Source: Planctomycetota bacterium (GTDB taxonomy: Bacteria; Planctomycetota; Planctomycetia; Pirellulales; UBA1268). From it: a DNA stretch of 64,000 bases. The stretch lies in the NCBI GenBank assembly GCA_003669605.1, contig QWOP01000042.1, positions 1 to 64,000 on the forward strand, written 5' to 3'. The translations under genes and the position numbers were made by a program. The notes under the pieces are model-generated. The model ran no database searches. It was not told the origin of the DNA and saw nothing but the letters and a program-made list of their open reading frames with translations. The first letter of the stretch is position 1. The number at the start of each line of letters is the position of its first letter. Shown in pieces: positions 1 through 64,000 of this stretch.

Positions 1-1438
1 CTAACTCCCGCACCAGCGGTGCAGGGCAGAGGCCGAGGAGTACGATCGTCGCCAACAGCGCCGTCAGCGCCACCCGCTCGCGGAGCAGCACCTGATGCCG
101 CGGGCCGTCGACGCTCGCCGGGCCACCAAACACCATAAACCACCCACGCATCACCGCGATCCCGGAAAGCACCGTGGCGGTGATCACGAGCAAGCCGGCA
201 TGGAGTTGCTCGTCGAGGCTCCCCGAGACGAGCAGGTCGTCGGCCACGAACGACAGCGTGCCCGGCAGTCCGATGGCCGCCAATCCAAAGAGAAGGAAGA
301 AGCCGGCCAGCAGGGGCGCATCGCGAAACCGCCCCTGGGGCGTCTCGAGGAGCAGCGGCCCGGCCCGGCTCTCCAGCGCCCAACCGACGAGCCCCAGGCC
401 CGTGAGCGCCAGGCCGCTGGAGATCCAGGTGCAAAAGGCGCCGTTGAGCTCCATGGGGAGTTTTCCAGCCAGCCCCGCCAGCACCAGCGCCGACTGGCTC
501 ATCGCCAGCGTGCCAATGAGGCCGCGAAGATCGCGCTGCACGACCGCCAGCGCCCCGCCGTAGGCGGCCGTGACCAGCGCCAACTGCGACAGGACCACCA
601 ATTCAGCCCCCACGCCGTCGCCATGATCGGCATGCCCAAAGAAGAGTCGCACGGCCGTATAGGAGGCCAACTGCGGCATCGTCGCGGCCAGCGCCGTCGA
701 CATCGGCGCCCCACGGAACAAAGCGGGATACCAGGAGTGAAACGGGAAGATCCCCTTGCGGACCAGTACCGCCAGCGCCACCAACCACCCGCCGGCGGTT
801 CCCAGACTGCCTCCACCCGGCTCCCAGGGAGGATCGACGATCATCATGATCGTGCCGGCGGCCATACAGGTCACGGCCGGCACCATCATCGTCGCATACA
901 CCCGGGCGGCGGGGTGTCCGCCCGGAGTGGCACGCGTGCTCTTCCAGGTGGGCAACGCCGTCACGATCCAGGCGATGATCAGCACCAGCGGGTGGGCGGT
1001 GGAAAACAGTGCAAACGTCGCACCGGCCCCCCAGAGGATGCGGGCCGTCGCCGCACCGTCGAGGAAACGCTTCGGAGCCACCAGCACGATCGCAAGTTCC
1101 ACCATCGCCACAAATGGAAGGAGCATGGCCGTGACACCGTCGACGTGGACGAGATAGCCGCCCCCCAGTCGCTCGCCAAGTTCGAGCGCCACCTCCGGTC
1201 CATTCACCCAGGTCGCTGTGATCACCAGGCTCGCCACCAGCGATATCGTCAGCGCCGCCACCGCCGGCTTCCGCGGACTTGCCGCGCTGCCACCGCGGCT
1301 GACGTAGAAGGCCGTGATCAGCGGCACGATCACCGCTGCTGCCAGGCTGACTACAAGGCGGCCGTCGTTCCCGTCGAGCGCGATCGTCCGCCCAAGGGCC
1401 ATCACAACCGTCGGGAGAGTCGTCCAGGCAAGGATCAC
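1..1438 (-). CDS. NuoM-like proton-channel subunit of a DAB-type carbon uptake operon (3' end cut by window)
   Basis: I translated this frame by hand; it runs open for 479 codons from a GTG at 1438 to the window edge. The product is a very hydrophobic, many-span membrane protein of the complex I antiporter-like family (NuoL/M/N, MrpA/D). It has a lysine in the typical broken-helix region (VRKGIFPFHSWYP) and a Glu in an early helix (VAMVELAIV). The GTG start overlaps the stop of the NuoL-like gene before it (GTGA, 1435-1438), so the two are almost surely coupled in translation. Standard DAB operons have one such membrane subunit, and this locus has two. It probably conducts cations alongside DabB; a regulatory or assembly role is possible. 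Confidence 0.8.
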   Translation of the reverse strand, partial: MILAWTTLPTVVMALGRTIALDGNDGRLVVSLAAAVIVPLITAFYVSRGGSAASPRKPAVAALTISLVASLVITATWVNGPEVALELGERLGGGYLVHVDGVTAMLLPFVAMVELAIVLVAPKRFLDGAATARILWGAGATFALFSTAHPLVLIIAWIVTALPTWKSTRATPGGHPAARVYATMMVPAVTCMAAGTIMMIVDPPWEPGGGSLGTAGGWLVALAVLVRKGIFPFHSWYPALFRGAPMSTALAATMPQLASYTAVRLFFGHADHGDGVGAELVVLSQLALVTAAYGGALAVVQRDLRGLIGTLAMSQSALVLAGLAGKLPMELNGAFCTWISSGLALTGLGLVGWALESRAGPLLLETPQGRFRDAPLLAGFFLLFGLAAIGLPGTLSFVADDLLVSGSLDEQLHAGLLVITATVLSGIAVMRGWFMVFGGPASVDGPRHQVLLRERVALTALLATIVLLGLCPAPLVREL

Positions 1439-2874
1439 CGCGATCTCCCCCGCAGGCGCCGCTCGGCCCTGGCTTCGGCCCGTTCCGCGCCCGACATCCC
1501 CAGCCAGTCAGTCCACGCCCGCTCAAGGTCCGCCAAGCGCTCGAGCAACCGCCAAGCGGGGCCGACCACAGAACGCGACACCACCATCTCTTCAAAACCC
1601 CGTTCCAGCGCCACCCGATACATCCACCGCTGCACGCTTTCGGGAAGCAGGCTGACGACAGACCAACCGCCGGCGCCCGGGTGGCCCCCCAGCGCCGCCT
1701 CGAGTTCGTGACGGTCGTGGAGCGCTGAGGGGGAGCGGAGGATCTGGAGACTGCGGAGGACGGCATGGCTGCAGATATGCACCAGCGCAACCACCCGCAG
1801 CCCGAGCCCAATCTCGACAAAGATGATCCCCGCCTGCGTCATCGAGGCGTAGGAGAGCATGCTCTTGAGATCGGTCTGCACGCGCCCCACGAGGGAGGCA
1901 TGCAGCGCCGTCGCGCTGCCAATCACAATCAGCGCCAGGCGGGCTAGCGGCGCAGCATCGAGGAGCGCCTCGCAGCGCAGCAGCACATAGGCACCGGCAT
2001 GAATCGAGAGGGCGCCGTAGAAGATCGCGCTCGATGGCGTCGGTCCTTCCATCGCCCGTGGCAGCCAGTTGGAGAACGGCACCTGCGCGCTTTTCCCCAT
2101 CGCCGCAAACACCAACAACAATGCCACAACCGTCGCAGTGGAGGAGGGAACCAAGCACTCCCCGTGCGGCCAGACGCCGCTGAACAGCCGTTCGAAGTCG
2201 CCCGACCCGACGGCGCGGTGGATCACCACGCCAGCCGTCAACAGCCCGACGTCGCAGATCCGGTAGGTGATAAAGGCCCGCAAGGCCGCCTTGGCGGCGT
2301 TGGTGCGGTCGTGAAAAAAACCGATGAGCATCGTGGAGGAGATGCCGAGAAACTCCCAGCCGGCAAAGAGCACATCGATGCTGCCGGCCAGCACCATGAG
2401 GTTCATGCCGGTGCCGAACACCGTCAGCAGGATAAAGAACCTCGTGAACCCCGGCTCCCGGTGGAGATACTTGCCGGCGAAGGCATTCACCAGGGCACAC
2501 AGCCCGGTGGAGAAACAGACGTAGGGGACCGACAAGCCATCTGCCACCAGATCGATGGTGGCGTCGTGGTGCCCCACCGAGAACCAGGTGCCTAAATGCA
2601 CCTGCTCAGGGACGAACCCCCGCAGGGAGAGAAGCACGAGCATCGCCAAGCCGGCCAGAAACGCGGCCGTGAAGCCAGCGCCGACGAGGCGGGTGGTCGC
2701 CCGTTCGGAAAGCGGTCTGTCGAGCAGCGCCGGCAGGCCGATGGCCACCAGCGTCGCCGCCGGCGCCGCCAACTGCAGGGCGACCAGCACCGAAACAATC
2801 GCGTGCGTCGTGTCGGCGGGAACCGTGAGACTGTCGAGGAACGCCGCAGCGATCACGGTGGCAGCGGGTGACAT
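1435..2874 (-). CDS. dabB: DabB-like membrane subunit (NuoL-type cation-translocating protein) of the inorganic carbon accumulating complex
   Basis: This 479-residue integral membrane protein belongs to the NuoL/MrpA family. The proton-antiporter motif around residues 225-250 is visible (MGKSAQVPFSNWLP then a GPTPSSA loop), with the functional lysine in place. It is shorter than NuoL (about 610 aa), as expected for DabB. I chose the ATG at 2874 because it overlaps the dabA stop (TGATG); a longer reading would run deep into dabA. By family knowledge DabB passes protons or sodium to power the carbonic-anhydrase-like partner DabA. Its location next to dabA and before a second complex I-like gene supports that job here. 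Confidence 0.88.
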   Translation of the reverse strand: MSPAATVIAAAFLDSLTVPADTTHAIVSVLVALQLAAPAATLVAIGLPALLDRPLSERATTRLVGAGFTAAFLAGLAMLVLLSLRGFVPEQVHLGTWFSVGHHDATIDLVADGLSVPYVCFSTGLCALVNAFAGKYLHREPGFTRFFILLTVFGTGMNLMVLAGSIDVLFAGWEFLGISSTMLIGFFHDRTNAAKAALRAFITYRICDVGLLTAGVVIHRAVGSGDFERLFSGVWPHGECLVPSSTATVVALLLVFAAMGKSAQVPFSNWLPRAMEGPTPSSAIFYGALSIHAGAYVLLRCEALLDAAPLARLALIVIGSATALHASLVGRVQTDLKSMLSYASMTQAGIIFVEIGLGLRVVALVHICSHAVLRSLQILRSPSALHDRHELEAALGGHPGAGGWSVVSLLPESVQRWMYRVALERGFEEMVVSRSVVGPAWRLLERLADLERAWTDWLGMSGAERAEARAERRLRGRSR

Positions 2875-5800
2875 CAGGCAGCCCCTTCCGCGGCCGGTTG
2901 CCGCGCTGCACGCAGGGTCTGTGCCGCCGTTCCCACTGCGGCGACTCGCGCCGGCGGGAGATGGCCGCGATGGCCGCGGTACCATTCCTCCGACCGGGGG
3001 ACGACGGCGAGTTGATCGACCTCCGGACGGAAGGGGACGAATCGTCCGTTCTCGAAGACCGCCATGGTGTCGCTGTCGGGGTCCCAGGACACAAGCTGCA
3101 CCCAGCGGTTCAGCACCAACCGCTTGACAGCCGGGACCTGCTCGGCAGCGGCCAGAATTCTTGCTTCCGAGCCATCGATAACAATCAACAGCCGCACCGG
3201 TTCATGGATCTCGACCATCTGCCAGGGAAGCCCGGTGCGGAGGTCGCTGGCATGGCCATCCATGACACCGATCAGGCCGCTGATGTTGTGCGGCAACTTC
3301 GTGCTGCAGCCGTACCCCACGGAATCGACCGAGGAGAAGAAGTATTCGAGATTGATCCCGGCGCCGACGGGGCCCACCGCCGCGAGCGTGCGGGCGAGGA
3401 TCGCCCCGTCATCGTCCGCCGTGGGATCATAGGAGACCAAGAAAGCGCGACGGTCGAGAAACAGCCCGCGGGTCCGAGCGCGACGCCCGATGACACACAC
3501 GGCGTTGGTGGCGTGCCCCAACTCGGGACGCACCTGCGCCAGATCGCCCGATCGCCCCTCGACGTGGCGAATTGCCTCCTCGGGAGTGATGTCGAGTGGC
3601 GCCGACTCGAAACGCCGGCAGCGTTCGTGGGCATTGGCGATCCGCGCCACCTCGACGACAGCCAGCAAGCGGTCGAGATCGGCCCGATGGTCGGCCGGAA
3701 CCAAGTCCGTATCGTACCACTCCACGGTGTCGGCGCAGGTGTCCTGCATCCCACCGAGAAAGCGGGTGTCGGCGGGGATCACGAGCCCCGACGCAGCGAG
3801 GCGGGAACGGATGCGGGGGTCATTGGCCATCTGCGCGAAGGCCCGGGCGTTGGGCCCGCCGCGTCCGCCTCCGCAGGCGCCGCAGTCATAGGCGCTTTCA
3901 TGTGGATTGTTGCGGCTCGACGAGCCATGGCCGATGATCGCCACGAGGCGGGCGAAGCCGCGCGTCAGGCCAATATCCTCCAGAACACGGCGGACGATCG
4001 CGGTCATCTCGGCAACGTCGAATCCTGGGCTCGTGCCGTCGGGGAGACGGGTTTCGTCTGGTCGCTCAAGCTCGAGTCGCGTGGGGATGCGGGTGGCCTC
4101 CGCGGCCCGCTTCCCCAGCGCGGCCGTCAAACGCGGAAAGACGACGCGGGCCACCAGCGGCACTGCGGCCACCGCCCCACCGATGGCCGTGAACAGTCCG
4201 CCGCGGAAAAGCGTCCGGCTGCCGCTTGAGACACTGCCAGAGATCTGCCCGACGCGGCGCCGGACCGCCTGACGCAGCCGATGGGACGCCAGGGCGCCAT
4301 CCATCGGCACCTCAATGATCGTGTGTGTAGGACGGACGACGATCGGGCACAGCGGCTTGGCCATCCAGTCGTCGACCCCGCGGTAGTACATCGGCACCGC
4401 AAAAAAGCCTGCCGTGCCGAAGGTTTCAAAGGCCGGCCCCTGCTCCTCAACATGCCGGCGAAAACTCTCGCAACGCTCGTCGATGCAGAACACCGCCTGG
4501 AGGAGCGGCCGCTTTGCACCAGGCGCCACCGCCCCCGCCGCGGAGGCCGCCGCATTGACCAGCAGGGAGTCAAGAATTTGCACCCGGTGGCGACGCTCAT
4601 AGGCGAGGTGAAACAGCCGTCGCCGGGCAAACCCGTCGAACCCGTGGATCGCCTGCTCGAGCCGCAGAATCTCGTTGTCATCGAGGGCGAGAATGTCGTG
4701 AGACGACAGCCCGATCCGCTGCGCCACCTGGCAAAGAAGAAACGCCCGGGCCACGCTGCCTGGGCCTCGACGGGCGGGGTGGCGGTCGCGCAGTTCGGTC
4801 CACAGTCCTGGCAGGTCGTCCGGGTGGCCGAAACGGGGAGCGATCCACTCGGCAGCGACAGAATCGAGAACGAGGCGGAGGGCGAGGAAGTCGGCCAGCT
4901 TCGCCGGGACCGCATCCACCGGCGCCCGGTCGGGGCGCTCCTCGAACTGGCGGATCATTCCCGCCCAGCCCCGCAACGCGAGGAGCGAGCGGATAATGAA
5001 ATCCTCCTCGACTGCCGGCGGGATGCCAATCCGATCGATCTCGGCTGCAATCACGTCGATGGCATCCCGCCCCCTGACCGCGGAAAGCGCCGCAGGGAGA
5101 CGGGCATTCCAGGGCTCCGTCGGCCCGCCGGCACGGGAATAGAGATCCACGACCGCGGCGAACAGCCCCCGCTCCCGCCCTGGCATCGGCCACGACGCCA
5201 CCCCCTGGTCGAGGAACGCGGCACAGACCCGGATCAAAAACGGATGCACCAGGGCGTCTGTGTCGATCGAGGGCTCAACGGCGACGATCAGGTCGCGGAG
5301 CCGGACTGGGGGGCGGACATGGACGATCGTTGGCCGCGATAGCGACACCGCCTCCACGCAGGCCTGCCACAACTCCGCGGTGGCTGGGTCGTCGACCACA
5401 TGACCATTCTCGGTGAGGGTCCAACGCACGGCCGAGTCGTCCTCCTGACGCAGGGGATGCTCCATCAGCGCCATGCACAGCGCCCGCAGAGTCACCCTTC
5501 CCCCGGCAAGCGTCTGTGCCGCCTGCCCGCCGAGGTCGGCGTCGACGACCGCCTCAATATCGGCCAGGCGGATCCTCCCCTTCCGCAGTTCCTCCCGGTA
5601 GCGTGCCTCGGAGAGGAACGGCTCGGTACCGAACAGGTGTGCGGCGTGGACGACCGCTTGCTCAAAGGGCTCGTCCTCGAAGGCATGCAGCGTGTTGTGG
5701 TGGATGAAAACGCCGATCGGACCCTGGGCCGGCAGATAATGCGACCCGCGCAACAAGGCACGCTCAATAGCAACGGCCCGGCCCGGTCCGGCTCCCAGGG

Positions 5801-5885
5801 AGACCGGGCCCGCGTCTTCGCCAACGCGCGACTGACTCGAATTCCCGTGCGCCTCGACCGGCGGCGACGGATTGGTGGTTCCCAT
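2874..5885 (-). CDS. dabA: DabA-like (DUF2309) vectorial carbonic anhydrase subunit for inorganic carbon uptake
   Basis: The 1003-residue product is a member of the UPF0753/DUF2309 family. The four zinc-site residues of Halothiobacillus DabA (Cys351, Asp353, His524, Cys539) are matched by Cys467, Asp469, His653 and Cys668, with identical spacing inside each pair (CIDER; GHGSSS; DCGACGG). The known family role is energy-coupled, one-way hydration of CO2 to bicarbonate at the cytoplasmic membrane, with DabB. It is the first gene of the operon (dabA, dabB, NuoM-like), reversed from the usual dabB-dabA order. The 70 N-terminal residues before the conserved region are low in complexity. In a non-autotroph the complex would feed anaplerotic carboxylases. 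Confidence 0.93.
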   Translation of the reverse strand: MGTTNPSPPVEAHGNSSQSRVGEDAGPVSLGAGPGRAVAIERALLRGSHYLPAQGPIGVFIHHNTLHAFEDEPFEQAVVHAAHLFGTEPFLSEARYREELRKGRIRLADIEAVVDADLGGQAAQTLAGGRVTLRALCMALMEHPLRQEDDSAVRWTLTENGHVVDDPATAELWQACVEAVSLSRPTIVHVRPPVRLRDLIVAVEPSIDTDALVHPFLIRVCAAFLDQGVASWPMPGRERGLFAAVVDLYSRAGGPTEPWNARLPAALSAVRGRDAIDVIAAEIDRIGIPPAVEEDFIIRSLLALRGWAGMIRQFEERPDRAPVDAVPAKLADFLALRLVLDSVAAEWIAPRFGHPDDLPGLWTELRDRHPARRGPGSVARAFLLCQVAQRIGLSSHDILALDDNEILRLEQAIHGFDGFARRRLFHLAYERRHRVQILDSLLVNAAASAAGAVAPGAKRPLLQAVFCIDERCESFRRHVEEQGPAFETFGTAGFFAVPMYYRGVDDWMAKPLCPIVVRPTHTIIEVPMDGALASHRLRQAVRRRVGQISGSVSSGSRTLFRGGLFTAIGGAVAAVPLVARVVFPRLTAALGKRAAEATRIPTRLELERPDETRLPDGTSPGFDVAEMTAIVRRVLEDIGLTRGFARLVAIIGHGSSSRNNPHESAYDCGACGGGRGGPNARAFAQMANDPRIRSRLAASGLVIPADTRFLGGMQDTCADTVEWYDTDLVPADHRADLDRLLAVVEVARIANAHERCRRFESAPLDITPEEAIRHVEGRSGDLAQVRPELGHATNAVCVIGRRARTRGLFLDRRAFLVSYDPTADDDGAILARTLAAVGPVGAGINLEYFFSSVDSVGYGCSTKLPHNISGLIGVMDGHASDLRTGLPWQMVEIHEPVRLLIVIDGSEARILAAAEQVPAVKRLVLNRWVQLVSWDPDSDTMAVFENGRFVPFRPEVDQLAVVPRSEEWYRGHRGHLPPARVAAVGTAAQTLRAARQPAAEGAA

Positions 5886-6167
5886 GAATTCTGCGCTGGG
5901 CTCCGGGATCGGTCACCAGCGGGTCTATCCCGTCGAGGGAGGGCGGGGCGGTCGCTGGGGGAAAGAGTCCGGCGGAAAGAACTATGCCTTACAACAATAG
6001 GATCGGGGTTTGGGAGGCGTCAGGCAAGACGATTGAGGGCTTGCAATCCAGCAAGCCCACCCTCCCACTGGCAGCACCGTCCCTGGGAAGCCCGTCGGTG
6101 GGGAGGGACGGTTGTGTGGTAGTATTTTTATCGCCCAGCCCTGGATTCCCTCGAGGGATACCACGAT
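5886..6167. promoter_or_regulatory. Divergent intergenic control region with a 9-bp inverted repeat and a 12-bp palindrome
   Basis: This gap separates divergent genes for DabA and the response regulator/phosphatase. It holds a perfect 9-bp inverted repeat (6076-6084 with 6104-6112, core ACCGTCCCT) and a 12-nt palindrome TCCCTCGAGGGA (6147-6158), the latter ending about 10 nt before the regulator's start and containing its likely ribosome site. An AT-richer patch (TAGTATTTTTATC near 6120-6132) could hold a -10 element. No confident gene was seen. Both repeats are plausible operators, but nothing shows which protein would bind. Confidence 0.4.
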
Positions 6168-7433
6168 TTGACCTCCCCGTCATCCCTTCCAACACCCGTT
6201 TCTGCTTCGCCCGCTGACCGCGCCGGCGGCGCTTCCGCCTCCGCGATCGTGCTCATGGTCGACGACCAGCCGATCATCGGTGAGGCCGTGCGCCGGATGT
6301 TCCTCGGAGTGGACGGGATCGCCTTCCACTATTGCCGTGATCCGGCCGCCGCGCTGGCCATGGCGAGCGAGATTGAACCAACGGTGGTGCTGCTCGACCT
6401 GGTGATGCCTGGCATCGACGGGCTCGAATTGCTCCGCAGGTTTCGCCACGAGGAACGCTTCCACGACCTGCCGATCATCGTCCTTTCCACCAAAGAGGAA
6501 GCCGCGGTCAAAGCCGAAGCCTTCTCGCTCGGCGCTAGCGACTACCTCGTCAAACTCCCCGACCGGGTCGAGATGCTCGCCCGAGTCCGCCACCACTCAC
6601 GCGGCCACACCGCTCTCCGCGAGCGGAACGAAGCCTTTGAGGCTCTGCGGGCCAGCCGACAGGTGCTGGCCAACGACCTGGCGAGTGCCGCGCAGTACGT
6701 CCGCTCGCTTCTGCCGCCGCCAGCCGTCTTGCCGGGCGTCAAAATCGACTGGCGTTTCATTCCGTCGGCCGATCTTGGGGGGGATGCCTTCGGCTACCAC
6801 CTCCTCGACGAAGACCACGTCGCCATCTACCTGCTCGACGTCTGCGGCCACGGCGTGGGTGCTGCCTTGCTGAGTGTCTCGGCGCTCAATGCGGTACGGA
6901 GCGAGACCCTTCCAAATGTCGATTTCCATGCCCCCGGTGCCGTTCTTGCAGCACTCAATCGGGCCTTCCGGATGGAACGGCAAAACGACATGTTCTTCAC
7001 AATCTGGTACGGGGTCTACGAAATCAGCAGCCGGCGGTTGCGATGGAGCGGTGGGGGCCATCCTCCAGCACTTCTCCTGACGGGGCCGACCGCCACCGGA
7101 TCCCATGGCGGCAACGCGAACCCTCAGCCAACCACCGCCCTGGCGCTTGAATCTGACGGCCCGCTCATCGGAGCCGTGGAGGGGATCGCATTCGAGACGC
7201 ACGACATCGCCGTCCCGCCCCGCTCCACGCTCTACGTATTCAGCGACGGGGCCTTCGAAATTGGCCTTAAAGACGGGTCAATGTGGACGCTGAGCGAGTT
7301 CCGCACGCTCCTCGAAACCCCCACTCCGGGAGGGTCGCAACTGCTCGACACCCTGGTGGGGCACGCACGACAGATCTCGAGCCATCAGGACTTCCAGGAC
7401 GATTTCTCGATCGTCGAGATCGAATTCAGTTGA
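6168..7433 (+). CDS. Response regulator receiver fused to a SpoIIE/PP2C-type serine phosphatase
   Basis: The 421-residue protein has a CheY-like receiver (about residues 26-145) with acidic pair Asp32-Asp33, phospho-acceptor Asp77 (VVLLDLVMPG), Ser107/Thr108 and Lys129. A short coiled linker leads to a PPM-type SpoIIE phosphatase domain (about 165-420), with GGDAFGY and DVCGHGVGAAL as metal-binding strings. RsbU/RssB-like proteins of this build dephosphorylate anti-anti-sigma factors when the receiver is phosphorylated. The start appears to be TTG: a GAGGGA ribosome site (6153-6158) lies 9 nt before it, and the first ATG (6255) would cut the first beta strand of the receiver. No partner kinase, anti-sigma or STAS gene lies nearby. 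Confidence 0.9.
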   Translation: MTSPSSLPTPVSASPADRAGGASASAIVLMVDDQPIIGEAVRRMFLGVDGIAFHYCRDPAAALAMASEIEPTVVLLDLVMPGIDGLELLRRFRHEERFHDLPIIVLSTKEEAAVKAEAFSLGASDYLVKLPDRVEMLARVRHHSRGHTALRERNEAFEALRASRQVLANDLASAAQYVRSLLPPPAVLPGVKIDWRFIPSADLGGDAFGYHLLDEDHVAIYLLDVCGHGVGAALLSVSALNAVRSETLPNVDFHAPGAVLAALNRAFRMERQNDMFFTIWYGVYEISSRRLRWSGGGHPPALLLTGPTATGSHGGNANPQPTTALALESDGPLIGAVEGIAFETHDIAVPPRSTLYVFSDGAFEIGLKDGSMWTLSEFRTLLETPTPGGSQLLDTLVGHARQISSHQDFQDDFSIVEIEFS

Positions 7434-7487
7434 TTTTCCCTGTTTTTCAGGGGGTCCTGCGACCCATGCGGCCGCAATGCAGCCGTC

Positions 7488-7515
7488 TTGCATGACGGTG
7501 GTGAATCCGTACACT
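7488..7515 (+). promoter_or_regulatory. Candidate sigma-70-type promoter of the tRNA-tuf operon
   Basis: TTGCAT (7488-7493) and TACACT (7510-7515) are separated by 16 nt and end 28 nt before the tRNA-Thr 5' end. This is the spacing expected for a stable RNA promoter. It is a pattern match only. Confidence 0.45.
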
Positions 7516-7543
7516 CAAGCGTTTCCCGTCCCGAGATCGGCCG

Positions 7544-7616
7544 GCTAGCGTAGCTCAATTGGCAGAGCAGCTGATTTGTAATCAGCAGGTTGCGGGTTCA
7601 ACTCCCGCCGCTAGCT
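7544..7616 (+). tRNA. tRNA-Thr (anticodon UGU)
   Basis: A full cloverleaf is visible: acceptor GCTAGCG pairs with CGCTAGC, the anticodon stem GCTGA/TCAGC encloses loop TTTGTAA with TGT at 7577-7579, and the T arm carries GGTTCAA. CCA is not encoded. It is the first of four tRNAs before tuf. Confidence 0.96.
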
Positions 7617-8045
7617 CACTGCGCAACCGTCGGTTGGCCTCATGCCGGGGACCATCAAGTTTGGAGTGTTGAATTCCCTGCTCGATGGCTTGAACTGCTT
7701 GAAGGCTCGTTGTCGGAGGTATCCGGGGCTGCCACAGCCAGCGACTGCATGATTGTCGTGCTTGTCGTGCCTGTCATGGCAGCAGATCGCTTCCCCACTC
7801 GCACACCGTCATTACGCGGAGTGGGAAGGGGACGCGGTAGAACTGCTGATAGCTTGGAAAAAACGGCTCCTGCCGCTTGGTGGACGGCCGCTCGGGCACT
7901 GACTTGCCTCACCACCGAACCGCTGACGCCTTTGCTCACGTTGGAAGCCGGGAGAGCCGAGAACCTCTTTTCACAGCCTGATCACTGCCCGACTGACATC
8001 GACAAAAACTTCGGCTTCCAGATTCGCCGGTACCAAAACACAAAG
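7617..8045 (+). other. 429-nt spacer between tRNA-Thr and tRNA-Tyr without a convincing gene
   Basis: No supported coding region was found. An open frame running from here through the downstream tRNA-Tyr has no ribosome site or recognisable motif and crosses the tRNA, so it was dismissed. In E. coli the equivalent gap is only a few bases. The spacer is probably removed during processing of a long tRNA-tuf precursor, or it hides internal promoters. Confidence 0.6.
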
Positions 8046-8127
8046 GGGGAGTTTCCCGAGCGGTCAAAGGGGCTTGACTGTAAATCAAGTGGCATTGCCT
8101 TCGCAGGTTCGAATCCTGCACTCCCCA
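8046..8127 (+). tRNA. tRNA-Tyr (anticodon GUA)
   Basis: Acceptor GGGGAGT pairs with ACTCCCC. The anticodon stem CTTGA/TCAAG encloses CTGTAAA with GTA at 8080-8082. A long variable arm marks a class II tRNA, as expected for bacterial tRNA-Tyr. CCA is not encoded. Confidence 0.96.
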
Positions 8128-8368
8128 TCCCCATTCGACTCACCAGCGCCTAAGTCGGCCAACAACACACAGCACATCCGAAAGCCACCCATACCTGCAG
8201 CGACAAAGCGACAGCAGAGCACGCCAACGAAGACGGAAGCAGAAGAAGGTCCCCTGATAATAGGATTCGCCCCAAGAACCTCCCCCCGACAAGAACACCC
8301 CCGAGCAGAGCGTCCGGCCCGTTCGATGCAAAAAATTGGGCCTCGAAGACCAATGCGAGGGACCATCA

Positions 8369-8439
8369 GCGGGTGTAGCTCAATGGTAGAGCAATAGCCT
8401 TCCAAGCTAAAGACGAGGGTTCGATTCCCTCTACCCGCT
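8369..8439 (+). tRNA. tRNA-Gly (anticodon UCC)
   Basis: Acceptor GCGGGTG pairs with TACCCGC through one G-T pair. The anticodon loop CTTCCAA holds TCC at 8401-8403, and the T arm has GGTTCGA. It is third in the Thr-Tyr-Gly-Thr cluster, with 241 nt of empty spacer before it and 240 nt after it. Confidence 0.95.
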
Positions 8440-8679
8440 CTGGAGAGATCGACCTGCTTTGAACCGCGTCCTCAATCGCTTCCTGATGGGCTCTTCTCGT
8501 ACCCCGCACGCAGCCATTCACTCCGCTCCCCAACGCCACACGCTTCAAGAGGAAACACCCCCCACCACCCCCTGCTGCCGCGGACGATTGACCGTCGCCA
8601 CCACCGTTGCGACGGAGTGCCATTGGGCCTCTGCAGACTTCAGGGAGTGGACACGAACCTGCCGCATGGCAGAACATCC

Positions 8680-8752
<73 letters not shown>

Positions 8753-8888
8753 TCCCAGTGCCGGGCCAAAATCGTACAGACCGGCCCGGTTGTCGGAAAA
8801 ACCAGTTCGGATTCGGATCGAGAAACAGTCGAACAACCTGCGGGCGTCGCCTGCAGGCACACCAGAGAGGAAGATCGAGGGAGAAAGC

Positions 8889-10088
8889 ATGGCAAAGGAC
8901 ACGTTTACGCGGAGCAAGCCGCACGTCAATGTCGGCACGATCGGTCACATCGACCACGGGAAGACCACCCTCACCGGCGCTCTGGTCGCAGTCCAGGCGG
9001 CCAAGCATTTGGCGGTAGCAAAGAGCTACGCCGACATCGCGAAGGGTGGTACCGTCCGTGACGAAACCAAGACCGTGACCATCGCGGTCAGTCACGTCGA
9101 GTACGAATCCGAAAAAAGGCATTACGCCCATATCGACTGCCCGGGCCATGCCGACTTTATCAAGAACATGATCACCGGTGCTGCCCAGATGGACGGCGCC
9201 ATTCTGGTGGTCAGTGCGGCCGACGGCCCGATGCCTCAGACCCGTGAACACATCCTGCTGGCGAAGCAGGTTGGCGTGCCGGCGCTGGTTGTGTTTCTCA
9301 ACAAGGTCGATCTCGTGGACGACCCAGAGTTGCTCGACTTGGTGGAGATGGAAATCCGGGAACTGCTGACCAAGTACGGTTTTCCCGGCGACGATGTGCC
9401 GATCATTCGCGGTGCCGGCAAGCCCGCCTACGACCACCCGACCGATCCGGCAAAGAACAAGTGCATTGCTGATCTGCTCGATGCAGTCGACGCCTACATC
9501 CCAGAGCCGATGCGCGAACTCGACAAGCCGTTCCTGATGGCCATCGAGGACGTGTTCTCGATCGAAGGCCGTGGCACGGTGGCCACGGGCCGTATCGAGC
9601 GGGGCGAGGTCAAGGTCGGAGACGAAGTCGAGATCATCGGCCTCAAGGACAAGGCCGAGAAGACGACCTGCACCGGTGTCGAGATGTTTAAGAAGTTGCT
9701 CGATCGCGGCCAGGCAGGCGACAACGTCGGCTGTCTGCTCCGTGGTATCGCCCGCGACGGCATCGAGCGTGGCCAGGTGCTTGCCAAGCCGGGTTCGATC
9801 AAGCCCCACAAGAAGTTTGAGTGCGAGGTCTACGTGTTGTCGAAGGAGGAGGGTGGTCGTCACACCCCGTTCTTCGCCGGCTACCGCCCGCAGTTCTACT
9901 TCCGCACCACCGACGTCACGGGTGCGACCAAGTTGCTCGGCGGAGTCGAGATGTGCTCGCCGGGCGACAACGTGAAGATGGAAGTCGAATTGATGGTCCC
10001 GATCGCCATGGACGACGGTGTCCGTTTCGCCATTCGTGAAGGTGGCAAGACGGTCGGTTCGGGCGTGGTCACCAAGATCCTCGACTGA
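8889..10088 (+). CDS. tuf: Elongation factor Tu
   Basis: The 399-residue GTPase delivers aminoacyl-tRNA to the ribosome. The P loop [10 protein letters not shown] (19-28), DCPGH, NKVD and the domain II/III strings ([26 protein letters not shown]) are all present. Switch I is unusual: the near-universal RGITI is replaced by KTVTI (61-65), inside [15 protein letters not shown], and there are two extra residues before it. The Mg-binding Thr is kept as Thr64. From memory, other planctomycete EF-Tu proteins look alike here. The ATG at 8889 follows AGGGAGA and gives the usual MAKDTF N-terminus; a longer frame from 8790 has no support. Confidence 0.98.
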
Positions 10089-10099
10089 GAACCTCAGGG

Positions 10100-10135
10100 C
10101 TCCCGGGCGCCGGCCAAGTTGCCGGCGCCCGGGAG
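10100..10135 (+). terminator. GC-rich stem-loop after tuf
   Basis: A perfect 15-bp stem (10100-10114 with 10121-10135, CTCCCGGGCGCCGGC) closes a 6-nt loop, 12 nt past the tuf stop. No U-run follows at once, so it may act as a partial terminator or as an RNA 3' stabiliser. Confidence 0.7.
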
Positions 10136-10258
10136 AATCCTTGCCAATTTATCGCGGTAGCACTCCCGGGAGAGCCTCGATACGAACAGCTGCTTGGAGA
10201 GCGATCTGGAGATGGTTGCGGATCGGGTTGATTTCAAAAACAAGACCGGTTTTCACAG

Positions 10259-10331
10259 AGGGGCGTAGCTCAACTGGCAGAGCGCTGGTCTCCAAAACCA
10301 GAGGTTGCGAGTTCGATTCCCGCCGCCCCTG
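10259..10331 (+). tRNA. tRNA-Trp (anticodon CCA)
   Basis: Acceptor AGGGGCG pairs with CGCCCCT. The anticodon stem CTGGT/ACCAG encloses CTCCAAA with CCA at 10292-10294. It sits between tuf and secE, a common bacterial arrangement. No rpmG (L33) gene is found here, although it often neighbours this tRNA. Confidence 0.96.
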
Positions 10332-10460
10332 CTCGCGACAGAACGACTTGGTAAAGTTCGATTAAAGTTTGATTTTCGGCAATTCACGGCATCCCATTCC
10401 GCCCCTCAAACACCCCCTCGTGGGGCCCTGACGGAGCGCCCCCGCCGGACGGAACCGACC

Positions 10461-10940
10461 ATGGCAGGCATGCACGAAAACCAGTCCAGTCTCGGCTCGC
10501 CGTGGAGGGAGATTCTCAGTTTCTCTGTCTACAAGCGCAACCAGGGGCGGGTTACCCGACAGGTGACCTTCGCCGCCTTTGCTATTGCGCTGGCGGTGGG
10601 AGTGTGGCGATTGTCGCAGTTGCTTCCGGTGTGGCTTGCGGCGGGGGGTGCGCTTTCGGCCGGTGGTTCAAATGACGTTGGTGTCGTTCGATTCCTCATC
10701 CCCGGGCTGATCCTAGCGGCGGGGCTGTGGGTGCTGTACCGTCTTGTCAACGTGCCAAAGTTTGCCGACTTCCTGATTGCCGTGGAATCTGAGATGGCGA
10801 AGGTATCCTGGCCAACGCTGGGCGAAGTCGCTCGCAGTTCAGCCGTGATCATCTTCATGATTTTCGCATTGGCATTCATCCTCGCAGCCTTCGATCTTTT
10901 CTGGTGGTTTGTTCTCCGGGCTATTCAAGGGTTCAGGTGA
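10461..10940 (+). CDS. secE: Preprotein translocase subunit SecE
   Basis: The 159-residue protein is a subunit of the SecYEG channel. The diagnostic SecE segment (ESEMAKVSWPTLGEV, about residues 112-126) precedes a final membrane helix rich in Phe and Ile. Two more hydrophobic segments (about 37-57 and 76-97) come before it, giving three predicted helices as in E. coli SecE rather than the single-helix form of many bacteria. The ATG at 10461 is chosen because the longer frame starts inside tRNA-Trp. It is followed after 23 nt by nusG. Confidence 0.93.
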   Translation: MAGMHENQSSLGSPWREILSFSVYKRNQGRVTRQVTFAAFAIALAVGVWRLSQLLPVWLAAGGALSAGGSNDVGVVRFLIPGLILAAGLWVLYRLVNVPKFADFLIAVESEMAKVSWPTLGEVARSSAVIIFMIFALAFILAAFDLFWWFVLRAIQGFR

Positions 10941-10963
10941 GACACCTGAAGTTCCAGTTTCCC

Positions 10964-11743
10964 ATGACCACGACCCCACACCCCAGCGACAATGACCGGA
11001 CCGCGCAGTCCGAGGCATCCTCCGTGAATGCCCCGGGCACTGATGCGCCTTCCAGCCACACGCCTTCCACCGACCACCGACCCCAACCGGCGGTCGCCAT
11101 CGAAGACGATGACGATGATGGAACCCCTGCGGTTCTGGACGACCCATTTGCTGGTCGGGATGACGCCAAGCCAGTGAACGTGTCCGATGCCGACGAGGCT
11201 GCCCCCATCGGCGAGAAGAACTGGTACATCCTCAAGGTGCAAAGCAACCGCGAGGACTCCATCAGCGACACCCTCGAACGGCGCGTCCGCATGCAGGGAC
11301 TGGATCGATTCTTCGGCAAGGTTGTGGTGCCGAAGGAGCAGGTCACCGAATTCAAAAATGGCAAAAAACGCGTCGTTTCCAGGAAGCTCTACCCTGGATA
11401 CATCCTGGTGAACATGATCCTCAATGACGAGACGTGGTATCTCGTCAGAGAGACTGGCGGAATTGGCGATTTCACCGGATCGGCCGGACGCCCCAGCCCC
11501 ATGCTCCAGGCTGACGTCGATAAGTTGCTCAACAAGTCAGCAGTTAAGACGGACGAGGCGCCCCGTCTGAAGATCAACTTCAAGAAGGGCGACCGTGTGA
11601 AGATCACCGAGGGTACATTTGAGAACTTCGAAGGCGAGGTTGAGCAGATTGACGAAGCGAATGGGCGAGTCACCGTGATGCTGAGCATTTTCGGTCGATC
11701 AACCCCGGTGGATATCGAATACTGGCAGATCGAGGGGCTCTAA
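10964..11743 (+). CDS. nusG: Transcription elongation/antitermination factor NusG
   Basis: The NGN domain starts near residue 81 (KNWYILKVQSNRED) and includes the typical YPGYILVNM string. A C-terminal KOW domain (KKGDRVKITEGTFENFEGEV) ends at 259. NusG binds the clamp of RNA polymerase and couples it to Rho or the ribosome. The protein is longer than the usual 180 residues because of an 80-residue, Ser/Thr/Asp-rich, probably disordered N-terminal tail with a run of acidic residues. The start at 10964 fits the gap after secE; an earlier start would overlap it. Confidence 0.95.
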   Translation: MTTTPHPSDNDRTAQSEASSVNAPGTDAPSSHTPSTDHRPQPAVAIEDDDDDGTPAVLDDPFAGRDDAKPVNVSDADEAAPIGEKNWYILKVQSNREDSISDTLERRVRMQGLDRFFGKVVVPKEQVTEFKNGKKRVVSRKLYPGYILVNMILNDETWYLVRETGGIGDFTGSAGRPSPMLQADVDKLLNKSAVKTDEAPRLKINFKKGDRVKITEGTFENFEGEVEQIDEANGRVTVMLSIFGRSTPVDIEYWQIEGL

Positions 11744-11878
11744 AAGCCCTTTCCGCCTGCAGGCCTCTGACGAGGTCCGCTGTGGAAAGTGATGGTTTAT
11801 GCGGTTCCCGATCGATCGGTTCGTCGGGATTGACACTCAGCAGGGACGGACGCGACAGCGGGATCAACGAGGGCAGCG

Positions 11879-12304
11879 ATGGCAAAGCAGATGGTCGGTC
11901 AGGCGAAGTTTCAGATTCCCGGTGGCCAGGCAACGCCTGCCCCCCCAGTGGGCACCTCACTGGGCCGCTACGGCATCAACCTCGGACAGTTCGTCCAGCA
12001 GTTCAACGACCGCACTCGCGACGCCGCCGGCATGGCGATCCCGGTGGTCGTCACCGTCTACAACGATCGATCGTTCGAGTTCTATACCAAGAGCCCTCCG
12101 GCCGCCGCTCTCCTCAAGAAGGCTGCCGGGTTAGCCAAGGGTTCGGGCGTGCCAAACAAGGACAAGGTTGGCAAGGTCACCAAGGCCCAACTCGCCGAGA
12201 TTGTCCGCCTCAAAACAAACGACCTCAACGCCCGTGATGCCGAGCATGCCGTCCGCATGATCGAGGGCACCGCCCGCAGCATGGGAATCACCATCGACGG
12301 CTGA
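11879..12304 (+). CDS. rplK: 50S ribosomal protein L11
   Basis: The 141-residue protein matches the L11 family at normal length, with the N-terminal region rich in Gly/Pro ([15 protein letters not shown]) and the C-terminal RNA-binding half (MGITIDG end). L11 forms the GTPase-associated centre with L10 and L12, whose genes follow. The ATG at 11879 opens with MAKQ, as usual. Confidence 0.97.
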
Positions 12305-12379
12305 CGCCCTCGAAGAACTTGCTCCCGACCGATTCGACTCTTCACCCGTCCGTCTCCCTTAGTTCCCAGGATCGAAGCA

Positions 12380-13060
12380 GTGGCACTCACCAAGCGCATG
12401 CGGGCAATGCTCGCCAAGATGCCGAAAACCGAAGCCCCGCTCCCCATCGCTGATGCGTTGGCGCTGCTCAAGGGCCTCCCTCCGACGAAATTCGATCAGA
12501 CGGTCGAAATCCACATGCGTCTCGGGATCGACCCCAAGCAGGCCGACCAGATCGTCCGCGGGTCGCTCGTTCTGCCGCACGGCATTGGAAAATCGAAACG
12601 CGTCGTCGTCTTCGCCAGAGGTAACCTCGCCGACGATGCAAGAGCAGCCGGTGCAGAGGAAGTCGGTGCCGACGAACTGGCAAAGAAAATCAAGGAAGGG
12701 TGGACCGATTTTGATGTTTGTATCGCGGCCCCCGACATGATGGGGTTGGTCGGACCGCTTGGCAAAGTGCTTGGCCCACGAGGGCTGATGCCCAGCCCGC
12801 GTGCTGGCACAGTCACTGCCGACATCCGTAAGACAGTCAGCGAGTACCGGGCCGGAAAGGTCGAGTTTCGGAACGATCCCACTGGTATTGTCCACGCTGT
12901 CGTCGGCAAACTCAGTTTCGATCAAGCCAAACTCGCCGACAACGTCAAGGCATTCATCGACCACATCATGTCGATGCAGCCCAACAGCGTCCGCGGCCAG
13001 TACGTGAAAACCATCTCTCTCTCCGCAACCATGACGCCCGGCGTTCTGATCGCGGCGTGA
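12380..13060 (+). CDS. rplA: 50S ribosomal protein L1
   Basis: The 226-residue protein carries the L1 signature ([14 protein letters not shown]) and normal family length. It forms the L1 stalk and in many bacteria represses its own operon. The start is GTG at 12380. It follows rplK by 75 nt in the conserved order. Confidence 0.97.
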
Positions 13061-13159
13061 CGCTTTCTCTTTCTTTGGCCATTCCTACGCTCCGCCCCTC
13101 CTCAACGGCGTCTCTTTCGAGACGCCCTTCACGGTGCCCCCTCGCCGGGCCCTCCCACT

Positions 13160-13711
13160 ATGAGCAAAATCGTCAAAAACCTGCTGGTCGATGACCTGAA
13201 GCACCGCCTCAAGAACGTCAATGAGGTGATCGTCGTCAGCCTCGGACGGCTCGACGGCACAAAGACCACGCAGCTGCGGCAGGTGCTCCGCAAGAAAAAG
13301 ATCCATCTCCAGCTGATCAAGAACAGCCTCGCCCGGAGGGCCACGCTCGACACGCCACTGGCCCCTGCTTTCGGAACAACCGAAGGCATGCTGGCCATCG
13401 CATGGGGTGGCGAGGACGTCGTCGATCTGGCGAAGGAGCTCGATCGTGTCTCTGGCGTCAAGGAGTACGACGGGTTTGAGTTTCGCGCCGGTGCACTCGA
13501 CGGTGCACGTTTGGCCGCAGACGACGTCAAGGCAGTCGCCAAGTGGCCGAATCGCGCCGAACAGCTCTCCATCCTCTCCGGTCAAATCAGTTCCTTGGGC
13601 GCTACGCTCTCGGGGCAGATTCTGGGAGCAGGCGCTACCCTTGCTGGGCAGATTGCCTCGCGGGTCGACGACTTGGAAAAGGCCGGTGTCGAAGAGGCCC
13701 CCGCCGCCTGA
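13160..13711 (+). CDS. rplJ: 50S ribosomal protein L10
   Basis: The 183-residue protein has the L10 N-terminal RNA-binding domain (about 1-130) and an Ala/Gly-rich C-terminal helix that would hold L7/L12 dimers. Near its end, the motif LSGQI/LAGQI is repeated three times (about 140-170), which may reflect the number of L12-binding sites. It is followed by 215 nt before rplL. Confidence 0.95.
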   Translation: MSKIVKNLLVDDLKHRLKNVNEVIVVSLGRLDGTKTTQLRQVLRKKKIHLQLIKNSLARRATLDTPLAPAFGTTEGMLAIAWGGEDVVDLAKELDRVSGVKEYDGFEFRAGALDGARLAADDVKAVAKWPNRAEQLSILSGQISSLGATLSGQILGAGATLAGQIASRVDDLEKAGVEEAPAA

Positions 13712-13926
13712 TCAACGTACTGGACCGCTTTTTATTGGGCCGGGCTTCCCATAGCCAAGGTTCATGGTAAGACTGTTGGTTCCCCATTTTCGCAGCCGCC
13801 TCTCTGGTAATGGTCCATCCGGAATTGGCGTGCGGTATGCGGATGGTGTGAAGCGACCGATCAAAACGACTCAAACCGGCGATCTCGTCCGCCGGTCATA
13901 TTTCTGAAGGGAAAGGATCTCGAGCG

Positions 13927-14343
13927 ATGGCAACGGCTGAAGCGACCCGTGAATTCTCGAAGGACACTAAGGATCTCGGCGACAAGATCGTGTCCTTGAC
14001 ACTGAAGGCTGCCAAGGAGCTCTCCGACTACCTCGACGAGGTTCACGGAATCAAGCCGGCAGCAGGCGGTGCGGTGATGATGGCCGCTCCTGGTGGCGCA
14101 GGCGGTGCAGCCGCCGAGGCGGCGGCTGAAAAGACGGAGTTCGACGTCATTCTCGAGAACTTCGGCGAAAACAAGATCGGCGTCATCAAGGTCGTTCGCG
14201 CCGCGACGGGCCTTGGTCTCAAGGAGGCCAAAGACTTGGTCGAGGCCGCTCCGACGAAGGTCAAGGAGGGCATCTCCAAGTCCGACGCCGAGAAGCTCAA
14301 GAAGGAGCTGGAAGAGGCCAAGGCCAAGGTCTCGATCAAGTAA
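13927..14343 (+). CDS. rplL: 50S ribosomal protein L7/L12
   Basis: The 138-residue stalk protein has an N-terminal dimerisation helix, a Gly/Ala hinge (about 45-70) and the conserved C-terminal domain ([20 protein letters not shown]). Its N-terminus is longer than in E. coli (121 aa). A GGAAAGG ribosome site precedes the ATG. Confidence 0.96.
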
Positions 14344-14716
14344 AAACAGCACATTCCCCGGTTCAGCGGCCGGAGGCTTGGTTCTCCGGCCGCTGTCCGG
14401 TATAGTTTTTGCATGTCTTGTTCCAGCCTGTCTTTGTTCTTCGTCTCTGCCCTCCACGGCGACAGCATGCGCCCCTCTTCGGATGGCCGATGCGCTGAAT
14501 CCCTGCCCGGCGGAGAACTGCGTTTGCCAACTGCCTTGGTGGTTGGTCGTGGCGCCGTGTCTCCGTTGCGGCGTCCCGCCTCGCGCCAGTCATCTTCATA
14601 ATCAGCCCGCCGCCCGGCGGTGACTGCAGCCGCCTTCGTTGGTGGCCAGCCGTCGCCTGCACGGTCACACCGCCCATACGGTCTCATTCCAAGGGTCATC
14701 CCGGGAGATTCGCCAC
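14344..14716 (+). other. 373-nt leader between rplL and rpoB without a gene
   Basis: Apart from the stem-loop at 14364-14395, no coding region is supported. Such gaps commonly hold an attenuator and an RNase III site that set the ratio of ribosomal protein to RNA polymerase output, and the same is inferred here. Several short frames lack ribosome sites. Confidence 0.55.
14364..14395 (+). terminator. Stem-loop with nearby U-run after rplL (likely attenuator)
   Basis: A perfect 11-bp stem (14364-14374 with 14385-14395, CAGCGGCCGGA) is followed, 10 nt later, by GTTTTT. This resembles the rplL-rpoBC attenuator of other bacteria. Confidence 0.65.
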
Positions 14717-17700
14717 ATGGCAACTCGCGCCGTCCGTCGCCTTCAGCCGACAGAGATCCGTCACTTCGGCAGCCGCCGCGCGAGTCATGCGATCCCTGAC
14801 CTGACTGAGATCCAGACTCGCTTTTACGATCGGTTCCTGCAGTACGACGTCCCCTCGCTGAAGAGGAAGGACGAGGGCATCGAGGGTGTCCTCCGCGAGA
14901 TTTTTCCGATCGAGAGTTACGACCGGACTGTGAAGCTTGAGTACGTCCGCTACGAACTCGGTAAGCCCCGCTACGACCCGGACGAGTGCCGCCAATTGCG
15001 GCTCACCTACGGCCGTCCGCTGCGGGTGTGGCTGCGTCTGACCAGAGAGCAGCCGGTCGAGGAAGAGGTCTATCTCGGCGATATTCCCATCATGCTCGGC
15101 GGCGGGGAGTTCATCATCAACGGTGCGGAGCGCGTTGTCGTCAGCCAGCTTCATCGCTCTCCTGGCATCGACTTTGTCTCCGATACTGAGTCTGCTGACC
15201 GCAAAACGCACAACTGCCGGATTATTCCAGAACGCGGCAGTTGGATCGAGTTCAACGTGTCGAAGAAAGACACGCTGCAGGTCCGCATCGACCAGAGTGG
15301 AAAATTCTCGGCCCTGACGCTCCTTCGCGCTATGGATCCGAAGTATTCCAGGGATAGCGAGATCCTCAAGCTTTTCTACAAGACCACTGTCGAGAAGGTT
15401 GTCGGTGGTCGCAGTGTCCCGAGGCTTGAGGGGCAGATCGCGGCAGACGACATCGTCTATCCGAAGGAGAGCGAGCGGGCCGGCGAGATCCTGGTCGATG
15501 CCGGCAGCAAGATCAGCCACGACGCGGCTGAATTGATCTGCACCTCCGGGCTCAAGGCGGTGGAATTGATGGAGGAGCAAAAGGTGCCCCTCATCATGAA
15601 CAGCCTCCGGGAGGATGCCGACGAGTCGAAGCGTCGCACCGGCGTCGCTCCCAGTCATGAAGACGCTCTGGTCCGCATCTACCAGCGACTTCGGCCCGGG
15701 AATCCTCCGGCTCTCGACAAGGCACGGACGCTGTTTGACGAGAAGTTTAAGGACACCAACCGCTACCGCCTCGGCAGGGTGGGGCGTTTCCGCATCAACC
15801 GCAAGCTCGGCCTTGCTGTTCCTGAAACGGAGATGACACTCCGCCCGGATGACCTGATTGCGGCCATCACGTACATGCTCCGCCTCAGCGACGGTGAGAG
15901 TGAGGTCGAGGTCGACGACATCGATCACCTCGGCAACCGCCGACTGCGGACGATCGACGAGTTGGCCAGCGACGAACTCCGCAAGGGATTTTTGAAGCTG
16001 CGCCGCACCGTTCAGGAGAGGATGAGCCTGAAGGACGTCGCGGAAATGACGCCGCGCTCGCTCATCAATCCCAAGAGCATCTCTGCGGCGATTGAGTATT
16101 TCTTCGGTCGCGGCGAGTTGTCCCAGGTGGTCGATCAGACCAACCCGCTGTCGATGCTCACCCACGAGCGCCGTCTGTCGGCCCTCGGCCCTGGCGGCTT
16201 GAACCGCAAGCGGGCCGGTTTTGAAGTCCGCGACGTGCACATCTCTCATTACGGGCGTATCTGCCCGATCGAAACTCCGGAAGGAACGAACATCGGGCTT
16301 ATTTCCAGCCTGGCGATCTACTCCGGCGTCGACTCCTATGGCTTTCTCGTGACGCCATATCGCAAGGTGTCGAAGTGCAAGCTCACCGACGACGTCGTCT
16401 GGCTGCGTGCCGATGAGGAGCATGACGCCACGCTGGCCCCTGCCGATGCCACGGTGGTGGACGGGAAACTCGAGGGTGACACGATCATCGCCCGCAACCG
16501 GGGAGACTTTGTCCTTGTCCGCCCCGAAGACGTGGAATACATCGACGTTGCTCCTAGCCAAATGGTTGGCGTCTCCGCAGGTCTGATCCCGTTTTTGGAG
16601 CACGACGATGCCAACCGGGCGTTGATGGGCTCTAACATGCAGAGGCAGGCAGTGCCGCTGCTGGTCACCGAACCGCCGATCGTGGCTACCGGAATGGAGC
16701 GGGACGTTGCTGCGAACTCTGGCCTCATTGTCCGTGCCGCCCGCAAGGGAGCTGTAACGTACGTCGATGCCGAACGGATAGAAGTCACCCCGGCCGGAGC
16801 GTCGGCTACCCCCGACATTTACCGGCTCCGCAAGTACGTCGGCTTGAACGAGCGGACGTGCCAGAACCAAAAGCCAATTGTTGGACTTGGTCAGAAAGTG
16901 GAGCGCGGTGAAGTCCTCGCCGACGGTGCGGCGATCTACAAGGGAGAGCTGGCCCTCGGACGGAACGTCCTGGTCGGGTTCATGGCGTGGGATGGTTTCA
17001 ACTTCGAGGACGCGATCATCATCAGCGAAGAGCTGGTGGAGGACGACGTCTACACCTCGATTCACATCGAGGAGTACGACATCGAGATCCGCGACACCAA
17101 ACTCGGCCGCGAGGAATTCACGCGAGACATCCCCAACGTGGGCGAGCGTGCCCTCCACAACCTCGATGAGGGTGGAATTGTCCGAATTGGAACGTTCGTT
17201 CGCTCTGGCGATATCCTCGTCGGGAAGGTCTCGCCGAAGAGCAAGACCGAACTGACCCCGGAGGAAAAATTGCTTCACGCCATCTTCGGCCGTGCCGGCG
17301 AAGACGTGAAGAACGATTCTCTCGAGGTGCCCTCGGGAGTGGAGGGAATCGTCATCGCATGCGAGAAATTCTCGCGGCGGATGAGCCTTTCTGAGGACGA
17401 GCGACGTGAGTTCGAGAAGCAACTCAAGGAAACCGAGACCGAGGGCAATGCCCGGGTTGCCGAGGCATTCGGGGCGATGGTCGAGGAGATTGGCAAGATT
17501 CTTCAAAAGCCACTCACCGCTCCCGACGGCAGCCCCCTGGTGCGGGATCAGGAGCACAAGGTGGTCGCGGATCGTGCCGCTGCGTTTCATCTTGAGTCGC
17601 TCGACATCCGCTCTCCGCAGCGGAAGACTGAAATCGAGAAGCTCTACAAAGCCATGTGGCCGGCCGTTGACGAGGCGATCGACTCCCGCGAGAGGCGGCT

Positions 17701-18475
17701 CAACAGCATGAAGCGGGGGGATGAACTTCGCCCCGGTGTCCTGCAGATGGTGAAGGTCTATGTGGCTGCCAAGCGGGCGATCAGCGTCGGCGACAAGATG
17801 GCAGGTCGCCACGGCAACAAGGGGGTGATCGCCAAGATCCTCCCCAAGGAGGACATGCCCTTCCTCGCCGATGGCACCCCAGTACAGATCCTTCTCAACC
17901 CGCTGGGGGTGCCCAGCCGCATGAACGTGGGCCAGATTCTCGAAACCCATCTGGGTTGGGCCGGAAAGTTGCTCGGATTCCAGGCCATCACTCCTGTGTT
18001 TGATGGTGCGAGCGAGGAGGACATCAACCAATTGCTCGAGGATGCCGGGCTACCCCGCCACGGGAAGGCGCAGTTGTTCGACGGCCGAACCGGCGAACGG
18101 CTCGAGCAGGAGACGACGGTCGGCTACATCTACATGCTCAAACTCCACCACCTTGTCGACGACAAGGTCCACGCTCGCTCCACCGGGCCATACTCGCTGA
18201 TCACGCAGCAGCCCCTTGGCGGCAAGGCTCGCTTCGGCGGCCAGCGTTTCGGCGAGATGGAGGTGTGGGCGCTCGAGGCCTACGGGGCCGCGTACATCCT
18301 CCAAGAGTTGTTAACTGTCAAGAGCGACGACGTCGAGGGACGTACAAAGATCTACGAGAGCATGGTGAAGGGGGAGAACACACTGGAGGCGGGCACGCCT
18401 GCCAGTTTCGACGTCCTCACCAACGAGATCCGCGGTTTGGCCCTCAATATGTCGCTGGAGAAGCGACGGCTGTGA
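14717..18475 (+). CDS. rpoB: DNA-directed RNA polymerase subunit beta
   Basis: The 1252-residue protein shows all main beta-subunit blocks. The rifampicin pocket reads [12 protein letters not shown] then [11 protein letters not shown], so residues equal to E. coli Asp516, His526 and Ser531 are wild type, while 514, 515 and 518 differ. The C-terminal block ([20 protein letters not shown]) is intact. The ATG at 14717 ([11 protein letters not shown]) is preferred to a frame start at 14639, which lacks homology. A 19-bp stem-loop separates it from rpoC. Confidence 0.98.
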
Positions 18476-18480
18476 CCTCT

Positions 18481-18519
18481 GCACTGCTCCCGCGGCGGCC
18501 GCCGCCGCGGGAGCAGTGC
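18481..18519 (+). terminator. 39-nt perfect GC palindrome between rpoB and rpoC
   Basis: Positions 18481-18499 pair perfectly with 18501-18519 around a single C, beginning 6 nt past the rpoB stop. No U-run follows, only a pyrimidine stretch (18521-18536). It may be a processing or pausing site rather than a full terminator, since rpoC must be expressed. Confidence 0.7.
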
Positions 18520-18588
18520 CGTCACCCTTCCTTTTCCGCATTCCACGTACCCCCATAGCATTTCTGGGTTCTTCCAAGGAGACGTCTC

Positions 18589-22929
<4,341 letters not shown>

Positions 22930-22945
22930 TCCAATCACAGAAGGG

Positions 22946-22973
22946 CTAGGGGGGCGGCAACCCGCCCCCCTAG
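22946..22973 (+). terminator. Stem-loop after rpoC
   Basis: A 12-bp stem (22946-22957 with 22962-22973, CTAGGGGGGCGG) closes a CAAC loop, with further GGGC/GCCC pairing across one bulge. There is no U-run, so this would be a GC-only terminator. Confidence 0.7.
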
Positions 22974-23152
22974 GCCCAATCTGGCATCGGGCCCCGCCGA
23001 ACCCCATGCCGGCGTAGCCTGCTCCTCCCCGCCAACTGACGATTCCGGGGGAGACTGTGCCGGTTGGAGCGTCGTATCACAGCGACTTGGTGTGGAGGTG
23101 GGTAATCTGCCGAGGGAATGTCGAGAGGGATCGGTTTCCCGGAGACATTGCC

Positions 23153-24136
23153 ATGCCCTTGTACGACTTGTTGGCGACTCGGTTCGGTCGCTTCCGCCAT
23201 ACCCACTCCTCCAGAACGAGGCGCTGCCGGCCGGCTACCGATCTGGTCCGGGGGCTGACAACCGCTGCCGGCGTCCTCATTGCCCTCCCGACGGGCCTGT
23301 ACTGTTTGCCAGTCTGCGCACAGGTCGCGGCCTACAACCCCTACGCCGACAGTCAGGACAGCCCCCCGCCGGTGAGTCCTGATGGCACCATCCATTGGGG
23401 CACGTTCTACAAGTCGGCAGCGCTCCAGAAGTCGTACGAGCGGTTGTGGAACCTCGGCGCATGCCGGGGAAGCAACAAGGCAATCACCGTTCCTGTGGAG
23501 CAGAATCAGCTTTCGATCGATAGCCTGCCGACGGTCGATTTCCGGGGTGTCGTGCAGGGGGTGACGGGAAGCAACTCCGGAGGCGCGGTAGCCTTCATGG
23601 TCACCTCGCCGGATGGCGCCGCCGCTACGCAGCGAGTGGCGGTTCTTCATCCGGCCGGAGTGTCGCGGGTGGATGTGTCCGGCACGGCCCCAGTGGCGAT
23701 CCTCACGCCTGGTATGACTGTCCGCTGCCAGGCGACGGTGGATGGGAAAGGCCGTGCCGAAACCCCGATCCACACCCTCCATCTGGTGGCTCCTGCCACA
23801 GACGCCAAGCCGGCTCCCGTGACTCCTGGGCAGGAGGAGATGATCATCGGTCGGGTCGTGCAGATGAAGCGTGGCGTTCTTACCCTGCGCGTCGATGCCG
23901 GTCGCATCCGGCGTCTTTCGATTCCGCTGGCGGAGGATGCCACCGTCCAGGTGGCGTCGTCTCTGGTCTCGCTGGCGGGTGTCGGTGACGCCGTGGAAAT
24001 CAAGGGAAGACTCTGGGAAGGGGAGGGGAGCATCGGTGACGGCACGGTCTTCGCTGATAAAATCACAGTCACCAAGACATGCCTGCAGGCAACCTCCTCG
24101 ACCGCACGGATCCCGAGTTCTCCCAAGAGCCCATGA
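23153..24136 (+). CDS. Exported protein of unknown function, coupled to FGE
   Basis: I do not recognise the family. The 327-residue product has a basic N-terminus and one hydrophobic stretch (about residues 38-58, ending LPVCAQVAA) that reads as a late signal peptide. The rest looks like two beta-rich repeats: a segment about 115-190 and another about 225-310, both with Val/Ile-rich strands around binding-protein-like loops. Its stop overlaps the ATG of the FGE gene by 4 nt (ATGA), so the two are co-translated and may work together outside the cytoplasm. The start at 23153 is chosen over 23057 because the extra residues are unlike a signal. Confidence 0.7.
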   Translation: MPLYDLLATRFGRFRHTHSSRTRRCRPATDLVRGLTTAAGVLIALPTGLYCLPVCAQVAAYNPYADSQDSPPPVSPDGTIHWGTFYKSAALQKSYERLWNLGACRGSNKAITVPVEQNQLSIDSLPTVDFRGVVQGVTGSNSGGAVAFMVTSPDGAAATQRVAVLHPAGVSRVDVSGTAPVAILTPGMTVRCQATVDGKGRAETPIHTLHLVAPATDAKPAPVTPGQEEMIIGRVVQMKRGVLTLRVDAGRIRRLSIPLAEDATVQVASSLVSLAGVGDAVEIKGRLWEGEGSIGDGTVFADKITVTKTCLQATSSTARIPSSPKSP

Positions 24137-25272
24137 AGACCCGGATCTCCTCGTCGCCACGACGCTCCTTGTGGTGGTTCGTACCGTGGATCGGAGCCGG
24201 TCTGGCGGTGCTGCTGGGGCTGGGTCGACTGACGCTGCGCGACAATCCAGGCAGTGGACAGACAACCCGCCCCCGGCGCGGTTTTGAACCCACCATCGAG
24301 GACTCCCTCGCCGCCCCGGCAGACATTCCCGATGGAATGGTGTGGATCCCCGGAGGCGTGTTCTCGATGGGCTGTGACGATCCACGGCAGATCGAGCACG
24401 GCGGCAAAGATCCCATGCCCGACGCCCGTCCCATCCACAGAGTGTCTGTGAACGGGTTTTGGATGGACCACACCGAGGTCACCAACGCCCAGTTCGCCGC
24501 GTTCGTGCAGGCCACCGGGTATGTGACGGTCGCCGAGACACCTCCCCGTGCAGAAGATTTCCCCACCGCCCCGGCGGCCAATCTCGTCCCCGGCTCGATT
24601 GTCTTCACCCCCCCCCAAGGCCCCGTGCCACTGGCCAACCACTATGCCTGGTGGTCGTATGTCCCGGGAGCCGACTGGAGACATCCCACCGGCCCCGGCA
24701 GTTCGATCGACGGCCGCGACAGCGATCCCGTCGTTCAAGTCGCCTATAGCGACGCACTGGCCTACGCCACATGGGCCGGAAAGCGGTTGCCCACCGAGGC
24801 GGAATGGGAATTCGCAGCCCGAGGTGGACTGACCGGAGCCGCCTACCCTTGGGGAAACGAATTCCTTCCCGACAACCGCCCGATGGCCAATACCTGGCAG
24901 GGCCTCTTCCCCACGGGCAACACCGCCGCCGACGGCCATGCCTTCGCTGCGCCGGTGGCATCCTATCCACCCAACGCCTATGGGCTGTGTGACATGTCCG
25001 GCAACGTTTGGGAGTGGTGCTCCGACTGGTACCGCGACGACACCTACCGGCACGGTGCGCAGGCAGATAACTCCCCCGTAAGAAATCCCCAAGGCCCCGA
25101 GACCAGTCACGATCCGCAGGAGCCCGGTCAGGTCAAGAAGGTCCTGCGGGGCGGATCGTTCCTCTGCACCGACCAGTACTGTTCAAGATACATCGTCGGC
25201 ACCAGAGGGAAGGGGGAGGTGTCCTCAGGCAGCAATCACCTCGGTTTCCGCTGCGTGAAACAGGCCAGATGA
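24133..25272 (+). CDS. Membrane-anchored formylglycine-generating enzyme (SUMF1/FGE family)
   Basis: After an N-terminal membrane anchor (about residues 12-33), the 379-residue protein has a complete FGE-sulfatase fold: MVWIPGGVFSMG, WMDHTEVTN, RLPTEAEWEFAARGG, GNVWEWCSDWY and LRGGSFLC. The two copper-binding catalytic cysteines of genuine FGE are present as Cys345 and Cys350 (CTDQYC spacing), which most SUMF1-like proteins lack. Genuine FGE turns a sulfatase cysteine into formylglycine, and planctomycetes encode many sulfatases. No sulfatase lies in this window. The C-terminus converges on polX, only 6 nt away. Confidence 0.88.
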   Translation: MKTRISSSPRRSLWWFVPWIGAGLAVLLGLGRLTLRDNPGSGQTTRPRRGFEPTIEDSLAAPADIPDGMVWIPGGVFSMGCDDPRQIEHGGKDPMPDARPIHRVSVNGFWMDHTEVTNAQFAAFVQATGYVTVAETPPRAEDFPTAPAANLVPGSIVFTPPQGPVPLANHYAWWSYVPGADWRHPTGPGSSIDGRDSDPVVQVAYSDALAYATWAGKRLPTEAEWEFAARGGLTGAAYPWGNEFLPDNRPMANTWQGLFPTGNTAADGHAFAAPVASYPPNAYGLCDMSGNVWEWCSDWYRDDTYRHGAQADNSPVRNPQGPETSHDPQEPGQVKKVLRGGSFLCTDQYCSRYIVGTRGKGEVSSGSNHLGFRCVKQAR

Positions 25273-25278
25273 ACGACT

Positions 25279-27036
25279 TCAGTGACGGCTTCGGAGGAGC
25301 GACCGGAGCGCTGCCAAGGGGAGGGTGTTGACCACGTCGGCAGCCTGCAGCCCTGCTCGCCTCGCCTGGAGAACGCCGCAGCCCATCGCCCCAAGTCCGC
25401 GGATGGAATGGGCGTCGGTGGAAATCACGATCGCAACGCCGGCACGCTGCGCTGCCGCAGCATGGAGATCATTGAGATCGAGGCGTCTGGGGGTGGCGTT
25501 GATTTCGAGAAACGTACCGGTACGGGCCGCCGCTTCGACGACGGCCTCCATATCGACATCGTAGGCTGGGCGACGGTTGATGAGCCTTCCGGTGGGATGA
25601 CCGATCACGCTCACGGCAGGATGTTCGACCGCCTCGAGGATCCGGGACGTGATCTGCGCCCGTGGCTGCCCCTGACCGTAATGGAGGCTCGCCACCACCC
25701 ACTCCGCGTCCTCCAGCACTCGATCGGGGAGATCGAGCCCGCCTTTCTCGAGCATGTCGACTTCGATCCCCTTGAGCACGACGATGGGCGAAGCCCCGTC
25801 GGCGGCCAGTGCCTCATTGAGCAGGTCGATCCGCTCCCACTGCCGTCGCAGCCTCGTCTCGTCTAGGCCGTGGGCCATCGTCACCCGCTGACTGTGATCG
25901 GTGATGGCGATGTATTCCAGACCTCGCTCGATCGCCCCTCGCACCATCTCGGCAAGCGTGTCCTCGCCATCGGTGTCGGTGGTGTGCATGTGGAGATCGC
26001 CCCGGATGTCAGCCACGGTGATCAGCGCGGGAAGCAACCCCTCGGCGGCGAGGTGGATCTCCCCCCGTCCCTCGCGAAGTTCTGGCGGAATCCATGGCAG
26101 CCCCACCGCGCTGTACACATCCTCCTCGGTGGCGGCAGGGAGCGTCGGGAACACATCCGGGGTGACTACAAGGGAGTGGATGCCGTATTCGTTGAGCGAC
26201 AAGCCACGCTCACGGGCTCGGGAGCGGACGCGGATGTTGTGTTCCTTCGATCCGGTGAAGTACTGCCATGCCGCTCCGAAGGAGGCCGGCGGAATCACCC
26301 GCAGATCGATCTGCACCCCGCCAGGGCCGCGGATACTCGACTTCGTGTCCCCAGCGGCAATCACCTCCGATGTCTCCTGCCAATGATGGAAGTGGTCCAT
26401 CACCGTAGCCGGAGAGAGGCTGATCGCGAGGACATCGATGTCGCCGACGGTCTCGCATCCACGCCTCCAACTGCCCGCTCCTTCAATGCGATCGAGCCCC
26501 GGGCACGATTCCATCCACACCAGAAGCCTGGCAAGGATCGCATCGGCCTCTTCCCAGAGGAGCCGCTCCTGCACGGTGCTCCGCACGAACGCCAGGTTTT
26601 TGAGAATTGATGCCTCGGTCTTTTCGCCGAATCCCCTCATGCCGCGGACGAGTCCCGCACGGCAGGCAGCCTCTAGGCCGTCGAGAGAGTCAATCCCCAA
26701 CGACTGCACCAATTGCCTTACCTTCTTCGGCCCCAGCCCGGGGATACGGAAAAGGTCGAAAACAACAGCCGGCACCCGGGCCGATAATTCGTCGAGGGCC
26801 GGCAGGCGACCACTCTCGAGAATCGTCTCGATCTTCCCGGCCAAATCGCGGCCAATCCCCTCTAAGTCGGCGAGCGACCGCGTGGTGCTGTGGCGGATCG
26901 CCGCTAGTGATTCCGTCTCCGCGGCAATCGTTCGGGCGGCGGAACGGTAGGCACGGATGCGAAACTGATTCTCCCCCTCGTATTCGAGGAGGTCGGCGAG
27001 ATGCTCGAACAACGCAGCAACATCGGCGTTGGTCAC
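25279..27036 (-). CDS. polX: DNA polymerase X family protein with C-terminal PHP domain
   Basis: The 585-residue protein follows the PolX layout: an 8-kDa-like helix-hairpin-helix region (about 1-130, GIGRDLAGKIE and GLGPKKVRQL), a nucleotidyltransferase palm (GSWRRGCETVGDIDVL, then QIDLRV as third Asp), and a PHP phosphoesterase domain from about 335 (DLHMHTTDTDG, AITDHS, ISTDAHSI). Known relatives fill short gaps in base-excision repair and have 3'-5' exonuclease activity through PHP. All metal ligands appear intact. The start is GTG at 27036. Confidence 0.95.
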   Translation of the reverse strand: MTNADVAALFEHLADLLEYEGENQFRIRAYRSAARTIAAETESLAAIRHSTTRSLADLEGIGRDLAGKIETILESGRLPALDELSARVPAVVFDLFRIPGLGPKKVRQLVQSLGIDSLDGLEAACRAGLVRGMRGFGEKTEASILKNLAFVRSTVQERLLWEEADAILARLLVWMESCPGLDRIEGAGSWRRGCETVGDIDVLAISLSPATVMDHFHHWQETSEVIAAGDTKSSIRGPGGVQIDLRVIPPASFGAAWQYFTGSKEHNIRVRSRARERGLSLNEYGIHSLVVTPDVFPTLPAATEEDVYSAVGLPWIPPELREGRGEIHLAAEGLLPALITVADIRGDLHMHTTDTDGEDTLAEMVRGAIERGLEYIAITDHSQRVTMAHGLDETRLRRQWERIDLLNEALAADGASPIVVLKGIEVDMLEKGGLDLPDRVLEDAEWVVASLHYGQGQPRAQITSRILEAVEHPAVSVIGHPTGRLINRRPAYDVDMEAVVEAAARTGTFLEINATPRRLDLNDLHAAAAQRAGVAIVISTDAHSIRGLGAMGCGVLQARRAGLQAADVVNTLPLAALRSLLRSRH

Positions 27037-27067
27037 GGTTCCTCACATTGACAGGAAGAATCCAGGC

Positions 27068-28297
27068 TCATTGCTGGGGCCGGGAAGGCAGGGCGGCCGT
27101 CGGATACGCCCCCCTTGGTTGTACCGCCGGCTGCCAGGAAGTCGTGTGGATGGTGGGCTCAACAAGACGCGGAAACGCCCCTGTCGTGGTCCTCGGGCCG
27201 GGGCCAGGAACCGTAGGAATACCCGTACTCGAACCGACTGCCGGTGCCAACGGAATCGGCACCAGCCGTGGCTGGAGCGCCGGTGCCGATGCGGGCGACG
27301 CCGCAGCAGCGGCAGGAGCAGCAGGTGACTGGGGGAGCGCGGGCCCAGCGGCCGGCGGGGGCTGGATGGCAGGTGGTGTCGCCCCACCAGCACCGGTGGC
27401 TGCGGCCCCAGTTTGGCCGGTGGCCGGAGTACGGGGGGCTTCTTGAATCGGCCGGAGTGCCGGTGTGGGTGACAGGCCAGGTGGCGTGGTTGGCTGGAGC
27501 GCCGGAGCCCCTTGGAGTGGTGCGGCGAACGAACCGCTCTGCGGAACAATCTGGGGCTGGTAGGTGGGAGGGGCAGACGTGGCTGTGCCCTGAGGCAACA
27601 TCGGGGCCGCGATGCTGGTCTGGCCATTGACGATCTGCTGGGGAATATCGGCACCGGCTGCCCCCCAAGCCTGCGGTGTCGTCTGAATCGGTGCGCTAAA
27701 CGGACTGCTGGCGGCACCGGCCGGTCCAGGGGCCACCGTGGTGGCCGGCGCAAACTGTACGGGGGCTGCGGACGCCGGCTGGCCGTAGGTCGGCTGGCCA
27801 TACGCCGGCTGAGCGTATCCCTGCTGGCTCTGCCCGGGTTGCATCTGGACATACTTGGTCGAATAGACAGCGCGGTACTGCGTGTACGGCACGTTGACAG
27901 CCTGCTGCACGTAATTGGTGACCTGCTCCATGCACTCACGCGGGCACCCGGTACACGGATCTATCTCCGAGGATGGCTTGTAACTGGTCACCGGAACGCA
28001 GCGGTACTGAGTCCGGTAGGTCGTCTCCGGCACATAGCTCACCTGCTGGACCGGAACCATTACTGGGCTCGGGGGCGCGGCCATCGGTGCTGCCATCGGG
28101 GCCATCAGCGGAGCGGCCACCGGAGCGGCCATCGGAGCAACGGGGGCGATGGCGTAGGCTTGCGGAGCCTTCCGGAAGCAGGACTGCATTCCGCCAAACA
28201 AATCATTGAGGCAACACTGCGCCTGCCCCGCACGCGGATCGTGAACTGCCAGGGCGCCAGCTAGGCTCAGCAATCCGACCCATCGCCTCGTATTCAT
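27068..28297 (-). CDS. Pro/Ala-rich exported protein of unknown function
   Basis: The 409-residue protein opens with a signal peptide (MNTRRWVGLLSLAGALAV, cleavage near GQA-QC). Then come a Cys-containing stretch, a repeated PMAAP/PVAAP segment (about residues 45-75), and a Tyr/Val-rich region (VSYVPETTYRTQYRC, YVQQAVNVPYTQYR) that resembles the YTV-type repeats of planctomycete surface proteins. The last two thirds are low-complexity Pro/Ala/Gln. Six Cys residues could form disulfides outside the cell. It is probably a cell-envelope structural protein. The ATG at 28297 is chosen because it gives the signal peptide. Confidence 0.75.
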   Translation of the reverse strand: MNTRRWVGLLSLAGALAVHDPRAGQAQCCLNDLFGGMQSCFRKAPQAYAIAPVAPMAAPVAAPLMAPMAAPMAAPPSPVMVPVQQVSYVPETTYRTQYRCVPVTSYKPSSEIDPCTGCPRECMEQVTNYVQQAVNVPYTQYRAVYSTKYVQMQPGQSQQGYAQPAYGQPTYGQPASAAPVQFAPATTVAPGPAGAASSPFSAPIQTTPQAWGAAGADIPQQIVNGQTSIAAPMLPQGTATSAPPTYQPQIVPQSGSFAAPLQGAPALQPTTPPGLSPTPALRPIQEAPRTPATGQTGAAATGAGGATPPAIQPPPAAGPALPQSPAAPAAAAASPASAPALQPRLVPIPLAPAVGSSTGIPTVPGPGPRTTTGAFPRLVEPTIHTTSWQPAVQPRGAYPTAALPSRPQQ

Positions 28298-28650
28298 GAC
28301 TGACTCCTCGACTCGTTGATCCACTCGAACTGTCGAACAGATGTTCCCGCGCCAGCACCGGAGCACTCGGGTCTCCTCCGGTCCCAACGTTGGGAGGTGG
28401 CCACTGCCACCCAGAAATGCGGCAGGAACCCGTCGCCCGCGACGGTCCATTTCCGACTTCTGAATAAGCCTAGGTTCCGCTACAGCGTATTCCGGAAAAA
28501 TATCCGGGCTCGGGAATCATGAATTCCTATGAGCAGCGCGTCACAATCGTCACCACGCCTACAGCCCGTTCGCGAGACACGCGAAACTGCGGTGGAAGCA
28601 TCGACGGACCGTCGATTTGGACCTCGGATGAGGGGCGGACGTCCGACGTG
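28298..28650. promoter_or_regulatory. 353-nt gap with two palindromes, upstream of the Pro/Ala-rich exported protein
   Basis: No gene is supported. ATTCCGGAAAAATATCCGG near 28489-28507 and two hairpins nearer the ATPase stop are the visible structure. The promoter of the exported protein gene must lie here; I cannot pick clear -35/-10 boxes. Confidence 0.4.
28569..28616 (-). terminator. Pair of short hairpins downstream of the ATPase gene
   Basis: ATCGACGG/CCGTCGAT (28600-28607 with 28609-28616) and TTCGCG/CGCGAA (28569-28574 with 28580-28585) lie 35-80 nt beyond the end of the minus-strand ATPase gene. They may end that transcript. No U-run is present. Confidence 0.3.
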
Positions 28651-29301
28651 TCACAGGTCGCCGATCAGACGGCGACGACGCTCGAATCGATCGTAGAGAT
28701 CATCCAGTGCCCGGCGGATGTCGCCGCCGGAGTGACGAAAGGCTTCGGCAACGTCCTCGTCCCGGATCATGATGCCGTACCACTCATCGTGCCCAGGGAG
28801 CCGCGCGACGATCTCGGCAAGCAGCGACTTCGAGGTTCTGCAGATCACCAACACCGGGAGGCCAAGGGGGCGGTGCGATGTGACCACCAGCGCCACACTC
28901 CGCCACGCAGCTGTCCAGCGGACAAGACCGCGCCCGATGGCACCGAGGGCTTCCCAACTGTCGAGACATGCCACCCCTCCCCGCGGAAGGCGCCACACCA
29001 TCCGCAGGGCATCCGGTGTGGCGGCAGCTCCACGGATCCGGATCCGCTCCACCGGTCTCCCTTCTGATTCGATGCGTCCTGCGAGATGGACAAGAAGCGT
29101 CGACTTTCCCGAACCATGCGCTCCAACGATAGCAGCACTGCCGCCGAGAATGGCAAGGCGGGCGGCCAAGCCCCCGAGGTCGTGCAGTCGACCGGCCGCC
29201 GGATCGTGCGGTGCCAGGCTGGCAGGGCCGATGTAGCGAGTGGCGAATGGATTCGTCGGCTCCACCGTCCGGGTCGTACACAGATCGAATGCTGATGCCA
29301 T
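28651..29301 (-). CDS. Small AAA+-like P-loop ATPase of unknown role
   Basis: The 216-residue protein has a Walker A motif GAHGSGKST (about residues 61-69), a Walker B-like GGVACLDSWE (about 107-116), a sensor-1-like VVTSHRP and a C-terminal GGDIRRALDDLYD that looks like a sensor 2. It lacks an ABC signature. The canonical DE of Walker B is replaced by DS, so ATP may be bound more than hydrolysed. It is the last gene of the membrane/arrestin-like/ATPase cassette, 126 nt after the arrestin-like gene. I cannot name a function. Confidence 0.75.
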   Translation of the reverse strand: MASAFDLCTTRTVEPTNPFATRYIGPASLAPHDPAAGRLHDLGGLAARLAILGGSAAIVGAHGSGKSTLLVHLAGRIESEGRPVERIRIRGAAATPDALRMVWRLPRGGVACLDSWEALGAIGRGLVRWTAAWRSVALVVTSHRPLGLPVLVICRTSKSLLAEIVARLPGHDEWYGIMIRDEDVAEAFRHSGGDIRRALDDLYDRFERRRRLIGDL

Positions 29302-29334
29302 TTGGGCGAGTCATCACTGCTTCCACGGCACATG

Positions 29335-29421
29335 AACTGCCTGTGACAAAGCCGTCATGATCCTTCTTCCATGGAGTCAATAAAACCGGATTCTCACCTG
29401 CTTCGCACTCGCGACTGCCTC
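29335..29421 (+). repeat. Copy A of a dispersed intergenic repeat
   Basis: This stretch aligns with 60326-60412 when small gaps are allowed. The best part, 29399-29421, matches 60390-60412 at 21 of 23 positions (core CGCACTCGCGA). It lies between the arrestin-like gene and the ATPase gene. Confidence 0.5.
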
Positions 29422-29427
29422 GTGAGG

Positions 29428-29913
29428 TCAGACATAGAGCCTCTCCACGGCCCGCACAGGGATCGCTGCCGGCGGGACGCTCCCGAGTGTGAACACGTGC
29501 TCCGAAACATGGTCTCGTCCAGTCTCGAAGAACACCCGGAGCCTCACGCACCAGCGGATCTTCACAATCACCCCCTCGTAGGAAAGTGGGCTCGAGGGGA
29601 GTTGCACGGCAAAGGATCCCTCTGGCATCACGCCGGCGATGGTTTCCTGCGTGGTAAACCGCTCGAAGAAATGAACCCCCATATCCTCCTCGCCCTTGCC
29701 TTCGGTGTACCACAGGAGCGACCGTTCCATCGCCCTGGTGCGGTCCTCGGCGATTCCGCTGACTGCATATTCAACAGTCAGCCACTCGAGCGGTTGATAG
29801 CAACGTCCCGGATGACTGAACTGGAGCATCACCCGGGGAAAGGACGTTGGCCTGGCCTCCGGAGTGGCATCCCGTGGTTCCCACGACTGCGGGGATCGTG
29901 CGGCGTCACTCAT
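29428..29913 (-). CDS. Soluble arrestin-like protein of unknown function
   Basis: The 161-residue protein has no signal peptide or membrane segment. Beta strands alternate through the sequence, with a closing pattern (LPSSPLSYEGVIVKIRW then VRLRVFFETG) like the second half of arrestin/Vps26/Spo0M folds. The assignment is structural guesswork from strand pattern, not a clear family match. Its ATG overlaps the stop of the membrane protein gene by 4 nt (ATGA, 29910-29913), so the two proteins are made together and may bind one another. Confidence 0.65.
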   Translation of the reverse strand: MSDAARSPQSWEPRDATPEARPTSFPRVMLQFSHPGRCYQPLEWLTVEYAVSGIAEDRTRAMERSLLWYTEGKGEEDMGVHFFERFTTQETIAGVMPEGSFAVQLPSSPLSYEGVIVKIRWCVRLRVFFETGRDHVSEHVFTLGSVPPAAIPVRAVERLYV

Positions 29914-30995
29914 CCTGCTTCCTCCAACACTTCAGGGGGGGGTTCTGGCAGGACCGCACGGATCGATCCGGGAAAAACCACCACGGGAAACACACGCACG
30001 AATTCAGGCCAGCGGTCAGGCTGACCACGGACAACCACCCTCCATTGAACGGAATTGTTCTCCGATGCGAACGAATGCATCGCCCCCGGGGGGATCGTCA
30101 CGGTGACACGGGCCTCGAAGCGGCCTCCCGGCACCGCGCGCACCCGCTGCCAACCGGCAATCCTCTCCCTCCGCACAACCAGTCGCTGCGTGCGTGTATC
30201 TGTCCCTTGGCGGAACGTCGCTTGTTCCTCAATCTCCAACCCGAGTTCAATCGAACGAAAGAGCCCTGCTCCACCTTGTCCGAGGAGCACATCATACGAG
30301 GATCCGGGGACGAGCGGATGGTCAGAGATCTCGATCTGAGTCGGTCCCACGGACGTCGCGAGGACGACCGCTCTCACGAAGAAAACGACGCCGCCAACTC
30401 CCACGGCGACGAATGGCACGAGCAGGCACAGCAGGAGCCAGTCGATGGTGCCGCCGATCAGATCGGCGCCGGCGCCAACGGCGAGAACCACCACAACGGC
30501 GTTCCACAGCAAGGCAAACAATCCGAATCCGACGAGCGTCCAGTTCTCCGGGCTCTCCAGTGGGAGACGGTAGCGGAGCACCGTGCCAGGGGAATTCTCC
30601 AGGTTTTCACAGGGAGGAACCCCGGGGTGGCCAGGGGGATTCTGCGTACCCCGGGCCAGTCCTTTGACCAGCGCCAGCCCCCCCGCCGCACGGTGTTCCA
30701 GTGACTTTCCCCAGATCCTCACCACCCGCACCAAGCCCGAACCGCCAAAGGCCAACAACGCCACTGGAATCAGGAGGGTCAATAACCACATCCACCAGTC
30801 GTACCCCCGTTGGAGGACGACAACGTCGGGCTCGGCCGGCGCGTAGACGGCCGCCCCGGTCACCAACAGGGCGCCGAACACCAATCCAACGGAGATCAAC
30901 AACGCGTAGAAAAGCCCCTCGGCGAACGTGCCCCACGCCTGGGAGCCAGTCCGCCGATGCCCTCTTTTTTTGGCGAAGAATCGCGGTGGTCTCAT
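29910..30995 (-). CDS. Multi-span membrane protein with arrestin-like C-terminal domain
   Basis: The 361-residue protein has two hydrophobic helices near the N-terminus (about residues 20-45 and 65-85), a cytoplasmic-looking loop, two more helices (about 145-170 and 180-210), then a soluble beta-rich domain of about 150 residues ending with FVRVFPVVVFPG. The loop region is like DUF3592 proteins in feel, and the last domain matches the arrestin-like pattern of the next gene. The ATG at 30995 is chosen; a start at 31031 would add 12 residues. It is the first gene of the cassette. Confidence 0.65.
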   Translation of the reverse strand: MRPPRFFAKKRGHRRTGSQAWGTFAEGLFYALLISVGLVFGALLVTGAAVYAPAEPDVVVLQRGYDWWMWLLTLLIPVALLAFGGSGLVRVVRIWGKSLEHRAAGGLALVKGLARGTQNPPGHPGVPPCENLENSPGTVLRYRLPLESPENWTLVGFGLFALLWNAVVVVLAVGAGADLIGGTIDWLLLCLLVPFVAVGVGGVVFFVRAVVLATSVGPTQIEISDHPLVPGSSYDVLLGQGGAGLFRSIELGLEIEEQATFRQGTDTRTQRLVVRRERIAGWQRVRAVPGGRFEARVTVTIPPGAMHSFASENNSVQWRVVVRGQPDRWPEFVRVFPVVVFPGSIRAVLPEPPPEVLEEAG

Positions 30996-31097
30996 GGCCG
31001 GACTACCGATCCCCCTCCCGCAGAATTCCACTCCGCTCCATCCTCCGCGAATGCGGAATCGGGAAGCAGCCAGGCCACGGGGATGGCGCGGGCCTGA

Positions 31098-31406
31098 TCA
31101 GCCCCCCCTCCCAGCATCTCTGCCAGGTGCCACCGCCAGCGGCCCGTCAGCCGACGATTGCGCCGAACGATAAAAGCCGATCCGTTCGAGTGCCCTGTAG
31201 ACCTCGTCAAGCGTCTTCTCACCAAAATTGGAGATCGACAGCAGATCCGCACGCGTGCACTTTAAGAGGTCGTGCACCGTGAAAATCCCGCGCTCCTCGA
31301 GGCAGTTTGTGGTTCGTACCGAGAGGCCGATCTCGGCGGTGCTCATGTCCAATTTCTCTGCCATTTCGTCCGACTGAGTGAGGTTCTTATAAGGAATGCG
31401 AGGCAT
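31098..31406 (-). CDS. Free-standing RNA polymerase alpha C-terminal domain-like protein
   Basis: The 102-residue protein has no alpha N-terminal domain. Its middle (about residues 22-80) is a full alpha-CTD: LSVRTTNCLEERGIFTV then SISNFGEKTLDEV. Residues that in E. coli alpha contact the DNA minor groove (Arg265, Asn268, Gly296, Lys298) are all kept. A strong GGGAGGG ribosome site precedes the ATG. It could bind A/T-rich upstream elements or replace alpha-CTD on polymerase, but that is inference. The N-terminal 20 residues are charged, and the C-terminus is Gly/Ala-rich. Confidence 0.88.
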   Translation of the reverse strand: MPRIPYKNLTQSDEMAEKLDMSTAEIGLSVRTTNCLEERGIFTVHDLLKCTRADLLSISNFGEKTLDEVYRALERIGFYRSAQSSADGPLAVAPGRDAGRGG

Positions 31407-31720
31407 GGGGTCCCTCCCGTGCGATTGACTTTTGAAACCAAGAATCGGGCCCGGCCCACGATCGGGGCCGGAACCACATCACAAAACCGTTGCCGACAGG
31501 CCCTGCATGCTGCCAAGGACCACACGAGATAAGGACCGCTTCCGCCCGATACCGGCGCCGGAATCGATCCGCCATCACCCACGATCCATCGCCGGGTGAA
31601 CTGCTTTCGTGCCGGAGGAAATATACTCGGGGGCTCCGTTTTCCGCATCCTGTCGACCCGGGTCACGACTCACTCAAGACTGTGTATTCCCCGCAGACTC
31701 CCTCAGTTGCTTCCGGCACC
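31407..31720. promoter_or_regulatory. 314-nt divergent intergenic region between the alpha-CTD gene and the helicase gene
   Basis: No gene is supported. It must carry two divergent promoters. TATACT at 31622-31627 is the best -10-like string for the helicase, with no convincing -35. Otherwise nothing stands out. Confidence 0.4.
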
Positions 31721-34084
31721 ATGGACCTCAACACCCTCAACGAGTCGCAGCGGCTGGCGGCCACGCACATCGAAGGCCCGCTCCTGGTGCTCGCGGGGCC
31801 GGGCAGTGGCAAGACCCGGGTGGTCACTCACCGGATCGCCTACCTCATCTCCCGCGGCATCCCCGCGAACCAGATTGTGGCTTTGTCGTTCACCAACAAA
31901 GCCGCCGACGAGATGCGCCGCCGCGTGACGGCTCTGGTAGGACCGCAACCGGTGGAGATGGGCACCTTTCATCGCTTCGCGGCCCGATTGCTGCGGACAC
32001 ACGCACGTTTTGTGGGACTGACGAGTGACTACTCAATCCTCGATCCGGACGATGCCACCGCGGTCATGAAGCGGGCCGCGAAACGCCTCGGCCTGACGCT
32101 GTCGCACACCCCCATCGATCGTGTTGCCGGGACGATCAGCAGGGCGAAGAACGATCTGCTCACACCGGAGTCGTTTGAACCCCGTTGGGGACGGCCCGCC
32201 GACGAGATCGCCGGTCGTCTGTGGCCCGTCTACCAACAGATGCTCCTGGAATGCAACGCAGTCGACTTCGACGATCTGCTGGTCCACGTCGCCAGGCTGA
32301 TCACTGACAACCCGGAACTCCGCGCCACGCTCGACGCCCGCCACCGTTGGATCCTCGTCGATGAGTACCAAGACACCAACGCCGCCCAATATGCCATTCT
32401 GCGTGGACTCTCCATCGACTACCAAAACCTCTCCGTCACCGGCGATCCCGACCAGGCAATCTACGGGTGGCGAGGCGCGAGCATCCGCAACATCCTCGAG
32501 TTCGAGCGTGATTACCCGGCCACGAAGGTGGTGAAACTCGAGCGCAATTACCGCAGTACCAGCAACATTCTCGGCACTGCCGACCGACTCATCGCCCACA
32601 ACAAGCGGCGCAAGCCGAAACGGCTCCTCACCGACGCGGCTGCAGGCGACAAGGTGCGCATCGTCCTCGATTCCTCTGGCCACGACGAGGCGGACCGGAT
32701 CGCCGACGAAATCGCTTGTGGAATCAGCAGTGGCCGGCGGTCACCCCGCGATTTCGCTGTTCTTTTCCGCACCAATGCACTCTCCCGCTCCCTCGAAGTC
32801 GCACTTCGTTCCCGCGGTGTGCCGTATCAACTTCTCCGTGGCGTGGAGTTCTTCAAACGCCGCGAGATCCGCGACGTCGTCGCCTGGCTGCGACTCCTGC
32901 GCAACCCGCGTGACGACGAGGCGTTGCTCCGTGTGGTCAACGTTCCTCCGCGGGGCATTGGACGACAATCGCTCGACCTCCTTACCGCGTGGTCCGCAGA
33001 CCACGCAAAGCCTCTGCTCTATGCCTGCGGACACGCCACCAAGATCGCCGGACTCTCGACCCGTGCCGCCGCGGCACTGCGAAAGTTTGGTGCTCTGCAC
33101 GCCACCCTCTCAAAAACTGCCGCCGCGGAACCCGCCGTCGCCTCCCTCCTCGGGGCGGTGCTCGAGCAGACCGGATACCGGGCCATGCTCGCGGACGAGG
33201 AAGATGAGGAGGGGGACGACCGTCTGGCAAACGTCGAGGAACTGATCACTGCCGCACGGCAGTTCGACGCCGCATTTCCAGCAGATTTTGCGACCTTGCA
33301 ATCTGGTGACGATCCGCTGGGGTCATTCCTCGACACCACGGCGCTCGTCGCCGACAGCGATGCCTGGGACCCCGGTTCCGACCGCGTCGCCCTGATGACG
33401 TTCCATGCCGCCAAAGGACTCGAGTTCCCGGTGGTGTACTTGATTGCCATGGAAGATGGCATCCTCCCCCACGAACGAAGCCTCGAGATTCCCGAACAGC
33501 TCGAGGAGGAGCGGCGACTGGTGTTTGTGGGCATCACCCGCGGAATGCAGGAGGTCCACGCCAGTTGCGCTCGGATGCGGGACTACCGTGGCACGCGTCG
33601 CATCGGCGCCCCCAGCGTTTTCCTTGCCGAGATGACCGGATCGGAAACGGCGGTCTGTGGCGCCGAGGCACGGGACAGCGACGCTCTGGCAGCCCCTTCC
33701 GCCTTCCACGACGACGACAGCTATTCGCAGGTCGATCCGGCGCCGGCAGAACGGAGTCGACACACCGCCGCGGAGACCAGCAGGCCCGATGGCCTGGTGT
33801 TGGAACCGGATGGCGACGTCCCCTCACCATCCGCCCCCAAACCGCGACGGACACCCGTTGCCTTCGAGACCGCAGCGGATCTGGCCGAACGCCTCGCGGG
33901 TGCAACCCGGCCGCCACACCGGATCAACAAGGGACAACGCGTCCGCCATGCGGAGTACGGCGAGGGGACCGTGTCCGGGCTCAGCGGTTCCGGGCCACGC
34001 TGCGTAGCCACCGTCTTCTTTGACGGCCCGGCCGGAACCCGCCGTTTCATTCTCGGTCACGGCGGACTCGAACCGGCGGATTGA
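31721..34084 (+). CDS. UvrD/PcrA-type superfamily 1 DNA helicase
   Basis: The 787-residue protein has all SF1A motifs: Walker A AGPGSGKTRVV (about 20-30), VDEYQDTN, TGDPDQAIYGWRGA, ERNYRST, TFHAAKGLEFPVVYL, and RRLVFVGITRG. The C-terminus (about 735-787, INKGQRVRHAEYGEGTV) is the Tudor-like domain that in PcrA binds RNA polymerase. A 90-residue Asp/Ser/Pro-rich linker precedes it. The family unwinds DNA 3'-5' in excision and replication-fork repair. The ATG at 31721 sets MDLNTLNESQ, as expected. Its last 28 nt overlap the convergent fcl gene. Confidence 0.95.
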   Translation: MDLNTLNESQRLAATHIEGPLLVLAGPGSGKTRVVTHRIAYLISRGIPANQIVALSFTNKAADEMRRRVTALVGPQPVEMGTFHRFAARLLRTHARFVGLTSDYSILDPDDATAVMKRAAKRLGLTLSHTPIDRVAGTISRAKNDLLTPESFEPRWGRPADEIAGRLWPVYQQMLLECNAVDFDDLLVHVARLITDNPELRATLDARHRWILVDEYQDTNAAQYAILRGLSIDYQNLSVTGDPDQAIYGWRGASIRNILEFERDYPATKVVKLERNYRSTSNILGTADRLIAHNKRRKPKRLLTDAAAGDKVRIVLDSSGHDEADRIADEIACGISSGRRSPRDFAVLFRTNALSRSLEVALRSRGVPYQLLRGVEFFKRREIRDVVAWLRLLRNPRDDEALLRVVNVPPRGIGRQSLDLLTAWSADHAKPLLYACGHATKIAGLSTRAAAALRKFGALHATLSKTAAAEPAVASLLGAVLEQTGYRAMLADEEDEEGDDRLANVEELITAARQFDAAFPADFATLQSGDDPLGSFLDTTALVADSDAWDPGSDRVALMTFHAAKGLEFPVVYLIAMEDGILPHERSLEIPEQLEEERRLVFVGITRGMQEVHASCARMRDYRGTRRIGAPSVFLAEMTGSETAVCGAEARDSDALAAPSAFHDDDSYSQVDPAPAERSRHTAAETSRPDGLVLEPDGDVPSPSAPKPRRTPVAFETAADLAERLAGATRPPHRINKGQRVRHAEYGEGTVSGLSGSGPRCVATVFFDGPAGTRRFILGHGGLEPAD

Positions 34085-35049
34085 TCCGACATCCCAGCCG
34101 GCCCGGGAATTCCCTGGTGCCGCCACCAAGCAACCGTGGCGGCCAGACCGTCATCGAAACGGCGCACCGGGCGCCAGTCAAGGAGCCTCCTGGCCCGGCT
34201 GGTGTCAAGAAGTCGCCGTGGCTGCCCATCGGGTTTGGTGGCGTCCCATTCGATGTGGCCCTTGTATCCACACGCTGCAGCGATCCGCATCACTAAGTCA
34301 CAAACCGTGATCTCCTCACCTCCACCGACATTGATCGGCACCGGTTCTTCCATCACTTCCGCCGCTCGCACGATCGCCTCAGCGGCATCGTCGACATGGA
34401 GAAACTCGCGCGTCGCCCGGCCGGTGCCCCAACAGATGATCCCCGCGGCACCGGCTGCGCGGGCCTCCTCGCAACGGCGGATCAGCGCCGGGATGACATG
34501 ACTGCTGGTAGGATCGAAATCATCTCCCGGACCGTAGAGGTTCGAAGGCACGACGATGGCACTCCGCAGACCGTATTGGCGGAAGTAGGCATCGAGCATC
34601 ACGAACAGGGTCTTCTTGGCGATACCGTACGGGGCGTTAGTCTCCTCCGGATATCCGTTCCACAAATCCTCTTCCCGGAACGGCACCGGACAGTGCTTCG
34701 GGTACGCACACACCGTTCCGGTGTGGACGAACTTCTCGATGCCACGTCGTCTCCCCTGCTCGATGAGATGCAATCCCATGGCGAGGTTGTCATGGAAGAA
34801 TGATCCAGGCGCGGCCTGATTCGCGCCGATCCCCCCCACCTCAGCTGCCAGGTGGATGACGATGTCCGGGGTACAGGCGTCGTACATCCGCCTCACAGCG
34901 GCCTCCGACGTGAGATCGTATTCCCGATGCCTGGGAACAAACAGCCGCTGGGAATCGACCCCCCGTCCACGCAGCAGCCGACACACGGCGCTGCCCAGAA
35001 ATCCGGCTCCCCCGGTGACGACGATCCGCTTGGCGGCCAATTCGATCAC
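34057..35049 (-). CDS. fcl: GDP-L-fucose synthase
   Basis: The 330-residue short-chain dehydrogenase has the Rossmann motif VTGGAGFLGSAV, the catalytic Ser-x24-Tyr-x3-Lys set (Tyr-Gly-Ile-Ala-Lys, YGIAKK) and the GATRE-like phosphate loop (GTGRATREFLHVDD). It epimerises and reduces GDP-4-keto-6-deoxymannose, the product of the gmd gene lying upstream. I prefer GTG at 35049 because GAGGG lies just before it; a TTG at 35067 is also open. It is the last gene of the GDP-sugar pair. Confidence 0.92.
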   Translation of the reverse strand: MIELAAKRIVVTGGAGFLGSAVCRLLRGRGVDSQRLFVPRHREYDLTSEAAVRRMYDACTPDIVIHLAAEVGGIGANQAAPGSFFHDNLAMGLHLIEQGRRRGIEKFVHTGTVCAYPKHCPVPFREEDLWNGYPEETNAPYGIAKKTLFVMLDAYFRQYGLRSAIVVPSNLYGPGDDFDPTSSHVIPALIRRCEEARAAGAAGIICWGTGRATREFLHVDDAAEAIVRAAEVMEEPVPINVGGGEEITVCDLVMRIAAACGYKGHIEWDATKPDGQPRRLLDTSRARRLLDWRPVRRFDDGLAATVAWWRHQGIPGPAGMSDQSAGSSPP

Positions 35050-35088
35050 GGTACCCTCGGCATCCAATCGAAAAACGTCGCCGACTGA

Positions 35089-36129
35089 TCAGAGGGGGGA
35101 GTCGCCAGCTCTCCTCCCCGTCCCATCGGCCAACTCCTTCCGTGCGAGTTCCAAGTCTGCGTCCACCATCAGCGCGACGAGTTCGGCGAACGAGTGCTGG
35201 GGACGCCAACCGAGCCTGCGGAAGGCCTTCTCCGGCGACCCCAGAAGGGCGTCCACTTCAGCAGGCCGAAACAGCCGCTGATCGACCTCCACGAAGTCGC
35301 GGTAGTTCATTCCCAATCGGCCGAATGAGTGCTCGCAGAATTCCCTGACGGTGTGAGTCTCGCCGGTGGCAATCACATAATCGTCCGGATCGTCTTGCTG
35401 GAGCATTCTCCACATCGCCTCGACATAGTCGCCGGCGTATCCCCAGTCCCGCGAGGCGTCCAGGTTGCCCAACTGCAACGTCTCCTGCAGGCCGAGGCTA
35501 ATCCGGGCAGCCGCCCGGGTGATCTTCCGTGTCACAAACGTTTCACCGCGACGTGGACTCTCGTGATTGAAGAGGATCCCACAGGATGCGTGGAGCCCGT
35601 AACTCTCGCGATAATTGACGGTGATCCAGTGGGCGTACAATTTTGATACCGCGTAGGGGCTGCGCGGATGGAAGGGAGTGGTCTCCGACTGCGGGATCTC
35701 CGTCGCCTTGCCGAACAATTCGGAACTCGACGCCTGATAAAATCGGATCGGGTCGCCGATGGCGTCCTGAACATCCCGGATCGCCTCAAGAATCCGCAGG
35801 ACGCCGAAGGCGTTGGCGTCGGCGGTGCAGGCCGGTTGCTCAAAGCTCACGCCGACATGACTTTGCGCGGCGAGGTTGTAGACCTCATCGGGACGGATCT
35901 CCCGGATCAGCCGCGCCAGGCCCCCGGCATCCCCCATGTCTCCGTGATGCAGCGTCAGTCCGTCCACGGAATCGAGACACAGTCGGTCGATCCGCTGCGT
36001 CCCGACACTACTCGACCGCCGCACCATGCCATGGACATGGTATCCCTTGGCGACAAGCAACTCGGCCAGGTACGAGCCGTCTTGCCCAGTGATACCCGTG
36101 ATCAGCGCACGCCTTGCGGACGATTTCAT
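35089..36129 (-). CDS. gmd: GDP-mannose 4,6-dehydratase
   Basis: The 346-residue protein has the NAD(P) motif [14 protein letters not shown], the catalytic [17 protein letters not shown] block and [17 protein letters not shown], all diagnostic for Gmd. It makes GDP-4-keto-6-deoxymannose for the fcl product, 39 nt downstream. The ATG at 36129 ([12 protein letters not shown]) is preceded by GGGGAG. The pair implies a fucose- or rhamnose-type sugar in the surface polysaccharide. Confidence 0.95.
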
Positions 36130-36286
36130 GGCTCCCCGGAATCTCGATGAAAACAGCAACTCAACGCCATCAAATCACTTTGCAATCGCATGGGAAGCCC
36201 GCTCGTGCGAGTTGAGACAGCCACCACGACAACCATCCCCCAGACCGATGCCCTTCAGACGGATCTCTCCTCCGCAACCAATCCAA

Positions 36287-37015
36287 TCATGACGCCGTCG
36301 GTCCCGGCACCACAGATACGCGAGCCGGGACATCGGCATCTGGCGTCGAGGATTGCGTTGTAATCAGCCGGTCGAACTCAGGAATCAACTCCGAAAGAAA
36401 TTCGGCCCCAATCCGCGAGCCTTCCCCCTTACTGAGCAGGGTCTCGTCGACGATGGCGTAAATCTTGAAGACTGACGGATTGTTGGCCAGTTCGATCCTC
36501 GCAATCTGCGGAGCTATCCACCGGCCACCAGCGGCATATGTCCAGAAAATCCGCAGCGCCGCCCCTGGCTTCTTGAAAGTGCCGGAAAATGCCTCTGCTT
36601 TCGTGCCGTTTGGCAGCGGGATCACCTCCCGATGCTCCTGTTCACCGATCTCGAAGCCGGCACTCGGATAACACCGGTCCGGGGTGTGACCGGAGGCATC
36701 GTGCGGCGTGGCACAGACGATGAAGACACCGACAGTAGCCCCGGTATCGTCGTTGGCATATCGTCGCGAGATGTGGCCAACGGCACCGGCCGCCTTCAAC
36801 TGGGCGGGATCGGCCTCATCCTCGGAAACCATCCGCCAGACACCGAACGACTCCGGAAACCTCGTCTCAAGCAATTCCGCATCGCGAGACAACTCGGCAG
36901 CAACGTTCGTGCCTGACCAGCGATTGGTGTACTTCCCCTGTGCGTATGTCACCCCCACGACGGCCGCAAGGCCGAGGACGATCGGAAGCCACGATCGAAA
37001 GCCTGTCGATTGCAT
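36287..37015 (-). CDS. EpsI-family exosortase-associated protein
   Basis: The 242-residue protein begins with one membrane segment (about residues 9-25). The extracellular part has the family string THxxxRCYP-like (HTPDRCYPSAGFEIGE) with conserved His, Cys, Tyr and Pro, seen in EpsI (DUF3485) proteins. In known loci EpsI domains sit beside or fuse to exosortases and exopolysaccharide genes, as here; the biochemical role is unsettled. It lies 18 nt after the chain-length gene. It starts with ATG at 37015. Confidence 0.88.
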   Translation of the reverse strand: MQSTGFRSWLPIVLGLAAVVGVTYAQGKYTNRWSGTNVAAELSRDAELLETRFPESFGVWRMVSEDEADPAQLKAAGAVGHISRRYANDDTGATVGVFIVCATPHDASGHTPDRCYPSAGFEIGEQEHREVIPLPNGTKAEAFSGTFKKPGAALRIFWTYAAGGRWIAPQIARIELANNPSVFKIYAIVDETLLSKGEGSRIGAEFLSELIPEFDRLITTQSSTPDADVPARVSVVPGPTAS

Positions 37016-37033
37016 CTCACGCCGCCCTTCGAG

Positions 37034-39328
37034 TTATGCCGGACGACCGATTGCCATCGACGGGACTTTGGACTCTCTCGTACCACACATCACGCATCCC
37101 AGCACCCGGACTCCGGCCGAACGCAGCCTTTCGGACGCGGCGGCGATGGCCGGCACACTACTCACATCGCGCATGGTGGCGATCAGCACCCCGTCACACC
37201 GCTGGCCGATGAGCAGCGTGTCGGCGTAATGCAGGACGGGACCGGCGTCGATAACGATAACGTCGAACGTATCACGAAACCCCTGCATGATCCGTCCAAA
37301 TTCTGGACGCGACAGGGCATTGATGGCGGTGTAGTCACAATTCCCACCAGCCACCGCGAACAATCCTTCGATCGTCGTCGGCTGGATCACATCATTGGCC
37401 GTCACCTCGCCGCGGAGGAGATCCGACATGCCGGTAGCCGCACCATCCAACTGGAGTGTGGTGTGCACCGACGGCGTGCGAAGATTGCCTTCGAGAAGCA
37501 ACGTCCGCTTGTCTGATCGGGCAATGCTGGCGGCAAGGTTTGCGGCGACAGACGACTTTCCTTCGCGATAGCCTGGGCTGGTGATCATGATCACCTTGGG
37601 GACGTCGCGTCCGCCATGGAGGACTACCGTCCGGATACTGTCGACACTCTCCGCGAGTCGGTATTCGCTCCCGGCGTCCCGACGCGAACCGCTGACCCAC
37701 GGCACCGTGCCGATCAGGCGCAGCCCCAGTCGTTGCGTGATCACATCGGGGCTGCCCAGTTTGTTTCGCATGTACTCAAGCAGCACCACCGCCCCACCTC
37801 CAAGCGTGAGTCCCGCGCACCCCGCGAGAAGTGAGATCATAATCCTCTGGATCTCGTCATCGCTCTCTGGTACGGCTGCTTCCTCGAGAAGCTGAACGCG
37901 GGCAGGCGCTGTGAGATCGAGGGATGTCGCCTCCAACTGCAGCCCGATCTGGTCGGTGACCCGATGCAACTGTTCGATCTCTCCCTTGCGGACTTCCATG
38001 TCAGCATTTGCTTGGCCGAGGGAGGTCACTTCCTTGGAGAGTTCCTCTTTCTCGCGGGTGGTTTCCTGGATCACTTTGAGGAGACCCTCCCGGCGCAACC
38101 TCAGCACCGCCGGATTGAGGGTGCCACGGCCACCGCTAAGGGCAGAGACACCGGCCCCCGCTGGTCCCTGAGACATCACTCCGATAACCTGCTCCCGCAG
38201 CAGATTCTTGACCTCAACTAACTGCTGCTGCAGCTGCTTTCGCTGCGTTTTCATCCGCTTCACTGCCGGCTCGCTGGCGCCACGGGCGCTGCGCTGCTCC
38301 TGCGACTGAATTGAACTTGTCAGACCCGAGATCCGTTCCGTCAGGTCGCGTATCTCTGGCTCCCTGGAAAGCGCGGCGTCAACCATATCCTGCGACACGC
38401 CAGCCATGCCACCATCGGCATTGTTCTCTCCGTCAGCCCCTTGGTTGTCGCCGTCGTTCTTCTGCATTTCCATCACCGCCAACTCGGTGTCGATGATCGC
38501 AAGATCCTTCTCTGCCTGCACAAGCGCGGCGCGGACAGTCGAGAGGTGATCGAGCAACAGCGAACGCTGCGTGGCCACCTCGATGCTATCTCTCGTACCG
38601 AGCGTCTTGGCAAGCTCATTGAAGATTTCACGGCGGCTGCGCAACTCTGCCTGATTCTCCTTGTACTTCTTCTCCAGAAGATCACGACGGCTGAGTCGTT
38701 CCTGTCGATCCTTGTTGACAATGTCGTCGAGGTAGCAAGCGGTGACTGCGTTGAGAACCTTGGAAGCGTCCTCGGCCAGCGGCGCCCTGAGTTTCAACTG
38801 CATGACTTCCGATCCGGGCGGCACAGCCACCTCGATTGTCTCGGCGAGCCAGCGGACCGGATCATCCTGCTCGACTACAGTCTTTAAACTGGAGACTCCC
38901 GGACGACGCAGGGCCGCATTGAGCACCACTGGACTGCGGAGCAGTTGCAACTGCGTCTTCCGGTACGACTCGTACTCGCTCGTATCGCGCCCGCCGCTCG
39001 AGAGCATGCCCCCCTTGTCGCGAATCCGCAGCCAGACCACCGCCTCGAATCCCTTGGGAAGGAAATACCACGTCGGAATGGCGATCGCTGCCGCCAGGAC
39101 TGACCCCAGCACCGCTGCGGGCAGCCACCTCCGCCGCAGTGCATGCACCAATCGCTTGACGTCGATCCCCCCCTCCGTCTGGGGCTGACCGTGATCCAAG
39201 CCAGGCCGAAACGACCCTTGCGTGTCGGGATAAGACAACGGGTTGGTGTCGCGGACGGTGAGCGAGCCGAGCGATGGGCCCGCACTCCTGACATCACCGA
39301 CAACGGCCGTCGCAGCGGTATCACTCAT
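37034..39328 (-). CDS. Polysaccharide chain-length protein (Wzz) fused to a BY-kinase-like domain
   Basis: The 764-residue protein has two membrane segments, one near residue 55-75 (VLGSVLAAAIAIPTWYF) and one near 505-530 (ISLLAGCAGLTLGG), flanking a long coiled-coil periplasmic-type region. The C-terminal ATPase domain (about 560-745) has Walker A SPGYREGKSSVAANLA and Walker B VIVIDAGP. The Walker A' motif is degraded: the expected LLIDADLRRP reads LLLEGNLRTP, so both Asp are lost. No Tyr cluster is seen at the C-terminus. It may be a structural pseudo-kinase controlling chain length. Its ATG overlaps the exosortase stop by 8 nt. Confidence 0.88.
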   Translation of the reverse strand: MSDTAATAVVGDVRSAGPSLGSLTVRDTNPLSYPDTQGSFRPGLDHGQPQTEGGIDVKRLVHALRRRWLPAAVLGSVLAAAIAIPTWYFLPKGFEAVVWLRIRDKGGMLSSGGRDTSEYESYRKTQLQLLRSPVVLNAALRRPGVSSLKTVVEQDDPVRWLAETIEVAVPPGSEVMQLKLRAPLAEDASKVLNAVTACYLDDIVNKDRQERLSRRDLLEKKYKENQAELRSRREIFNELAKTLGTRDSIEVATQRSLLLDHLSTVRAALVQAEKDLAIIDTELAVMEMQKNDGDNQGADGENNADGGMAGVSQDMVDAALSREPEIRDLTERISGLTSSIQSQEQRSARGASEPAVKRMKTQRKQLQQQLVEVKNLLREQVIGVMSQGPAGAGVSALSGGRGTLNPAVLRLRREGLLKVIQETTREKEELSKEVTSLGQANADMEVRKGEIEQLHRVTDQIGLQLEATSLDLTAPARVQLLEEAAVPESDDEIQRIMISLLAGCAGLTLGGGAVVLLEYMRNKLGSPDVITQRLGLRLIGTVPWVSGSRRDAGSEYRLAESVDSIRTVVLHGGRDVPKVIMITSPGYREGKSSVAANLAASIARSDKRTLLLEGNLRTPSVHTTLQLDGAATGMSDLLRGEVTANDVIQPTTIEGLFAVAGGNCDYTAINALSRPEFGRIMQGFRDTFDVIVIDAGPVLHYADTLLIGQRCDGVLIATMRDVSSVPAIAAASERLRSAGVRVLGCVMCGTRESKVPSMAIGRPA

Positions 39329-40667
39329 GGGTGTTGAGCCGCTCAGTTGGGCTGTTTGACATGGATTCCTTTGGTGGCACGTTGCCATTCACCGCAGCCC
39401 CCGCACCAAGCGGAAGCGATCTGCCTCGGAGCGGAACAGATTGGCTCCCGTGCATCCCAACTCCGACAAGACCTGCTCCAGCACTCTCGAGGATGAAGAC
39501 GTTTGCCAGGATGTACTGCTCCAAGAACAACATGCCCAGCGCCATCGGCATCATCACCCAACCCGCCAAGTCGTGGAACACGACCTCTGCCAATTCCGAA
39601 TTGGCGACTTGATACAGCAACCCAGTGACGGTGATCCGGATCACGTTGACCGTGAGGGCGATGGGGATGGCGCTTGCAAGTATGATGCCATTCTCCCACC
39701 AACTCCGCTTCCCAAGCAGCACCAGTGCCACCGACAAGGCGATGAAGATCGTGAGCATGCGCAACCCACTGCAAGCATCCACGACCCCCAGATGCATTTC
39801 GCCGAGCACGATCTGATTGCCCTCGCGGTAGGCCTCCAATCCGAGCGTCTGGAGACCGAACGTACTGGCCATGGTGGCGAGCGTCTGCAGCGGGCCGAGC
39901 AGATAGCGGGTCGCCTCGTCAGGCAACGGGAACATGAAAATCAGGAATGCCACCGGAGCCCATGCCCAGCGAAAAACACTCCAACCACCGACAAGGATGA
40001 AGACTCCCGCCACTGCGGGAACAAACGTGTACATGTCGATCGTGATGATCCGGTAGCGGGCGACGAACAGCCGGAGGGCGAAACTGGCGCACAGCAACCC
40101 CAGACCGGCGACTCGAGCACTGACCGACACCGGAAACACCGCTGGCTTGCGCCACCAGAAGAGCAACGCCACTGAAAAAAGCGGCACAATCCAGCCGTGG
40201 GAATACTGGGGGTTGCTCCAACTGAGGTAGGCGTTGGTGAGGCCCGGGAAATAACTGTAGACCAGCATGGCGACAAACGCCCCGATCGTGATCAGCGTCA
40301 TCCGCTGTTCAGGAGAGGCAAGGTCAGCGACAAGTTCGCCCCAACGCTTTTTGCTCCCTTCGAGGAGCCCTTCCTCTTCGTCTTGGATCGGCACGCGAAC
40401 AGAATAGGGCATCGCGGGAACACTGCTGCGCGAAGCAGCCCCTCCCACCCCCAAGGGCAAAGCGGGCTGGCTGGCCGTGGAAGGGACACTGCCCGGTGCC
40501 ACGCCGCCCGCTCCGGGGGACTCGCCACCGGCTGGGGCAGACGCAACCTGACCACCGGCCGGCGCTTTTTGCACTCCCAGCGGAACAACAGGCATTCCCA
40601 GAGGGCCTACGGGCGCAGAGGGCGATCGCCGGCGATGGTTCCCGAATCCAAGAATGGGTGCAGTCAT
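39321..40667 (-). CDS. Exosortase
   Basis: The 448-residue protein has a Pro/Gly-rich, probably cytoplasmic N-terminal 100 residues, then about eight membrane helices. The three exosortase catalytic residues are visible: Cys299 (DACSGLRML), Arg344 (NVIRITVTG) and His365 (FHDLAGW). By family knowledge exosortases cleave and anchor PEP-CTERM-like proteins and are tied to exopolysaccharide export. The ATG at 40667 is the most sensible start. It heads the run of exosortase, chain-length and EpsI genes. Confidence 0.93.
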   Translation of the reverse strand: MTAPILGFGNHRRRSPSAPVGPLGMPVVPLGVQKAPAGGQVASAPAGGESPGAGGVAPGSVPSTASQPALPLGVGGAASRSSVPAMPYSVRVPIQDEEEGLLEGSKKRWGELVADLASPEQRMTLITIGAFVAMLVYSYFPGLTNAYLSWSNPQYSHGWIVPLFSVALLFWWRKPAVFPVSVSARVAGLGLLCASFALRLFVARYRIITIDMYTFVPAVAGVFILVGGWSVFRWAWAPVAFLIFMFPLPDEATRYLLGPLQTLATMASTFGLQTLGLEAYREGNQIVLGEMHLGVVDACSGLRMLTIFIALSVALVLLGKRSWWENGIILASAIPIALTVNVIRITVTGLLYQVANSELAEVVFHDLAGWVMMPMALGMLFLEQYILANVFILESAGAGLVGVGMHGSQSVPLRGRSLPLGAGAAVNGNVPPKESMSNSPTERLNTHE

Positions 40668-40801
40668 CGCGCTCACATACTCCGCTAGGCTGGCTCTCCA
40701 GCCGCACCACAACTCTACCACCCAAATATACACAATCCCTCAGCCGGAAGGCCACTCCTCGCGTTTCGCGGCCCCGTTCGCCTCCGAAGCGGTGAGGCAA
40801 C

Positions 40802-41818
40802 TCAAAAAAGAAGGCCTTGCACCCCCCTCCAGCTGAATTGCCAGGTGAGTTGATGGAGGACAAAGGCCACAGCCAGATCCCCCCCTGTGAAACCGACCGC
40901 CGACAGCCAGTCGGCCACAGGAACCGCCAACCGCTGGCCCAGAGTGCTCCCATCCGCCGGAGCCACAGGAGGGTCGAAGGATTGGTGGTCCTGTGTCACG
41001 GAATGCTCGACCTTACCCGGTCGCTCGGGGCTGACCACCATCCTCTGGGCCAACCTGCGGAGTCCGCCGCAGATTATGGTCATGCCTGCCAGCATCACCA
41101 CGGCCTGCCATCCCAGTGCGGCCCCAGCCAGTATGAAACCGTCCCGAACGGCCGGTGAGCCCCGGGCCCCCAGGAGGATCCCAGCAGCGATTCCCAAGAC
41201 ACTCACGATCAACCCTCGCCCCCAGCCCACCGCTAGCCACGCCTGACTCCCCGGCCAAGGGCCGACCGGCTGCATCGCCGGCCAGGCCATGACCGCCAGC
41301 AGTGTTGCCAGCAGCGCGATTCTCCGCCAACGAAGTGGAACCCGCTGTCCATCCGCCTCGACAGCCGCGGCCACGAGGATCGCAAACAGCACCCAAACAT
41401 GCAGGGCCGTGGCGGCAACAAGCCTCCAATCGGGATGGAGCAGCAGCGCGTCGGCTCCAGCCCGCCCTGATGCGAAGACCGTGCCGGGGAGCGTACGCCC
41501 CCCCGAGAGGAGCTGTGCTCCAGCCAGCCCACCAATGAGCAGCGCCGAAACCGCCTCCACAAGCGGATAGCCGGCGGCAATCGGCGCGCGGCAGTCGCGG
41601 CACCTCCCCTTGAGCACGAACCACCCAAGGATCGGCAGATTGTCAAACCATCGGATCGATGCTCCACAGGCGGGACAGTGTGACCCTCCGTGGACGACCG
41701 ATTCACCCCGTGGCAGGCGGTAGACGACGACGTTCAAGAAACTCCCCAAGTTGGCGCCGAGCACCACCAGAAACGCCGCCACGAGGCCATCGGTGAGTGG
41801 GACGATCCAGTGGTCCAT
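40802..41818 (-). CDS. Type 4 prepilin peptidase-like membrane protein with a weak A24 active site
   Basis: The 338-residue protein begins with the typical prepilin methyltransferase region: GSFLNVVVYRLPRGESV, a Cys-x2-Cys (HCPACGAS) and a second Cys-x2-Cys (GRCRDCRAP). About seven membrane helices follow. The first peptidase Asp seems present (VEADGQRVP), but the second, normally in GxGD, falls in AVRDGFILAG with its glycines lost. So N-methylation may persist while cleavage is doubtful. A 60-residue soluble insert near residue 270 is Pro/Asp-rich. No pilin gene is nearby. Confidence 0.75.
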   Translation of the reverse strand: MDHWIVPLTDGLVAAFLVVLGANLGSFLNVVVYRLPRGESVVHGGSHCPACGASIRWFDNLPILGWFVLKGRCRDCRAPIAAGYPLVEAVSALLIGGLAGAQLLSGGRTLPGTVFASGRAGADALLLHPDWRLVAATALHVWVLFAILVAAAVEADGQRVPLRWRRIALLATLLAVMAWPAMQPVGPWPGSQAWLAVGWGRGLIVSVLGIAAGILLGARGSPAVRDGFILAGAALGWQAVVMLAGMTIICGGLRRLAQRMVVSPERPGKVEHSVTQDHQSFDPPVAPADGSTLGQRLAVPVADWLSAVGFTGGDLAVAFVLHQLTWQFSWRGVQGLLF

Positions 41819-41951
41819 CGTATCCAGAGCGGGAGAGCGGAAACGCTTGGCAGCGCGTGGGAAGATGGGGGTCTTTCGGTTAGGGTACCGGAAGATCCTC
41901 ATTCCTTCGCGCAACTGGATTGTTGGACCTTGGCCCGGCAGTTCCTATTCC

Positions 41952-42986
41952 ATGCACAGCCCCCCCCCCATCTCCACGCCCCCTCCCTCCCCGCCAGCGA
42001 CGTCCCGCGGCAGTTGGCGGAGCCTTGTGCTGAGGCTGGCGGTGACGCTTGGCTTGATGGCACTTGCCTTACGGGGGGTCGATGCAGCGAGTCTGCGCGA
42101 GCAGATGGCGGCAACGCAGTGGCGATGGTGGGGGATCGGGCTGGTGGTGGCTCTGTGCCTCCAGGTCATGGGGGGCATCCGCTGGGCGGCACTGGCTCGA
42201 CCCCTCGGCTTTGACTTTCCGCTGCGGTTTTTCATCGCGCGATTCTTCGAAGGTTCATTCTTTGGCCTCTTCCTGCCGACGTCGATTGGCGGCGACGTGT
42301 TCAAGGCCTACCGCTTGTCCGACACGGCCCACGGCCGACTGCTGGCAGGCTGCACAGTGCTCGCCGACCGCTTGTCGGGGCTGGCGGCCCTGGTTGTCGT
42401 GGGGAGCACCGCGTTTCTCGCCCGCGAGTGGTCGCTGGGATCGATTTCCACGATCCTTCTCGGGGCCACGCTCTTGGCCAGCGTCATGATCCCGGTTCGC
42501 CTGGCGGTGGGCGCCCTCGACCGGATCGTGGCAGCTCTCCCCCCGCACCTCCGCATCGGACGATTCCTCTCTGGACTCCTTCCCTACCAACGGCAACCGG
42601 GGCTGTTTGTCCGCGCGATCGCCTGGAGCATGTTTGTGCAGATGGGAGTCGCAATCGTGGTGGCATGCGCCGGCCGGGCGGCTGGTGCGCCCCTGCCGTT
42701 GTCGTATTGGTTCGAGATCGTTCCCGTTGTTTCGCTGGCGATGGTGCTGCCGCTGAGCATCGGTGGCCTCGGCGTCCGCGAGGAGGGATTGACCAGGATG
42801 CTCGCCCCGGCCGGCGTGCCTGCGGAGACCGCGATCGCCATCGGACTGTTGTGGTTCCTGACCACGATCGTCTGCGGCCTCGTGGGAGGAGCGCTGTTTC
42901 TCACCGACAGGAGTCCCTCCACATCGATTCCAAACCGAGGGGCACGGGAAAGCGATGCGGCTGCGGAGCGCATTCCCACCGCTTGA
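41952..42986 (+). CDS. LPG-synthase-type (UPF0104) multi-span membrane protein
   Basis: The 344-residue protein has about eight membrane helices and family strings RFFEGSFFGLFLPTSIGGDVFKAYRL and PLSIGGLGVREEG. It lacks the C-terminal aminoacyl-transferase domain of MprF, so it is the membrane half alone. Such proteins are linked to lipid flipping and glycolipid work; the substrate is unknown. The ATG at 41952 follows a divergent gap of about 130 nt from the prepilin peptidase gene. Confidence 0.85.
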   Translation: MHSPPPISTPPPSPPATSRGSWRSLVLRLAVTLGLMALALRGVDAASLREQMAATQWRWWGIGLVVALCLQVMGGIRWAALARPLGFDFPLRFFIARFFEGSFFGLFLPTSIGGDVFKAYRLSDTAHGRLLAGCTVLADRLSGLAALVVVGSTAFLAREWSLGSISTILLGATLLASVMIPVRLAVGALDRIVAALPPHLRIGRFLSGLLPYQRQPGLFVRAIAWSMFVQMGVAIVVACAGRAAGAPLPLSYWFEIVPVVSLAMVLPLSIGGLGVREEGLTRMLAPAGVPAETAIAIGLLWFLTTIVCGLVGGALFLTDRSPSTSIPNRGARESDAAAERIPTA

Positions 42987-43008
42987 GGCGGCATCCGGGG
43001 CTGTTGCA

Positions 43009-43575
43009 TCAAGTCGCCCCGCGGCGGCACGCGTCGACGAGCAGCAGGCCGGCTACGGTCTTGGCGTCGTCGATGATGCCCTCACGGCACATCGTCAGCG
43101 CCTCCTCCCAGCGCACGACGCGGGTCCGAATCTGCTCGCCGGGCTCCAGCGCCTGCGGCCCAGCCACGAGATCCTCGGCGATAAACAGGTGCATCCGCTC
43201 GCGGAGAATTCCCGGGGACATCCAGAACCCTCCGGCCGCGCTCATCCGCCCTGCCCGGTACCCCGTCTCCTCCGCCAATTCACGGGCCGCTGCGGTCGGG
43301 AGCGACTCGACCCGATCGAGCGTGCCGGCGGGCAACTCCAAGAGCGTCATCCCGACCGCCACCCGCACCACCTCCACGAGACAGACCTCCCCTGGGGACA
43401 CCATGGGAACCACCACCACGCTGCCGGGATGCTCGATCACGTCGCGGACCCGCAGCGCGCCGTCGGCACAGCGTTCCCACCGACGGACCACGCGGAATCG
43501 GGCCGCTTCGAGCAGGAGTTCCCTCTTCTCCGGACCACCAGCCGCATCCGGCGACTGCCCTCCGTGGCCTGCCAT
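43009..43575 (-). CDS. Nudix hydrolase, likely ADP-ribose pyrophosphatase
   Basis: The 188-residue protein has a perfect Nudix box (Gly-x5-Glu-x7-Arg-Glu-x2-Glu-Glu-x-Gly: GTLDRVESL then RELAEETGY). The region before it (VVPMVSPGEVCLVEVVR, LELPAGTL) matches ADP-ribose or GDP-mannose pyrophosphatases. It probably recycles nucleotide sugars. The ATG at 43575 is favoured because GGAGG lies 8-10 nt before it; 43590 is an alternative start. It converges on the preceding plus-strand gene. Confidence 0.9.
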   Translation of the reverse strand: MAGHGGQSPDAAGGPEKRELLLEAARFRVVRRWERCADGALRVRDVIEHPGSVVVVPMVSPGEVCLVEVVRVAVGMTLLELPAGTLDRVESLPTAAARELAEETGYRAGRMSAAGGFWMSPGILRERMHLFIAEDLVAGPQALEPGEQIRTRVVRWEEALTMCREGIIDDAKTVAGLLLVDACRRGAT

Positions 43576-43655
43576 CGTTGATTCCTCCATTGGCCTGTGG
43601 TTGCTTTCCGTTCCCCGCCTTGCTCCTTCCGCTCCCCTCTCAGAGACCGACTGCC

Positions 43656-44672
43656 TCAAACAGGCAGCGTCACCCACCGCGCTACGACCCCATCCACCAA
43701 GAACTCCGATCCTTCACTCAGGCTCCCGGTGCGGATCAATCCCAGGCCGAGCCAGCCACCGAGAAGAGGCGACGGCCCGGCAGAAGTCAGCGTGCCCACG
43801 ACCCGGCCCGGTTCGCCGCTGCTGATCACCTCTGCTCCCACCCGCAACTCCTCCGCCGCGACGACTCCCACAAACCGGCGGTTGACATGCCCCAACGCAT
43901 CGAGTCGGGCAACAGTTTCCTGGCCGAGATAGCACCCCTTGGTAAACGAAATCGCCTCCGCGTTGCGGTGGAGTTCCTGCGGCAGGGTCTTGGGAGGAAT
44001 ATCGGCGACTCCCGGCCGGCCCTGTTCGCGGCGGACCGCGTCGATCGCGGCAGCATCCGCCTCTGGCAACCCAGCCGCTTGGAACAGTTCGACAAGCCGT
44101 TCCCGCTCAGCAGCGGCAACGCGCACGAGGAAGGAGTCCGGGCCCGCCCACTCCCCGCGCACCACTGCCGAGCGAACACCGCCGCAGTCCCCTTCGAGGC
44201 GCCCAGCTGCGAGCCCGAGGGCGCTTGCTCCATCATGACCAAGGGGGGTCGCCGGGAGCGGACCGCGATACCGCGCCGCCAGCCATTCCGCTGCCGCAGG
44301 CCCCGCCAGGATCAGCGCCGCAAAGCGCGCAGAGCAATCCACAATCTCCAATTTTTCGCGGATGTGATACCGCTCGAGATGGGCGGCCAACGACCATCCC
44401 AGGCTTGGTTCGGCCTCGATCCACACCCCATCGGACGTGCGCAGGATCGTGGCCCACGAGAGCACATGCCCACGGGAGTCGGTGAAGAATGATTCCACCC
44501 CGGCCCCGGCGGCCAACCGAGCCACGGCAGCCGTGGTGAATCCATCGACGAACTTGGCGGCCTCATCCCCCCCCACAACCACCGACAGCCGTGGCCCCGG
44601 GTCCAGCCAAGCGACGCTCCCGCGGAGCGCGTGGTAGCCGACGGGTGCCGCGAAGTGTGGAAGGGATGGCAT
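43656..44672 (-). CDS. ygfZ: YgfZ/GcvT-like folate-binding protein
   Basis: The 338-residue protein has the GcvT-like fold and the YgfZ signature KGCYLGQETVAR. By homology YgfZ supports repair or assembly of iron-sulfur proteins in a folate-dependent way. The ATG at 44672 opens MPSLPHFAAP; a longer frame to 45122 has no support. The Nudix gene follows after 80 nt on the same strand. The window's molybdopterin oxidoreductase is a possible client with an Fe-S cluster, though that is guesswork. Confidence 0.9.
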   Translation of the reverse strand: MPSLPHFAAPVGYHALRGSVAWLDPGPRLSVVVGGDEAAKFVDGFTTAAVARLAAGAGVESFFTDSRGHVLSWATILRTSDGVWIEAEPSLGWSLAAHLERYHIREKLEIVDCSARFAALILAGPAAAEWLAARYRGPLPATPLGHDGASALGLAAGRLEGDCGGVRSAVVRGEWAGPDSFLVRVAAAERERLVELFQAAGLPEADAAAIDAVRREQGRPGVADIPPKTLPQELHRNAEAISFTKGCYLGQETVARLDALGHVNRRFVGVVAAEELRVGAEVISSGEPGRVVGTLTSAGPSPLLGGWLGLGLIRTGSLSEGSEFLVDGVVARWVTLPV

Positions 44673-45026
44673 GTGCCGTCTCCATTTCTGGTGGGCCCCC
44701 TGGCCAGTCGGTCGGAAGGGACTGTCCGGCGAAGTCAATAAATCGGTAGAAAAAATTCGGTGGGGCGCGAACGACCGTCGATTGGCCCGCGTACTTCTTT
44801 CTGTCACGGGCCCAGTCGGCTCCGGACACTGGCTGGCCAGCGACGGCTCCAAACCCCGCTTGCCACCAGCAGTAGATTGATCCAGTCGGATTCTCCTGGC
44901 AAGGCGGAATCCGGTTCTGGCGAGCGGCGTCCGCGCCGACCAACTTCTTTCTGCCCGCTGATTCCCCTGAATGACACTCCGCGCCACCGGTGCGCCCTGA
45001 GCCCGATTCGAAGGAGACTTTTCACC
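44673..45026. promoter_or_regulatory. 354-nt divergent intergenic region before the HTH regulator
   Basis: No gene is supported on either strand. It includes an AT-rich patch (44736-44760, GTCAATAAATCGG then AAAAAATTCGG) that could carry the ygfZ promoter. The AAGGAG ribosome site of the HTH gene ends the region. Confidence 0.4.
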
Positions 45027-45662
45027 ATGGCTACCGTGCACTACCAGAGCAACTGCCGCGACGGCTTTGATGACACTGACGACGTCTTTCGCGATCCGTT
45101 TGCAGTCGCCGACAGCGGTCACTCCGACGTGGTGCGCGCTGCCAACGAGTACGGGCAGCGCACCATCTCCGCCGATCCACTACCACGGCCCTCGCGGCAT
45201 GGCCGCAAACGCCTCCACCGGTTGTCCGACGTGCGGCAGCAGCAGGGGGTCACGCTGCGGAACATCTCCAGACGGCTCGGCTTGGATCTGGCGGTCGTCC
45301 GCCGTCAGGAGGAGGATGATTGCGATCTGCGAATCTCCGATCTGCTCCGCTGGCAGGAAGTCCTGGAAGTGCCGATCGCCGAACTGCTCGTCGAGGGAGA
45401 TGGGCAACTCTCTGGCCCGGTGCTCGAGCGGTCGCGGATGGTGAAGTTGATGAAGACCGCCGCCGCCATCCGCGAACAGGCTGACGGCGCCGCCACGCAG
45501 CGACTCGCCAGCATGCTCATCAGCCAGATCTTGGAGATCATGCCGGAATTGGAAGATGTCTCGCCTTGGCACAACGTCAGCCAGCGACGCACTCTCGACG
45601 ACGTCGGCCGGGCGGCACGTTGCCCGGTCTCGGAGGAGACGTTCCGCAGGGAGCCCCAGTAG
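45027..45662 (+). CDS. XRE-like helix-turn-helix regulator
   Basis: The 211-residue protein has a disordered, acidic N-terminus (about 1-60), then a lambda-repressor-type HTH: LSDVRQQQGVTLRNISRRLG, LAVVRRQEED, ISDLLRWQEVLEVP. The C-terminal 90 residues are helical (RSRMVKLMKTAAAIREQADG) and may form a dimer. AAGGAG precedes the ATG. The promoter target is unknown; with no operon partner, a global or self-regulating role fits. Confidence 0.8.
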   Translation: MATVHYQSNCRDGFDDTDDVFRDPFAVADSGHSDVVRAANEYGQRTISADPLPRPSRHGRKRLHRLSDVRQQQGVTLRNISRRLGLDLAVVRRQEEDDCDLRISDLLRWQEVLEVPIAELLVEGDGQLSGPVLERSRMVKLMKTAAAIREQADGAATQRLASMLISQILEIMPELEDVSPWHNVSQRRTLDDVGRAARCPVSEETFRREPQ

Positions 45663-45778
45663 CCCCCCAGCGGCAGAGCCGACTTGTGGGCGCGAGGGGG
45701 CCTGTCTACGATTCCATTCGCGAGTCGAAAATCACGGTATTTTCGACCGCCTTTACCGGAAACGAGGGCTTCCCGACC

Positions 45779-45865
45779 ATGTTCTCCCTGCTCGGCGTGC
45801 TGGGAATCGCATTGATCCTGTTTGTCGTCGTGGCTGCGACGGCCGGCATCGTCCTCGGGAAATGA
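45779..45865 (+). CDS. 28-residue putative membrane peptide
   Basis: The frame reads MFSLLGVLGIALILFVVV and then a short tail ending GIVLGK, a single membrane helix. GAGGG lies 9 nt before the ATG, and the upstream 60 nt are AT-richer than the average here. It could be a small subunit or a toxin-like peptide, or chance; one-helix short proteins are easy to overcall. Confidence 0.45.
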   Translation: MFSLLGVLGIALILFVVVAATAGIVLGK

Positions 45866-45905
45866 TGTTTGCCGCCCGTCGCCGCGGCGGCTCCCGGCGC
45901 ACGCT

Positions 45906-46319
45906 TCATTGATCAGGTTGGTCCGGTTGGTCAGGCAGGCCCCTCGCTCCCGACTCGGCGGGATGACGATGCCTGCCCAGGGTGCCGCTGACCATCACCC
46001 CCAAAAACGCCCCCAGCGTGCCGCCGAGAATCAGCCAGGCGGCAATCGCCAAGCCGATATAGTCCCTCAGCCAGACCCGCAGTGGTGGCTCGGCACTGCG
46101 CGGTACCTTCCGCTGCACCGGCCCCTCCCGCCCGGTCTGGGCCCGCATGTCGCGGCGAAAAACTTCCCAATCTGCCTGAGCTTCCGGGGCGTCCAAACTT
46201 TCCAGCCAGCCTGGACGAGACCTGAGGAGAAGCACCGGCGGCACGGCCAGCACGGCCAACCAGCAGGCGGCAAAGAGGATGCCGATGACGCGGGATGTCG
46301 GCGCTTGCAATCGGGGCAT
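45906..46319 (-). CDS. Two-helix membrane protein of unknown function
   Basis: The 137-residue product has helices at about residues 9-30 and 92-115, with a charged 60-residue loop between, and a His/Arg-rich C-terminus ending in a triple DQP repeat. No family was recognised. The ATG at 46319 gives a short N-terminus before the first helix. It is divergent from the exported protein gene at 46497. Confidence 0.6.
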   Translation of the reverse strand: MPRLQAPTSRVIGILFAACWLAVLAVPPVLLLRSRPGWLESLDAPEAQADWEVFRRDMRAQTGREGPVQRKVPRSAEPPLRVWLRDYIGLAIAAWLILGGTLGAFLGVMVSGTLGRHRHPAESGARGLPDQPDQPDQ

Positions 46320-46496
46320 GGTTGTTTCCTCGGGCCCTCGTGGGGGCCGACACAGCGGCATTCACCGCACCGCTGCTCCATTCTTCACCCCTGCACTGCT
46401 GTCGCAACCGCTCTGGCATCAACCGCGGTGGCTTGCTACTGTCCGCCCCGCCGAGGGCCCCCGCCCACCCATCTTCATTGCCAAGGAACCGTTCGC

Positions 46497-47582
46497 GTGA
46501 AACCGGTCACCTTCCAAAACGTACCACGCTGGCTGCCGGCGCTGATCTGCCTGGCTGCCGTCGGCGTTTCCGAGGCCCACGGTCAAAGCGGCTGGTTGCC
46601 GGCCTCTTGGTTCACTCCGGCGGAGATCGACTCCAAGGCGATGTTTCCTCTGGCGGAGAAGGATGGCCCGTGGCTTGTGCTGGCCACGACGTTTCGGGGT
46701 GAAGGCGCCCGTGATGACGCCCGTCGACTGGTTCAGGAGTTGCGCCGGGTCCAGAAACTCAAGGCATACACCCACGAAAAGGCGTTTGACTACACCGGCG
46801 CCCAACCGGGACGGGGTCTCAATCCCGACGGCTCACCAAAGAAAATGCGCTATGCCAACGCCGAGCAGATTATCGAAGTTGCCGTCCTCGTCGGTGATTT
46901 TGCCTCGTTCGATGACCCACGCGGCCAGAAGGTGCTCGCCAAGGTGAAGGGCCTCCACCCCGAGGCGCTCAGCGGTACCAGCGGCAAGAGCCAGTCCTTC
47001 TCTGATTTCCGCCGCATGGTCGGCCTGGAACGATCGGCCGGGAAGGGCCCGATGCACCTCGCCTTCGTCATCCCCAATCCCCTGTTGCCGGAGGATTACT
47101 TCGCCAGGCAGGAGGTCGACCGGTTCGTCCTCGAGATGAACTCTGACGTCTCCCACTCACTGCTCGACTGCCCGGGGCTGTACTCAGTCCGTGTGGCCAC
47201 ATTCACCGGGGCCGGCACTTTCGACCAGAAGGCGATCGCCGGTGGCGACGATGATGTGCAATTCGAGGGCCGGTTGGTCGAAGCGGCCGACAACGCTCAT
47301 CGGCTCACCGAGGCTCTGCGACGGGCGGGGTGGCAGGCCTGGGAGTACCACGACCGCGAATCGAGCATCGTCTGTGTCGGCAGCCTGCAAGCGGCCACAG
47401 TGCCAGGCGCAGCGGGGAAGGCAGTCCCCCATCCAGAGTTGGTCCGCATCTCCCGGGAACTCGGCCCTGATCCGGCCAAACTCGCCACCGGAGTGCTGTT
47501 GCCCAGGACGATGGCGGGCATCATGCTCGACGTTCAGCCGGCGACGATCCAGGTGCCACGGGCACCGACGGGCTGGCGTTAG
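46497..47582 (+). CDS. Exported protein of unknown function
   Basis: The 361-residue protein starts at a GTG preceded by AAGGAA. It has a signal peptide (about residues 10-30, cleavage near AHGQS). The rest is a soluble mixed alpha/beta protein with repeated sugar/peptidoglycan-like composition and no family I can name. Conserved-looking strings include WLVLATTFRGEGARDDA and EVDRFVLEMN. It is followed 20 nt later by rdgB. Confidence 0.7.
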   Translation: MKPVTFQNVPRWLPALICLAAVGVSEAHGQSGWLPASWFTPAEIDSKAMFPLAEKDGPWLVLATTFRGEGARDDARRLVQELRRVQKLKAYTHEKAFDYTGAQPGRGLNPDGSPKKMRYANAEQIIEVAVLVGDFASFDDPRGQKVLAKVKGLHPEALSGTSGKSQSFSDFRRMVGLERSAGKGPMHLAFVIPNPLLPEDYFARQEVDRFVLEMNSDVSHSLLDCPGLYSVRVATFTGAGTFDQKAIAGGDDDVQFEGRLVEAADNAHRLTEALRRAGWQAWEYHDRESSIVCVGSLQAATVPGAAGKAVPHPELVRISRELGPDPAKLATGVLLPRTMAGIMLDVQPATIQVPRAPTGWR

Positions 47583-47602
47583 CACACAGCCCCGGCAACT
47601 CC

Positions 47603-48241
47603 ATGACACTCGGCCCATCGACCCTCCACCGTGGGGGCCACCTCGTCCTCGGCACCACCAACGCCGGGAAGGTGCGAGAACTGACGATCCTCCTGGCACC
47701 CCACCAGATCGCTGTCCGTTCGCTGGCAGAGTCGCCAGGCGCGGTGGCCGTCGCGGAAACGGGCACCACGTTCGCCGAAAACGCCGCCCTCAAGGCGACC
47801 CAACAGGCCAAAGCCTTGGGCTCCTGGGTGCTGGCCGAAGACAGTGGTCTGGTCGTCGATGCCTTGGGGGGCGCCCCAGGAATCCATTCGGCTCGTTTCG
47901 CCACCGATGACAGCAGCAACAACGCGTTGCTGCTGGAGCGTCTGGCAGGCGTGCCGGCTGGTAGTCGCACCGCCCACTATGCCTGCCACGCCGCCCTCGC
48001 CGACCCGGAGGGGAGGATCGTGGCGGAGTCCAGCGGAGTCTGCTGCGGCCTGATCGCCAACGGCTACGCCGGCGAAGGGGGGTTCGGATACGACCCCCTG
48101 TTCGTCGTTCCAGAGTACCACCGGACCTTCGGGGAACTCTCCCCGGAGGTCAAGGCGTTGATCAGCCACCGGGCTCGGGCCATGCGGAGTTTGCTGCCTG
48201 CGATCCTCCTCCATGCCGGTGCCCCAAGCGTCGCGCGATGA
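47603..48241 (+). CDS. rdgB: Non-canonical purine NTP pyrophosphatase (RdgB/HAM1 family)
   Basis: The 212-residue protein has the family motifs: GTTNAGKVREL (phosphate and substrate loop), EDSGLVVDALGG, YAGEGGFGYDPLF and ALISHRARAM. It hydrolyses XTP, dITP and ITP to monophosphates, keeping them out of DNA. The last 80 nt overlap the 3' end of the convergent glycosyltransferase gene. Confidence 0.95.
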   Translation: MTLGPSTLHRGGHLVLGTTNAGKVRELTILLAPHQIAVRSLAESPGAVAVAETGTTFAENAALKATQQAKALGSWVLAEDSGLVVDALGGAPGIHSARFATDDSSNNALLLERLAGVPAGSRTAHYACHAALADPEGRIVAESSGVCCGLIANGYAGEGGFGYDPLFVVPEYHRTFGELSPEVKALISHRARAMRSLLPAILLHAGAPSVAR

Positions 48242-49292
48242 CATCGACGACGGCTGGCGTGCCATCCATGCGGCCGACCACCCCCGCCAACGCCGGCTGG
48301 AAGCGATCGAGCCGGGCGAGGAACAGCTCGACCCGCTCAGCCGTCACCTCCTCGAGCGGGCAATACTCGCCGCAGCCCGTGGCCTCGAGGAAGTGGCTGT
48401 TCATCAACTGCTCTGCATGCGAACTCTCTGGGAGGACCAGCATCGGTTTGCCGAGGTGCAAGGCCTCGCCGATGAGTTGATTGCCGGCCGCCGCAATCAG
48501 CGCCCGGCAATGCACGAGATCGTCGACGAATCTCGTCTCGTCGATGTCGTGGAATGTCATGCCGCCGACGGGATCGCGCCCTCCCAGTCCATACACTCGC
48601 ACCGGCACTCCGCAGTCGGCCAGGGCGGCAAGCGCCGAAAAAGGCGTGTGCCGGCGGAGATAGCTGACGACGAATCCACCGTCGGCCGGTTTGGCCCGCA
48701 CGATCTCCCGGCGCAACAGCGGACCGACCTGGACGACATGCTCCCAGCCACGCCGCAGCGGGGGACGAAAAAACGCCGAGACTACAGTGTCGGCTGCGCC
48801 CGACAGGTACATCCAGACCGCCTGGCTCATGAGCCAGGCCTGCCACTGCAGCGACCACGGGAGCGTGCCCAGATCGTAGGCCAGGAGAAAGTGCTGATGA
48901 TCGACGCTGACCAGCGGGATCTGCTGTCGGGCGCAAGCCCTCGGGAGTGATGGCTCGAAGTCTGTGACCGCCAGATCGGCGCCGAAGGCGTCGAGCTCCG
49001 CCATCAGGCGATCGACGAGCGGACCGAGCGACCTGGCCTGGAAATCGAGGCCAGCGGCGATCGACTTCATCACGTCCAGCCGCCCGCCGGTGTACTGAAA
49101 CAGCAGTCCGGGAATCTCTCGAACCTCGACGCCCCCCTTCCCAGCAGGGAAACGCCGTCCCAAAAAGGCAAGGGCATCGCCGGAGGTGTAGATGAGAATC
49201 TCGTGGTCGTCCTCGAGTTGCTCAACGAGCGTGCCGATCCGCGTCGCGTGACCGCGGCCTTCACCGCACAGGCTGATCGCGATTTTCGCCAT
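48162..49292 (-). CDS. GT-B glycosyltransferase (MurG-like / MJ1255 family)
   Basis: The 376-residue protein has a GT-B fold: an N-terminal GEGRGHATRI glycine-rich loop, and a C-terminal nucleotide-sugar-binding block (AAAGNQLIGEALHLGKPMLVLPESSHAEQLMN). These features fit a family of processive or glycolipid glycosyltransferases such as MJ1255. The acceptor is unknown. The ATG at 49292 follows GGAAG. It converges on rdgB and overlaps it by 80 nt. Confidence 0.85.
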   Translation of the reverse strand: MAKIAISLCGEGRGHATRIGTLVEQLEDDHEILIYTSGDALAFLGRRFPAGKGGVEVREIPGLLFQYTGGRLDVMKSIAAGLDFQARSLGPLVDRLMAELDAFGADLAVTDFEPSLPRACARQQIPLVSVDHQHFLLAYDLGTLPWSLQWQAWLMSQAVWMYLSGAADTVVSAFFRPPLRRGWEHVVQVGPLLRREIVRAKPADGGFVVSYLRRHTPFSALAALADCGVPVRVYGLGGRDPVGGMTFHDIDETRFVDDLVHCRALIAAAGNQLIGEALHLGKPMLVLPESSHAEQLMNSHFLEATGCGEYCPLEEVTAERVELFLARLDRFQPALAGVVGRMDGTPAVVDVIARRLGHRHGGGSQAANSAWPEPGG

Positions 49293-49628
49293 CGACAGAC
49301 TTCCGCAGGCGTAGCCCACGCCCCCGACCGACAGGACCACCACCAATTCTCCGCAACGAACACGGGCTGCGTGGGGACATTGTGCCGGGCGGATCGAGAA
49401 TCAGCCAGAGACCGGTGCCTCCCGCTGCATGGCCTGGCAGGCTGTGGAGAGACTGCCTTCAACAAGTTGCACGCGGCGGTCGGGCCGGCAGTTGATCCAC
49501 AGCCTGCCTTGCCCACCGGAACGCTTCTTGTGCAACTGCCAACGGCGTAGACTGACTGTCTCCTCAAGTTTACCGCTTGGGAGCAGCACCATCTGCTGCT
49601 CCCTTCTTCCCTCCATTCTGGTCCGACC
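49293..49628. other. 336-nt divergent gap with a 13-bp inverted repeat
   Basis: No gene is supported. The section at 49436-49508 holds an inverted repeat and copy C of a dispersed repeat. Promoters for both neighbours should be here. Confidence 0.45.
49436..49508 (+). repeat. Inverted-repeat element, copy C of a dispersed intergenic repeat
   Basis: Arms GGCAGGCTGTGGA (49436-49448) and TCCACAGCCTGCC (49496-49508) pair perfectly. Inside is a core, 49479-49507, that matches 60418-60446 at 27 of 29 positions. This is compatible with a short non-autonomous element. Confidence 0.55.
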
Positions 49629-50654
49629 ATGCACCACCGACAGTTCGACTACGGCCTGCTGGGTTGCGGGATACTCGGTGGCATGCTTGGCATGCTTGGC
49701 ATGCTTGGCATGCTTGGCATGGCGCTATCGCTTGGGGTGGGCAGGGCCGCGGCTGCCGACACCGCCGCCACGGTGATTGGCACGGTAGGCGACACCATGC
49801 TCACGACGGTCGATCTCGATCGGGCGGTGCGGCGGCGGGCCGGCGGGCGCCGTCCACCGCCAGACCAAGAGCAGAAAATCACCGCCTTGGCGATCGAGGA
49901 CCTCATCGACCGGGCCGTGCTCCGGGACGAAATCGCCCGCAGTGGCGTCGTCGTCGAGCAGGGGGAGATCGACGAGCATATCGCCCAGATCACCAAGCAA
50001 CTCTCCCTCCGACGGATTCCCTTGGAGTCCATCCGCGAGTCGATGGGGCTCGACGTCGACGCGTTCCGTCAGCAGATGGAGCTGGAGGTCGCGATCCCCA
50101 AACTCGTTGGCCCGCAGATCACACCCGATGTCCTGCGGGCCGTGGCCCAATCCCACAAGCGTGAGCTCGACGGCACTCGTTTGCGCGTCAGTCACATCAT
50201 CATCCGTCCGGATGGCGGGTCGAGTACCGACGCCGTGACGGGGATGCTGAACCGGGCCGAGGCGATCCGGACGGCCATCCTCAAAGGTGAGATCTCCTTT
50301 GCCGACGCGGCCGCACAACACTCCGCTGGCCCCAGCCGACGACGCGGCGGGGATGTCGGGTTTGTCCCCCGGCATGGCATGCTGGTGGAGGAGTTTTCTA
50401 AGCCGGTGTTCACGCTTGGACAGGGGGAGATCTCCAAACCGTTCGTGACATCGTGCGGTGCCCACATTGCCACCGTGACCGAGACCGAACCAGGCACGGG
50501 AAGCGTGGAGCAATACCTGCCGCAACTGCAGCAGATCGCCATTGAGAAGACACTGGCGGGCATCGTCGCCCGCCTGCGGAAGACGGTGGCAGTCGAGATC
50601 GCTCCGGATCTCCCCCGCGTCGAACCGGCCGCCGCACCGCCCCCTACCCCGTGA
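49629..50654 (+). CDS. Exported parvulin-type peptidyl-prolyl isomerase (SurA-like)
   Basis: The 341-residue protein has a signal peptide with a repeated GML segment (GGMLGMLGMLGMLGM). A SurA-like N-terminal region (about 50-170) is followed by a parvulin domain (about 178-290: LRVSHIIIRPDGG, AEAIRTAILKGEISFADAA, GGDVGFVPRHGMLVEEF, KPFVTSCGAHIATV). A Pro/Ala-rich tail ends it. Its likely role is folding exported proteins. The leading peptide includes four 9-nt repeats that could change its length by 3 residues per unit. Confidence 0.92.
   Translation: MHHRQFDYGLLGCGILGGMLGMLGMLGMLGMALSLGVGRAAAADTAATVIGTVGDTMLTTVDLDRAVRRRAGGRRPPPDQEQKITALAIEDLIDRAVLRDEIARSGVVVEQGEIDEHIAQITKQLSLRRIPLESIRESMGLDVDAFRQQMELEVAIPKLVGPQITPDVLRAVAQSHKRELDGTRLRVSHIIIRPDGGSSTDAVTGMLNRAEAIRTAILKGEISFADAAAQHSAGPSRRRGGDVGFVPRHGMLVEEFSKPVFTLGQGEISKPFVTSCGAHIATVTETEPGTGSVEQYLPQLQQIAIEKTLAGIVARLRKTVAVEIAPDLPRVEPAAAPPPTP
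49680..49721 (+). repeat. 9-nt tandem repeat (GGCATGCTT) in the signal peptide of the parvulin gene
   Basis: Four full units (49680-49715) and a partial one (to 49721) sit in frame, encoding Gly-Met-Leu repeats in the signal-peptide core. A change in copy number would alter the hydrophobic core without a frameshift. Confidence 0.9.
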
Positions 50655-50856
50655 GGTGTGGCGAAAAAGTTCGGGAGCCGCATCTTTTAAAGCCGTCGGA
50701 ACGCCGGACTGGGGACCGCTGATTCCGGATTGTCGTGGCCGCGTGGAGAGGCTATCGTCCCCCCCCTCCCGTGGCGTCCAGCCGGCCCCAGGCCAGTGAC
50801 GGCTGCGCGTGCCGAAACCCGCTCCAGGTCGCCTCGCCCCCGCCGGGCACCGTCTT

Positions 50857-51627
50857 ATGAAACTGCGTTCCGCACTGCTGATTGCCTGCATGCTCGTCGT
50901 GCCGCTGCTGGCAATGTTCTCCCACAAAATCCCCTCCGAGCTGCGCCTTGCCGCCCGAAAACGGATGTGGGACGCCTTGGCGACCGCTCTGGGCCACGAC
51001 CAACCCGAGCACCCGCTCGGCGTGTCGTTCGGCCCCGCTGCGCCGATCGCTCTCCCGGATCCCGGCCCAGCCTCCGCTGCCATGGCAAACTCCGCCGTAC
51101 CTGCCGCCGTCGATGCGGCGGCATTCGTCGCTCCCTCCCCCCTCCCTCCCCCGCTGCCGCAAACGCTCCATTCCCCGGTCGGCCAGATCGAGGCGCCCCC
51201 CTCTAGGGCAGCGATTGAACCGCCGGCGGCTGAGGCTGCGATCGGTGGCAGCGTGCTGCCACTCTCGGCGCCGGAACTGCTCTCGGAGGGACTGTCTTCC
51301 GAATCGGTCGTTCCCCTCGCCACCAGCTCGATCAGCCCAGCCCCAGCAGAGGCGATCGAACAGCGGCTCAGAGCCCTCGGGGCGCTGTCGATCGAATGGA
51401 CGCCTTCGCAGGCAGGTGATGGATTGCACCGCTGTTCCTGCCGATTGCCGGCCGACCCCAGCGGCCAGTTGCATCGCGTCTTTCAAGCCTCGGCGGCTGA
51501 TCCGATTGCGGCCCTCGACAGCCTGTTGGGCCAAGTCACTGCCTGGTCCATGCGGGCGTCGACACCGTCACCACAAGGCGGCAGGGTGTCGCGGACCGCA
51601 GCAGAAGCAAGCCAGCCCCGTCGCTGA
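50857..51627 (+). CDS. Pro/Ala-rich membrane-anchored protein of unknown function
   Basis: The 256-residue product has an N-terminal membrane segment (about residues 5-22), a Pro/Ala-rich stretch (70-170) and a compact end (about 175-240) with two Cys (HRCSCRLP). I do not recognise it. The ATG at 50857 is preceded by no clear ribosome site. The gene precedes scpB by 53 nt. Confidence 0.6.
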   Translation: MKLRSALLIACMLVVPLLAMFSHKIPSELRLAARKRMWDALATALGHDQPEHPLGVSFGPAAPIALPDPGPASAAMANSAVPAAVDAAAFVAPSPLPPPLPQTLHSPVGQIEAPPSRAAIEPPAAEAAIGGSVLPLSAPELLSEGLSSESVVPLATSSISPAPAEAIEQRLRALGALSIEWTPSQAGDGLHRCSCRLPADPSGQLHRVFQASAADPIAALDSLLGQVTAWSMRASTPSPQGGRVSRTAAEASQPRR

Positions 51628-51680
51628 CTCGCTCTGCCGAGGGGGTCCATTTCGGATCCGACCCACGTTGGCGCCCCTCC

Positions 51681-52463
51681 ATGCTCCATCTTTCCCGTTG
51701 CTCCAACCGGCTGCCCGACCTGCTGAACCGGCGGGCCGTGGCGAAGCATGGGCCGCGACAGGTGATGCCCCGGCCGCGGTCCCTTGCGCGTCTTCTTCCC
51801 AAACCAGCGATCAGTGGCACTCACCAGAGGGGGAACCAGCCAGACGAGCCGGTTCTCCCAGGTCCCCACAGGCGTTCGGAGGAGCTGGCCCGCCTCGAGG
51901 CGGCATTGTTCATCGCCCGCGAGCCCCTCTCCACCCGTCGTCTCGCGAAGCTCGCCCGGCTCACCGACGGCACGAGGGCCAGAACACTGCTCCGGGAGTT
52001 GCTGGGCCTCCAGGAGGCCAGTGGCAGCCCGTTCCGTGTCGAACAGATCGCCGGCGGCTTTCAACTGCTGACGCGGGCGCCGTTCGGCCCGTGGGTTCGC
52101 AGGCTTTTGACCACGCCGGCGGAGACGAGGCTTTCGGCCGCTGCCCTGGAAACACTGGCGATTGTCGCCTATCGGCAACCGGTTACCCGGGCCGATATCG
52201 AGGCCATTCGAGGAGTGGGATGCGAGGAGATGCTGCGGCACCTGATGGAGCGGGATCTGGTGGCGGTGGGGGGACGCACCGAGGATCTGGGACGGCCGAA
52301 CGTCTACCAGACGACGAAGCGCTTCCTCCAAGCTTTCGGTCTGGCGAGGATCGAGGACCTGCCCGACATCGGGCCGGCGGCAGGCGTTCCCGAGGCGCAG
52401 ATCCCCCCTCTCGACCGGTTCGGCGAACCAGATCGCGATCCCCCGCCGGGACCCCTCGGCTGA
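51681..52463 (+). CDS. scpB: SMC-Scp complex subunit ScpB
   Basis: The 260-residue protein has the ScpB winged-helix pair: ARLEAALFIAREPLSTRRLAKL and ALETLAIVAYRQPVTRADIE, then IRGVGCEEMLRHLMERDLV and PNVYQTTKRFLQAFGL. ScpB binds ScpA to close the SMC ring in chromosome condensation. No scpA lies here. About 65 N-terminal residues before the fold look disordered, so the true start may be later (51765 is another ATG). Confidence 0.9.
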   Translation: MLHLSRCSNRLPDLLNRRAVAKHGPRQVMPRPRSLARLLPKPAISGTHQRGNQPDEPVLPGPHRRSEELARLEAALFIAREPLSTRRLAKLARLTDGTRARTLLRELLGLQEASGSPFRVEQIAGGFQLLTRAPFGPWVRRLLTTPAETRLSAAALETLAIVAYRQPVTRADIEAIRGVGCEEMLRHLMERDLVAVGGRTEDLGRPNVYQTTKRFLQAFGLARIEDLPDIGPAAGVPEAQIPPLDRFGEPDRDPPPGPLG

Positions 52464-52788
52464 ATTGGCAAAGAACTCTGGTTTTCCGTGCTTGCACTCA
52501 GCCCCCCAAGGGGCCACACTTTCCGGGCTTCTGCGCCCAGCATTGGCGTGGTTGCCGACCACTGCCAACGAATTTTTTTCAGGCTGTTGGATGATTTCAC
52601 GCGATCGGGTACAGAATTGAGAAGCGATTTCTGCCGATGATCGCTACTGGCTACGTGACGGGTGTCGTTGAGCCCCCGCCCGTAGCCTTCAGTGTCCGTC
52701 CATTGTGTTTGTATTGGTTTCGTTTCCTTCTGCCATCGTTTACCGGCCGTCGCAGGGACGGTGAACCGACTCTAGGGAGGTTTCTTCA
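52464..52788 (+). other. 325-nt gap before the acidic-protein gene
   Basis: No gene is supported. The last 40 nt include AGGGAGG, a strong ribosome site for the acidic protein. The upstream part includes TTTTTTTC (52573-52580), which might end scpB transcription. Confidence 0.4.
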
Positions 52789-53211
52789 GTGACCAGCGTT
52801 GCGAGCCCCAGGGGATACCGAGACGTGTTGAACTCCGAAGTGTTCTGCTGGGACGAACTTCCCGATCTCCTCGCCGCCGAGGAACTTTTCGAAGGCCTTG
52901 GCGTGCGGTGCGCGAGCGGAATTCCGGCACTCCCGGGTGCCGGTCCTCTCGTCGCCAAAGCCGAGGACGAAGAAGAGGATGACGAGGACGAGGAAGAGGA
53001 TGACGACGAGGAGGACGACGACCTCGAGGATGAAGAGTGGGAAGAGGTCGACGACGAGGAAGACGACGAGGAAGAGGAAGACGAAGAAGGTGACGACGAG
53101 GAGGAGGATGAGGAGGAGGAGGACGACGACGAGGACTGGGAAGACGACGACGAGGAGTGGGACGACGAGGATGATGAGGAAGAGGATGAGGACGATGCAG
53201 AGGACGCCTGA
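52789..53211 (+). CDS. Extremely acidic small protein of unknown function
   Basis: The 140-residue protein begins with GTG after AGGGAGG. Residues 1-58 form an ordinary, possibly folded N-terminal segment (RGYRDVLNSEVFCWDELPDLL). From 59 to 140, 74 of 82 residues are Asp or Glu, with only three Trp, two Ala and single Leu, Val and Gly between them. Such tails mimic DNA or bind cations or basic proteins such as histone-like proteins. I know no family. The strand is purine-rich, and mature protein would have an extremely low isoelectric point. Confidence 0.8.
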   Translation: MTSVASPRGYRDVLNSEVFCWDELPDLLAAEELFEGLGVRCASGIPALPGAGPLVAKAEDEEEDDEDEEEDDDEEDDDLEDEEWEEVDDEEDDEEEEDEEGDDEEEDEEEEDDDEDWEDDDEEWDDEDDEEEDEDDAEDA

Positions 53212-53317
53212 CCTCGTCTGAGCGCTTCGCCTTCAATCTCACTCCGGTCCCCTTCCGGGGGAGGTCTTCCGCTCCTCAAGCATCGCGTGGATGGCCCCAA
53301 CACACCCCGGCTCGCTT

Positions 53318-54619
53318 TCAGCGGTCGGGTGGGGCCACCCGCTGGACGTCGAGCGTTCGTGTCCGTCCTCGTCGATCGATGGAGAGCGTCACCGCATTCT
53401 CTGTCGATGCCAGGCGGTGGATCATCATTCCTTGATCAACCACTGCTTCTCCGTCGATGCCGATGATCCGGTCGCCGATCTCCAGTCCGGCCACCGCCAA
53501 CGGTGAGCCAGGGACGACGCGGACGACCACCGGGGCCGTCGGATCTCCCGGATCAACCCTGGTGCTCATTCCCCAGCGCGGCCGCGGCCCGGAGCCCACC
53601 TCGTCTGGCGGCACCGCTCGCTCGAGCACATCACGATTGGCCCCCTTCTCACCCCGGCAGGCGGCGCGGAATTCCGGCAGGCCCCCGGGTGTGTCCGCCA
53701 CCAGCGTCACGACATCAAATGCCAACCGTCCAACGGCTTCCACGCCGATCAGGTTGACCAGATGGGCGTCATCACTCGGCCGGTGGTACTCATCATGGAG
53801 ACCGGTGTGGAGCATGAGCGTCGGGACGCCGGCGGTGATGAATGGATAATGGTCGGAGTCGTCGACAATCTCCCAGTCGAACGCCAATTCCAAGTCAGAC
53901 GATCGGTTGGCCGCCACAAGCATCGGCCTCAGTCCAATGGCTGAGCGTGCTCCGTACACCTCGACCCGATCGCCGCGGAGGCGACCGATCATGTCGATGT
54001 TGAGTGAAAAAACTGGCCGGAGGGGGGCGATTCCAGTCGGCCTGACGCGCAGAAAGTGCCAGGAACCGAGCAACCCCTTCTCCTCGCCATCCCAGAAAGC
54101 CAGGAGGATTGGGCGGCGAGGCCGGGTTGGCAGGCCGTGGAGCACCTCGGCAATCTCCAACAACCCCGCCACGCCGGAGGCGTTGTCGTCGGCACCGTTG
54201 TGGATCAGCCCGGTGGGGCCGTAGCTGTTGGAGGGGGTTCCGTAGCCCACGTGGTCGTAGTGGGCTCCGACGACCACCAATTCCCGCGCCAGATCAGGAT
54301 CGCTCCCCGGAACGATCGCCATAATGTTCCGCATGGTGCCAAACCGCTGGAAGTAGGTCCCCTCGTCGCCGGCCGGATCGATCCCTAGGCCGCGGAGCGT
54401 CTCGACGATGTAGGCTCCGGCAGCCCGACCACCGCGGCTCCCCCCCTCACGCCCCTCGAAGGCGTCGTCCGAAAGCGCCTGCACATGCCGCCCGGCTTCA
54501 GCAGCCCGGATGCCAGTTCTGGCCGCGGAGGCCTCGGCTGCCACCAAAGGCGGCATGAAGGGCGTCAGGCACCCCCATCCCAAGGATGCAAGCAGGACCC
54601 AGGCGAGAGGGCAGCGCAT
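53318..54619 (-). CDS. Exported M28-family metallopeptidase with PDZ domain
   Basis: The 433-residue protein has a signal peptide (about residues 5-30). The M28 domain carries the zinc ligands: GAHYDH (His, Asp), NGADDNASG (Asp), WDGEEKG (Glu-Glu), NIDMIG (Asp) and LHDEYHRPSDD (His). The last 90 residues (VVVRVVPGSPLAVAGLEIGDRIIGIDG) form a PDZ domain. Relatives are aminopeptidases of the cell envelope. The ATG at 54619 is the most sensible start; a longer frame to 55075 spans the tRNA. Confidence 0.93.
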   Translation of the reverse strand: MRCPLAWVLLASLGWGCLTPFMPPLVAAEASAARTGIRAAEAGRHVQALSDDAFEGREGGSRGGRAAGAYIVETLRGLGIDPAGDEGTYFQRFGTMRNIMAIVPGSDPDLARELVVVGAHYDHVGYGTPSNSYGPTGLIHNGADDNASGVAGLLEIAEVLHGLPTRPRRPILLAFWDGEEKGLLGSWHFLRVRPTGIAPLRPVFSLNIDMIGRLRGDRVEVYGARSAIGLRPMLVAANRSSDLELAFDWEIVDDSDHYPFITAGVPTLMLHTGLHDEYHRPSDDAHLVNLIGVEAVGRLAFDVVTLVADTPGGLPEFRAACRGEKGANRDVLERAVPPDEVGSGPRPRWGMSTRVDPGDPTAPVVVRVVPGSPLAVAGLEIGDRIIGIDGEAVVDQGMMIHRLASTENAVTLSIDRRGRTRTLDVQRVAPPDR

Positions 54620-54831
54620 CGGATGGCTCTCCGCGGACGGTGGCAGTCGCCGGAAAAAGGCGGGAGACACAGACCCCACCAAAGTGGGGATTCCTTCCTT
54701 GCCTTCCGCCTCCCACAATGGCCCCTCCAGTGGAATCCGCTCCGGCGGCAACGGCAAGGTCATTTCCGGCAGTCCCGATTGCCGAAAGAAGGCAGGCCGG
54801 TAGTCGACCTTCCGGATGACGGCCCTGGTGA

Positions 54832-54921
54832 GGAGAGGTGGCAGAGTGGTCGAATGCGCGTCTTTGCTAAAGACGTGTCCGGTCAAAAGCTGGACCGCGG
54901 GTTCGAATCCCGCCCTCTCCG
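54832..54921 (+). tRNA. tRNA-Ser (anticodon GCU)
   Basis: Acceptor GGAGAGG pairs with CCTCTCC. The anticodon stem CGTCT/AGACG encloses TTGCTAA with GCT at 54866-54868, and a long variable arm marks a class II tRNA. The next gene starts 17 nt later, so the tRNA probably heads a shared transcript. Confidence 0.96.
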
Positions 54922-54938
54922 TTTGATGGTTGTCGTTC

Positions 54939-56903
54939 ATGTCCGAGTCTGTCGACGATTCACACTCTGGCATTGAACAGCGGGTCACCGCTTGCAACCG
55001 CGATTGCCCCGACGCCTGCAGTTTGGTGGCCACCGTCGAACAAGGGCGGATCACCCGCCTCTCCGGTGATCCCAATCACCCGGTGACCCGCGGCTTTCTC
55101 TGCCACCGGACCAGCCGTTTCCTCCAGCGGCAGTACGACCCTCGACGGCTTGTGACGCCGCTGCGGCGCGAGGGGGAATTGTTTGTCCCCGTGGGCTGGG
55201 GCGAAGCCCTCGACGACATCGCCCAACGCCTGCTCGCAATCCGCGCCGAATCGGGCCCCGCCGCGATCCTCGCCTACCGCTGCGGCGGTTCAATGGGGAT
55301 CCTCAAGGCAGTCGTTGACTTCTTCTTTGAACGCTTCGGTCCGGTCACCGGAAAATCGGGCGACGTCTGCACCGGTGCCGGCGACGCTGCCCAGATGGCC
55401 GATTTCGGTGATGAGGACAGCCACGACCTGTTCGACTTGCACCACAGCCGGACCATCGTGCTCTGGGGCAAGAATCTTCACGTCTCGAGCGTCCACCTCC
55501 TGCCGGTGCTTTTGGAGGCCCGCGCCCGCGGCGCCACGCTGGTCTCGGTCGACCCGGTGTTCCACAAAACGGCGGCGCTGTGCGACCTGTTCGTACAACC
55601 ACGGCCCGGGGGAGACATTCCCTTGGCACTGGGTGTCGCCCGCTGGATGTTCGATGCTGGAGCGAGCGATCCCAGGGCCGGCGACTACTGCGACCATCTC
55701 GATGCCTTCGCGGCACTGGCCCGCTCCCGGCCTGTCGAGGAATGGGCCGACTTGGCTGGGGTGAGCTGCCAGTCGCTCCTGTCCCTCGCCGAAGCCTATG
55801 CTGTCCGCCCCGCTGCCTTGCACATCGGCTGGGGACTCCAGCGCCGCCGCCACGGATCAGCCACCGTCCGAGTCCTCGATGCCCTCGGGGCGGTCTCGGG
55901 CAATCTGGGAATTCCCGGCGGCGGCGTGTCGTATTACACCAAGCGCCGCGGCGCCTTTGACCTCTCTTTCGCACGCCGCGACGAGGTCGCCCCCCGCCTT
56001 CTGCCGGAGGCGCGGTTGGGGAGAGCGATCGCCGAGGCCCAAGATCCACCTATCCGCGCCGCCTGGATCAGTTCCGCCAACCCGGTGGCCATGCTCCCGG
56101 ATTCTCGCGCCGTCGCCGCGGCCCTCTCCAGTCTGGATCTCACCGTGGTCGTCGATTCCTTCCTCACCGATTCGTGCCGCTGTGCCCACTACGTCCTGCC
56201 GACGACGACGCTGCTTGAGGAGGACGACCTGCTCGGTGCGTATGGCCATCACTGGCTGGTGGAATCGCGCCCCGTCGTTTCCCCACCCCCCGGCGTGAAG
56301 AGCGACTACCAGATCATCCAGGAGTTGGCCCGCCGCACAGGACTTGCAGAGGAGTTTTCCGACGACGTCGAGACCTGGAAGCGCCGCGTGCTGGCAAAGG
56401 TCGCCGACCGTGGCGCATCCCTCGAAGCACTGCGCCGCGGGCCGGTCCGCAATCCACTGGCACCGATGGTGATGTACCCGGACCGCATCTTCTCGACCCC
56501 CACCAGGAAAGTGAACCTGGTGCACGACGCGCCCATTGCCCCCCCCCAGGGGACGGCACTGCGCCCACTGCTGTTGATGGCACTGGCTACCGAGCGGGCG
56601 CAGGGGTCGCAGTGGCTCCCCGAACAGCAGCAGGGGCCGGCCACTGCCACCGTCCACCCGTCGGCCGCCGGCGGATGCGCCGACGGCAGCCTCGCCCGCC
56701 TGGAATCGGAGGTGGCGGAGATGGTCGTGCGGCTAAAATTCGACCCCCGCCAGCGGCCCGACATCGTGCTCATGGAGAAGGGGGGCTGGCTGAGTGCCGG
56801 CCGCTGCGCCAACGCCCTGATCCGCGGGGAAGAGACCGACGCCGGTGGGTGCGCCGTCTACCACGACACCCCGGTCCGACTGCTGCCAACTGGCCATTCC
56901 TGA
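54939..56903 (+). CDS. Molybdopterin-dependent oxidoreductase with a 4Fe-4S site
   Basis: The 654-residue protein opens with the 4Fe-4S motif Cys-x3-Cys-x3-Cys (CNRDCPDAC) and a fourth Cys in GFLCHR, followed by the molybdopterin domains: SGDVCTGAGDA as the probable Mo-ligand region (Cys), GGDIPLALGVARWMF, LGAVSGNLGIPGGG and a C-terminal dinucleotide-binding domain. It is like the DMSO-reductase superfamily, but the substrate cannot be told. There is no Tat signal, so it is probably cytoplasmic. The start ATG at 54939 lies just after tRNA-Ser. Confidence 0.9.
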   Translation: MSESVDDSHSGIEQRVTACNRDCPDACSLVATVEQGRITRLSGDPNHPVTRGFLCHRTSRFLQRQYDPRRLVTPLRREGELFVPVGWGEALDDIAQRLLAIRAESGPAAILAYRCGGSMGILKAVVDFFFERFGPVTGKSGDVCTGAGDAAQMADFGDEDSHDLFDLHHSRTIVLWGKNLHVSSVHLLPVLLEARARGATLVSVDPVFHKTAALCDLFVQPRPGGDIPLALGVARWMFDAGASDPRAGDYCDHLDAFAALARSRPVEEWADLAGVSCQSLLSLAEAYAVRPAALHIGWGLQRRRHGSATVRVLDALGAVSGNLGIPGGGVSYYTKRRGAFDLSFARRDEVAPRLLPEARLGRAIAEAQDPPIRAAWISSANPVAMLPDSRAVAAALSSLDLTVVVDSFLTDSCRCAHYVLPTTTLLEEDDLLGAYGHHWLVESRPVVSPPPGVKSDYQIIQELARRTGLAEEFSDDVETWKRRVLAKVADRGASLEALRRGPVRNPLAPMVMYPDRIFSTPTRKVNLVHDAPIAPPQGTALRPLLLMALATERAQGSQWLPEQQQGPATATVHPSAAGGCADGSLARLESEVAEMVVRLKFDPRQRPDIVLMEKGGWLSAGRCANALIRGEETDAGGCAVYHDTPVRLLPTGHS

Positions 56904-57025
56904 CCCCGGACTTGGCGGACAACAGCGGCCCTGTGCTCGACACGCCGCTGGGGCTGTGGTCTGATCGGTCGCCTTCCTTCGTCCCCTTGGCGGAGTCGGC
57001 AGCCCGCGTGCTCCAGAGGGATCCC

Positions 57026-58822
57026 ATGCCGTCCCACGCTCCGTCGAATCGTCTTTCCGCCCCACAGCGCTTCTTGGGGTGCTTTCTCTGGTTGGGGTGC
57101 ATCCTCTGGGCCTTTGCGACCGCGGCAGGAGCAGTCGAGGTTGCCCCCCCCTCCGACCAATCGCTCCTCGACGACACGCGGATCATCGAGGTCGTGATCA
57201 CTCTCCCGGCAGAAGACTGGGAGAAGCTGCGGAACGAATCCCGTGACCCGGCGAAGGTGTTCGGAGGGGACACCGTCTCCCCCTTCACCTACCGCCGCGG
57301 CGACGTCGTTGTCGATGGGTTTGCCATCGATGGTGTCGGTATCCGCAAGAAGGGGCTGTTCGGATCGCTCGACTCAGGGAATCCGTCGCTGCTGGTCGAT
57401 TTCAACCGCTTCGTCGACCAGAACCCCTTGGAAGGGCTCGGCCGGCTGACGCTCAACAACAACAAGCAGGATGCGTCGCTGATCAGTCAGTATCTGGCGT
57501 ACAAACTGTTCCGCGCAGCGGGGCTGGCGGCACCGCGGGTTGGCTTCGCAAACGTCACCGTCAATGGCGAAGCCCTGGGGATCTATTCCAACGTCGAATC
57601 CGTGAAGAAGCCCTTTCTGAAGCGGTCGTTCGGCGACGGGAGCGGTGCCCTCTATGAAGGGACGATCTGCGATATCCTCCCGGAAGCGCTGGCGCGGCTT
57701 GAAGTCCAGGGGAACGAGACGCCGCTGACGAAGCGCCACCTCGCCGATCTGGCTGGGATCCTAGCCGCAACGGAGCCACTCGATGTCGAGCGGCTCGGAG
57801 AGGTGGTCGATGTCGACTGGTTCATCCGCTTTTGGGCACTCGAATCGCTGCTCAACGTCTGGGATGGATACGCTGCCAACCAGAACAATTATTTCTTCTA
57901 CGCGACGCCCCGCGACGGCCTATTCCGCTTCATCCCTTGGGGGGCTGATGCCACGGTCGGCTCGATGCCCGGATTCGGCGGCCCATTCGGCGGCAACCGC
58001 ACGCCGCCGGCAGTCTTCGCGCAGGCGGCTCTGGCCAACCGGCTCTATTTTTCCCCAGGGATCGCCGATCGCTACCGCGCCGAGTTGGAACGGCTCCTGG
58101 AAACGGTCTGGAAGGAGGAGGATCTGCTCGCCGACGTCGATCGGCTGGAACACCTGCTCACCCCCCGACTTGGCAGTCGTCAAAGCGGAGGCCCCAAGGC
58201 GATGCAGTCGGTCCGAGACTACATCGGCAGGCGGCGTGGGGAGATCACCGCAGCACTGGAAAACTGGCCGGCAGAAGCGCCAGAGACCTACCGCAAACCG
58301 ATGACCACTGAGCCGCTGGGCACCGCCTCGGGATCGTTTTCCGCCACCTACCGGGACGGTGCCATCGACGATGTGCCGCCGGCCGAGGTGGAGTTGGAAC
58401 TGCTGATCGGAGACGACGTGGTGGAACTGACCGAAGTCGAGGCATCGGTGTCGACCTTCATGTTTCCCACCTTTGGTGGCGGCGGCGGCCCCCCCGCCGA
58501 TCCTCCGATGAGCGTCGTGATCTCAGCGAAAAGGGTGAGCGACGACAAACCGATCGCTCTCAACCTGTTCGTCGATCGTCGACGGATCCGGGAGAACGAC
58601 CCACAGATTCCGCTCAACGGCATGCTCACCGAGGGGACTTCCGGTTTCGGCATGCCCGGCTTCGGCCCCATGCGGTCGATCAGCGGCACGCTCGAGCCGA
58701 TGGAGCGGGGCACCGATCCTGGCAGCATCTTCAGCGGCCGTTTTGATCTCAAGATCGTGCAGATGCGGGGCGGATTGATGAACTCCGCGCCACTGCGTAA
58801 ACCGGGCGTTATTCCTGAATAG
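57026..58822 (+). CDS. Exported CotH-family protein
   Basis: The 598-residue protein has a signal peptide (about residues 15-37, end AGAVE). The CotH-kinase-like domain (about 80-340) carries GVGIRKKG, LNNNKQDASL, VTVNGEALGIYSNVE and NYFFYATPRDGLFRFIPWGAD, the last including the conserved Asp. A C-terminal region has Gly-rich patches and a beta-rich stretch. CotH-related proteins bind or phosphorylate surface proteins, but the role here is open. The frame ends in TAG, followed in frame by a second TAG in an 11-nt direct repeat. Confidence 0.9.
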   Translation: MPSHAPSNRLSAPQRFLGCFLWLGCILWAFATAAGAVEVAPPSDQSLLDDTRIIEVVITLPAEDWEKLRNESRDPAKVFGGDTVSPFTYRRGDVVVDGFAIDGVGIRKKGLFGSLDSGNPSLLVDFNRFVDQNPLEGLGRLTLNNNKQDASLISQYLAYKLFRAAGLAAPRVGFANVTVNGEALGIYSNVESVKKPFLKRSFGDGSGALYEGTICDILPEALARLEVQGNETPLTKRHLADLAGILAATEPLDVERLGEVVDVDWFIRFWALESLLNVWDGYAANQNNYFFYATPRDGLFRFIPWGADATVGSMPGFGGPFGGNRTPPAVFAQAALANRLYFSPGIADRYRAELERLLETVWKEEDLLADVDRLEHLLTPRLGSRQSGGPKAMQSVRDYIGRRRGEITAALENWPAEAPETYRKPMTTEPLGTASGSFSATYRDGAIDDVPPAEVELELLIGDDVVELTEVEASVSTFMFPTFGGGGGPPADPPMSVVISAKRVSDDKPIALNLFVDRRRIRENDPQIPLNGMLTEGTSGFGMPGFGPMRSISGTLEPMERGTDPGSIFSGRFDLKIVQMRGGLMNSAPLRKPGVIPE

Positions 58823-58940
58823 CAGGCTCTTGAATAGCAGGATTTTGGGAAGCGGTCGGACGGCGTTGCAGAAGGACCAGTCACGACTAGCCCTGACCAG
58901 TGACGCGATGACTTCAAATCATCGGCCCGTCTTTGACAAG

Positions 58941-59135
58941 TCATTCCGCAGGGGCAGATGATCCCTGGAAATCGGCGACGGCATGCAGCGTCGAACTGGA
59001 GGCATCACGCCATCCACCGATCAGGCACAACGCCACGGCGAGCATCGTCCAGACGAAGGTTCCGCAGAGCGTGCCAGAGAATCGGCAAGCGATATCCGCC
59101 CCAGCAGAGAACCGACTCGTCGGGCCCGGTTTCAT
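58941..59135 (-). CDS. 64-residue putative single-span membrane protein
   Basis: The frame has a single hydrophobic segment (GTFVWTMLAVALCLIGGW, about residues 27-44) and a short soluble tail. No family is known, and the ribosome site is weak. It may be a real small membrane protein or chance. Confidence 0.4.
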   Translation of the reverse strand: MKPGPTSRFSAGADIACRFSGTLCGTFVWTMLAVALCLIGGWRDASSSTLHAVADFQGSSAPAE

Positions 59136-59391
59136 GATCCATTGACTCCGACCAAGTATCCGCTGGGTGGGCACCGTCCGTGGTGGCCGTTCCTCTGCGA
59201 TTTCTACTGTACGGCGTCAAAACTTCTGGCGACAACCCCCCCCACACCAACTCCACAGGCGGTGCAGCGACAGACAGTCACCTGAGAACGACAGATCGTT
59301 CACAGGCGAGGGGTGTTTTCTTCGGGGATCTTTCGCCTTGGGATGGCAGGCCCATCCTGCTAGCCTCCCCGCCCCCCCGGGAGATCTATCC

Positions 59392-60327
59392 ATGCGCTCC
59401 AGTATTCTTCCCTCTCCCCTCACTTCCCCCCCTCAGGCGTTGCCGCCAGGCCCGCGCCGGAGCGTCTCCGCGGTCGGGGCTGTGGCATGTCTGTGTGGGA
59501 TCGCACTCCTCACCCCTCCCGCCAGCGCCCCGGCGCAGGAACCGGGAACTCTCCGAGTGGAGACCACCGTGTTCACTGGCGACGACAAGGAGCCTGTGGC
59601 CCGGAGCCTGACGCTGTTCCGCAACGGCATCGCCTGGGACTTCCTCGAGCCGGTGGTGAAACCGGGGGGCAAGGGCGACGGCGGGGGGGAAAAGAAAACC
59701 GAATTCGTGCTTCACGACCCGGCACGGCAGCGGATCGTGCTGGTGGATCCCGAGCGGAGCGTGAAGACCCACATCGACACCCTGCGCTTGGAGCGGCTGC
59801 GGGCCTCGCTGGGGACGTGGGCCAGGAAATCAGACGACAAGGTGATGGCGTGGGCGGGAGGCCCAGATTTCACCTCCGCCATCGAGGAGGATTCCAAGAG
59901 CGTGACTCTCGTGGGACCGCGGGTCCGATACGACGTCCGCTTTGAGCCGGCGCCCTCGGCTGACGCAGCCGAGGAATACAGCCGGTTCGCCGACGCGGCG
60001 CTCCTGGTCAAGGCGCTTATCCATCCGGGGGGCCTGCCACCATTTCCGCGGATCGCGATCAATCGTCGGGTGGCCACGGCGGGTGGCATCCCGATCGCCG
60101 TCACCTTGGAGATGGAGTCGCGCGTGTCAAAATTCGGCGGCCGTGCGGATGTTGTCCGCTCCGAACACAAGGTTCTCCCTTCACTCCTGGCAGGTGATCA
60201 CAAGCGGATCGCCTCCGCCGAGGAGCGGCTCGCGGTGGCGGAGTCAGTCGATCTGGCCACCTACGCCGGTGCGCTTCCGGCCCCTCCAGGCGCCGCTGGA
60301 GAGACCGCAGCACCTGCGCTCCGCTAA
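59392..60327 (+). CDS. Exported protein of unknown function
   Basis: The 311-residue protein has a signal peptide ending near ASAPAQ. The rest is soluble; a strand-rich region begins RVETTVFTGDDKEPVARSLT and includes FRNGIAWDFLE, an ordering seen in other planctomycete exported proteins that I cannot name. The ATG at 59392 is the first in frame before the signal peptide. The stop merges with the dispersed repeat (copy B). Confidence 0.7.
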   Translation: MRSSILPSPLTSPPQALPPGPRRSVSAVGAVACLCGIALLTPPASAPAQEPGTLRVETTVFTGDDKEPVARSLTLFRNGIAWDFLEPVVKPGGKGDGGGEKKTEFVLHDPARQRIVLVDPERSVKTHIDTLRLERLRASLGTWARKSDDKVMAWAGGPDFTSAIEEDSKSVTLVGPRVRYDVRFEPAPSADAAEEYSRFADAALLVKALIHPGGLPPFPRIAINRRVATAGGIPIAVTLEMESRVSKFGGRADVVRSEHKVLPSLLAGDHKRIASAEERLAVAESVDLATYAGALPAPPGAAGETAAPALR

Positions 60328-60446
60328 CTGCCCGTTGAAAAAGTCATCCCTGACCTTTTTCCCCTTGGAAAACCTCCGGTTTTCTCGAGTGCTGCGCACT
60401 CGCGACCGCCTCCTGCTGTCGGGCCGGCAGTTTATCCACGGCCTGC
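60326..60446 (+). repeat. Copy B of a dispersed intergenic repeat (longest copy)
   Basis: Its first part (60326-60412) aligns with gaps to 29335-29421. Its last part (60418-60446) matches 49479-49507 at 27 of 29 positions. It begins at the stop codon of the exported-protein gene. Confidence 0.5.
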
Positions 60447-60780
60447 TGAGCGGGGAGAAGGGTGCCCCCCGGCCGAAGGTCTGCCATCTCTTCAACCGCA
60501 GACCGACGCGTCCCGCGATCGATACCGCCGGATCGCGCCGGAACAATACGATCCACAGGAATTGACTCCGCGGCCCCCAAGAAACTCGGCCTGGACGGAC
60601 GATGTTTCCTCTACCGCACAGATTGCCCATCTCACTGAATCAGCCCTGCTTCCACCATCTTGGGGAAACAGGCCACACGGCAGATCGCCCGGACGGCAGG
60701 AGGCCGCGGTGGTTGACATGTGTACAGCGTTGTCACTAGAGTTCAACGATTCATCGACACAGCCCGGAATGGAGTCTCCC
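60328..60780 (+). other. 453-nt gap and csrA leader
   Basis: Apart from the repeat and the csrA promoter and leader, no gene is supported. The frame from 60562 into csrA has no ribosome site. Confidence 0.5.
60713..60742 (+). promoter_or_regulatory. Candidate sigma-70 promoter of csrA
   Basis: A consensus TTGACA (60713-60718) and TAGAGT (60737-60742) are 18 nt apart, ending 38 nt before the csrA ATG. The -10 matches the consensus at four of six positions. Confidence 0.5.
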
Positions 60781-61053
60781 ATGCTGGTTCTCTCGCGAAA
60801 ACAGAACGAACGGATTCGAGTGGGCGATTCGGTCGTGGTGACCATCGTCCGCGTCAGCGGCGACAAGGTGCGGATTGGGATCGAGGCCCCGCCGGGTGTG
60901 CGCGTGCTCCGCGACGAGCTTCGCGGCCATTCCGACAGGGACTTGGGCCGCGTTGACGGAGCCGGTATCTCCCAGCAGCCGACCAACACGCAGGCGATCG
61001 AATTGCGGTTACCGCCGCTGGCCATCGATCGGCTGTTGAGCGCGGCCGGGTGA
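60781..61053 (+). CDS. csrA: Carbon storage regulator CsrA
   Basis: The 90-residue protein begins MLVLSRKQNERIRVG and has the normal 60-residue CsrA fold (VVVTIVRVSGDKVRIGIEAP, VRVLRDEL). About 25 extra residues (QPTNTQAIELRLPPLA) follow. CsrA is an RNA-binding dimer that recognises GGA. Two GGA motifs (60766 and 60771) overlap its own ribosome site, so self-repression is likely. The Gly/Arg/Glu positions of the RNA-binding face are present. Confidence 0.95.
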   Translation: MLVLSRKQNERIRVGDSVVVTIVRVSGDKVRIGIEAPPGVRVLRDELRGHSDRDLGRVDGAGISQQPTNTQAIELRLPPLAIDRLLSAAG

Positions 61054-61056
61054 TGA

Positions 61057-61809
61057 ATGCCATCGTTCCTTGACACGTGGCCCCGCCGGGCGGGCATCGC
61101 CGCCGCCGTGGCGGTGGGCTTCCTCGCCACTGCCGTGATCGTCGTTCGCTATCAACCACCGGTGGTGAGGGGACCTTTATCCCTCACCACCGGTGCTTCC
61201 CAACCATCCCCTGATCAGGCCTCCAGTCGGATGCTGACCAAGGCCTCCGCCTTTCTCGCCGCCCTCAACAGACCCGGCGACTGGGGAACCGCCGTCACCG
61301 ACGAGGAGGTGAATGCCTGGCTGACGGTCGATTTGCCCAGAAACCATGCCAGACTCCTCCCCCGGGGCATGCGACTGCCGGTGGTCCGTTTCTTGGAACG
61401 GGGTATTGCAGCCGCGATTCGCGTCGGCACCGGGCCCTTCGAGGCCACGCTGTGGGCCGAGGCGACCGTCCAACTCCGCCGAGACAACCTGATCGGGGTC
61501 GGCATCCGGGCCGCCGGAATCGGTGCCATCCCCATCTCCCCAGGCTTGGTGCTCAAGGGGATTGCCAGCCGCGCTGCCGCCGCCGGGGTCACGACCGAAA
61601 TCCGCCTCGTCGAAGGACAGCCCCAGTTGCTCCTCCAGCTGCCTGGAAATACTCGCGGGGCACCGGGAGATGGCCCGGAGTACCATCTTGAGGGCCTGCG
61701 GCTCACTCCCGGAGAACTTGTCTTGGCCGGCACAACACAGATTGCTCCGGCAAGCGCCACCTTGCTTCAGGCGCCCGATCCACCGCGGGGGGCCAATCCG
61801 CAGCGGTAG
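61057..61809 (+). CDS. Membrane-anchored protein of unknown function, coupled to csrA
   Basis: The 250-residue product has an N-terminal membrane segment (about residues 11-31) and an extracytoplasmic domain with a regular strand pattern (FEATLWAEATVQLRRDNL, IPISPGLVLKGIA). No family was recognised. It starts 3 nt after the csrA stop, so it is co-transcribed. A 15-bp inverted repeat (61157-61195) lies inside the coding region, just past the anchor. Confidence 0.7.
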   Translation: MPSFLDTWPRRAGIAAAVAVGFLATAVIVVRYQPPVVRGPLSLTTGASQPSPDQASSRMLTKASAFLAALNRPGDWGTAVTDEEVNAWLTVDLPRNHARLLPRGMRLPVVRFLERGIAAAIRVGTGPFEATLWAEATVQLRRDNLIGVGIRAAGIGAIPISPGLVLKGIASRAAAAGVTTEIRLVEGQPQLLLQLPGNTRGAPGDGPEYHLEGLRLTPGELVLAGTTQIAPASATLLQAPDPPRGANPQR

Positions 61810-61927
61810 GCATCGCAAAAGCCCCTTTGAGTCTGCCGACCATTCCCCTCGATCCAGGAAAGCGTTCCCCAGCGGCACCGTCCGCCCCTCTCCACGATCA
61901 CGTCTCTTTTTCCAATAGGGCCATGCC

Positions 61928-63316
61928 ATGTCGACCATCCGGTTTCTCGGTGCGGCCGGTACCGTATCAGGCTCCAGACACCTCCTCGAGCACGACGGCA
62001 AGCGTGTCCTGGTGGATTGCGGACTGTTCCAGGGGGAGAAGGGGTTGCGACTGCGGAACTGGGACCGGTTTGCGGTCCCTCCCGACTCCATCGACGCGGT
62101 GGTCCTGACCCACGGCCACATCGATCACTCCGGTTGGCTGCCACGGTTGGTCCGGGAGGGCTTCCGGGGTCCGATCCTCACCTCGCGGGCCACCGCCGAT
62201 CTCCTTGGCCTGCTCCTCTACGATTCGGCCAAATGCCAAGACGAGGACGCCGAATATGCCAACCGCAAGGGCTATTCGCGGCACCAACCAGCGCTCCCTC
62301 TCTACGACGAGAAGGACGTCGACCGGGCACTGCGCCTTGTCCGGCCCGTCGATCGCGAAACCTGGTTCCCCCCCGCGAAGGAGATCCGCTGCAGGTTTCA
62401 CGACGCCGGACACATGCTCGGCAGTTCGTTTGTGGAGATGGAATTGGCGACATCCGCGGAGCCCTTGCGGATCGTCTTCTCGGGGGACGTCGGCCGGTAC
62501 GACGCACCGCTTTACAACGATCCTGTGCCTCCTCCCCCCTGCGACATCCTCGTCTGCGAGAGCACCTACGGTGATCGCGATCACACCCCCAGTCGTCCGC
62601 TCGACGAACTGGAGGCGGCGACGAAGGAAGCCATCGCGCGGGGGGGCATGCTGCTGGTGGCATCGTTCGCCATTGGCCGCTGCCAGCAACTGGTCTATCT
62701 CTTACGAACGCTGATGGCTGCCGGGAGGCTGCCCGAGATTCCGGTCTGGATCGATTCCCCGATGGCAGTCGAGGCCACGGAGGTCTTCCGGCGCCACGTC
62801 GAAGAACACGACTTCACCGAAGCCCGCATGCAGGGGGTCGCCGATTCACTCGCCTCACCGTGGGTGCGGATGGCCAAGACCGCCGATGAATCGAAGGCCA
62901 TCAATGCCCACGCCGGGCCCGGCATCGTCATCGCATCCAGCGGGATGATGAACGGCGGCCGGATCCTCCATCATCTGGCCCGTCGCCTTCCCGACCCCAA
63001 GACGACGGTGCTCGTTGCCGGATTCCAGGCCATCGGTACCCGTGGTCGCTCGCTCGTCGACGGCGCTCGGTTTCTGCACATTCACGGCCGTGACATTGAA
63101 GTCCGGGCCGCGGTGCGGCGGGTTGATGCCCTCTCCGGCCACGCCGATCGTCACGAGTTGTCGCGTTGGCTGGGCAGCATGCCCACCCCGCGGCGCACAT
63201 TCCTCGTCCATGGTGAGCCCGCCGCCGCACGCGGTCTGGCCGATCACCTCCGCACCACCCTGGGCTGGGAGACGACCATCCCCGCGATCGGCGACGCCTT
63301 TGACATCAGTTCCTGA
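61928..63316 (+). CDS. Beta-CASP metallo-hydrolase (MBL-fold RNA nuclease-like)
   Basis: The 462-residue protein has the metallo-beta-lactamase zinc motif HGHIDHSG (about residues 62-69), DAGHMLGSS, SGDVGRY and the beta-CASP motifs A-C (ESTYGDRDH, ASSGMMNGG, SGHADRHEL). It is of CPSF-73/YSH1 type. Relatives cleave or trim RNA and some DNA. Substrate and partners are not evident. It follows the previous gene by 118 nt. Confidence 0.93.
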   Translation: MSTIRFLGAAGTVSGSRHLLEHDGKRVLVDCGLFQGEKGLRLRNWDRFAVPPDSIDAVVLTHGHIDHSGWLPRLVREGFRGPILTSRATADLLGLLLYDSAKCQDEDAEYANRKGYSRHQPALPLYDEKDVDRALRLVRPVDRETWFPPAKEIRCRFHDAGHMLGSSFVEMELATSAEPLRIVFSGDVGRYDAPLYNDPVPPPPCDILVCESTYGDRDHTPSRPLDELEAATKEAIARGGMLLVASFAIGRCQQLVYLLRTLMAAGRLPEIPVWIDSPMAVEATEVFRRHVEEHDFTEARMQGVADSLASPWVRMAKTADESKAINAHAGPGIVIASSGMMNGGRILHHLARRLPDPKTTVLVAGFQAIGTRGRSLVDGARFLHIHGRDIEVRAAVRRVDALSGHADRHELSRWLGSMPTPRRTFLVHGEPAAARGLADHLRTTLGWETTIPAIGDAFDISS

Positions 63317-63387
63317 ACGCTCGCCCCGCGTCCGTTGTCAGGCCCCACCAGCGTCCCTTTCAGCCCCGCTTTCCTCGCCGAAATCCG

Positions 63388-64000
63388 ATGCCCAACACAC
63401 CCCCAGCCCCCCCCAAGACATGCAGTATGCTCCCCGACACAACGCTCGGGGACGATGTTGCGCTCGTGGCCGAGAACATGGAGGCGATCCTCAGTTCGCC
63501 GAGTTACGGACTCGCCCAAAACGACCACCGGCTGATGGAAAGACCCGAAGTTCGCGGCGCCCGCATGCTGCTGGAGCTTGAGAAGGCGGAACTGGCCTTC
63601 CGGGAGCACAAGATCGACTCCACGGTGATCGTCTTTGGCGGCACCCAAATCGTCGAACGAGGGGCTGCCGAACGGCGGCTTTCGGAGACCCGCAGGGCCT
63701 CGCAAGCCAACCCCGATTCCCCGCGGCTGAAACGGGACTTCGTGCGGGCCGAGAAACTCCTCTCGCGGAGCCGGTATTACGACGACGCCCGCGCGTTCGC
63801 CCGGCTGGTATCGATCGATAACCAGTGCGATGACATCCGCAAATTCGTGATTGTCACCGGGGGAGGGCCAGGGATCATGGAGGCCGCCAACCGCGGTGCC
63901 TTCGACGTCGGCTGCCAGTCGATCGGCCTCAACATCAAACTCCCCGCCGAGCAGCAACCGAATCCCTTCATCACGCCCGACCTCTGCTTCCAGTTTAAAT
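63388..64000 (+). CDS. LOG-family protein (partial, cut by window edge)
   Basis: The 204 residues before the edge match the N-terminal part of LOG/TIGR00730 proteins: VIVFGGTQIVE and VTGGGPGIMEAANRGAFDVG. The PGGxGT motif should lie beyond the edge. Known relatives are cytokinin-type phosphoribohydrolases, acting on nucleoside monophosphates. ATG at 63388 or 63427 is possible; 63388 is listed. Confidence 0.85.
   Translation, partial: MPNTPPAPPKTCSMLPDTTLGDDVALVAENMEAILSSPSYGLAQNDHRLMERPEVRGARMLLELEKAELAFREHKIDSTVIVFGGTQIVERGAAERRLSETRRASQANPDSPRLKRDFVRAEKLLSRSRYYDDARAFARLVSIDNQCDDIRKFVIVTGGGPGIMEAANRGAFDVGCQSIGLNIKLPAEQQPNPFITPDLCFQFK

Follow-up and report, generated by a model that had tools for sequence, protein, structure and literature searches.

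Three adjacent genes in the window, a stretch of 64,000 nucleotides from a planctomycete contig, are predicted to encode a membrane protein that ends in an arrestin-fold lobe (A), a soluble protein that is a single arrestin-fold lobe (B) and a small P-loop ATPase of the AAA type (C). A fixed three-part unit, nearly universal in one planctomycete order, here combines the arrestin fold with an ATPase and an anchor in the membrane. We give about even chances to the reading that A, B and C form a membrane-tethered platform of the arrestin type that has two lobes split over two chains and is worked by the ATPase.

Gene order and conservation

On the minus strand, transcription runs in the order D, A, B, C (Table 1), with the ATG of A at 30995 and the stop codon of C ending at 28651. 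An overlap of 4 nt between A and B had been claimed from the sequence alone. This overlap is real, as an ATGA common to both frames holds the TGA of A (29912-29910) and the ATG of B (29913-29911). Of 78 named loci, 15 show the same A/B overlap, and B and C overlap by 4 nt in 18 of 76. Searches of the window proteins against Pfam and NCBIfam gave no useful name for A and B, and P-loop matches only for C. Since all three frames are kept across an order, chance frames are excluded.

Table 1. Genes and further features of the locus, with positions in the window and the basis of each assignment.
Feature	Position	Strand	Basis or remark
Gene D: alpha-CTD	31406-31098	minus	PF03118, E 8.5e-20
Gene A: membrane protein with predicted C-terminal arrestin-fold lobe	29910..30995	minus	AF2, Foldseek, VIA
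DUF3592 insertion site in A, residues 50-66	30798..30848	minus	between helices 1 and 2; window retains C-terminal end only, PAEPDVVVLQRGY
Gene B: soluble, predicted single arrestin-fold lobe	29428..29913	minus	AF2, Foldseek, VIA
Gene C: small P-loop ATPase, AAA type	28651..29301	minus	motifs in 39-member alignment
Element upstream of E, ACCTAGGCTTATTCAGAAG	28457-28475	minus	similar sequence upstream of E in L212, L213, L214
Gene E: secreted proline-rich protein	27068-28297	minus	conserved neighbour of C

We searched 59 related genomes and detected A and C in 54 each and B in 53. Of the 80 named loci, with titles such as Pirellulales, Planctomycetaceae and Planctomycetota, 76 have the three genes together and in this order; the gaps are mostly below 100 bases, and 4-base overlaps are frequent. 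The order D-A-B-C is observed where contigs allow, and D lies at a greater distance from the other three in remoter families. Across the class, B is close to universal among the members of the order that were sampled, and few genomes beyond the order have it. Weaker relatives of A occur phylum-wide, many of them matching by their DUF3592 part alone. Two genomes (G036 and G043) carry second, diverged A-B(-C) copies (L073 and L080).

In one sister genus, three genomes (G021, G029 and G035) have no A, B or C at this place. Their D and E genes are adjacent, and nothing of the three genes can be traced in the interval; elsewhere, on a different contig, G035 shows a weak C-like match and nothing more. 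As the three genes are present across the order, a loss in the sister genus seems likelier than a later insertion. D and E persist where A-B-C is gone; thus, D and E are independent of A-B-C, and these three genes behave as one. The sequence-only reading had reckoned with genes that part in related genomes, and what we find is a set that stays adjoined and is lost jointly.

Neighbouring genes D and E

Gene D encodes a stand-alone C-terminal domain of the RNA polymerase alpha subunit, which is present in nearly all related genomes besides full-length rpoA-like frames; an alpha-CTD match is found in 59 of 59. The sequence-only reading had rightly placed the set beside this gene, which lies just before A. 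A role of the gene in the set is not supported, as D remains in genomes that have lost A-B-C. We therefore rejected D as a part of the unit.

The product of gene E is a secreted, proline-rich protein with tyrosine-rich repeats (YVPETTYRTQYRCVPVTSYKPSSEIDPCTGC), and E stands next to C across the family. We take it to recall the YTV cell-wall proteins of planctomycetes, and it is possibly a cell-wall protein itself. The element upstream of E (Table 1) is possibly a promoter. E is a conserved neighbour, yet it persists without A-B-C and apparently has its own upstream element, and it was thus likewise rejected as a part of the unit.

Two arrestin-fold lobes

AlphaFold models of A and B were built on alignments of 64 and 63 sequences from named genome contigs. 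For A (pLDDT 84.8 overall and about 95 over the lobe), the model predicts helices at residues 19-50, 67-94, 150-180 and 186-216, followed by seven strands at 219-338 in a C-terminal lobe of residues about 217-342. The top Foldseek matches of this lobe were Spo0M (4.1e-8), ARRDC3 (4.3e-8) and TXNIP, and VIA aligned 129 residues with Vps26B (Z 12.2, rmsd 2.4). B is modelled as a seven-strand sandwich (pLDDT 90.7). Here, Foldseek returned the N-lobe of ARRDC3 (1.8e-6) and Spo0M (5.3e-6) at the top, followed by arrestin and Vps26B, and VIA aligned 114 residues with Vps26A (Z 12.4, rmsd 2.7); the 50 VIA entries listed for B are arrestin-clan proteins. According to these models, the C-terminus of A and the whole of B are each a seven-strand arrestin sandwich and belong to the arrestin clan by fold. 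The multi-span protein with an arrestin-like domain and the soluble arrestin-like protein of the sequence-only reading are both borne out, the former with four predicted helices; that reading had left room for other folds, and Foldseek and VIA place both beta domains in the arrestin clan. Many structural alignments of the A lobe also cover a part of the loop that joins helices 2 and 3 (residues about 121-145, which contain the conserved NSPG..L.YRLP), so that this part may pack on the lobe.

A PDB sequence search with A gave noise only. By sequence alone, B matched solved arrestins weakly with alignment A2 (E 0.008 at best) and not at all with alignment A5, and a profile comparison of the A lobe with B detected no sequence similarity; both results count against a two-lobe platform. 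At the curated Pfam cut-offs, neither A nor B of the window has an arrestin match. Of 41 B relatives, 11 matched Arrestin_N, the strongest with E 8.9e-10, and this model passes its curated cut-off of 24.9 bits in two of the single-chain relatives described below (L188 with 38.4 and L189 with 41.1). Across the phylum, Arrestin_N occurs in just six of 118 genomes and in none of 14 control genomes. We thus conclude that the Pfam model alone misses the arrestin family found here.

Lysine and arginine are abundant in the N terminus of A and in the loop at 95-149, and not in the loop at 51-66. From this pattern, the lobe of A is predicted to be cytoplasmic, which fits the positive-inside rule.

The DUF3592 domain of A

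In long relatives of A, the query matches break at residue 50/51. DUF3592 (PF12158) was detected in 29 of 40 A relatives and has no match in A of the window; besides the window's genus, other groups lack the domain. A tree built on the part of A that all share needs four DUF3592 changes, at least two of which are forced by well-supported branches. The domain is dispensable. By topology, it would lie outside the cytoplasm, and it could act as a signal input. The literature that we searched on DUF3592 gave a single passing mention.

Fusions of A and B

In several relatives, A and B are joined in one chain, and this occurs in both orders. Fusions in the order A-B were found at L093, L193, L194, L195 and L205; for instance, L093 holds A and B in one 602-residue frame via a repeated PPSAAE linker. 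The reverse order of lobe B, membrane segment and lobe A was found at L188-L192, L196 and L209. It is clearest in L209, with a lobe at 14-121, helices at 153-171 and 183-201 and a second lobe that extends to 349. The membrane segment directly precedes lobe A in both orders. As the two lobes are fused in both orders, they are probably partners and must share one side of the membrane, and as no evident signal sequence was seen in B, this common side is most likely the cytoplasm. Several of the fusions come from draft assemblies, which counts against our best reading. The fusion at L205 (2692-4905, plus strand) is a chain of 738 residues in which DUF3592 occurs twice, besides the arrestin lobes A and B. 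Soluble two-lobe arrestin-like proteins that have no predicted membrane helices occur in other planctomycetes (L208, L210 and L211).

A C-like P-loop gene adjoins seven single-chain genes (L188-L192, L196 and L197). In these C-like genes, Walker B is of the usual DE type and reads LIDEAQRL (DEFQRL in L191); they also carry NPFGEL close to the start, which is NPFRDL in L189, and, close to the end, an arginine followed by LY. AAA_22 is weakly matched by four of six of them.

Motifs of the ATPase

C of the window carries the Walker A motif GAHGSGKS and the Walker B motif VACLDSWE. In the usual Walker B of AAA+ proteins (hhhhDE), the glutamate directly follows the aspartate. Among the 39 aligned relatives of C, all have Walker A as GxHGxGK[ST], and Walker B is a hydrophobic run followed by aspartate (39/39), always serine or glycine, any residue and then, at position +3, glutamate in 38 and aspartate in one, so that it departs from the canonical hhhhDE. 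The Walker A lysine, the Walker B aspartate, the histidine of T-x-H and the sensor-2 arginine are each found in 39 of 39; the last of these is R196, which we tentatively assign to the lid by motif only. The small AAA+-like ATPase of the sequence-only reading thus stands as a P-loop protein with AAA-type features, and its Walker B is indeed altered; the alteration is the rule of the family, D-[S/G]-x-E, and no decay. As the motifs are invariant, a degenerate ATPase was ruled out, and by its sequence C looks like an active ATPase with a shifted glutamate, not a dead enzyme.

Between T-x-H and sensor 2, no arginine is conserved (at most 17 of 39), and residues 144 to 190 contain no conserved arginine or lysine in the 39-member alignment. 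In this alignment, C shows no conserved candidate for an arginine finger, so that an ordinary ring with arginine finger is not supported, which counts against our best reading. In comparisons with Pfam, one window-type C relative passes the AAA_22 cut-off (30.6 versus 27 bits), whereas the best NACHT score among the matches listed for six C members scanned was 22.8 versus a cut-off of 26.7 bits.

A proposed platform and its alternatives

The reading of A-B-C as an ATPase-worked platform draws on the arrestin folds, the gene order, the loss as one block, the fusions of A and B, the C-like neighbours of the single-chain forms, the invariant motifs of C and the lysine and arginine pattern of A. 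We propose that the lobe of A would sit at the cytoplasmic face of the inner membrane, anchored by a transmembrane hairpin, and that B would dock onto it. C, from the same operon, would bind the A-B platform, and its binding or hydrolysis of ATP may switch the shape of the platform or its grip on a client; such a switch would be the simplest role for C, and the membrane scaffold with a nucleotide-regulated switch that the sequence-only reading suggested likewise stays an inference. In most relatives, the DUF3592 domain of A on the opposite side of the membrane could feed in a signal, and the window's genus would have dispensed with it.

The same parts might serve other ends. A scaffold of the envelope or of cell division, in which a Spo0M-like platform would organise the growth or budding of membranes and the timing of its assembly would fall to C, seems to us rather unlikely: Spo0M is the closest bacterial structural match, and in Bacillus it co-precipitates with FtsZ and ZapA (PMC5325327). 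The conserved position of E, with its secreted and possibly cell-wall product, downstream of C points in the same direction; however, E survives the loss of A-B-C with what appears to be its own upstream element, and one genus lives without the three genes. We consider it unlikely that the platform is an adaptor that, in the manner of alpha-arrestins and Vps26, recruits particular membrane proteins that are to be removed or relocated, with C as a remodelling motor. The top VIA matches are Vps26 and alpha-arrestins and an adjoining AAA-type ATPase would suit a remodelling step, but a common fold does not show a common role, and the only recurrent neighbours found besides C are the helicase, D, E and a few farther genes, with no Vps35-like partner recognised in a non-exhaustive annotation. 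The link of Spo0M to division proteins, like the work of alpha-arrestins and Vps26 as adaptors, offers a lead and not evidence.

That three neighbours have separate tasks and are held together by co-transcription alone is quite improbable given the repeated fusions of A and B in both orders and the loss of A-B-C as one block. A conflict or defence system of the STAND or NACHT kind with C as its nucleotide switch is in our view slightly less probable still. Some C members have weak NACHT and nSTAND matches and the D-G-x-E form of Walker B recalls NACHT, but the PADLOC models gave nothing apart from a weak P-loop match, and a gene set that is usually present in one copy, at a fixed place and near-universally in the order shows the pattern of core genes. 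With no support from PADLOC, a defence system was rejected.

Planctomycetes are already noted for unusual internal membranes. A more far-reaching version of the platform reading, which we regard as a long shot, would be an ATP-driven arrestin machine of bacteria: a split arrestin, built into the membrane, that would choose its membrane clients as eukaryotic arrestins or Vps26 do. A dedicated AAA-type ATPase, whose catalytic glutamate is displaced, would assemble and reset it. In any case, A-B-C is a little-known bacterial form of arrestin that can be tested directly. Its natural one-chain and two-chain versions can be compared and offer a handle on arrestin folds outside eukaryotic receptor biology, and the unit does the same for an ATPase whose Walker B is unusual.

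Comparison with known systems

The literature that we searched, with most subscription journals and all bioRxiv preprints outside its scope, contained no description of the A-B-C unit and, among the papers listed, nothing relevant on arrestin in Planctomycetes. As far as this literature goes, there is no earlier description of a dedicated ATPase combined with two lobes, one built into the membrane and the other on a gene of its own.

Arrestins are known chiefly from animal and yeast cells, in which they act as adaptor proteins. Spo0M (PF07070), a bacterial and archaeal member of the clan, shares the arrestin fold in bacteria, and both lobes of the unit count its structure 5cl2 among their best matches. 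Both lobes of Spo0M are in one soluble chain, and we know of no membrane-built lobe or partner ATPase gene described for it. In the literature searched, Spo0M is the bacterial representative of the arrestin clan (PMC2515105). The alpha-arrestins (ARRDC3 and TXNIP; PF00339/PF02752) have the same fold, and it is their Arrestin_N model whose cut-off is passed by L188 and L189; however, they are eukaryotic soluble two-lobe adaptors, whereas the lobes of the window are on two chains, one of them membrane-built. Vps26 of retromer and retriever has the top VIA Z for both lobes, tied with alpha-arrestins, but the partner in the window's unit is a P-loop ATPase, and no Vps35 or Vps29 partner was recognised among the neighbours, whose annotation is non-exhaustive.

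For the other parts of the unit, the DUF3592 membrane proteins (PF12158) share their domain with most A relatives; in contrast, A of the window lacks it, and the arrestin lobe is outside the Pfam model. The AAA_22 ATPases (ExeA/TniB-like) resemble C in their P-loop and lid arginine, and the C-like genes beside the single-chain forms have the DEAQRL Walker B, whereas the family of the window's C reads D-[SG]-x-E, and its alignment shows no conserved candidate for the arginine finger. Unlike canonical two-lobe arrestins, Spo0M and Vps26, the unit of the window thus carries its lobes on two genes, and single-chain forms exist in its relatives.
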